A stretch of 33,798 nucleotides of DNA from a virus. Below, piece after piece: positions 1-33,798 of this stretch. The notes below the pieces were generated by a model. That model was not told the origin of the DNA. It searched no databases and saw only the letters and a program-made list of their open reading frames with translations. The translations under genes and the position numbers were made by a program. Positions within the stretch are counted from its first letter, which is position 1, and every line of letters starts with the position of its first letter. Where the stretch lies: positions 1-33,798 of IMG/VR virus record IMGVR_UViG_3300025736_000096; one strand, 5' to 3'.

Positions 1-1
1 C

Positions 2-28
2 CCTGAACGTATAGAAGAAAACAATTAA
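2..28 (+). CDS. Possible C-terminal tail of an upstream gene (partial)
   Basis: Frame 2 is open from the left edge and reads P-E-R-I-E-E-N-N before a TAA at 26-28. The other two forward frames stop within 15 bases. Eight residues are too few to identify a product. The call rests only on the expectation that a gene precedes the non-coding stretch, and the open frame may be chance. Confidence 0.2.
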   Translation, partial: PERIEENN

Positions 29-115
29 GGTAATTTAAATATTTGAAAAAAAAACAAATAAAAAAAAATATCTTTAATGGAGAGGTCTGTCTAAATTCTT
101 TAGGCCATTTTATAA

Positions 116-234
116 TTGGGGGACTTAGTCCCCCAAACCCCCTCTGAACCTTCGGTTCGTTGGGGGGGCAAAGCCCCCCGTATAAGGGGGCAGACCCCCT
201 GACCCCCTATGCGGGACTCCGAAGGAGATCCCGC
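116..234. repeat. Array of five GC-rich hairpins
   Basis: Within about 120 bases of an otherwise AT-rich region lie five adjacent inverted repeats. (1) 116-125 pairs with 127-136 (TTGGGGGACT / AGTCCCCCAA). (2) 146-150 pairs with 154-158 (GAACC / GGTTC) around TTC, nested inside C5 at 138-142 and G5 at 162-166. (3) 163-169 pairs with 173-179 (GGGGGGC / GCCCCCC) around AAA. (4) 185-190 pairs with 195-200 (AGGGGG / CCCCCT) around CAGA. (5) 211-220 pairs with 224-234 (GCGGGACTCC / GGAGATCCCGC) with one bulged A. No ORF fits here. None is followed directly by a long T-run, so they are not textbook terminators. The flanks at 29-115 are plain AT-rich sequence in which I see nothing. Confidence 0.85.
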
Positions 235-263
235 CCTGAAGAAACCCCTAAATAATTTTTTTC

Positions 264-293
264 TTGAAATAAGTTAAGATAATCTGTTATTCT
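264..293 (+). promoter_or_regulatory. Candidate sigma70-type promoter for the helicase gene
   Basis: TTGAAA at 264-269 matches a -35 box in five of six positions. After 18 bases comes TATTCT at 288-293, preceded by TG at 285-286 (an extended -10). It lies about 50 bases upstream of the TTG start and downstream of the hairpin array. This would give the helicase its own host-RNA-polymerase promoter. Such matches arise easily in AT-rich DNA, so the call is tentative. Confidence 0.35.
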
Positions 294-330
294 TCTTCTG
301 TTAAAACAAAAGTTAATCTGTTTATTTTTT

Positions 331-343
331 AGGAAAAAATTTG
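331..343 (+). promoter_or_regulatory. RBS that supports a TTG start
   Basis: AGGA at 331-334 sits six bases before TTG at 341. The frame has no ATG between the in-frame stop TAA at 314-316 and this point, so TTG is the best start for the helicase. Confidence 0.65.
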
Positions 344-1729
344 GAATATATTTTTTCAATAGATAACTCTTTTTCAAAAATAGATCCTCTGCTTCCAGAG
401 AGGATAAGATTGAAAATAGATAAAAAAACTTCTTTTCTGAATAAGAGTAAGAGTTTTTATTTAACTGATCCAGATTGGTTAGCTTATGAACATCTGTTTA
501 GTTATGAAAGTCAATTTTTCCCAACAGGATTAGGGAAAGAAGTTGCTTCTATTCTAAAAGAAGAAAATATCTCATTTAAAATTTTAGATAAAAGAAAAGT
601 CCCTCCTTTTTCTTTTAATAGAGATTTTTCCAGACAACCATATGAATTAAGACCATATCAAGAAGAAATAGTTAAGAGATGTCTTAAGTATAGAAGAGGA
701 GTTGTTGAATCTGTGACGGGTTCAGGAAAAACTCTCATGGCTTTACATTTGATAAATAAGTTAAGAAGAAATGTTTTATTCATTGTTCCTACTATAAATA
801 TAGCAGAACAAACCCATTTTTATTTTTCAAAACATTACCCTAAGAACACTGTTGGCTTTGTTGGAGGAGGGAATTTTGTAGTTAATCCTATTACGATTGC
901 TTTACCTCAGTCTTTATTAAAGCTTCCTCTTGATTTTTTTAAGAAATTTGGTTGTTTAATGATAGACGAATCTCACCATGCTTCTGCTCTTACTATTAGG
1001 GATTTAAATTATAAAAAATTTAATGGAATATATTTTCGTTATTTTCTAACTGGAACAAATTTTCGAAATGATGGTAGCGATTTAGCTTTAAAAGGTACTG
1101 TGGGGAATGTTATAGCTTCTTATGGTATCCATCAAGCTATTAGAGAAAAGTTTCTGGTTGCTCCTGTTTTTAGGATTTATTTTTTTCATTCTGAAAATAA
1201 TCAACTTAAAAATGTTTATAGCGAAGAGTACAAACAAAGTTTAGTCTATAATGATGATTATCATAAAGTTGTTGCTTCTCTGGGCAATAAATTATTAAAA
1301 CAAGGAAAGCAGACTATTATTTTTGTAGAAGAGATTGCTCATGGTAAAATTTTAAATAAGTTAATTCCAGGATCTTATTTTATTTGTGGAGAAAGGTTGT
1401 CTAATAATAATAGAGAGATTCTCCAAAAATTTAATAAAAAAGAAATTAAATTAATTATTGGCACATCTGTTATTGGGGAAGGGGTAGATACTGTCCCCGC
1501 TGAATATGGAATTTTTGCTGGAGGAGGAAAGGCTAAATCTGAAGTTATTCAAAGGATTGGGAGACTTTTAAGACCCTCCCCAGGAAAGAAAAATGCTTAT
1601 ATCATTGATTTTGCTCATGTTAATACTAATTTTCTCTTTAAACATTATCAACAGCGGCTTAGTATCTATAAGGCTTATAACTCTTTCATAGATCATAAGC
1701 ATATTTCTGCTAAAGAACTCAATAAATAA
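341..1729 (+). CDS. UvsW-like SF2 DNA helicase
   Basis: This 462-residue protein has a full superfamily 2 helicase motif series: RPYQ (Q-like) near residue 104, Walker A VTGSGKT at 125-131, motif Ia FIVPTINIAEQT near 147-158, a DESHH Walker B at 209-213, TGT (motif III) at 238-240, GTSVIGEGVD (motif V) at 374-383, and QRIGRLLRP (motif VI) at 404-412. Size and motif style match T4 UvsW (about 500 aa), an ATP-dependent enzyme for branch migration, R-loop removal and recombination-dependent replication. The N-terminal 100 residues could be the substrate-binding module seen in UvsW, but this is not certain. The start is TTG with AGGA six bases upstream. A separate candidate promoter precedes it, and 41 bases separate it from the head protease. 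A generic DEAD/DEAH helicase of another function is the main alternative. Confidence 0.85.
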   Translation: MEYIFSIDNSFSKIDPLLPERIRLKIDKKTSFLNKSKSFYLTDPDWLAYEHLFSYESQFFPTGLGKEVASILKEENISFKILDKRKVPPFSFNRDFSRQPYELRPYQEEIVKRCLKYRRGVVESVTGSGKTLMALHLINKLRRNVLFIVPTINIAEQTHFYFSKHYPKNTVGFVGGGNFVVNPITIALPQSLLKLPLDFFKKFGCLMIDESHHASALTIRDLNYKKFNGIYFRYFLTGTNFRNDGSDLALKGTVGNVIASYGIHQAIREKFLVAPVFRIYFFHSENNQLKNVYSEEYKQSLVYNDDYHKVVASLGNKLLKQGKQTIIFVEEIAHGKILNKLIPGSYFICGERLSNNNREILQKFNKKEIKLIIGTSVIGEGVDTVPAEYGIFAGGGKAKSEVIQRIGRLLRPSPGKKNAYIIDFAHVNTNFLFKHYQQRLSIYKAYNSFIDHKHISAKELNK

Positions 1730-1770
1730 AAATATTTTGTTTTTTTTAATTTCAGGTTAATATTAAAGAT

Positions 1771-3288
1771 ATGGATAATATTACTTTAGAAAAAACTTTC
1801 CAGTTTCATGTTCCTATTGATTTAATTAAAGCAGGAGAGGATGAAAATGGAGATTATAAAATTGCTGGTTTAGCTTCGACTGAGCATGAAGATTTGCAAG
1901 GAGAGATTGTTAGAAAAAATGGCCTTGACATTTCTTATTTAAAAGCAGGTCGAGGTCTTTTTAATTTTGATCATCAAAAAGGCCCTCAGAATATTATTGG
2001 GTTAATAGAAGATGCAAAAATAGACAAGGCTGGTCTTAAAGTAGAAGGGTATCTTTTTAGACATCAGCCTTCTGCCCAGGGTTTTGTTAATATTTTAAAA
2101 TCACTTAAAGATAAAGATAAGAATCGTGTTCAGATGTCTATAGAAGGAAAGATAGTAAAAAGAGGAGGAGAAACTGGAAAGACAATTGAGCAAGCTAGAG
2201 TTGAAAAAATTGCTTTAACATTAGATCCTGTTAATCCCCATACTTATGCTAATTTAGCGAAGTCTCTTGTCTCTAATGTAGAGGCTAATCCGTCAGAGGC
2301 CCAAAAAAAATCTGGAAATTATAAAAAAGATCACATTAGTTATAAGGGGCTAGATATCTCTATTGAAAGCCCTAAAGGATCTGTTCGTTCAGGTAAATCT
2401 AGATATGGAGTTGAGTGGAAGACAGAGATGAAACATGATTATGGATATTTCAGAGGAATAAAAGGAAAAGATAAAGATCATCTTGATGTTTTTGTTGGAG
2501 ATAAAGATTCTGACGATATTTTTGTTATAGATCAGGTTGACCCTAAGACAGAGAAGTTTGACGAACATAAAGTAATGTTAGGTTTTGAGTCAGCAAAAGA
2601 GGCCAAAGATGCTTATCATGCTAATTATGAGAAAAATTGGCAAGGGTTCAATGGAATGTCTCAACTGACATTTAATGATTTTAGAGATTGGACAAAAAAG
2701 GGAGTAGTTAAAGATCCCATAAAGAAAGATTTAGAAGAAGCTCAAACTCCAGAACTTGGTGCAGGAGATTTGGGATTGATGGAGTCTCAGTCAAAAGCAG
2801 ATAAAAAACATGCTGATGGAATGAAATTAGAAGGAATTAAGAAAAACGAAGGTAGGAAAATTAAAATTCTTGAACAGGATTTGAGGCATATTCTAAATCA
2901 AATAAATAAATTAATGGTAGAGAAAGATATTAAAAATCTTTCAACAGAAAATTCTACTCTTCAAAATGTTCCTAATCCTCCTAAAATCGAAGTTGATGAA
3001 AATAAATTTAGAAATTTAATGTTTGTTCTTACAGAGTTAATTATTGAGGAATCTACCGAGGTAGATAAGGCTCTTACTGCTGGTACAGGGTATACTGGAT
3101 CCCCAAGCGCAATGTCAGGAGGAGCAGCACTTGGAACAGAATCTTTAGATTTAAAACCTAAAAAAATTAGGAAGAGTTTAGACACAGAAGAGCTTGTCAA
3201 AGAAGCTTTAGAATTTATAAAAGAATACCCTCCTGCCTATGTTAGTGGAGTAATTAGTTCTGTTTGTAAAAAAGATGTTTGCTCATAG
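1771..3288 (+). CDS. Head maturation protease (XkdF-like) fused to an inorganic pyrophosphatase-like domain
   Basis: This is a 505-residue multidomain protein. Residues about 10-165 resemble the phage serine prohead proteases of the XkdF/U35 type: an opening strand pattern with GLASTEHEDLQGE (33-45), a candidate catalytic His68 in FDHQK and a candidate Ser123 in QMSIEGK. Residues about 192-311 match the PPase-like domain of phage polyvalent proteins: ISIESPKGS...RSG, YGYFRG, then D234-K-D236-H-L-D239 in the position of the DGDPxD metal-binding motif of soluble PPases, followed by FDEHKVMLGF and a closing W. Residues about 360-400 are a likely coiled coil. Residues 433-460 repeat the N-terminal arm of the capsid protein encoded next but one. 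It should process the prohead and may itself be packaged and cleaved. The SD is weak: AGG at 1754-1756 is too far and only AAAG is near. No second in-frame start looks better. Confidence 0.8.
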   Translation: MDNITLEKTFQFHVPIDLIKAGEDENGDYKIAGLASTEHEDLQGEIVRKNGLDISYLKAGRGLFNFDHQKGPQNIIGLIEDAKIDKAGLKVEGYLFRHQPSAQGFVNILKSLKDKDKNRVQMSIEGKIVKRGGETGKTIEQARVEKIALTLDPVNPHTYANLAKSLVSNVEANPSEAQKKSGNYKKDHISYKGLDISIESPKGSVRSGKSRYGVEWKTEMKHDYGYFRGIKGKDKDHLDVFVGDKDSDDIFVIDQVDPKTEKFDEHKVMLGFESAKEAKDAYHANYEKNWQGFNGMSQLTFNDFRDWTKKGVVKDPIKKDLEEAQTPELGAGDLGLMESQSKADKKHADGMKLEGIKKNEGRKIKILEQDLRHILNQINKLMVEKDIKNLSTENSTLQNVPNPPKIEVDENKFRNLMFVLTELIIEESTEVDKALTAGTGYTGSPSAMSGGAALGTESLDLKPKKIRKSLDTEELVKEALEFIKEYPPAYVSGVISSVCKKDVCS

Positions 3289-3308
3289 AATAAATTTATG
3301 GGATAATT

Positions 3309-3324
3309 TATTTAAATAATAAAG
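3309..3324 (+). promoter_or_regulatory. Candidate late-promoter-like AT box before the scaffold gene
   Basis: TATTTAAATAATAAAG lies 18 bases before the chosen scaffold start at 3342. Nearly the same string occurs at 15258-15273 before the HTH gene. The box partly overlaps an AT-only inverted repeat (3289-3296 with 3305-3312). It is reminiscent of the single-box TATAAATA late promoters of T4-like phages, but the resemblance is loose and AT-rich background can mimic it. Confidence 0.3.
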
Positions 3325-3328
3325 AAAT

Positions 3329-3344
3329 GGGAGAAACAATTATG
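3329..3344 (+). promoter_or_regulatory. RBS that decides the scaffold start
   Basis: GGGAGA at 3329-3334 overlaps the upstream in-frame ATG (3327) and lies eight bases from ATG 3342, so initiation at 3342 is favoured. Confidence 0.6.
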
Positions 3345-4175
3345 GAAAACGAAGTCCTCAACAAGACAATCGAAAATTTAGTCGATAAGTTCTCCTTAAG
3401 AAAAGCTTCTAAAGTTGAAGAAGAAGAAAAAGAAGTTAAGAAAGCTGAAGCTTTTGAAGGTAAGGAAACTAAGGAAGAAGAAAAGAAGGAAGAAGAAGAA
3501 AAGAAAAAGAAAGTTAAAAAAGCTGAAGGTGAAGAAGAAGACGCTGAAGAAGAGAAAAAAGGTTTTGATGAAGCTGGTGATGTAGATGAAGATAAGAAGA
3601 AGAAAGAGTCACCTACTTCAGCAGATGCTTCTAGCGGTGCAGCAAAAGCTTTTTCTGAAGGTGGAGAGGCAAATGCTGATAAGTACAATAAGCAAGCCCC
3701 AGTTGAAGATCCCAAAGGTTCTGGAGCGGCAGCAATAGACACTTCTAGAGCTAATGGTGGAAAAGATAGAATTGGTAAAAGTTTAAATTTCAATGATATG
3801 AATTCTGTTATTACAGTTTTGAAGGCTCTTCATGAAGAAAATAAAGACCTTCGTAAGTCTCTTGACGGAATGGAAGAGAAATTTGAAAAGATTGCAAGTC
3901 AACCCGCTTCAGTTAGAAAATCAATGTCAGGTCTTACTCCAGTTCTTAGGGGTGGAGAAAACGTTGATGGAGTGACTAGTAATTCAAGAGATTTGAATAA
4001 GTCTAAAGTTATTTCTGCTTTAGATGATCTTCAGAAGTCTGCTACAGATAATACAGTATTCTGGTCTGATTATGTAACTCAGACAGAGATCCATAAAGGA
4101 CCAATAACAGCTGAAACTCCTCCGTTCGCTAATAAAGAGATCTGGGGCAAGGTTTTAGAAAAAATTAATTCTTAA
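3342..4175 (+). CDS. Probable capsid scaffolding (core) protein
   Basis: This 277-residue protein sits between protease and major capsid protein, the usual place of the scaffold. Its first 95 residues are an extremely charged K/E/D tract with little hydrophobic content. A linker rich in A, G and S follows, then a likely helical segment (HEENKDLRKSLDGMEEKFEKI) and a compact C-terminal part ending in a W/K-rich tail. Scaffolds of tailed phages are typically helical and low in complexity, with a C-terminal capsid-binding end, which fits. I chose ATG 3342 rather than in-frame ATG 3327 because GGGAGA (3329-3334) is a good SD eight bases before 3342 but overlaps 3327, which has none. No sequence motif fixes the function; a head-interior protein is the alternative. 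Confidence 0.6.
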   Translation: MENEVLNKTIENLVDKFSLRKASKVEEEEKEVKKAEAFEGKETKEEEKKEEEEKKKKVKKAEGEEEDAEEEKKGFDEAGDVDEDKKKKESPTSADASSGAAKAFSEGGEANADKYNKQAPVEDPKGSGAAAIDTSRANGGKDRIGKSLNFNDMNSVITVLKALHEENKDLRKSLDGMEEKFEKIASQPASVRKSMSGLTPVLRGGENVDGVTSNSRDLNKSKVISALDDLQKSATDNTVFWSDYVTQTEIHKGPITAETPPFANKEIWGKVLEKINS

Positions 4176-4198
4176 GAAACATATAGGAGGAAACCGTT

Positions 4199-5671
4199 AT
4201 GTTAGCTGATTTTTCGAAACTTCAAGATGGATTTGGCTCAGCAACTCCAGAGGAACTGGATGAGTTGAATAAAGCTCTACAAGCAGGATCTGGTTATACT
4301 GGAGCCCCCTCAGCCCTTGCAGGTGGTGGAGCCCTCCAGGTGGAATCGCTAGAAGCAACACTTAAAAGTGTTACTTATGGTAATAAACATTTTGTAACTT
4401 GGGCTAGAACGCCTAAAGACCCAGCACACAACACTGTTGAAGAATACAACAGAGTTATTAGTTATGGAGAACAGCAAAATGGCTTGTTTTTCGATGCTGA
4501 TGCTGGAACAACACCTACTGCTCAGGATTCGAACTATGTTCGTCAAATCCAGATCGTTAGGTATATGGGAACAACGAGAGTTATTTCTCATCCATTAACC
4601 TTGATTCGTCCAGCACATGGACCTATTGTGGCTAGAGAAATTAGAAACGCAGTTACCGAAATTCTTGGTAATTGGGAACGCCAGATTTGGGAAGCTAATG
4701 GAATATTTCAGTCTGCTACAGGAACTTATGTTGGTGCAGCTGGTGATATTTCTACAGGTTCTCTAAAGTTTAATGGTTATGATCAGCAGATTCGTTTTGG
4801 AGATACTGATGCAAATAGCCGTTATACAGGATTTGCTGGTTATGGTTTATCAAATTTAAGTTCAATTGTTAATGCTGGTGATAATCCGATTTCAGAAGAT
4901 ATTCTTGAAGAGTCTTGTCGTATTGCAGCTTCAAATTTTGGTAATTTGACAAATCTGTTTATGACATATAAGACAAATGCTGATTTTTCAAAACAGTTCT
5001 TTCCTAAAGAGCGTATAATGAATATGGGTGTTGCTCAAGGTAGAGCAGGTTTTGTTTTGAATGAATTTATTTCTTCAGCAGGTCCTATTGAATTAGCCCC
5101 AACTCGTTTTATTGATCCTAAATTTGAGCCTTTAACTGGCGCATTAACAAATTCTCCTGCTACTCCAGTAGTTGGTGGAACAGCTTCTGAAATTGATGCT
5201 AACTCTGTCTTAGTTGCAAGTGCTGTTGGTTATTCTTACAGAGTTTCTGCCTTAAATGGCCAAGGTGAATCTATTGCCTGTGCAGCTACAGCCGCTCAAG
5301 TAATAGCATCTGGAAACAGAATTGCTATTACAATTAATGCTGGTACTGTTGGTGCTCAATATTATGCAGCTTATAGAGCTCCAGTCGCGACTCTTTTAAA
5401 CCATCGTTTTATTGGTTTTATCGCAGATAGTACTGGTAATGGTGGTGGAGCAACATTTCGTGATGCAGGTTATCGTCTTGCAGGTAGACAGCAAGCTTAT
5501 CTAATGAGTTATGATGCAGAGAATATTTCTTGGCGTCAGTTGGCTCCATTGATGAAGATGGATCTTGCAATCACAGGTACAGCTTATAGATTTATGTGCA
5601 TGATGTACGGAACTCCAGTAGTTTTTGCACCTAAAAAGCATTGCCTAATTGATAACATTGGTTATTTATAG
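4199..5671 (+). CDS. Major capsid protein
   Basis: This 490-residue protein lies directly downstream of protease and scaffold, with the strongest SD of the window (AGGAGG at 4185-4190), and ends at a strong terminator, as expected for the most abundant virion protein. The N-terminal arm (about 1-56) carries the motif KALxAGxGYTGxPSA...GGxALxxESLE, which in large-phage capsid proteins precedes the folded HK97-type domain. The next part (TYGNKHFVTWARTPK, VEEYNR, GLFFDADAGTTP, MGTTRVISHPLTLI) is typical of myovirus capsid proteins. Residues about 315-430 (VVGGTASEIDANS, YSYRVSALNGQGES, AGAQYYAAYRAP-like) look like an inserted Ig/fibronectin-like loop domain in the capsid fold. Cleavage of the arm by the upstream protease is likely but the site is not determined. 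Confidence 0.9.
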   Translation: MLADFSKLQDGFGSATPEELDELNKALQAGSGYTGAPSALAGGGALQVESLEATLKSVTYGNKHFVTWARTPKDPAHNTVEEYNRVISYGEQQNGLFFDADAGTTPTAQDSNYVRQIQIVRYMGTTRVISHPLTLIRPAHGPIVAREIRNAVTEILGNWERQIWEANGIFQSATGTYVGAAGDISTGSLKFNGYDQQIRFGDTDANSRYTGFAGYGLSNLSSIVNAGDNPISEDILEESCRIAASNFGNLTNLFMTYKTNADFSKQFFPKERIMNMGVAQGRAGFVLNEFISSAGPIELAPTRFIDPKFEPLTGALTNSPATPVVGGTASEIDANSVLVASAVGYSYRVSALNGQGESIACAATAAQVIASGNRIAITINAGTVGAQYYAAYRAPVATLLNHRFIGFIADSTGNGGGATFRDAGYRLAGRQQAYLMSYDAENISWRQLAPLMKMDLAITGTAYRFMCMMYGTPVVFAPKKHCLIDNIGYL

Positions 5672-5697
5672 GATCTATAGGTTATATAGAAAAATTC

Positions 5698-5734
5698 AAA
5701 CCCCTTAAGGCTAGTTTCTTAAGGGGTTTTTTTT
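5698..5734 (+). terminator. Rho-independent terminator after the capsid gene
   Basis: A perfect 12-bp stem (AAACCCCTTAAG at 5698-5709 with CTTAAGGGGTTT at 5718-5729) around an 8-base loop is followed by an unbroken T-run to 5734. It begins 27 bases after the capsid stop codon and ends the capsid transcription unit. Confidence 0.95.
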
Positions 5735-5776
5735 GTTCTTTTAAGTCCTTCCTTTTTATTCTTTTGTGTTCTTTTC

Positions 5777-5797
5777 GTTTACCTGCTAAAATAAAAG
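5777..5797 (+). promoter_or_regulatory. Candidate promoter for the connector/neck genes
   Basis: After the terminator a fresh start is needed. TGCTAAAATAAAAG at 5784-5797 offers an extended -10 (TG-N-TAAAAT), 17 bases before the ATG of the next gene. A similar TGATAAAATAAC occurs before the gene at 24047. No convincing -35 is seen, so a phage-specific late promoter is possible. The call is tentative. Confidence 0.3.
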
Positions 5798-5813
5798 AAA
5801 AAAGAGGAAAATT

Positions 5814-6392
5814 ATGGCTTTAACTCTATCTGTTATTAGAGAAAATGATTTGAGAACCAGTTCTTTTGAATTTTATCCTGGAGAGGATATTCAGATGAAA
5901 TTACAGGTTTATGAATCTCAGAATGATCAATTTTTTCATATTCCTGAAGAATGGACTGTTGAGGTAACTCTTCCAGCCACTCCTACAGAGATTGCTATTC
6001 CAAACACTTCTGTTATAAGAAGTTGTCAAGAAGATTTTATTTTTTATGTTCCTGTAACCAATGTTGTAACTCCTAGATTACTTTCAGGGAATATTGTTTT
6101 GACCATAACTGAATGCATCCCTTTTATTTCTGATGGAACAGCTGGTGGAAGCTTTACTGTTAATTCTATTTCTAATCTTTCAGAAGATTCTTCAATTATA
6201 TTAAGAACGAACACTCTTACTTATACTGGAGAAATTTTTTCTATAGTTGGAGTAGAGGCTCCTTATACTGTCCAGTTGCTTGGGGCTCCAGATCTATCTC
6301 TTTATACTGTGGCGTTAAATGCTAGAATAACTCAAAAGGTTCATTTGGCTGTATTAAGAAATGGACTAAAGAAACGTGTGAGTTCAGTTTAG
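5814..6392 (+). CDS. Beta-rich head-associated protein of unknown function
   Basis: This 192-residue protein is the first gene after the capsid terminator, with SD AGAGGA eight bases upstream. It alternates hydrophobic and polar residues throughout with few charged helices, suggesting a beta-sandwich. The start (FYPGEDIQMKLQVYESQNDQFFHIPEEWTVEVTLP) has the layout of Ig-like adaptor or decoration domains: a G-x-D turn, a strand, a short loop, then a strand with W. No signal peptide or membrane segment is seen. Its place between capsid and connector suggests head decoration, head completion or neck. I do not recognise a named family. The stop TAG is eight bases before the next ATG, so the pair is translated together. 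Confidence 0.6.
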   Translation: MALTLSVIRENDLRTSSFEFYPGEDIQMKLQVYESQNDQFFHIPEEWTVEVTLPATPTEIAIPNTSVIRSCQEDFIFYVPVTNVVTPRLLSGNIVLTITECIPFISDGTAGGSFTVNSISNLSEDSSIILRTNTLTYTGEIFSIVGVEAPYTVQLLGAPDLSLYTVALNARITQKVHLAVLRNGLKKRVSSV

Positions 6393-6400
6393 GATAAAAT

Positions 6401-7207
6401 ATGGCAGTTGTTAATAATATAATTTTCCCTGGGAATGGCATTGCCACTGAATGTACTTTTGATAGATTCGGGACAATTCCTACTGCAGATGAAATAAAAA
6501 ATACTTATCTCTTTGGGATTCCATTTGAAGATCAATTTGGAGAAACAATTACAGATGACGCTATAACTCATTTTATTCTAGTAGCTATTTCTGAGTTTGA
6601 ACATCAATTTAATGTTACAGTTAATCCTGCTATTCATACAGAAGAGAAACATGATTATTATTTTTCTGATTATCAGTATTATAATTTTATTCAACTTTAT
6701 CATTATCCTGTTCAAACTATTGAGCAAATTCAGTTAAGATTTTCTCAAGATCAGCCTATTATTACGTTTCCTCCTGAATGGACAAGGCTTTATCCAGAGA
6801 GTGGCCAAGTCCAGATAACTCCAAATACAGCAGCAATTTCTCAGTTTATTATTGCTGGAACAGGATTGTTACCTAGAGTTTTTGGAGCTAGAAATGAATA
6901 TCCTCAGCTCTTTTATTTGGATTATACTTCTGGCTTTGAACAAAATAAAATTCCTTTTGCGGTAATTCATTGGCTTAGTTTAAAAGCTGCTATTGATTTG
7001 TTGAGTATTGCAGGAGATTTAGCAATGGGGGCAGGAATTCAGTCTACAAATATTGCCTTAGAGGGCTTGTCTCAAGGAATTGTTACGACAAAAGGTGGAG
7101 GCTTAGGAGCTTTTGGTGCAAGAGTTAAATTATACCAAACTTTTCTTGAGAGGGCTTCTGATTTGGTAAGGAACTATTATAAAGGTCCACGCTGCACAGC
7201 GTGTTAG
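6401..7207 (+). CDS. Head-tail connector (adaptor-like) protein
   Basis: This 268-residue protein has the layout of phage gp6-type adaptors: an early helical segment (DDAITHFILVAISEFEHQF), then paired strands with YHYPVQTIEQIQL and an extended WTRLYPESGQVQI, a YTSGFEQNKIPFAVIHWLSLKAAIDLLSIAG helix, and a C-terminal helix (LYQTFLERASDLVRNYYKGP). Such adaptors bind below the portal and help close the packaged head. The family match is by pattern and position, not by a diagnostic motif. It ends with CTAC and TAG, 18 bases before the next gene, whose SD AAGGAG is strong. Confidence 0.55.
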   Translation: MAVVNNIIFPGNGIATECTFDRFGTIPTADEIKNTYLFGIPFEDQFGETITDDAITHFILVAISEFEHQFNVTVNPAIHTEEKHDYYFSDYQYYNFIQLYHYPVQTIEQIQLRFSQDQPIITFPPEWTRLYPESGQVQITPNTAAISQFIIAGTGLLPRVFGARNEYPQLFYLDYTSGFEQNKIPFAVIHWLSLKAAIDLLSIAGDLAMGAGIQSTNIALEGLSQGIVTTKGGGLGAFGARVKLYQTFLERASDLVRNYYKGPRCTAC

Positions 7208-7225
7208 TTAAAAAGGAGTTTTCAT

Positions 7226-8998
7226 ATGCCTCTTAAACAAGGTTCGTCTGATAAAGTAAAAAAGCCTAAAGAAAGTCTTGAAAATGACTATGAAGAAGCA
7301 AGAGATTTTGATTATGGAACTGAAGATATAAGCTCTGAAATTAGGAGTGAAATTAAAAATAAAGATGATGGTAAGGAAGAGGAAGAAAAGGAAGAGTCAA
7401 ATCAGAATAAAAGTGATGTTTCTAAGACTACAGATAAGATTATTTCTGATTTAGAAAAAGATTTTTCAGGGACTCAAGGTCCTCAAAGAGATGTTAGAAG
7501 GAATCAACAACTTATAGAAAGATACTATGAGTATCTTTCAGAGCAAACTCATAAGATATTTTTAGGAGATAATCATGAAATTTCTCTTAAAAATGGGTTA
7601 AAGTTATTAATATTTAAAGTAGCTAGAGATAGTTTTACTGGAGCGGTATTATCTTATGAGAGAAACGTTCCTTTAGCCACTTTTGAGAATTTAGATCTTT
7701 CTGCTTTGGTTGTAGATATGGCAGACAAAGGTTTTATAACCGAGAGAAGTTTTTATTCTATTTTAGAAGATGGTAATGCTACCTTTGATAATGAAACTCA
7801 TACAGATAATATGGGGAAGGGAGAGAATATGCAAAAAACAGGCCATGTCCCTGGAGGGGACGTTATAGATGGAGTTTATCCTGATCAAAATGTTAGTTGT
7901 CCTGGTGGAAAGATACGTTCAAGAGGCCAGGGACGAGGGCTAGGAGTTGGAGGAGGTAGGGGCCCAATAGGTAGGCAAGCTGATAATCCAAAAAAATATG
8001 ATTCTTTAGAGTCGGAAGATCTTGTCCGAGCTGCTATTGCTAGTTTTGGTAAGGCAGAAGTTTATGAAAAATATTCTTCTTCTGAAAGAAAAACTGTGGC
8101 TAATCAAATAACAAAAGCCGCTAAGAAATTTGGGATTGAAGTCTCTGATGATTGGAAAGAAAGGCATAATATTGTGAAATCTCAAACAGAATTTTTGGAT
8201 AGTTGTTTTGAAGCTCTTGAGAAGGGTGATCTTAATAAAGCAAATGAATTAAGTAAGACATTTATGGGATATGATTCTATAAAGTATACCCCTTCAAATA
8301 GATCTGAAGCTATGGAAGTTGTGATTAAACCTCAACAAGAAGCTTTTGATATGACTTCTGTTGATACTGGGAATCCTATATCTGATGAGAATTATGGGAC
8401 AAATGATTTTGGTCTTACTGAAATTCAAAAAGAAGTCATAAAGATGTTGCAGAAAGATCTTCATGTTGGTGCAAAAGTAGTGGGAATTTACAATGTCTAT
8501 GATGGTAGTTACAATATTTGTTTGTTAGGTTCAGACAACATTGAACATAGATATAATTTGAGCAAAGAAGGAGTTTCTGTAAAGATGGCCTCGAGGAAAG
8601 TTGAAGAGAAGTTTAAAACTAAAGTAGACTTTCCAGGGACAGAAGTTTTTGGGAAAGCTGATCTATCTTTGGGCCAAAGTCTTTTTACTAAAAACTGGAA
8701 TGATAAGTCAGATAAAGAGTCTGTTGAAGATTTTGCTAAGTCTCAGCCAAATTTTGAGTCAGCTTTTGATAAGAGAAAGGATCTTGGAGAGTTGAGAGTT
8801 CATAATAGTGAGTCTCAATTTAATAAGATGACCGATAATCTTAACGGTCTTGACTTTAGTAAGGCTAATGGGATTGGTGGAGGAGCAGGGTCTAGAGGTG
8901 GGAAAGTTGTAGGATATTATTCTGATGGAACTCCTGCTTATGCTTCTCAGCAATATAAACCTCAGACAGCCACTCCTAAAAAAAAACTTCTGAAGTAG
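7226..8998 (+). CDS. Large virion-associated protein of unknown function (frame may continue past its stop)
   Basis: This 590-residue protein has a strong SD (AAGGAG). Residues 1-75 are highly charged and disordered. Residues about 80-190 are mixed helix/strand (RRNQQLIERYYEYLSEQ, then a strand-rich part with SYERNVPLATF). Residues about 225-250 are Gly/Arg-rich. Residues about 258-312 (SEDLVRAAIASF ... ERKTVANQITKAAKKFGIEV) resemble a small helical domain common in phage capsid-region proteins (DUF6582-like, by pattern only). Near the end, GKVVGYYSDGTPAY resembles a short motif often found at the C-termini of phage head proteins. The last codons are CCT AAA AAA AAA CTT CTG AAG TAG; a -1 slip on the nine A's would bypass this stop and add about 112 residues. 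A role in head completion or as an internal or packaging-associated protein is possible but unproven. It is not a portal by any motif I see. Confidence 0.75.
   Translation: MPLKQGSSDKVKKPKESLENDYEEARDFDYGTEDISSEIRSEIKNKDDGKEEEEKEESNQNKSDVSKTTDKIISDLEKDFSGTQGPQRDVRRNQQLIERYYEYLSEQTHKIFLGDNHEISLKNGLKLLIFKVARDSFTGAVLSYERNVPLATFENLDLSALVVDMADKGFITERSFYSILEDGNATFDNETHTDNMGKGENMQKTGHVPGGDVIDGVYPDQNVSCPGGKIRSRGQGRGLGVGGGRGPIGRQADNPKKYDSLESEDLVRAAIASFGKAEVYEKYSSSERKTVANQITKAAKKFGIEVSDDWKERHNIVKSQTEFLDSCFEALEKGDLNKANELSKTFMGYDSIKYTPSNRSEAMEVVIKPQQEAFDMTSVDTGNPISDENYGTNDFGLTEIQKEVIKMLQKDLHVGAKVVGIYNVYDGSYNICLLGSDNIEHRYNLSKEGVSVKMASRKVEEKFKTKVDFPGTEVFGKADLSLGQSLFTKNWNDKSDKESVEDFAKSQPNFESAFDKRKDLGELRVHNSESQFNKMTDNLNGLDFSKANGIGGGAGSRGGKVVGYYSDGTPAYASQQYKPQTATPKKKLLK
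8978..8986 (+). other. Nine-A slippery site at the end of the 590-aa ORF
   Basis: In the zero frame the codons are AAA AAA AAA (8978-8986), preceded by CCT, giving the heptamer A-AAA-AAA at 8980-8986. A -1 slip moves into a frame that has a TAA at 8977-8979, just upstream of the slip, and then stays open to 9321. A stem of 10 pairs (9015-9024 with 9031-9040, including G-U pairs) lies about 28 bases downstream, further than the usual 5-9 base spacing. RNA polymerase slippage on A9 or a sequencing indel would have the same effect. Confidence 0.6.
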
Positions 8999-9111
8999 GA
9001 GTAGTTGGAGCGGCCTCTTCTTCTTCGGGAGGGGGAAGAGAATTTTCGGGAGAAGACAATGGGAGTAAGAATAAGAAAAAACCCCAAACAAAAATTCCCA
9101 AAACTCCAGGG

Positions 9112-9321
9112 ATGCCCCAACAATCTGCTGGATCAACTATATCTTCTTCGTTTTCTGTCGGAGAAAAAATCAAATTGCAAGGAAAGACTTATACCATTTC
9201 GGGGGTTATTGATGGATATATTCTTGAAGATGAAAAAGGCAAAAAGTTTTTTGCAGCGTCTAATCTTCTTCAAGAAGCTGAAAAAGTAGCTTCTGAGAAA
9301 AAGGAAACTAAAAAGGAATAA
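9112..9321 (+). CDS. Small beta-rich domain, probably the C-terminal extension of the preceding protein
   Basis: Read from the ATG at 9112 this is 69 residues, with a compact SH3-like strand pattern (FSVGEKIKLQGKTYTISGV, IDGYILEDEKGKKFFAA) and a lysine-rich tail. The same frame is open without interruption from 8980. The upstream 44 residues (TSEVGVVGAASSSSGGG..., then a K/P-rich linker) look like an ordinary flexible linker. ATG 9112 has no SD: the preceding bases are CTCCAGGG with no proper spacing. I therefore favour translation as part of a roughly 700-residue -1 frameshift product over independent initiation. The stop lies five bases before the next ATG, in the usual operon spacing. Confidence 0.6.
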   Translation: MPQQSAGSTISSSFSVGEKIKLQGKTYTISGVIDGYILEDEKGKKFFAASNLLQEAEKVASEKKETKKE

Positions 9322-9326
9322 AAAAT

Positions 9327-10193
9327 ATGTCTCCGATAAGCAGTACTCCAAATAAATACTCTAAGCGTGATCCTTATACTGGAAAAACTGGCTATAGTAA
9401 TATTGATCCAAAATCATTTGACAGTCTTATTGCAACGCAAGGAATAAGATGGATACATGAGAAAGTAGCTATATGTCCAAATATAACTGGAAGATTGGAT
9501 ACAGGAGTTCATGATGTTAATTGTCAACTTTGCGATAATTCTTTAATTCATTTTGATGCTACAGAGATTTGGGCTCTTCTTCAAAGAACTCGTTTGAATA
9601 AAATGTTTGAAGCTCATGGGACTTGGGATATTGGTTCAGCTATCATTGTTACTCCATCTAAAAAAGAGAATGGAGATCCTTTTGATATAAATTATTTTGA
9701 TAGATTTACGGCTGTTGATTTCAATGTAAGATTTTCAGAAATATTTGAACATTCTGGAACAGATGTAGATGTTTTAAAATATAAAGTTACTGATATTATC
9801 TATATGGCCTCAAAAGAGCATGTTTTTATTTTAAATAGTGATTTTAGGATGACAGAAGCTGGTCAAGTTAAGTGGATCTCTGACAGAAGGCCTAATTATG
9901 ATTTTATTAATAGGATTGGGGATGTGGTTAGTTGTGTTTACTATACTCCATTAGTTATGAGAGTTTTAGATATGAACCATGAGCATAGGTATGTTTCATC
10001 TGGCGTAAGGAGCCATTACAAAAATCCACAAGCTTTGCCTCAGTCTGCTGTAGTTAAACGAGATTTTTTAATTGAATCAAGAGATATTCATGACAAGTTG
10101 GTTCACCCTGAAATTATGGCACAAGTTACTCATCCTAGAGCTGTTGATATAGCTCCTGTGGGATATGTTAACCCAGAATCTGAGATATCATGA
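9327..10193 (+). CDS. Putative neck/head-closure protein with a zinc-knuckle-like Cys/His set
   Basis: This 288-residue protein starts after an AAGGA SD. Residues C50, H62, C66 and C69 (CPNITGRLD..., VHDVNCQLCDN) form a CX11HX3CX2C arrangement that could bind one metal ion. The rest is mixed alpha/beta with several conserved-looking aromatic segments (TWDIGSAIIVTP, YFDRFTAVDFNVRFSEIFEHSG, YKVTDIIYMASKEH). It sits between connector-type genes and the tail completion and sheath genes, and its stop overlaps the next start as ATGA. Position suggests a neck or head-closure role. I do not recognise the family with certainty. Confidence 0.6.
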   Translation: MSPISSTPNKYSKRDPYTGKTGYSNIDPKSFDSLIATQGIRWIHEKVAICPNITGRLDTGVHDVNCQLCDNSLIHFDATEIWALLQRTRLNKMFEAHGTWDIGSAIIVTPSKKENGDPFDINYFDRFTAVDFNVRFSEIFEHSGTDVDVLKYKVTDIIYMASKEHVFILNSDFRMTEAGQVKWISDRRPNYDFINRIGDVVSCVYYTPLVMRVLDMNHEHRYVSSGVRSHYKNPQALPQSAVVKRDFLIESRDIHDKLVHPEIMAQVTHPRAVDIAPVGYVNPESEIS

Positions 10194-11002
10194 TAAAGTT
10201 AACTTTTGAAGTAAATGACAAGGAGTTTGAGAAAGAAACAGAAATGTTTAAAGAGACTGCGGAGGTTTGGGCTGCAAGTGTCATTAATAAGGTTTCTGAT
10301 TCGACTTATAATGAAATTCATAAGAGGATTAACGATGATCCTTTGCATACTCTTTCTCATAAAGATATTTATACAAATAATTTAAAGAGGTCTTTTGAAT
10401 CTCCTTTTGACCATTCAGTTTCTTTAGAACAAGAGGCTTGGTTTTTAGAGGAAGGTTGGAGCTCTTTTGACTTAAGGGATAGTATTTTGGAAGGTGGGTC
10501 TCAAGGCGTTAAATATAGTAAAAAAGATCAAAAACCTTATATGATTGTCCCCATTAAAAAACATAAAAATCCAAGTGGGACAAGTCCTTCTAGAGAGTTA
10601 AGTTTGTCAGAAGTCCAGGCAAAAAGCATGATACCTACATTTTCTGGTGTATCTAAGGATTTGACTCAATTATTGGCAGAGACAAAACAGTCTTCAAGTG
10701 GATATATGGGAAAATCTAAGTATAGAAATTTGAGAGCTACTCAAAATACTTTAGCTGGCATGATAACGGAGGGTCCAAGAGGTTTTGGAAAATATGAAGA
10801 TGTTTATAAAAAATATTCTGGGATATCTAGATACAGAAGTGCTGGGTCAAATGGTTCAGAATTTGTTGCATTTAGAACTATGAGTTATGATTCTGCTGCT
10901 AGTTGGAAACATCCAGGGTATAAAGGATATCAAATTTTTCCTGAGATGGAAGTTTATGCGCAAGTAATGCTTCAAGATATTTTAAGTAAAGGAGCTTTTT
11001 AA
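10190..11002 (+). CDS. Putative neck/tail-completion protein
   Basis: This 270-residue protein begins at an ATGA overlap with the previous gene, so it is probably translationally coupled. The N-terminal part is a long helix-rich stretch (DKEFEKETEMFKETAEVWAASVINKVSDSTYNEIHKRI) followed by a beta/loop part with EAWFLEEGWSSFDLRDSILEG and YMIVPIKKHK. The W-FLEEGW-SFD-R pattern recalls small tail-completion proteins of the HK97 gp10 kind, in which a helix packs on a sheet, but this is an inference. The tail half (YEDVYKKYSGISRYRSAG..., FRTMSYDSAASWKHPGYKG) is strand-rich and typical of virion proteins. Its stop shares a base with the next start. Confidence 0.5.
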   Translation: MIKLTFEVNDKEFEKETEMFKETAEVWAASVINKVSDSTYNEIHKRINDDPLHTLSHKDIYTNNLKRSFESPFDHSVSLEQEAWFLEEGWSSFDLRDSILEGGSQGVKYSKKDQKPYMIVPIKKHKNPSGTSPSRELSLSEVQAKSMIPTFSGVSKDLTQLLAETKQSSSGYMGKSKYRNLRATQNTLAGMITEGPRGFGKYEDVYKKYSGISRYRSAGSNGSEFVAFRTMSYDSAASWKHPGYKGYQIFPEMEVYAQVMLQDILSKGAF

Positions 11003-11967
11003 TGGGTCTACCAATGCCAGACTTTATGCTTGAAGAAGTAATTTTAGCAGGATTAGATGATATTTATAAGAATATGGATGCTCGACTTGCTGATATTTTT
11101 GAGGATTTTCACAGTCCTCAACTTTTAGCTCTTCATGGGAAAAGACATTTAGATATTTTTAAAACTTTCCTTCAAACAAATAAAATAAGAGTTATCCAAG
11201 GGTGGACATTAGTCCCTCAGAGTGTTCCAGCATATTCTATCAATTTAGCAGCTCAGACTGAAGCTGTTTCTCAGGCTTTTTTAGGAGACTATGCAGGTTC
11301 TTTTGACACTGTTGTGGATCCCACAAATGTTGTTATAAACTTTATTCCTACATCTTATGACTCTACAACAGGATATGTCACTGTGGCTGATGGAGTGGAC
11401 TTAGGGAGCACTTTTATTGGATATCAGTTCGTGGATTTTGCAGAGAATTCTTTTTCTATTCTATCTGGTATCGTCAATACAATTGGGGAGAAGAAATTTA
11501 ATATTGGTCCATCCCAAGTTATTGATATAACAGGGAATTGTAATATTACTACTCCTGAAGGATCAACTCGATCTTTAGTTAGATGCGTTCCTTATAGAAT
11601 GAAATTAGAGATTGGATGTCATACAGAAAATGATCCAAATGTTTGTAAAATGCTTTTTGCTATTCTTTATTATATTTTGTTAAAATATAAGTTAACATTG
11701 GAAAATTATGGACTATTTATTAGTGTTTCTTCTGCAACAGATTTGAGTAGATTAAATCAATATCTACCTGACAATATTTTTACTAGAACAGTTATGTTAG
11801 ATTCTTTAACTTATTTGGCAACAATTTCAGAAACAAATACGTTAATGGGAACATCAGACATTAGATTAGTCGTTAGAGTCCCTAGGGATGATTGGAGTCT
11901 TCAGGATATTGATTATACTTTGAATACAACTATAGATAGCGAACAAACTCCTTTGCCAAGCTTCTAA
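11002..11967 (+). CDS. Putative tail terminator/neck protein
   Basis: This 321-residue protein starts at a TAATG overlap. An N-terminal helical part (MLEEVILAGLDDIYKNMDARLADIF, then FKTFLQTNKIRVIQGW) is followed by a beta-rich middle (FDTVVDPTNVVINFIPTSYD, TGYVTVADGVDLG) and a C-terminal alpha/beta part (RMKLEIGCHTENDPN, LFAILYYILLKYKLTLENYGLFISVSS, LDSLTYLATISETNTL). The last part has the strand-helix-strand order of tail terminator proteins that cap the tube and sheath at the head end. It is the last gene before the sheath module. The assignment is positional; no family motif decides it. Confidence 0.45.
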   Translation: MGLPMPDFMLEEVILAGLDDIYKNMDARLADIFEDFHSPQLLALHGKRHLDIFKTFLQTNKIRVIQGWTLVPQSVPAYSINLAAQTEAVSQAFLGDYAGSFDTVVDPTNVVINFIPTSYDSTTGYVTVADGVDLGSTFIGYQFVDFAENSFSILSGIVNTIGEKKFNIGPSQVIDITGNCNITTPEGSTRSLVRCVPYRMKLEIGCHTENDPNVCKMLFAILYYILLKYKLTLENYGLFISVSSATDLSRLNQYLPDNIFTRTVMLDSLTYLATISETNTLMGTSDIRLVVRVPRDDWSLQDIDYTLNTTIDSEQTPLPSF

Positions 11968-11977
11968 AAACATGAGA

Positions 11978-11996
11978 TAATTATAATAATAAAAAG
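11978..11996 (+). promoter_or_regulatory. Candidate AT-box promoter before the lysine-rich gene and sheath
   Basis: TAATTATAATAATAAAAAG occupies most of the 41-base gap before the gene at 12009 and resembles the boxes at 3309-3324 and 15258-15273 (shared core AATAATAA). An SD GAAGGGA follows. The call is tentative. Confidence 0.25.
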
Positions 11997-12008
11997 AAGG
12001 GAATATTT

Positions 12009-12383
12009 ATGGGTGAAGAGATTACATTAAAAAAAGCAGAAGAAATTATAGATAAACCTTTGAAGAAAGAGGATATCAAAAAAGATATTAAAAAAGAGGA
12101 AATTAAGAAGAAAGAGGTTATCAAGGAAATTAAGAAAGAAATTAAGAAAGAAGTTAAGAAGGAAGTTTTTAAAAGGCCTATTCCGATTAAGGCTATTGAT
12201 ATTTTTCCTAAAAACAATGTTTCAGAGAATGCAATTAGTTTTGATATTTATTTCAATAGGAAAGTCTTTGAAGGAAAATATGCTAAACATCATAGACTTC
12301 CTCTTTTGTCTTTTTTAAAGAAGAATAGTGAATCGGTTAATCTAACATTTGAGGAATTTGAAAAGATATTTATAAAATATTAA
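12009..12383 (+). CDS. Small lysine/glutamate-rich protein of unknown function
   Basis: This 124-residue protein has a clear SD (GAAGGGA) and lies 15 bases before the sheath gene. The first 55 residues are almost only K, E, D and I/V in a roughly four-residue helical repeat (KKEEIKK, KEIKKEIKKEVKKEV), predicting a charged single helix or coiled coil. This part is encoded by tandem 12-bp DNA units. The second half (RPIPIKAIDIFPKNNVSENAISFDIYFNRKV..., LLSFLKKNSE) is a small ordinary domain with no family I recognise. Position suggests a tail-assembly or sheath-related role. The DNA repeat could change length easily. Confidence 0.6.
   Translation: MGEEITLKKAEEIIDKPLKKEDIKKDIKKEEIKKKEVIKEIKKEIKKEVKKEVFKRPIPIKAIDIFPKNNVSENAISFDIYFNRKVFEGKYAKHHRLPLLSFLKKNSESVNLTFEEFEKIFIKY
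12126..12173 (+). repeat. Tandem 12-bp coding repeat
   Basis: Four consecutive 12-base units: GAAATTAAGAAA twice (12126-12137, 12138-12149), then GAAGTTAAGAAG (12150-12161) and a decayed unit GAAGTTTTTAAA (12162-12173). They encode the K-E-(I/V)-K repeat of the small lysine-rich protein, in frame. Confidence 0.75.
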
Positions 12384-12398
12384 TAAGGAGATATTCAC

Positions 12399-14681
12399 AT
12401 GGTTATTTCTGTAAATTTTAATGGGAAGTCGTTAGTTCATCCAAATACTTATTCAAAAATAACAACTCTACTTTCAGGTGGCCTTCCTGTCACTGCTTCT
12501 GGGGTTGTTGGGATAATTGGCGAAGCTAGTAAGGGAGCTCCAGGAGATGTCACTGGAGAAGGGGTCCAAAGTTTTAACTCTACTCAATTGTCAGATATTG
12601 CAGCAAAATATTCGTCTGGTCCAATTGTTGATGCGGCAAAACTATTAATTGAGCCTTCTAGAGATGCTAGGCTAGTTAATGGAGCTCAAATTATAAGAGT
12701 TTGGAAAACAAATTCTTCTGTTCAGTCTACTCTGACTCTTGCTAATGTTGACACTGGAGTTGGAAACACCATGTTAACCGCTACTTCTGGGAATTATGGT
12801 GTTGACGAAAATAACTTAGCAGTTTTGTCTTCTTCTGGCTCTGTTGTTGACGCTCATGCTTCTGTCGTCTCAGATTCAGATGTAGCTTTCCCAATTGCTG
12901 TTGCGACTGCTGATACTTTAATTGTTGTGATAAATGGGATAACTTATACTTTAACTGTTACAACTGCTCCAGGTGGGTCTGTTTCTTTAACTCAGGCTCA
13001 GTGGGTTACATTGTTAAATGGAGCCGCTGTTACTGTTGGAGCAGATACCGCAACTCCTGTTTGGGCTCCTTCAAAACCAGTTATAGCTAGTGCTTCTGGA
13101 ACGGTAAGGATTCAATTAGTTGAAGACCCAACAGTTATTGATGATTATACTTCTCTTCATGAATATGGCTTAATGACTCTTACTGCAGCAAACATTAGAA
13201 CAACTTTAGCTCTTGGAGTTGCTTCTGCGGTAAATGCTTCAACTCTTGTTGTTACTCCTGGTGGAGCTGGTCCAGTTCGTGGTTCTAGAGGGTCTAGAGT
13301 TTTTACAGTTACTAGGAATGATGTCTCTGAGACTATTGATGAGAATTCAAATGATGTAATTTTTAGCATTAGGTATGTTGGAGCTTCAACAGGATGTCTT
13401 TTTTCTGTTTCAGATGTTTCTACAGTTAGAACTTTAGTCACGACAACTAGTGGTCCAGCAACTCCTGCAGAAGATCTTAATTTGAATTTAAACTCTTATA
13501 CAGTTCAAGAATTAGTTGATTATATCAATAATTTTGGAGGAGGAGGTCTATACACTTGTGTAACCTCTTATTTTAATGCTTCTGTTGTTGAGGCTAATCT
13601 AATGGACTATTATCGTTCTATAGATATTTTAACTTTGCCTCTTAATGCTAAAGCTGCAATAAATGAAATTGTTGAACTTACAAATGAGCAGTCTCAGTTG
13701 ATTTCTGTTGAGCAAACTTCTAATGTCTATGGTCAATTAAGGACCTTTACTCCTAAGCAGTTTTTAACGGGAGCTTCAACAGGTGGATCAACAAATACTG
13801 ATTTTCAGGATGGTTTTGACGCAATTCTTGCTGTAAGGTGTAACACAGTTATCCCTTTGATTAGTCAGGATGCAACAACTGACATTACTGATGGCCTTAC
13901 GGATGCTAATTCTACTTACGATATAGCTTCTGTGAATTTACAAGCAGATACCCATTGTAGAACTGCCTCAAATACTCAAAATAGAAGTGAGAGAAATTGT
14001 ATTATTTCTTTAAAAGATTCTTTTGTGGACACAATAGCTGCTTCTAAGATTTTGAATTCGGAATATTCTTCTATGACTTTTGAAGATACTGGAGTTTTAG
14101 ATATAAATGGGACTATTGTTGTAAAACAACCTTGGGCTCAAGCTTGTTTAGCTGCTGGAATGATGGCTGGTGCTCCAATTGGAGAACCAATCACATTTAA
14201 GTATGCAAATTGTTATTCTATAACCCATTCTGACTTTAATTCTAAAACTCAAGCTGATTCTGCGATTAAAGCAGGATTATTATTTTTAGAACAGCCAGAT
14301 CAAGGTGGTTTTAGGTTTGCTGTTGGAAACACTACTTATCAAAAGGATGGGAGTTTTGTTTATAATAGAATTTCTGTGTTTCAAGCTGCTCAGTATGTCG
14401 CTTATGACTTACGACAAGTCTTAGAAAACATTTTTATTGGTACTAAAGCTAGGACTGGTTCAGCTGAAAATGTTAAAAATGTTGTTATTAGTGCAATGGC
14501 TAAATACTTAAGAGATGAAATAATTGTTGGAGATGATTTGAATTCTGGACTTGGTTGGAGAAATCTTACTGTTGTTATAACTGGCCCAGTTGCAGCAGTA
14601 GACATTACGATTACTCCAGTTGAGGGACTTGATTTTATTCTTCCAACAATAAATTTGGATCAAATTAGGCAGACGGCATAA
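12399..14681 (+). CDS. Contractile tail sheath protein
   Basis: This 760-residue protein has the hallmark sheath N-terminus (HPNTYSKI..., GVVGIIGEASKGAPGD, then NGAQIIRVWKT). The C-terminal domain is the most conserved part of the family: DTGVLDINGTIVVKQPWAQACLAAGMMAG, LLFLEQPD..GGFRFAVGNTTYQKDGSF, NRISVFQAAQYVAYDLRQVLENIFIGTKA. Between residues about 130 and 330 lies a variable insertion of beta-rich sequence, as in long sheaths. It forms the contractile outer tube around the tail tube. SD AAGGAG; it is followed 24 bases later by the tube gene. Confidence 0.92.
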   Translation: MVISVNFNGKSLVHPNTYSKITTLLSGGLPVTASGVVGIIGEASKGAPGDVTGEGVQSFNSTQLSDIAAKYSSGPIVDAAKLLIEPSRDARLVNGAQIIRVWKTNSSVQSTLTLANVDTGVGNTMLTATSGNYGVDENNLAVLSSSGSVVDAHASVVSDSDVAFPIAVATADTLIVVINGITYTLTVTTAPGGSVSLTQAQWVTLLNGAAVTVGADTATPVWAPSKPVIASASGTVRIQLVEDPTVIDDYTSLHEYGLMTLTAANIRTTLALGVASAVNASTLVVTPGGAGPVRGSRGSRVFTVTRNDVSETIDENSNDVIFSIRYVGASTGCLFSVSDVSTVRTLVTTTSGPATPAEDLNLNLNSYTVQELVDYINNFGGGGLYTCVTSYFNASVVEANLMDYYRSIDILTLPLNAKAAINEIVELTNEQSQLISVEQTSNVYGQLRTFTPKQFLTGASTGGSTNTDFQDGFDAILAVRCNTVIPLISQDATTDITDGLTDANSTYDIASVNLQADTHCRTASNTQNRSERNCIISLKDSFVDTIAASKILNSEYSSMTFEDTGVLDINGTIVVKQPWAQACLAAGMMAGAPIGEPITFKYANCYSITHSDFNSKTQADSAIKAGLLFLEQPDQGGFRFAVGNTTYQKDGSFVYNRISVFQAAQYVAYDLRQVLENIFIGTKARTGSAENVKNVVISAMAKYLRDEIIVGDDLNSGLGWRNLTVVITGPVAAVDITITPVEGLDFILPTINLDQIRQTA

Positions 14682-14705
14682 ATAAATAAATAAAGGAGAA
14701 TTATT

Positions 14706-15200
14706 ATGACTTCAGGAGGACAAACTGCTATTGGAACGACAAGACCTTTCGGTGGAGTCGTTACTGGTGTAAGGGCTATTCTTTCAATAGGGAATTTGCC
14801 AATAATTTTTGCGTCAAATGTGAGTTATACAATTACTCATAATATGACTCCGATTGAGGTTCTTGATCGTCTTACTCCTGCTGAATGGGCAGAGACTGGA
14901 TATCAAGTAGAGTTTACTTTTAATTCTTTTAGGGTTGTGGGAAAATCGGCTACAGCGTTAGGTTTTGAAGCTTTACCAACTGATGCTCTTTTAAGACAGC
15001 CAGAGTTTACTGTTGAATTACAAGCAGCAGCTCCAGATAATACTGACCCAAAAACAATTTTGAGAATTTATAGAGCTAAAATGAGAGGTCGAAGAGGAAC
15101 AGTTGATGCCAGAGGAGTTATGACAGAGACATTTGATTTTGTCGGGATTCTTGCAGATGATGAAGGTGGATACGCTCAAGAACAACCTTTACCTGCATAA
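14706..15200 (+). CDS. Tail tube protein
   Basis: This 164-residue protein directly follows the sheath, as in nearly all myoviruses, and has SD AAAGGAG. The length is right for a gp19-type tube subunit. The sequence is strand-rich with ISYTITHNMTPIEVLDRLTPAEWAETG-like and VEFTFNSFRVVGKSA segments, an LRIYRAKMRGRRGTVDARGVMTETFDFVGI hairpin typical of tube proteins, and a short acidic tail. It polymerises as hexameric rings inside the sheath. A strong terminator starts ten bases after its stop, so transcription of the sheath/tube unit ends here at least partly. Confidence 0.8.
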   Translation: MTSGGQTAIGTTRPFGGVVTGVRAILSIGNLPIIFASNVSYTITHNMTPIEVLDRLTPAEWAETGYQVEFTFNSFRVVGKSATALGFEALPTDALLRQPEFTVELQAAAPDNTDPKTILRIYRAKMRGRRGTVDARGVMTETFDFVGILADDEGGYAQEQPLPA

Positions 15201-15209
15201 CTTTTCTTT

Positions 15210-15249
15210 AACCCATTGGTGCTTTCCCCCACACCAATGGGTTTTTTTT
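15210..15249 (+). terminator. Rho-independent terminator after the tube gene
   Basis: A perfect 12-bp stem (AACCCATTGGTG at 15210-15221 with CACCAATGGGTT at 15232-15243) around a 10-base C-rich loop runs into a T-tract to 15249. Confidence 0.95.
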
Positions 15250-15257
15250 GGGGGAAG

Positions 15258-15273
15258 TATTTAAAATAATAAG
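15258..15273 (+). promoter_or_regulatory. Candidate late-promoter-like AT box before the HTH gene
   Basis: TATTTAAAATAATAAG begins nine bases after the terminator T-tract and lies 11 bases before the ATG of the HTH gene, next to its SD. It differs from the box at 3309-3324 only in the position of one A. If it is a promoter the leader would be very short, so it might instead be an operator for the HTH protein. Confidence 0.3.
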
Positions 15274-15284
15274 CAGGAGGGAAA

Positions 15285-15539
15285 ATGGAAAATAAAATTG
15301 GGATATTTTTAAAAAGAAGAAGAGAAAGTTTAGGAATTTCTCTTAGAGAGTTAGAGAGCAAGATTGGTATATCTGATTCTTATATTTCAATTATAGAAAA
15401 TGGTAAAAAAGATTTTGTTCATCCGAATATCCTTAAGAGATTTTCAAAAATTTTAGATGTTCCATATCTATACTTAATGGAGATGTCTGGATATTTAGAA
15501 AAAAATATAACTTTAAAAGAAAGGGGAAAAGATGTCTGA
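15285..15539 (+). CDS. XRE/Cro-type helix-turn-helix regulator
   Basis: This 84-residue protein has a complete HTH_3-type fold in residues about 5-63: helix 1 IGIFLKRRRESLG, helix 2 SLRELESKIG (19-28), a turn, recognition helix SDSYISIIENGKK (30-42), then helices with PNILKRFSKILDVPYLYLMEMSGY. It should bind DNA as a dimer, but its target is unknown. It has a strong SD (AGGAGGG) and its last eight bases overlap the start of the first tail chaperone, so the two are co-translated. Lying between a terminator and the chaperone/tape-measure genes, it is placed to control this transcription unit. No lysogeny genes are nearby, so a prophage repressor role is not supported. Confidence 0.85.
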   Translation: MENKIGIFLKRRRESLGISLRELESKIGISDSYISIIENGKKDFVHPNILKRFSKILDVPYLYLMEMSGYLEKNITLKERGKDV

Positions 15540-15966
15540 TTTCATGCCAGTAGAGCATATGTTTTCTGTAGATAGTGTCGGGAAAGAAACGAAAAAACAG
15601 TATCAAGGGGATTTTATTTATAGGAGGCTAAACCTTAAACATCAAGCTGAAGCAGATAAGCTTAAAGCAAGACTTAATGGGACAAATGTCCAACAGCTTA
15701 GTAAATCAACTTTAGCTGTTCATGAAATGCTTTCTTGGCTATATTATGGAATAGCTTCTGCACCTAAATGGTGGTTTGAGAGCGCTTTTTCAGATGTTGA
15801 ATCAACTCAAATTCGTGAGAATGATGATTCTGTCATCCCTGGTTATCATTTGTATGATGCTAATATTGTAAGGGAGATTTATGATGAAGTCGCAAAATTT
15901 GAGGAATCTTTTAGAGAAAGAATGTTTGGAAAGAAAGAAAAGAAAGAAAAAGAAAACAAGTTATGA
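15532..15966 (+). CDS. Tail assembly chaperone, upstream ORF (G-like)
   Basis: This 144-residue protein lies between tube and tape measure, where long-tailed phages encode the two chaperones that coat the tape measure during tube assembly. It starts inside the HTH gene with SD AAGGGG. It has a helical pattern (YRRLNLKHQAEADKLKARLNG, LAVHEMLSWLYYGIASAPKWWFES) and a conserved-looking P-WW-F core. It ends in a K/E-rich tract (GKKEKKEKENKL) read from an AAG/AAA/GAA repeat that can be read in frame 2 as a similar lysine-rich stretch. This is the region where a +1 or -2 shift would join it to the next ORF. Confidence 0.65.
   Translation: MSDFMPVEHMFSVDSVGKETKKQYQGDFIYRRLNLKHQAEADKLKARLNGTNVQQLSKSTLAVHEMLSWLYYGIASAPKWWFESAFSDVESTQIRENDDSVIPGYHLYDANIVREIYDEVAKFEESFRERMFGKKEKKEKENKL
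15871..15883 (+). promoter_or_regulatory. Internal SD for the second chaperone ORF
   Basis: AGGGAG at 15871-15876 inside the first chaperone ORF lies four bases before ATG 15881 (seven before ATG 15884). Independent, coupled initiation of the second ORF is therefore possible, as an alternative to frameshifting. Confidence 0.45.
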
Positions 15967-16327
15967 TTCTTTGTTGGAAATAAAGAGTCAAGCAATTTCT
16001 TATATAGATTCTGAGTGGAAGGGTTCAAACACCCTTAAGGTCTTAAAAAAATGGTGGTGTTTACAGTATAATCGGCCTTTTTTAGACCCTCTTTTTAATG
16101 AATATTCGTTGGAGGAATTAATCCTTGAATTTTTTATTGTAACCTTGTCTGAAAGTCCAGAACAAATTAAACTTATTAAGGCGGAGATTTCTGGTCAAGC
16201 TATTAATGATGAAAAATGGTTAGATGAAATGGTATTAGAGACAGAATCAAAAATAGGTGATAATATAGATATTAAAGAATTGCAGGAAGGAATTGAAGAA
16301 AGTTTTGAGGTAAATGATGGTAACTAG
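15881..16327 (+). CDS. Tail assembly chaperone, downstream ORF (T-like)
   Basis: The 148-residue frame overlaps the first chaperone ORF by 86 bases in the +1 (equivalently -2) frame. The meaningful part starts at about residue 26 (TSYDSLLEIKSQAISYIDSEWKG), with a W-W-LQYNRPFLDPLFNEYSLEELILEFFIV core and an acidic C-terminus. The residues before it are a by-product of the shared lysine-rich tract, which suggests that the C-terminal domain is meant to be attached to the first ORF by frameshift. An SD-led start at 15881 is also present. The layout G/GT plus tape measure is classical. The frame ends inside the tape-measure start (ATGATGGTAACTAG). Confidence 0.6.
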   Translation: MMKSQNLRNLLEKECLERKKRKKKKTSYDSLLEIKSQAISYIDSEWKGSNTLKVLKKWWCLQYNRPFLDPLFNEYSLEELILEFFIVTLSESPEQIKLIKAEISGQAINDEKWLDEMVLETESKIGDNIDIKELQEGIEESFEVNDGN

Positions 16328-18227
16328 TATAAGAATGAGGTTAGATTTAGCAGAGTTTGATAGAGACATTAGATCTGCTCAAGATAAAATTCAAGAACTT
16401 TCTCGTTATGGCTCTGAGCTTTCTAAAAGAAAAGTTTCTTCTCCTGAAGAGCTTTCTGCTAAAAGATATGAAAAAAAAGAGGTAACTAAGTCTATATCTT
16501 TAGAGCGTAAATTTGCAGATGAAATGGTTAGGTCTAGGAAAACTATTGCGGAAGCAGATGATGAAGTTTTTGGAGAGAAAGCCTTATCAAAGTTAAGTAA
16601 GTTTCGACAAGGATTTGAATCTACTTTTGGCCCTTCAATAATTTCTAAAATGTTTACTAAGCTTGGAATGGGTGGAGCAGGTGGTGGCTTTTCTGGTGTT
16701 GCTAGTTTAGGTGCTGCAGGAATTGGTGGGGCAATGGCTGGGGGAGTCCTTACTGCTGCAATGATCAGAGGGGCAATGGGAGTCTCTACTTTTGCTGGCC
16801 AGTCAGGATTGAGATTAAGAGCTAGAGGTTTGGGGGTTTCTCCTGATGAGTTTCAAAATGTAGGTCTTGGTTTAGGTTATGGACCTAGTGCTTCTCTTGA
16901 GCAAGCTTCTGCTTTGGCTATGGCAGGTGGAAACATCTCTCCTTCTTTATTGGAAAAAGCTCAAGGATTTGGGAGAACTTATGGGATGGATCCATCTGAA
17001 TTGGGAGGTATTTTAGGAGTTGTGAGAAGAGGAGGAGCAACAGGTACAGAGCAAGAGAGAAGGTTTTCTGCTATTTTGTCTGATGCGATTGCTTCTAAGC
17101 TTGAAGATTCTCGTTTAGGTGAGTTTTTAGCCACAACTGCTTCTTCTGTTGAGTCGCTTCAAGAAAGAGGTGGAGTAATTGACTCTTCAAAATTTGCTCT
17201 TGCTCTTGCGGCTACAATGACATCTTCTGGAATTTTTTCAGATCCTACTAGAGCCGCAAAATATATTGGGTCAATGGATGCAACAATTCGTTCTGGAGCA
17301 GGATTCCAGACAGGATTTTATAGACAGGCTTTTGGAAAATTGATGCCTGGTTCTGGTCCGTTAGCTCAATACTTACAGATGACAGGTTCTGGTTTGTTTA
17401 AAACAGATATGTCTCAATATGAAGGAGTTCTTAGGCCAGACGAAATGTCTTATTATAAAAGTAGACAGGCTGGTTTAGGTTTTGGAGCGACCACTAAAGA
17501 GATTTCTAGTCGTTTTAACCAATTAACTGCTGGAAAATCTTTTGAAACCCAAGAATTAATTGCGAGACAGCTTACTAATCTTCCTGGAATGGAGGGTTTG
17601 GCTCTTTTTAGAAGACTTGAGACGGGACAAATTAGTTCTGAGGATTTTCTGAAGGCTGTTAAAGATGCTAGTATTTCTTCTGAAGAAAAATTAGCTGGAA
17701 TAAGGTTTTCCACTGAAGGGACTTTTGAACAATTAAAAGCTTTAAATGAGTCTCAGTTGGTAACATCTGGTGGAGTTTTATTGGAAGCTTTGCTCCCTAT
17801 TTCTTCAGCTTTACTTGGTTTAGAGAGAGGATTGATGAAGTCTCCTGGGTTAAGAATTCTTGGAAAAATTCTTGGTTTTTCAGGGAAAAATTCTGGTTCA
17901 GATATTTTAGGAGATACGGGAGAAACTTTAGGGTATTGGGCAGGTGGTGGAGGGGCAGAACAGTCTCTTTCTGCTTATATGAAATCTTTTGGTTCAGGAG
18001 GATATTCTTCAAAAGGTCTTAAAGAGGGAATGGGTGAATTTTCTAAAGTTCCAGCATCTATTACTATTGTTGGTTCTATAGAAAAGTTAATTAAGGCGTT
18101 AAACAATGTTTCTGAAAAAGTAGAGAAAAATATTGAGAAAACTAAAGAAAATGAAGCAAAAGATAATAGAGCAAAAGATAATAGAGCACTTACCCCGTTA
18201 GAACTTGGGGCATTGCCAGGGTTTTAA
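16314..18227 (+). CDS. Tape measure protein
   Basis: This 637-residue protein follows the chaperone pair and precedes the hub. Residues 1-75 are helical and charged (LAEFDRDIRSAQDKIQELSRYGSEL). Residues about 125-165 form a Gly/Ala-rich hydrophobic segment (GVASLGAAGIGGAMAGGVLTAAMIRGAMG) typical of the membrane-active part of tape measures. The rest is Ser/Gly/Ala-rich helix without Cys, and the C-terminus is K/E/N-rich. At 0.15 nm per residue it predicts a tail of about 95 nm, short to medium for a myovirus. No peptidase or lysozyme domain is recognised. ATG 16314 and ATG 16317 are both possible; GAGG at 16307-16310 is better spaced for the second. Confidence 0.75.
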   Translation: MMVTSIRMRLDLAEFDRDIRSAQDKIQELSRYGSELSKRKVSSPEELSAKRYEKKEVTKSISLERKFADEMVRSRKTIAEADDEVFGEKALSKLSKFRQGFESTFGPSIISKMFTKLGMGGAGGGFSGVASLGAAGIGGAMAGGVLTAAMIRGAMGVSTFAGQSGLRLRARGLGVSPDEFQNVGLGLGYGPSASLEQASALAMAGGNISPSLLEKAQGFGRTYGMDPSELGGILGVVRRGGATGTEQERRFSAILSDAIASKLEDSRLGEFLATTASSVESLQERGGVIDSSKFALALAATMTSSGIFSDPTRAAKYIGSMDATIRSGAGFQTGFYRQAFGKLMPGSGPLAQYLQMTGSGLFKTDMSQYEGVLRPDEMSYYKSRQAGLGFGATTKEISSRFNQLTAGKSFETQELIARQLTNLPGMEGLALFRRLETGQISSEDFLKAVKDASISSEEKLAGIRFSTEGTFEQLKALNESQLVTSGGVLLEALLPISSALLGLERGLMKSPGLRILGKILGFSGKNSGSDILGDTGETLGYWAGGGGAEQSLSAYMKSFGSGGYSSKGLKEGMGEFSKVPASITIVGSIEKLIKALNNVSEKVEKNIEKTKENEAKDNRAKDNRALTPLELGALPGF

Positions 18228-18230
18228 TTT

Positions 18231-20402
18231 ATGAAAGAAAAATCAATAGTATCGAGATGTTCTTGCACAGTTTATCCTTTTGTTTATAGGAATATGACAA
18301 GAGAGGGGAATATTCCTGAAAAATTGATGACGATTCCTTCTCCAAATCAGTCTTCTTACTTTGGTGGTGTAGATTTTATTGGGGGAGAAACTTCAGCAAA
18401 TCCTATAACTGGGGAACGGTATTTTGAGGAAAGTATAAGTAGATACCATCCTTCTTTTTGTCATAAATATGATCTTGTAAGTCCTAGTTGTAGGACTCCA
18501 GAAGAAATAGCAGAATTAAATTCTAAAGAATCTCAGCAATATTTTGATGATCCAGACATAAGAATGATTCCAGATGAAACAAACCCTTTTTTATCTACTG
18601 GAGTTGTAGATCTTAAAGGAATTATTGGATTTAATTATTCTAAGAATTTAAAATCTCCTGCTGGAAAGTTTACTATAACAACTTTGGCGGATAAAGATTA
18701 TCTTAGATTAATTGCTCCAGGAGATTGGTTAATTTTTAATTTTCATCAAAATAATACATCAGTTTTCCATCATAGAAGATTCATTGGGAATATAGATAGA
18801 GTCGCTAAAAATTTCCAAATAACGGATGATGGGAAGCAACAAGAAACTTTTACAATTTATGGTTCTGATTTTGGAAAAGTTTTTGAAACTTTTAAACTTT
18901 ATATAAATCCATATGATCCTACTGGTGTAGTCCAACAAGCAGTGTTAACTGAATTAGGGATGAATGCTTTGAGTGGTAGTGCAGCTCATTTGGTTGCTAC
19001 GTTGTTGGCAATTCTTTATCGAAATCCAAGCCAAGGAACTTATTCGGGAATGAATTCTATAAATCAGTTTTTACTTCCTTCAGCTCTCACTAATGAATTG
19101 CTTAAGGGTGCTCAAAATGAGCCAGATCCTGCTTATAATCTTTTAGGTCAAGAGCCAGCTATTTTTCAACAAAATACAGGAATTCCTAATCTTCTTGATG
19201 GAGATAGAGTCTCTGATGTTTTAGTTTTGCAATTAGAAAAAGATATTCCTGGTTTAAAAACTAACTCTGGAGAGGGGCTTGTTGGTGAAGATGCAATTGT
19301 TACTGCTTGGGATTTGTTAAAAAGTAACTCAAATGCTCCAGTTATTAATGAATTATTTTTAGAAACAGACAACTATAGTGGAAGACCTATTTTATATTTA
19401 AGGCCTGTTCCTTTTTCTAGAAAAAAGTCCCCTTATATAGATAGAGTTTCAACTTCAGGGTTTAGAGATTTACTTTATAAATATGCTTTTAAGACTCTAT
19501 CTGCAGTAAAAATTATTACAGCAGATATTCTAAAATCTGACTTAGGAGTTTCAGATGCTGAGAGGTTTAATTATTTTTTAGTTTCCTCTACTTTTGCGGA
19601 TGGGCTAAGTAAGGCTTCAAAAGTCTTAGTCTCTACCAAAGAAGGATTTCCTTTATTTGACAAATACTCTATTGCAGCCCATGGTTTTAGAATTTTTAGA
19701 CCACAAACCTTGTTCTACCCTTCAGGTGTTAAACTGACTAGCAGTTTAACCACTAGGACTGTTTCTAATAGTCAAGATTCTAGTAATGCTGTGAAGCGAA
19801 ATGCAGTTATTCAAAATTCTCAAGACTATTTTAAACAGGCAGATGCTAAGATAGCTGAACTTCAAGCACAATTGGATTCTGGGGTTTTTCCTCAAGGAAG
19901 GACTCGTGAAAGTACTAAAATAAATATGCAAACTTTGATAGACAATAAGAATAGTCTTATTGAGAAATCTAGAGAAGGTGATGATAGTGATTCAACTCCT
20001 CCATTCAATACAGAGGTTGGAGACTATTCAAGTCCTTGGAGTCAAATAAATAAAATTATTAAGTCTGGAGAATGCCTTGAAGATCTAATTTTTGATTGGA
20101 ATCTTCTTTGTTATGAGAATAATGTAAATAATCCATTTTTTGAGAATGGAACGATAACAATTGTTGGAAATCCTCATGTTAGGGTTGGGAAAAGGTTAAT
20201 AATTAATTCTGAGTCAGAAAATGAAAAACAATACTATATTGAAGGATATGAGGATAGTTGGTCTTACCCTGGAGAAATTTGGATACAAACTTTAACAGTT
20301 ACTCGTGGTCAAGATGCTAACGAGAGGCCTTTGCATATTTCTCAGAGAAGAGGGAATATTTTTAATGTTTCTAAAACTGTTTTTAAAGGAATAAGAAGAT
20401 GA
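18231..20402 (+). CDS. Baseplate hub protein (gp27/late-control-D-like)
   Basis: This 723-residue protein lies between tape measure and spike. The region around residues 130-220 (VVDLKGIIGFNYSKNLKSPAGKFTITT..., LIAPGDWLIFNF, RFIGNIDRVAKNFQ, GSDFGKVFETFKLYINP) is the phage hub pattern: a cyclic ring domain describing a defined point and its offset. The C-terminus (NPHVRVGKRLIINSESENEKQYYIEGYEDSWSYPGEIWIQTLTVTRGQ) is a strong match to the closing module of hub proteins (G-RL...YYIEG-...W-T-LTVTRG). It forms the trimeric platform between tube and spike. AGGG in the end of the previous gene serves as SD. Its stop overlaps the spike start as ATGA. Confidence 0.8.
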   Translation: MKEKSIVSRCSCTVYPFVYRNMTREGNIPEKLMTIPSPNQSSYFGGVDFIGGETSANPITGERYFEESISRYHPSFCHKYDLVSPSCRTPEEIAELNSKESQQYFDDPDIRMIPDETNPFLSTGVVDLKGIIGFNYSKNLKSPAGKFTITTLADKDYLRLIAPGDWLIFNFHQNNTSVFHHRRFIGNIDRVAKNFQITDDGKQQETFTIYGSDFGKVFETFKLYINPYDPTGVVQQAVLTELGMNALSGSAAHLVATLLAILYRNPSQGTYSGMNSINQFLLPSALTNELLKGAQNEPDPAYNLLGQEPAIFQQNTGIPNLLDGDRVSDVLVLQLEKDIPGLKTNSGEGLVGEDAIVTAWDLLKSNSNAPVINELFLETDNYSGRPILYLRPVPFSRKKSPYIDRVSTSGFRDLLYKYAFKTLSAVKIITADILKSDLGVSDAERFNYFLVSSTFADGLSKASKVLVSTKEGFPLFDKYSIAAHGFRIFRPQTLFYPSGVKLTSSLTTRTVSNSQDSSNAVKRNAVIQNSQDYFKQADAKIAELQAQLDSGVFPQGRTRESTKINMQTLIDNKNSLIEKSREGDDSDSTPPFNTEVGDYSSPWSQINKIIKSGECLEDLIFDWNLLCYENNVNNPFFENGTITIVGNPHVRVGKRLIINSESENEKQYYIEGYEDSWSYPGEIWIQTLTVTRGQDANERPLHISQRRGNIFNVSKTVFKGIRR

Positions 20403-21370
20403 GATTATGGCATGGCGGAATCGTAAATAGTTCAATTCCAATTTCTTCTAAGACAAATCTTGGAAAAAATGTCGGAGGGACAACTTCTATTTGTTTAGCT
20501 CAGATAAGGGAGGTAGTTTATTCTGATGATGACAATAATATTTTAGGAGAGTCTGGAAATAAACAAGTTATGTATAATTGTGAAGTTATCGGTGGTCCAG
20601 ATGCAGGTAGACTTTTTTATAGTTGCGTTATGGCTAGGCCATATGCTGGTAGCACTAATTTCCAAGAAACTGTCTTAACTCCGAATACTGATAAAGAAAA
20701 TCAGCAAAATTCTAAGGGGGCAAGAAAGCTTCCATCTCAAAATAGTGGAGATTTGGTTATTGTCGCGAGATTGTTTGGATATTCTAATTTTCCTGTGATT
20801 ATTGGTTCTCTTCCAAGTTATAAAGTCCCTACTGCTGCAAAGAAATCAGATGGGGTGAGGCAGTTTTCAGTAACTAATGGGATTGTTGAAAAAGTTACAG
20901 CTCAAGGTAATAAAATTATTAGGACTGCAGGGAGTGCTGTTGATAGTGTTAAGGGGGTAATGGATATTTCTTTCAAAGTTCCTTCTTTATCTGAAGTAGT
21001 AGCTCAGTTAAGGGAAGAAGCTGAAGAGATGTTAGGTTGTACTGGTTTCTCTCTTACTCCTGGTGGTGCTATAAGTCTTTCTAATAAAATAGGGAATAAA
21101 ATAGGTATTGACCGAATGGGTCAACTTGGATTAAAATCTCCTTTGGGTGGCATTAAGATGTTGACTGGTGGCATTACAAAGATGCAAAGTACAGTTACAG
21201 ATATTAAGTCAACAGCTGCTATGAATATAAAATCTACCTTAACTTCTATTGGTCAAGGAGGAGTCCCAGCTGCAAGAATAAGTGATATGTCTTTGGGAAC
21301 AGATTCAAATGGGATGCCTGTAGTCAGTAGAGTAATGTCAGGAAGTTTTATTAGCTTGGTGGGAAGCTGA
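20399..21370 (+). CDS. Baseplate spike protein (gp5/gpV-like)
   Basis: This 323-residue protein starts at an ATGA overlap with the hub. The OB-fold part includes CLAQIREVVYSDDD, YNCEVIGGPDAGRLFYSCVMARPYAG and GDLVIVARLFGYSNFPVIIGSL (about 117-138), the standard strands of gpV/gp5-type spikes. Residues about 234-300 (IGIDRMGQLGLKSPLGGIKMLTGGITKMQSTVTDIKSTAAMNIKST) have the short repeated I/L-x-x pattern of a triple-stranded beta-helix needle. No lysozyme domain is inserted, unlike T4 gp5. PAAR occurs as a plain string near residue 290 but not as a PAAR domain. Confidence 0.75.
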   Translation: MRLWHGGIVNSSIPISSKTNLGKNVGGTTSICLAQIREVVYSDDDNNILGESGNKQVMYNCEVIGGPDAGRLFYSCVMARPYAGSTNFQETVLTPNTDKENQQNSKGARKLPSQNSGDLVIVARLFGYSNFPVIIGSLPSYKVPTAAKKSDGVRQFSVTNGIVEKVTAQGNKIIRTAGSAVDSVKGVMDISFKVPSLSEVVAQLREEAEEMLGCTGFSLTPGGAISLSNKIGNKIGIDRMGQLGLKSPLGGIKMLTGGITKMQSTVTDIKSTAAMNIKSTLTSIGQGGVPAARISDMSLGTDSNGMPVVSRVMSGSFISLVGS

Positions 21371-21378
21371 CCTAACAT

Positions 21379-22143
21379 ATGAAAAACATTGAAAAAATTA
21401 AAAATTATAAAAAAGAGTGGTATAAAAAGAATAAAGATCGGATTAGTTTATTTATAAAAGAAGACCGAAAAAAAAATCCAGAAAAGTATAAAAAATATAA
21501 AAAACAAGAATATTTAAAAAATAAAAAAGAGATTTTATGTAGAAATAAAGAATATCGCTTAAGTCATAAAGAGAAGATAAAGGAGTATTCTCAGGAATAT
21601 CGTCTAAAAAAGTTAGATATCTTAAGGAAGCAGCAAAAAAAATGGAGATTAGAGAATAGGGAAGAGTTAAAGAGTAAAAAAAAGAAATATTATTTAGATA
21701 ATAGGGAAAACCTTTTAAAAGGAGGCAAGAGGTATAAACTTAAAAATAAAGAATGGAATAAAGAGTATAATGAAAATTATAGAAAGAAAAACAAAGATTC
21801 TTTAAATAAAAAAAGAAAAGATAGAGAGAAATTTGACCTTTTTTTTAAAATTTCTTGTCAATTAAGAAAAAGATTTTGGATGGCTTTAAAAAAAGGCTAC
21901 AAGTCTGGTTCTGCAGTAAGAGATTTAGGTTGTTCTATAGAAGAGTTTAAAAAATATATAGAGCTTAAGTTTCAAGAAGGAACGAGTTGGGAGAATTGGG
22001 GATATAGAGGATGGCATCTAGATCATATAATTCCTTTAGCCAATTTTAACCTTTCTAATAGAAATGAGCTTTTGAAGGCGGTAAATTATACAAATCTTCA
22101 GCCCCTATGGGCTATAGATAATTTAAGAAAAAATAAATATTGA
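21379..22143 (+). CDS. Free-standing HNH endonuclease (homing-type)
   Basis: This 254-residue protein has a long lysine-rich N-terminal half (about 1-150) built of loosely repeated NK-E-Y-K-N units and likely helical DNA-binding repeats. The C-terminal HNH nuclease has W212-H-L-D215-H216-IIPL, then N236-Y-TN239-LQPLW and N248, the full His-Asn-His type core of this phage family apart from Asn236 where many members have His. It should nick or cut DNA at a site near its insertion and spread by homing. It lies between spike and a baseplate gene, neither of which is broken, and lacks a good SD, so expression is probably low or coupled. The lysine/AAA-rich codon use differs from the neighbouring virion genes, as expected for an invader. 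Confidence 0.85.
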   Translation: MKNIEKIKNYKKEWYKKNKDRISLFIKEDRKKNPEKYKKYKKQEYLKNKKEILCRNKEYRLSHKEKIKEYSQEYRLKKLDILRKQQKKWRLENREELKSKKKKYYLDNRENLLKGGKRYKLKNKEWNKEYNENYRKKNKDSLNKKRKDREKFDLFFKISCQLRKRFWMALKKGYKSGSAVRDLGCSIEEFKKYIELKFQEGTSWENWGYRGWHLDHIIPLANFNLSNRNELLKAVNYTNLQPLWAIDNLRKNKY

Positions 22144-22155
22144 GGGAGTTAGAAT

Positions 22156-23985
22156 ATGGCGATATTAGACGTTACAGCTAGAAAAACAATAAGCCGTAGA
22201 CTTTGTAAATTACCTACTGAAAAGGGCATTTTTACAACTACCAGTTCTAATTTAAATGATACCCTTCAGGCTTATTCTGAAGTTGACTCTTCAAATGATT
22301 TGTTTTTAGTAGATTGGGTTGGAAGTTCAGATGCTTATTTGGGAGAAAGAAGGTCTTTGGCAGGATTAGAATTTGAAACTTTTACAGTTCTTGAGGCAGA
22401 AAATGAGTATGTTGTCCCTTTGACTGGAGGAGGAAATAGCAAATTTTTTCCATTTAATTCTGGACTGGTTCCTGCTCTTTCAAATAATTATTTCCTTAAT
22501 CCTCAAATAAATAGATACACTGATGGGTTATCTTCTGGAGCTTTTTCTCCATATGAAGAGCGAATAGCTTTAGACTATCAACAGATGTTGATTATTTTAA
22601 TTAATGGGGTAACTGGTGGAATTAATACAGCATTGTCTGCTCCCTTTAACTCTGGAGACATAGTTTTAAATGTAGTTGATGGATCTGGGACATCTGATGG
22701 TACTTGTGTTATTGTCTCTGGGAATGATGGAGGTGGAATTCCTGTTAATTCTCAGTACCTTTTTTATATAGAGTCTGGTGGAGGTACGAATACTCTAACT
22801 GGGCACATTGTCTGTGGGGGAACTTCTACCATTATTGTTGTTGGATCAACTATTGCAGTTGGTGGAGGAGTCATTTGGGCAGATCATCCTGATAGAGATG
22901 ACTTGGCGGCTTCATTGACTTTTCCTAATGTTGCTCAAGGAATTTCCTCCTATGGGGTTATCTCTTGGGGAATTTGCCTAACTGATGAATTAGTAGATTT
23001 AGGATTAAATATTGACACAAGAATTACCCAACAAGCTTTAATAACTGCTGCTATTGCTGTAAATATTCCAGCTATTCAGGCAGGGATAACTGCATGGACA
23101 GCTTTCCCTCTTTCTGATGTAGGTGGAAATAGTCGATTTAACGATGTTGCTCTCTTGCCATTTCAAATTGAAGTTGACGATAGAGTTATTCAAATTGCAG
23201 GAAGGCTTGGGGAAATTGTTACAGCTGTTGGATCTGTTACAGATGGAGGAGATGGGACATATATAACAGTAGATGGAGCTTTTGCTTTTCGGTATCAGTG
23301 GTTAGATAGACGGATCAATAAAGGTTATGGATCTTTGGCTTCTCAAGATGGAGCTGATAAAACAAAAAAGATAATAGATCAGCAAAATTTAAATGCCCAA
23401 AGCATGGAACAAAACTATAAGGACGCAATGGTTGCCACTCTTTTTGTAGAGAATCCAGAGGATTTCTTTTCAGATATGGAAGGTTTTTCTAGTGCTTTAG
23501 TGGCTTCTCAAGATTTAAGAGTTATTACTGTCATCTCTATTCCTTCAGCTCAAACATTGTATCCAAATGTTGTAACAGAAGTTCCTGCGATTTCTGCATC
23601 ACTACTTCAAGCTGTTTCTGGGGCAACTGCTATAATAAGTAAAATCAATATCAATAATAATAATATCGTTTCTTTTTATGTCTCGGATATTGTTGGTACA
23701 TTTGATTCTACTAACTTGGTTACTGGAGTAAACTTAGACAAAACAACTTTTTCTTTTGTTCCAGCTAATACTTTCCCTTCTCTTTATCAATTTGAGAGAG
23801 GAGACGATGTCTTTGTTATTGATGATAGTCTGGGGAATGCAGAACTTCCTTCTGTAGGGACTCCTGGGAGAATTTTACATTTAGATTTTGATAATAATCA
23901 AATTTATTTAGATTTTGAAGTTCCTGCGACATATACTCCTGAGAATTTAGTAAGAATTTATAAATGCTTAATTGCATATGTTTGA
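22156..23985 (+). CDS. Tail/baseplate structural protein of unknown function
   Basis: This 609-residue protein has SD GGGAG nine bases upstream. The sequence is strand-rich and glycine-rich over residues 40-260 (GGITALS.., GSGTSDGTCVIVSGNDGGGIP, YLFYIESGGGTNTLTGHIVCGGT) with more helix at 275-320 and 400-470. A stretch LDYQQMLIILINGVTGGINT could be a short hydrophobic helix but is not a convincing membrane segment. A C-terminal beta domain ends in FQFERGDDVFVIDDSLG-type strands. I do not recognise a family. Position between the spike and the gp25-like gene suggests a baseplate wedge or tail-tip component. It is followed by the largest gap of the tail region (61 bases). Confidence 0.6.
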   Translation: MAILDVTARKTISRRLCKLPTEKGIFTTTSSNLNDTLQAYSEVDSSNDLFLVDWVGSSDAYLGERRSLAGLEFETFTVLEAENEYVVPLTGGGNSKFFPFNSGLVPALSNNYFLNPQINRYTDGLSSGAFSPYEERIALDYQQMLIILINGVTGGINTALSAPFNSGDIVLNVVDGSGTSDGTCVIVSGNDGGGIPVNSQYLFYIESGGGTNTLTGHIVCGGTSTIIVVGSTIAVGGGVIWADHPDRDDLAASLTFPNVAQGISSYGVISWGICLTDELVDLGLNIDTRITQQALITAAIAVNIPAIQAGITAWTAFPLSDVGGNSRFNDVALLPFQIEVDDRVIQIAGRLGEIVTAVGSVTDGGDGTYITVDGAFAFRYQWLDRRINKGYGSLASQDGADKTKKIIDQQNLNAQSMEQNYKDAMVATLFVENPEDFFSDMEGFSSALVASQDLRVITVISIPSAQTLYPNVVTEVPAISASLLQAVSGATAIISKININNNNIVSFYVSDIVGTFDSTNLVTGVNLDKTTFSFVPANTFPSLYQFERGDDVFVIDDSLGNAELPSVGTPGRILHLDFDNNQIYLDFEVPATYTPENLVRIYKCLIAYV

Positions 23986-24028
23986 CGCTTATAAGGTAAG
24001 CAATAAAAATAGTAACTTTATTTCAATA

Positions 24029-24042
24029 AGATGATAAAATAA
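24029..24042 (+). promoter_or_regulatory. Candidate promoter before the LysM/gp25-like gene
   Basis: In the 61-base gap 23986-24046, TGATAAAATAAC (24032-24043) forms an extended -10-like element, close to TGCTAAAATAAA at 5784-5795. It is very near the start codon, so the transcript leader would be only a few bases, matching the absence of a good SD. Weak call. Confidence 0.25.
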
Positions 24043-24046
24043 CTCT

Positions 24047-25972
24047 ATGACAGATTCTAAATTTCCATATCCAAATCTAGCAAAAACTTCAGGGAAAGAG
24101 TCTCTTGGAGCTTTAGGAAGAGTTGCAGGAAATTTTCAAGATTTTTTTAAAAACTTAAGTTTTTCTAGAATTTTTGGAAAGAATGTTAAATCTTATCCTG
24201 TAAATGATGTCATTTCTCCTGCTGTTTGGGATATTGTTGAATCAAATTGGAACAAAGATTTAGGCTATGCCTTTAGGGTAGAAGAAGAAAGCAAAAATAA
24301 TGGAGGAATCCAATCTACTTTTAATGATTTAGTTGGTTCTCAGTTTTTTGGCCAATCTGGATTTCAAGAGTTTATCCTTCAAGTTAATCCTTCAGATTTA
24401 ACACAGGATGAAGAATTTGCCGTTGTTATCAGACCAACACAAACTGGGGTTGTGACAGAACATAAGGGTTTTATTTTTAAAGATTTAATTATTTCTGGAA
24501 CTACAGCTGTTCATCCTTTAAGAGGTGAAGCAGGGATTCAAGATAATGGGACTTTGATGGGAAGTTCTGGAAGGTCTGGTTTTTTGGAATTCTTAGAGCT
24601 TAGAAATTATTTTAGAGCTTATGCTCAATATAAAACTGATCAAGGACATTCTAATGCTAGAATGATTTTTGAAAATTTTAAAGACAATGAGTCATGGTAT
24701 ATCGAGCCTTTAAAATTTTCTATGAAAAGAAATTCTTCTAGAGCAACTTTGTATGATTATAATATTGTTTTAAAAATTATTGGAAAAGCTAAATTTGGTT
24801 CTGGGAGTAGTTCAAATTCTGTTTTAGATTTTCTTGATGAAGTTGACAATGTTTTAAATGTTGCAAATGAAGCTATTACTGGATTTACTGGTATGGTAAA
24901 TAGATTCTCTAGTTTATTAAAGCAATCAGAAAGAGCTTTAGAAGAAACTATCCTAGGGCCTATAAACAGAATCTCTACAGCTATTTATTCTTTGCAGAAT
25001 TTAAAGACTACTGTTTTAAATATTCCAAGACAATTTATTCAAGCGACTTTGTTTTCAGTTTATAGACTAAGAGATAACACTTTAGATTTGTTTGGAGAAA
25101 ATGATCCTTACTATGACTCTTATGTTGGAAGAGATCAGACTGTTGATCCTAAGTTTGAGAACCAAACAACTATTTTTACTAAGACTCAAATTATGGAGCA
25201 TTTTAATAACCTTGAAGGTGCGTTTAATCAGTTGATTTCTAGTAATTTGCCATTTTCTAAAACAACATCTCAAATTAATAGCCAAATTTATAGACAAGGT
25301 TTTGGTAACCAACTTTCATTTCCAGATCCTTCTTCCGTTAAAGAGTTAACAATAAAAGGTGGAGATACTTTAGAGTCAATTTCTGCAAAAGCGTTAGGAG
25401 ATCCAGATAGGTGGGTAGAGTTAGTTACTTTAAACAATCTTATCCCCCCATATCTTTCTGACACTCCTTCTTCGGATCCTAGGATTAAATCTGTTAGTGA
25501 TAAAATTTTAATTCCTTTGTTTGACTCAAATAGTCCAGTAAGAACTAACTTTAATTCTAAGAATTTTAATTTTACAAGAAACTTGTCAGAACTTGATAAG
25601 TTTCTAGGAATAGATCTAAGGCTTAATTTAGATTCTCATGATTTAATGATAACAAATTCTAATGATTATTCTTTAGTTTCTGGTTCTGAAAATGCCGCTC
25701 AAGCTTTATTCATAAAATTAGGTTTAGAAAAAGGAAGTCTTAAAAGATATCCTGAGATAGGCCTTGGTCTTCAAGTGGGAACTAAATCTAGAACTAGAAT
25801 GGCAGCTTCTTTTAGGACTGAAATAGCTAGGTCTGTTTTGACAGATCCAAGATTTGTAGATATAAAAGACGTTTATTTTGAAATGATTGGAGGACAAGTT
25901 AAGTTCAATTTAACTCCTGTAATTGCTGATATGAATTTATCTGTTCCTCTAAAACTTAGTGTGGAGAATTAG
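24047..25972 (+). CDS. Baseplate protein with LysM domain and C-terminal gp25-like domain
   Basis: This 641-residue protein has three parts. Residues about 60-260 form a beta-rich domain (FQEFILQVNPSDLTQDEEFAVVIRPTQTGVVTE, then FENFKDNESWYIEPLKFSMKRNSS..YDYNIVLKII) of the kind found in LysM tail proteins. Residues about 430-480 form a LysM module (LTIKGGDTLESISAKALGDPDRWVELVTLNNL, ending IPPYLSD). Residues about 544-641 resemble gp25/IraD-like wedge domains (ENAAQALFIKLGLEKGSLKRYPEIGLGL, then RTEIARSVLTDPRFVDIKD). This combines the roles of T4 gp53 and gp25 in one chain, a wedge component joining hub and J protein. There is no clear SD before the ATG. It ends two bases before the start of J. 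Confidence 0.75.
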   Translation: MTDSKFPYPNLAKTSGKESLGALGRVAGNFQDFFKNLSFSRIFGKNVKSYPVNDVISPAVWDIVESNWNKDLGYAFRVEEESKNNGGIQSTFNDLVGSQFFGQSGFQEFILQVNPSDLTQDEEFAVVIRPTQTGVVTEHKGFIFKDLIISGTTAVHPLRGEAGIQDNGTLMGSSGRSGFLEFLELRNYFRAYAQYKTDQGHSNARMIFENFKDNESWYIEPLKFSMKRNSSRATLYDYNIVLKIIGKAKFGSGSSSNSVLDFLDEVDNVLNVANEAITGFTGMVNRFSSLLKQSERALEETILGPINRISTAIYSLQNLKTTVLNIPRQFIQATLFSVYRLRDNTLDLFGENDPYYDSYVGRDQTVDPKFENQTTIFTKTQIMEHFNNLEGAFNQLISSNLPFSKTTSQINSQIYRQGFGNQLSFPDPSSVKELTIKGGDTLESISAKALGDPDRWVELVTLNNLIPPYLSDTPSSDPRIKSVSDKILIPLFDSNSPVRTNFNSKNFNFTRNLSELDKFLGIDLRLNLDSHDLMITNSNDYSLVSGSENAAQALFIKLGLEKGSLKRYPEIGLGLQVGTKSRTRMAASFRTEIARSVLTDPRFVDIKDVYFEMIGGQVKFNLTPVIADMNLSVPLKLSVEN

Positions 25973-25975
25973 CTT

Positions 25976-28900
25976 ATGCCATTTACCCCAAAACCTTATA
26001 ATAAAATAAAAGGAGCAATGGTCGCTACTTTAAAATCAGTGACTCCTTTAACTGATTTTGTGCCAGGATCTGTCGCTGATACTCTTTTGGAAGCTCCTTC
26101 TGTTGAAGATGCTCAGCAATATATTCAGATGACAAATCTTTTAGCATTGTTTCACTTAGATACAATAGAGGGTGCAGACTTAGACGTTAAAGCTTTTGAA
26201 TTTGGTTTAACGAGAAATCAGCCAACTAAGTCTTCTGGGTATACGACAATTTCAGATTCTGCTTTCCCTAAAATATCTACTATAATATATCCAGTTTTGT
26301 CTGGGCCTATTGTTGGATCTTTTTTATTAAATGTAGTTGATGCTTCTACTTTCCCAACTCCTGATGCACTTCATCCAACTTATACTCTTGTTATTGGCAG
26401 AGGAACGGCTAATTCAGAAATGGTAACTTATGCTGTTGCTCCTGTTAATAATGTTTCTTATTGGACAATTACTCTTGTTGCTGGTTTTGGGAATGACCAT
26501 GGGACAGAGGAAACTGTAGTTCTTTCTCAGGGAGGAAATCGAGCAATTCCTGCAGGAACTCAGGTGGCGATTCCTGAGTCTGATATTTACTCAGAAATTA
26601 ACTATACTAGTAATAATTTAGCTACTATCTTAGATGGAGAAGAAGAAGTCTCAAGTGTTTCAGTTACAGCGGCTCAAGCAGGATCTTCTGGAAATGCTCC
26701 AGCGGGAGGAATAAGCCAATTTTCAACTTTACCTTTTACTACTGCTCTTGTCACGAATCCTCTTCCATTTAATAATGGAGAAGACTTAGAATCTGATCAA
26801 GATTTTAGAGATAGGATTAGGAATAAAGTATCTTCATTAGCTGCAGGAACTATTAAAGCAATTATTTCTGGAATTGCTGGTCAAATAGATAATGAAGACA
26901 GCAAGAGAGTTGTTTCCGAAACTTTTAGAGAGGCTATAAATTATCCTAGTGATATTTCTCAATTATTTATTGATGATGGCACAGGTTTTGAACCTTCTTT
27001 TGAAGGGCAAGGGTATGAGATAATTATAGATCAAGCTTCTGGAGGAGAAGGGCTTTTAAATACAAGTTTTTATCCTATTGTTAAAGCTTCTTTGGTTACT
27101 TCGAATTCTTCTCCATATAATTTAATTGGAAATGAGGTTCTTTCTTATTCTGTTAATAATGTCTTGGAAGAGGTGACTTTTTTAGTTACAGATTTTTCTA
27201 TTATTGGACAAGCAACTGCTTTAGAAGTGGCAACTGCTATCAATACAAGAGCTACTTTAATTGAGGCTAGGACAACAGATGAAAAAAATAAAGTAATTAT
27301 AACTCCTAATATAAACTCTAGTGAGTCTGTTATCGTAAATGTTTTAGGGGCTGGAGTTGACGCAAATAACCTTTTGGGGTTTGTTGTGAATGAAGAGGCT
27401 CATACTTTAAATCTTTATAAGAATGATATATTTTTAGTTAAAGATGGAAGAACTGCTTTTTTAGATTCTGGAAACCCCCAAACTTATGCGATTATAATTG
27501 GAGATACTTTAACTATTCAAATTGATGGGAAAGCCCTTATTCAAACAATTACTTTTACTATTGGTGGAGCCTTAACAGCTCAGCAGGTTTGTGACGATAT
27601 AAATGATCAATTAGTTGGAGGAGTTGCCCAAGTTGGGATTAATTCTATAGGGCAAAGTTTTGTGAGATTGTCTTCATTTACATTATTATCTTCAAGTTCT
27701 ATGATTAGAGTAACAGGTGGAACGGCTAATGCTCTTTTAGCTTTTCCTACAACTGCTCCTGCTTCTGGGTTAACAAACCTAGGACTTAACAAAGATTATG
27801 TTATGAATAGGTTTAATGGACAAATTAGGCTTACGACTCCATTACATACAAATGATATGTTATCTGCTGGATCTTCTCAGACAAGAGCTTTTGTTTCAAA
27901 TTATTTTGATTTTGGAGACCCTCTAAACCATCCTATTACTGGAGATGCTTCAGATGATGTCTATGCAATAGCCGATACTCAAACTCTTATTGTCACTGTT
28001 GATGGTGGGGCTCCGCAAACTCATGTTTTTACTGTTCCTGGGGACTTCATAGATCCAGTTACTGGCTTTACTATTGCTCCTCCATACGATGCAACTCAAG
28101 TTGCTGAAGCATTTAATTCTTATACAACAGTCTTAGGGGCAAGAATGGATGTTGTTAATTTTGGTGGACTTCATTATTTAAGATTGAGGTCTACAGATTG
28201 GGAGAATGGGACTATATACTTAGATTCAGCTTCTACAGCGAATCCTTTGCCTAATGGATTAGGACTAGGTTTGACAGATACGACTATTTCAGGACAAACT
28301 TCTAGTATGGCCTATATAGAGTCAGGAAATTCTGGAGATTATAGCTTTGGTCCTGGGATGACTTTTTCTATTGTTTTAGACCAAGATCCTTTAAACAGAT
28401 TATTCATTGTTCCTTTAACAAGAGCTGGAGCAGTTACGACTCAGATTAATAACTTACGCTTTAGAGATTCTTCATTGGTTTCTCTTTTTACAAAAGACTC
28501 TGATTTGATTGGTTATGAAGCAAGGTTTACTGACACTACTGTAACAGTAGCACTTAGTTCTCAAAGAAGAACGGTAATTGCTTATGACCATACAAATGGA
28601 GAGATTACTGTTGGAGCAGCTTTTGGTGGTATTCCTATTATTACAGATGATTATGAATTAATTCCTGTTACAACCTTAAACACAGTGAATTTTATTAAAA
28701 ATAAAGGGATAACTCCTCTGTCTGTTTTCTCTGCGATAGAAGAATCTTCTAGTGGGTCAAATGTACAGATAACTCCTACAACAATTGGTTCTTCTGGTGC
28801 AGTTCAAGTTGCTGGAGGATATGCCAATGGTTTATCCGTACCAGTTAGTGTTGATGGAGATGCTTTGGGAACTATTGGAATAGATAGTATCTCTGGATTA

Positions 28901-29518
28901 TCTATTAATTTACATATTACTGTTCATAGACCTGGTCCTGTTACAGTCTCGGGTTATATTGACTCTATTGTCACAGGAGCAGATCATTATATCCTCACTG
29001 TTACTGTGGCTCCTGATGGGGCTGGTGGGGCGGTAGACTTATCTACTTATACTATCGCTGTTGGGGCTACAATTAGCGCACATAACCTTTTAGATTTTCC
29101 AACAAATTTGGTAGAAGGAATGGATGGATATAAAAATTACACAGGGCTAATGAGAAAATGCCAATGGTTAGTCGATGGCTATCCTGCTGATTTAATTAAC
29201 TATCCTGGGTTAAAAGCTGCTGGAATAAAAATAGAAGTTTCTGCTCCTTTAGTTAATCAACTTTCTCAGATTATTTTAGATGTTACTCCTCTTCCAGGAG
29301 TTAATTTAAGTAATATTTCTGAGTATGTTAGATCTGCTGTCCTTTCTTATGTAAATAGTTTAGAGTTAGGAGAAGATGTCCTCTTAGCTTCGATAATAGA
29401 TGTAGTGATGGATGTAACAGGAGTTCAGAATGTAAGGGTTATATCTCCAACTGCAGATACTTTAATTTCGGATAATCAAATTGCGAGAATTTTCTCAGGA
29501 AATGTTACTGTGAGTTAA
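25976..29518 (+). CDS. Baseplate J-like protein (T4 gp6/P2 gpJ family), enlarged
   Basis: This 1180-residue protein has an N-terminus (MVATLKSVTPLTDFVPGSVADTLLEAPSVEDAQQY...) and a core (NNGEDLESDQDFRDRIRNKVSSLAAGTIKAIISGIAG, about 265-305) diagnostic of baseplate J. The C-terminus (VNQLSQIILDVTPLPGVNLSNISEYVRSAVLSYVNSL, then GEDVLLASIIDVVMDVTGVQNVRV) also fits. J proteins are usually 300-660 residues; here about 600 residues of beta-rich material are inserted between core and C-terminus, including three related modules (see repeat entries). It forms the dimeric wedge arms of the baseplate rim. SD GGAGA; translation is coupled to the previous gene. Confidence 0.85.
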   Translation: MPFTPKPYNKIKGAMVATLKSVTPLTDFVPGSVADTLLEAPSVEDAQQYIQMTNLLALFHLDTIEGADLDVKAFEFGLTRNQPTKSSGYTTISDSAFPKISTIIYPVLSGPIVGSFLLNVVDASTFPTPDALHPTYTLVIGRGTANSEMVTYAVAPVNNVSYWTITLVAGFGNDHGTEETVVLSQGGNRAIPAGTQVAIPESDIYSEINYTSNNLATILDGEEEVSSVSVTAAQAGSSGNAPAGGISQFSTLPFTTALVTNPLPFNNGEDLESDQDFRDRIRNKVSSLAAGTIKAIISGIAGQIDNEDSKRVVSETFREAINYPSDISQLFIDDGTGFEPSFEGQGYEIIIDQASGGEGLLNTSFYPIVKASLVTSNSSPYNLIGNEVLSYSVNNVLEEVTFLVTDFSIIGQATALEVATAINTRATLIEARTTDEKNKVIITPNINSSESVIVNVLGAGVDANNLLGFVVNEEAHTLNLYKNDIFLVKDGRTAFLDSGNPQTYAIIIGDTLTIQIDGKALIQTITFTIGGALTAQQVCDDINDQLVGGVAQVGINSIGQSFVRLSSFTLLSSSSMIRVTGGTANALLAFPTTAPASGLTNLGLNKDYVMNRFNGQIRLTTPLHTNDMLSAGSSQTRAFVSNYFDFGDPLNHPITGDASDDVYAIADTQTLIVTVDGGAPQTHVFTVPGDFIDPVTGFTIAPPYDATQVAEAFNSYTTVLGARMDVVNFGGLHYLRLRSTDWENGTIYLDSASTANPLPNGLGLGLTDTTISGQTSSMAYIESGNSGDYSFGPGMTFSIVLDQDPLNRLFIVPLTRAGAVTTQINNLRFRDSSLVSLFTKDSDLIGYEARFTDTTVTVALSSQRRTVIAYDHTNGEITVGAAFGGIPIITDDYELIPVTTLNTVNFIKNKGITPLSVFSAIEESSSGSNVQITPTTIGSSGAVQVAGGYANGLSVPVSVDGDALGTIGIDSISGLSINLHITVHRPGPVTVSGYIDSIVTGADHYILTVTVAPDGAGGAVDLSTYTIAVGATISAHNLLDFPTNLVEGMDGYKNYTGLMRKCQWLVDGYPADLINYPGLKAAGIKIEVSAPLVNQLSQIILDVTPLPGVNLSNISEYVRSAVLSYVNSLELGEDVLLASIIDVVMDVTGVQNVRVISPTADTLISDNQIARIFSGNVTVS
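27165..27382 (+). repeat. Beta-module 1 in baseplate J
   Basis: Protein-level repeat, residues about 397-469: a strand with TFLVTDFS, then ATALEVATAIN, a ragged strand, INSSESVIVNVLG and LLGF. It shares its order with modules 2 and 3 and with one in the tail protein I-like gene. Confidence 0.5.
27508..27750 (+). repeat. Beta-module 2 in baseplate J
   Basis: Residues about 511-591: IQIDGKALIQTITFTIGGALTAQQVCDDIN..., then a strand with SFVRLSS, SSSMIRVTGGTANALLAF. Same order of elements as module 1: strand, TA-x-x-V-x-x-x-IN helix, strand, GGTAN-x-LLxF. Confidence 0.5.
27980..28272 (+). repeat. Beta-module 3 in baseplate J
   Basis: Residues about 669-765: TLIVTVDGGAPQTHVFTV, an insertion, YDATQVAEAFNSYTTVLGA, then LHYLRLRST, GTIYLDSASTANPLPNGLGLG. 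A longer version of modules 1 and 2. Confidence 0.45.
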
Positions 29519-29521
29519 AAT

Positions 29522-31282
29522 ATGATTACTGTTCAACAAAAATTAGCTAGATATTATGCGACAGTCCCTTCTAGTTTTTACCAGCCAAGTGTTAACCTTG
29601 AGACTTTAGGGTTGTTAACTGCTTGGGCTACTGAGGACGCAGCTATCTTAAATGAATTAGAAAGTTTAAGATTAGAGTTTTTTGTAGCAACAGCTGATGG
29701 GATATTTTTAGATATGCTTGGGTCTGATGTTGGAGTTTCAAGACCTTCGGACTTTCTTAATGATGATGACCATTATAGAGAATTAATCGCTTTAGCTTAC
29801 TCTCCTCATGTTAATGAAGCATCTTATGACGAATTATTTGATATAATTTTTGGCCCTCTTGCTTCTCGTTCTTATGTTGTTTCTAGAGAACCTGAGAATT
29901 ATACGTTACTTCAGAGCATTGACTTTGCAACAGATGGGACTCTTGTTGGAACATTTACTACGGATTCTGATTTAGGACTAAAACACACTATTGATGATAG
30001 TCCATTATTGGATGAAGATTTTAGAATACAAAGAGATACCGTTGGCTTTCAACTTGAGGTCTTAGCTACATTATCAGGATTAACAGCCCCTCCAGCTCCT
30101 TACACTGTTGAAGTTGATGATGGAGATACTGATTTAACTTTATTTACTACGTTAGCTAATTCAAAAATTTTAACTTTAGAAGTTTTAATCATTAGAACAG
30201 AGAGTGGAATTCAGACAGTAACATTTTTATCTTCAGATTTTCCTGACTTATTAAATGTAACTGTTCAACAAGCTGCAACAATTATTAATGAAAGACAGAC
30301 TCTTGCTACAGCAGATGTTTTCTTTAATATGACTGATAGCCAAAATTATCTTAGGATTAGGACAAATACTCCTGGATCTAGTGGTTTTATCCAAATTTTA
30401 GGTGGGACAAGTAACGCTACTTTTTGTTTTGATCACAATATCCATAGAAATTTTGAAGTAGATATTGATGAAACTGGGGATGATCCTGTCATAATTATTC
30501 CTCAAGTTTCTTTGACAAATAGAGATTTAAGAGGAAGTTGGCATTTTCATGATGATCCTGCAACTATTCCATTTATAAATACTCATCTTGGACAAATGGC
30601 TAATCAATTAATTTGGGATACTTATCCTTCGACAGAAGCTACACCTTATTGGCCAGGACCATTTTTATTTCATTCTTTGCCTTCTACAGATGTTTCTCCT
30701 GTTTTCCCCGCAGCTGCTTATACGTTACATTCTGTTTCTACAACTTTAACTAGCCCTTTAGAGCATGGGACTTCTGCGTCTGCTGGACCGAATATTTACC
30801 CTACTCCAGTAGATGATTCTTCTCAATTTCCTAACCCTAGTGTGGGAGCAGAATCTTATATCATGATTAGTTTAGGAGAGGGGAATCAAGAAGGCCCAAC
30901 GAGAGAGAGAGCGGATCTTCTTTTAAAGTATTTGGCTAGAACAGGTAACCATTCTCTTAACTTAGATCCTTTATACCAGTTTGGACTAACATTAGATCCA
31001 GTTTTCCCTGTTTCTATCCCTGGTTTTAGATTTGACCATATTTCTGGAGAAATTGTCAATCTTGTTAGCTACTCTTCTTCTTCAGATAAAGATGGCTCTG
31101 GGTTTAGATCTTTGTCTGGTGGGTATGAGCCTAGAAAAGATGGGAAAGATTATGGAGTTTATCTAACAGAGTCTAGGGCTACAGATGAAGTTATCGAAGA
31201 GATTTTATCGACTATGGGTGTTGCTGGATTAGCTTCACAATTTGAAGTAAATGAGATACACTACAGATATGAAACAATATAG
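29522..31282 (+). CDS. Tail protein I-like baseplate component, enlarged
   Basis: This 586-residue protein follows J with a three-base gap and almost no SD, so it is coupled to J. The first 110 residues (LARYYATVPSSFYQPSVNLETLGLLTAWATEDAAIL..., TADGIFLDMLGSDVGVSRP, DDHYRELIALAYSPHVNEASYDELFDIIFGP) match the P2 gpI style, in which a helical arm describes the fibre-bearing wedge protein. Residues about 217-305 contain one copy of the beta-module seen three times in J. The remainder is rich in H, P and S and beta-like. T4 gp7 is a broader functional analogue. It should connect J to the fibre-binding rim. Confidence 0.65.
   Translation: MITVQQKLARYYATVPSSFYQPSVNLETLGLLTAWATEDAAILNELESLRLEFFVATADGIFLDMLGSDVGVSRPSDFLNDDDHYRELIALAYSPHVNEASYDELFDIIFGPLASRSYVVSREPENYTLLQSIDFATDGTLVGTFTTDSDLGLKHTIDDSPLLDEDFRIQRDTVGFQLEVLATLSGLTAPPAPYTVEVDDGDTDLTLFTTLANSKILTLEVLIIRTESGIQTVTFLSSDFPDLLNVTVQQAATIINERQTLATADVFFNMTDSQNYLRIRTNTPGSSGFIQILGGTSNATFCFDHNIHRNFEVDIDETGDDPVIIIPQVSLTNRDLRGSWHFHDDPATIPFINTHLGQMANQLIWDTYPSTEATPYWPGPFLFHSLPSTDVSPVFPAAAYTLHSVSTTLTSPLEHGTSASAGPNIYPTPVDDSSQFPNPSVGAESYIMISLGEGNQEGPTRERADLLLKYLARTGNHSLNLDPLYQFGLTLDPVFPVSIPGFRFDHISGEIVNLVSYSSSSDKDGSGFRSLSGGYEPRKDGKDYGVYLTESRATDEVIEEILSTMGVAGLASQFEVNEIHYRYETI
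30172..30438 (+). repeat. Beta-module 4, in the tail protein I-like gene
   Basis: Residues about 217-305: ILTLEVLIIRTESGIQTVTFLSSDFPD, TVQQAATIINERQ, then a strand with YLRIRTNTPGSSGFIQILGGTSNATFCFDHN. It follows the order of the J modules in a different protein. Confidence 0.45.
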
Positions 31283-31297
31283 AGAAAGAGGATTTCT

Positions 31298-32464
31298 ATG
31301 ACACAAGTCCAAAGAGTAAATATGATGCCTCAAGAAAGATTTGATAGAGGAGATTGGCTTAGTCATGAAGGGTTTATTCATGACGATTTTAAGCTTTACA
31401 ATAAATCTTTCTTTTCTGGAGCAACAACTTATATTGTTTCTGGAGGAGAAATTTTAGTAGATGGAGGATTTACTATTCATGTAGATGTCAATGATAACCT
31501 CACTTTATTTAATACAGGAGATGAGAGTAGTTTTTTTAGAGGAGATTCAGCTACAATAAGTTTGTCTGCGGTTTTAGGACCAAGTACAGATAGTTTTGTT
31601 TGGATAAGGTTAGTCCCTTCTGATTCGGCAAATGCTCATCTTATTGGTGATGGAATAAGAGTTTTTTGGGATCCAACATTAAATGTTAATGGGGTGATTG
31701 GCGGAGAATTTTCTCAAAGTATAAAGACTGCTGCTGTAGCTTATATTCAGGGCCAGACTATTCTTGGAGAAGAACCTCCTCTTGGTTCTCATTTTTTGGG
31801 AATTAGTTTAGGGAGTTTTCCTGGAGGAAGTGACATAATTCCTTTAGCTATTATAACTACAGACGCATTTGGTATTACAGCTATTACAGATGCTAGAAAG
31901 TTATTCTTTAGGCTTGGTAGAGGAAATTTTACTTTAGCTGACTTACCTGAAGATACAATGAATTATAATTTTCCTTGGGTTTCTAAGAATGATAGTGGAA
32001 ATGCTGTAACAGTTGCAGCTGCTTATGAAGAAGGGGATAGAGGAATCTATACCTTAAAAGATGACTTAGATTCTATTAAGACAGAACTTAAATTTATAAA
32101 ATGGGGAACTACTACAACTAGAAAATGGTATGAGAATGCTCCTTCTAGTTTAGCTGGGTTAGCAGAACCAATTATAATGACAGATGGAGGAATATGGAAT
32201 TGGGGAACTGTCCCAAACACTTTGAGTTGGAGTGCAGATGCCTTATTTCTTTTCCCAGGACCAATAGCAGCTTATACGAATACAATGGCTGCAGGAAGTG
32301 TTATTATGGCTGTAGATGATATGGTAACTTATGTAGATTTAGATCCTACTGCTAGTGTTGTTGTAGTTCCACAACCTGTCTCTGCTGCTAATTATACTGA
32401 TCAATTGAATAGGGTTATTGTCGCAAGAAGACAGGGTGGATCAGTTTATGTTGGGATATACTAA
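31298..32464 (+). CDS. Baseplate-to-fibre connector-like protein
   Basis: This 388-residue protein has SD AGAGGA. The start (MMPQERFDRGDWLSHEGFIHDDFKLYNKS) and middle (IPLAIITTDAFGITAITDARKLFFRLG) have a pattern I have seen in phage baseplate plate/rim proteins that hold fibres: ...DAR-x-LFFRLG at about residue 200-208 followed by NFPWVSKND. Most of the chain is beta-rich. Residues 250-270 (DLDSIKTELKFIKWGTTTTRKWYENAPSSL) form a helix-to-fibre transition. Its order between tail protein I and the tail fibre supports a fibre-connecting role. The exact family is uncertain. Confidence 0.55.
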   Translation: MTQVQRVNMMPQERFDRGDWLSHEGFIHDDFKLYNKSFFSGATTYIVSGGEILVDGGFTIHVDVNDNLTLFNTGDESSFFRGDSATISLSAVLGPSTDSFVWIRLVPSDSANAHLIGDGIRVFWDPTLNVNGVIGGEFSQSIKTAAVAYIQGQTILGEEPPLGSHFLGISLGSFPGGSDIIPLAIITTDAFGITAITDARKLFFRLGRGNFTLADLPEDTMNYNFPWVSKNDSGNAVTVAAAYEEGDRGIYTLKDDLDSIKTELKFIKWGTTTTRKWYENAPSSLAGLAEPIIMTDGGIWNWGTVPNTLSWSADALFLFPGPIAAYTNTMAAGSVIMAVDDMVTYVDLDPTASVVVVPQPVSAANYTDQLNRVIVARRQGGSVYVGIY

Positions 32465-32479
32465 TAGGAGGAATATCGT

Positions 32480-33798
32480 ATGATGAGATTAGATTCAGGG
32501 GAATCTGGGCAGTTAGTTACTCCATTAACTACTCAGACTTTAACTTATTTGCAGGGAGCTGGGTATGATGAATCTTTGTCTGCTCCAAACTATGAAACAG
32601 TCGCAGGATCTCCTGGAGCGCCCCATAATGCTCATGTTGGAAATACTGATAATATTACTTTGGCAGTAGCAGAATTGGCTTATTATTATACAGACAGAAC
32701 AGGAGACACTTTTTCTGGTGCTATGACTTTGGGAGCAGGTTCTTCTTTGACTGTTGACAATACAATTGTTGTAGATTTTAATATGGCCATAGGAACATCT
32801 CCATTTACTGTTATAAGTACTACAGTTGTTACAAATTTGAATGCTAATTTACTTGACGGAGTATCTGAGTCAGCTTTTTCTTTGATAGATGGTACAAGGC
32901 CTTTTAGTGGCATAGTAAGTTATAGCCCTGCGAGAGCAGCAGGAGCTTTTACTGGTGATCAGATGCTAGTAAATAAGGCATATGCAGATTCAATTGCAGG
33001 TGGTGGAGCAATTGCAGAAATAACAAACTATACAGGCAGCAGCGCTTCTATAACGCCTGCTGGTGGAGGAACATTTGGCGATGATAGTAGATTTAGTTGG
33101 CTTATGTCTAGGAATGGGACAGTTAATGGCCGATGTTATTTTTTGGCTACAGATGGAAATTGGATATTATCTATGCGAGTTAGTGGGACTATTCGGATAA
33201 TGGATGATAATACTGGAGCCGCCACATATACGGTAACAGGAGTAGTTTCGGTTGGTGGAGGAGAGTATTATCATCAATTATTGGGAGATCCAGATATTAG
33301 GGGCTATACGATTCTTCAGACTGCTAGATTTATTCACCAACATTATACCGTTTTAACAGCAGTAAGAGGGGCGGATTATTGCCCGCCATTAAATAATACT
33401 GCGCGTTTTAGAATCTATGCAGATTCCATTTATACTGATGTAAATCCTGGAGATTTTCTTCATTTATCTGTTGATTCTATTACTGCAAATGGAGGTGGGG
33501 GTGGAGGTTGGTATTCTGGAAATGCTGGTAAAAATGGTGGTTCTGGTGGAGGTGGAGGATGGGGTGGAGAAGGCGGAGCAGGTGGCACAGGTTCACAGGG
33601 TAGTAACGGAGGAGCTGGAGTTGCTGGAAATGATGCTGCTGCTGGAGGTGGGGGTGGAGCTACAGCAACAGGAGGTAATGGTTCTGTAACAACAGGAGGT
33701 GCAGGTGGAGTAGGTACAGCAAATTCAATAACTGGTTCAAGTGTTACTTATGCAGGTGGAGGTGGAGGTTCAGGATATACTGCTAATGGTGCAGGTGG
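32480..33798 (+). CDS. Glycine-rich tail fibre/adhesin (partial, runs off the right edge)
   Basis: The frame opens at ATG 32480 (tandem ATG at 32483) with SD TAGGAGGA and stays open to the edge, giving 439 codons. Near residue 125, NLNANLLDGVSESAFSLIDG is the LDG-type repeat seen in many phage tail fibres (a trimeric fibre signature). A beta-domain follows at about 180-330, holding SWLMSRNGTVNGRCYFL and FRIYADSIYTDVNPGDFLHLS. From about residue 337 the sequence is dominated by Gly, Ala, Ser, Thr and Asn (GGGGGGWYSGN, GGSGGGGGWGGEG, AGGGGGATATGG). Such glycine-rich domains fold as polyglycine-II helices in known phage receptor-binding adhesins (for example S16 gp38). It is probably the host-range determinant; its C-terminus and any chaperone lie outside. 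Confidence 0.75.
   Translation, partial: MMRLDSGESGQLVTPLTTQTLTYLQGAGYDESLSAPNYETVAGSPGAPHNAHVGNTDNITLAVAELAYYYTDRTGDTFSGAMTLGAGSSLTVDNTIVVDFNMAIGTSPFTVISTTVVTNLNANLLDGVSESAFSLIDGTRPFSGIVSYSPARAAGAFTGDQMLVNKAYADSIAGGGAIAEITNYTGSSASITPAGGGTFGDDSRFSWLMSRNGTVNGRCYFLATDGNWILSMRVSGTIRIMDDNTGAATYTVTGVVSVGGGEYYHQLLGDPDIRGYTILQTARFIHQHYTVLTAVRGADYCPPLNNTARFRIYADSIYTDVNPGDFLHLSVDSITANGGGGGGWYSGNAGKNGGSGGGGGWGGEGGAGGTGSQGSNGGAGVAGNDAAAGGGGGATATGGNGSVTTGGAGGVGTANSITGSSVTYAGGGGGSGYTANGAG
33490..33798 (+). repeat. Glycine-codon low-complexity tract in the fibre gene
   Basis: Runs of GGT/GGA/GGG with short spacers (GGTGGAGGTGGAGG-type) repeat across about 300 bases to the edge, interrupted by aromatic and polar residues every 8-20 codons. 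The repetitive DNA is prone to recombination and length change. Confidence 0.8.

Follow-up and report, generated by a model that had tools for sequence, protein, structure and literature searches.

The window analysed here is the whole of a 33.8-kb viral record (33,798 nucleotides), whose head genes are related to those of Herelleviridae. On its plus strand it encodes a head maturation protease of 505 amino acids (1771..3288; phrog_1028). The phrog_1028 head maturation protease profile matched residues 5-158 (E 1.2e-34), covering the catalytic domain, and the catalytic His68 (1972-1974) and Ser123 (2137-2139) were invariant among 39 aligned proteases, as were K433 and L459 near the C-terminus. 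Pfam Peptidase_S78 (PF04586) gave no match to the window protein at E 0.01, while the relatives SPO1, K and L068 passed. The catalytic domain ends at a predicted cut, K164|S165 (2260..2265), where K164 is nearly invariant and most relatives have K-S followed by a hydrophobic residue. An inserted pyrophosphatase (InPase) domain follows (2296..2697; PF18823, residues 176-309, E 1.5e-51), and this match together with phrog_1028 confirmed the name protease/PPase that the protein had been given from its sequence alone. Among solved structures, the only relative found for the InPase domain by sequence is a portal protein, matched at its C-terminal end (9b41), and the domain occurs fused to many other phage proteins. 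Beyond it lie the copy of the capsid arm (residues 433-460; 3067..3150), which opens with the predicted cut K433|A434, a second predicted cut of the form K[SA]-hydrophobic at K468|S469 (3172..3177), and a short helical C-terminal tail (3175..3285), for which a low-confidence model placed helices at residues 472-485 and 488-498. A model of the relative L068 showed the gp21/assemblin fold, with a pLDDT of about 90 in the catalytic part; the arm had a pLDDT below 50 in L068 and around 50 in the window protein. The arm is thus a low-confidence stretch in these single-chain models, and we make no claim of intramolecular docking. PDB searches with the K and SPO1 proteases as queries returned no solved protease tail; only major capsid proteins (MCPs) were matched, through the motif.

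Two further head genes follow on the same strand. The first encodes a scaffold-like protein of 282 amino acids (3327..4175), recognised by its position between the protease and the MCP. The second encodes an MCP of the SPO1 gp6.1 type (4199..5671; 490 amino acids; phrog_752, E 4e-65), which matched Gp6.1 in PDB 9vel with E 7.6e-64, is about 31% identical to the MCP of SPO1, and forms a clade of its own together with metagenomic contigs. Alignment with the MCP of phi812, of which the deposited mature form begins behind K24, predicted a propeptide of residues 1-25 (4199..4273), and the cut site K25|A26 and the mature N-arm occupy residues 25-52 (4271..4354). Elsewhere in the window, a 590-residue protein with a DUF6582 match (PF20223) and no PHROG match is encoded between the head and tail genes (7226-8998), and an 84-residue protein matching phage transcriptional repressors (phrog_8, phrog_3) lies in the tail gene region (15285-15539).

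Residues 433-460 of the protease (KALTAGTGYTGSPSAMSGGAALGTESLD) and residues 25-52 of the MCP (KALQAGSGYTGAPSALAGGGALQVESLE) aligned without gaps, with 19 of 28 identical. The sequence-only reading had proposed this likeness, and it was borne out with correct DNA coordinates, as was its remark that the copies differ at third positions: the two stretches of DNA (3067-3150 and 4271-4354) agreed at 51 of 84 nucleotides, and at 19, 23 and 9 of 28 for codon positions 1, 2 and 3, respectively. The N-terminal part of the MCP recovered the protease tail by tblastn within the window (E 6.8e-10). The further claim, that no other protein of the window has a copy, also held: among all six-frame ORFs the runner-up 28-mer shared 8 of 28 residues, and a scan with a motif profile found two places only, in the protease and in the MCP. 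For the scaffold-like protein, the reported absence was right for the whole motif but not for its first few residues, since K-[SA]-hydrophobic, the predicted cut, was present five times (K107, K151, K166, K177 and K198 in a pattern scan).

The sample in which we followed the motif pair consisted of about 100 head modules, 24 from annotated phages and 80 from IMG/VR. The latter were drawn from viral contigs using an alignment of four MCPs as query; a scan of viral contigs for close relatives with the window MCP alone gave no match. At each locus the MCP N-arm was aligned to every other ORF, and the protease was then identified by profile. In most of the 94 protease-bearing SPO1-like loci the best ORF for the MCP arm was the protease, in its C-terminal part, and 51 of 66 representatives (<85% MCP identity) exceeded z of 4 against shuffled arms. 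Each of the 14 Herelleviridae genome records that were searched whole contained exactly two copies, one in the protease and one in the MCP; in SPO1 these are DKSLEAGYEVDPEKMEGGDVFRKESLD (protease tail) and NKALEAGHTVNPLDLEGGGAFRVESLE (MCP). The motif pair is therefore a family-wide feature and not one peculiar to the window: it occurs in SPO1 and K and in phages of Listeria, Enterococcus and Bacillus. The arm was better conserved than the tail beyond it (0.55-0.66 vs 0.37-0.47). A K[SA]-hydrophobic site downstream of the arm was present in 44 of 56 proteases, where 17 were expected, and was absent from the phage K and Listeria-type proteases. Many IMG/VR relatives had a shortened arm only. Unrelated segments in relatives, which the sequence-only reading had named as evidence that would speak against it, were encountered in some lineages, namely the Bacteroides phages SJC03 and DAC19, and so the arm copy is not universal.

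In two records, SPO1L1 and SPO1L5, the protease is annotated as a shorter chain. SPO1L1 (OQ921336.1, L026:4020-4100) has a run of seven A just behind the arm copy, where SPO1 has six, and owing to the longer run its annotated protease ends right after the arm, with the remaining tail intact in another frame. For SPO1L5 (OQ921340.1, L126:448-1056) the annotation gives a protease that is equally short. The short forms could stem from an error in assembly, from slippage or from a genuine truncation.

The start of the motif very probably coincides with a maturation cut of the form [LIMVF]-x-K|[SA]-hydrophobic. The deposited mature MCP chains of phi812/K (9row, 9rox, 9roz) begin at S25, directly after the K of the motif, a start that could also reflect the depositors' choice instead of N-terminal sequencing. 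N-terminal processing was reportedly described in work on the A511 capsid in 1995. K[SA]-hydrophobic was enriched 5.1-fold in 62 scaffolds (386 occurrences vs 76 expected) and 4.5-fold in protease tails, compared with 0.52-fold in MCP bodies and 1.25- to 1.33-fold in neighbouring ORFs, and two residues ahead of the Lys there was a preference for L, I, M, V or F. The same pattern is found at K433|A434 of the protease and at K25|A26 of the MCP, and P1 is Lys at MCP, protease and scaffold sites alike, so that these sites do not follow the T4 [LI]-x-E signal. The suggestion that one cleavage signal is shared by several head proteins, as in T4, is thus supported, by inference, for the first five or so residues, with the signal being K|[SA] and not [LI]xE|. 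Neither the scaffold sites nor the K164 site behind the catalytic domain are followed by the roughly 23 downstream residues of the arm. As the scaffold sites lack the arm, it should be dispensable for cutting, and something else must keep these residues. This second part of the motif, of about 23-25 residues, is the mature N-arm of the MCP, and cutting alone does not explain it.

The arm copy was found on other carriers as well. The contigs L034, L036 and L039 form a supported clade with the window. Their proteases lack the arm copy, which is borne instead by an adjacent protein of some 950 residues, and in these contigs the carrier and the MCP arm have in common the clade's own GGSVLM wording. 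Arm carriers of this size adjoin the protease at L121:1893-4745, at L122:1675-4602 and in L125 (minus strand, 919 amino acids). In these large carriers the arm copy lies about 200-235 residues from the end, and the two that were tested had no Pfam or PHROG match. In L027, the copy opens a 278-residue DUF5661 protein. Since sister contigs have it on other proteins, the arm copy is not tied to the protease; judged by its distribution it appears to behave as a portable module, and such a change of carriers is easier to reconcile with a tag for docking or retention than with a device that belongs to the protease only.

How the two copies came to be alike was addressed through their codons and through comparison between genomes. 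Where the copies have identical residues, the same codon was used 309 times of 730, with 296 expected, and in the window alone 8 times of 22, with 9.6 expected. As synonymous codons are random between the copies, the likeness must be maintained at the protein level, which upholds what the sequence-only reading had proposed, and the covariation within genomes described below agrees with it. A recent gene conversion was ruled out by the codon test, which gave no synonymous excess. Recurrent transfer of the arm codons from the MCP gene to that of the protease, with no function in common, would account for a within-genome similarity that exceeds the cross-genome one between clades; we nevertheless consider it very improbable, because codon identity is at chance both overall and in the window, the place of the copy is conserved with K and L invariant, and old copies without function would decay. 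For the comparison between genomes we used a four-point test, in which the similarity of cross pairs is subtracted from that of own pairs for genomes a and b (d); independent evolution of the two segments after one old duplication is expected to give d=0. A first result, with all 66 loci, owed part of its size to loci whose copies are weak, and therefore the test was repeated on Herelleviridae picked without regard to the motif. There, d was positive in 51 of 51 pairs with less than 40% MCP identity, and none of 100,000 permutations reached the observed pairing; among named phages it was positive in 109 of 109 pairs under 0.30 MCP identity. The Herelleviridae pairs are mutually non-independent, and disjoint pairs agreed in direction (17 of 17 and 33 of 33). 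An old duplication in which each copy was kept for unrelated reasons, so that the likeness has no joint meaning, is contradicted by these positive values and is the least probable of the accounts considered here. In its favour, close relatives (MCP identity >0.6) show little own-pair excess; as the effect fades among them, the covariation seems to be slow.

Two further explanations concern what the copy does. According to one of them the motif is a cleavage site only, an extended substrate recognition sequence that was copied in the protease tail for self-activation or as a pseudo-substrate delaying the cutting of the MCP, and no docking is involved. The motif begins at the predicted cut with an invariant K433, and C-terminal processing of T4 gp21, phiKZ gp175 and SPN3US gp245 is described in two reports (PMC9026906, PMC10052503); both points agree with such a role. 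The explanation is still an unlikely one, since the downstream residues are missing at the scaffold and K164 sites, the full arm sits on a non-protease protein in the sister lineages, and residues far from the cut covary. The other explanation treats the copy as a portable capsid filler, with free arm peptides occupying arm sites left empty in the shell, such as those near the portal, while it hardly matters which protein is the carrier. It would suit both the predicted cut after the arm, in its excess over expectation, and the different carrier in the sister lineages, but phage K and Listeria-type proteases have no such downstream cut, and we regard it as quite improbable.

The reading that we prefer, and hold with modest confidence, is that the protease cuts its own chain at K433|A434 and that the arm copy docks the protease to the capsid shell. 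Of its two parts, self-cutting at K433|A434, in the way of the MCP at K25|A26, is strongly suggested by the shared sequence pattern, and a docking or assembly mimic is plausibly the best account of the other residues. Head substrates would be cut at [LIMVF]-x-K|[SA]-hydrophobic, the MCP after K25 and the scaffold at several places, and the protease chain itself after K433 and probably also after K164 and K468. Before the cut, the arm copy of the protease would take places of MCP N-arms on the inner wall of the procapsid, so that, as we propose, a limited number of protease molecules would be placed in the shell. Self-cutting at K433 would then free the catalytic part and leave an arm-like fragment; if K468 were cut as well, a free arm peptide of 35 residues would result. 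Predicted cuts behind the arm in most of the proteases examined mean that such a peptide may arise widely, though not in the phage K and Listeria types. Under the same proposal, the covariation comes from a shared constraint, since each copy has to match one and the same surface on one capsid. In this phage and most of its SPO1-like relatives, the capsid-trimming enzyme has a copy of the trimmed arm, which probably gives it a seat in the shell like that of a capsid subunit and a self-release at the same place. Protease peptides were reported in purified virions of Listeria phage CKA15 (29.5% coverage; PMC12282133). As SJC03, DAC19 and the group of L034, L036 and L039 have no arm on the protease, the arm would not be the only way in. 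A broader formulation, possible although we stop somewhat short of calling it probable, is that of a portable capsid tag, in which a covarying second arm copy is placed on the protease or on another head protein, is cut by the same protease, and makes the carrier or its peptide a pseudo-arm.

The SPO1 gp3.2/gp6.1, phage K and A511-type modules have the gene order, the protease and MCP families and the motif pair of the window, and the window protease differs from them by the pyrophosphatase domain that it adds between core and arm copy. In SPN3US, gp245 removes its own 64-residue C-terminal propeptide at a consensus common to the head substrates (PMC10052503); the tail of the window protease after K433 measures 72 residues, and the SPN3US consensus is AxE| in contrast to K|[SA]. 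The catalytic fold resembles that of T4 gp21, as judged from the L068 model (5jbl, Z 11.8, rmsd 2.6, 129 aligned). T4, like the window, has one short consensus across many head proteins, there [LI]xE|; the T4 capsid targeting sequence (CTS), however, is a short propeptide at the N-terminus that precedes the cut, whereas the conserved part in the window follows the cut and is close to the C-terminus of the protease. The C-terminus of T4 gp21 showed no arm copy; a candidate elsewhere in the protein (P 0.012) was rejected, as it falls within the catalytic domain. A T4 review calls the role of protease self-cutting a major gap (PMC9026906). Head proteins that share a short consensus site, and proteases that cut off their own propeptide, have been described before. 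A propeptide in which the arm of the mature MCP recurs, with covariation between the copies and a change of carrier, appears to be new; no description of a segment shared by protease and MCP was found in the parts of the open literature consulted.

The role of prohead protease tails may be targeting, activation or neither, and here the tail bears a recognisable partner sequence. For a large phage family, the arm copy makes unexplained protease tails testable, with a precise hypothesis, defined residues and a predicted cut consensus, and the conserved, covarying pair occurs in tractable phages (SPO1, phage K and the A511 type). Should the arm prove to be a portable tag, it would offer a route for putting chosen proteins inside such heads.

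The sequence FNK103|SL of the HK97 MCP fits the cut pattern of the window, at K103|S104, its established cleavage site. HK97 gp4 also has K-S after its catalytic domain; unlike in the window, the HK97 scaffold is fused to the MCP. A candidate arm copy in gp4 was rejected, its score being within those of shuffled sequences (P 0.13). With the herpesvirus assemblin (UL26) the fold of the protease clan is shared, as suggested by the L068 model (Z 5.8-7.7), and the C-terminus of the herpes protease is common to the scaffold, not to the MCP. A Chryseobacterium phage (L011:3264-4865) and an IMG/VR contig (L106:4377-5927) each encode the protease and a scaffold-like part as a single chain, an arrangement that resembles that of UL26, and in L106 a reduced motif stands between the two parts, in the manner of a release site.
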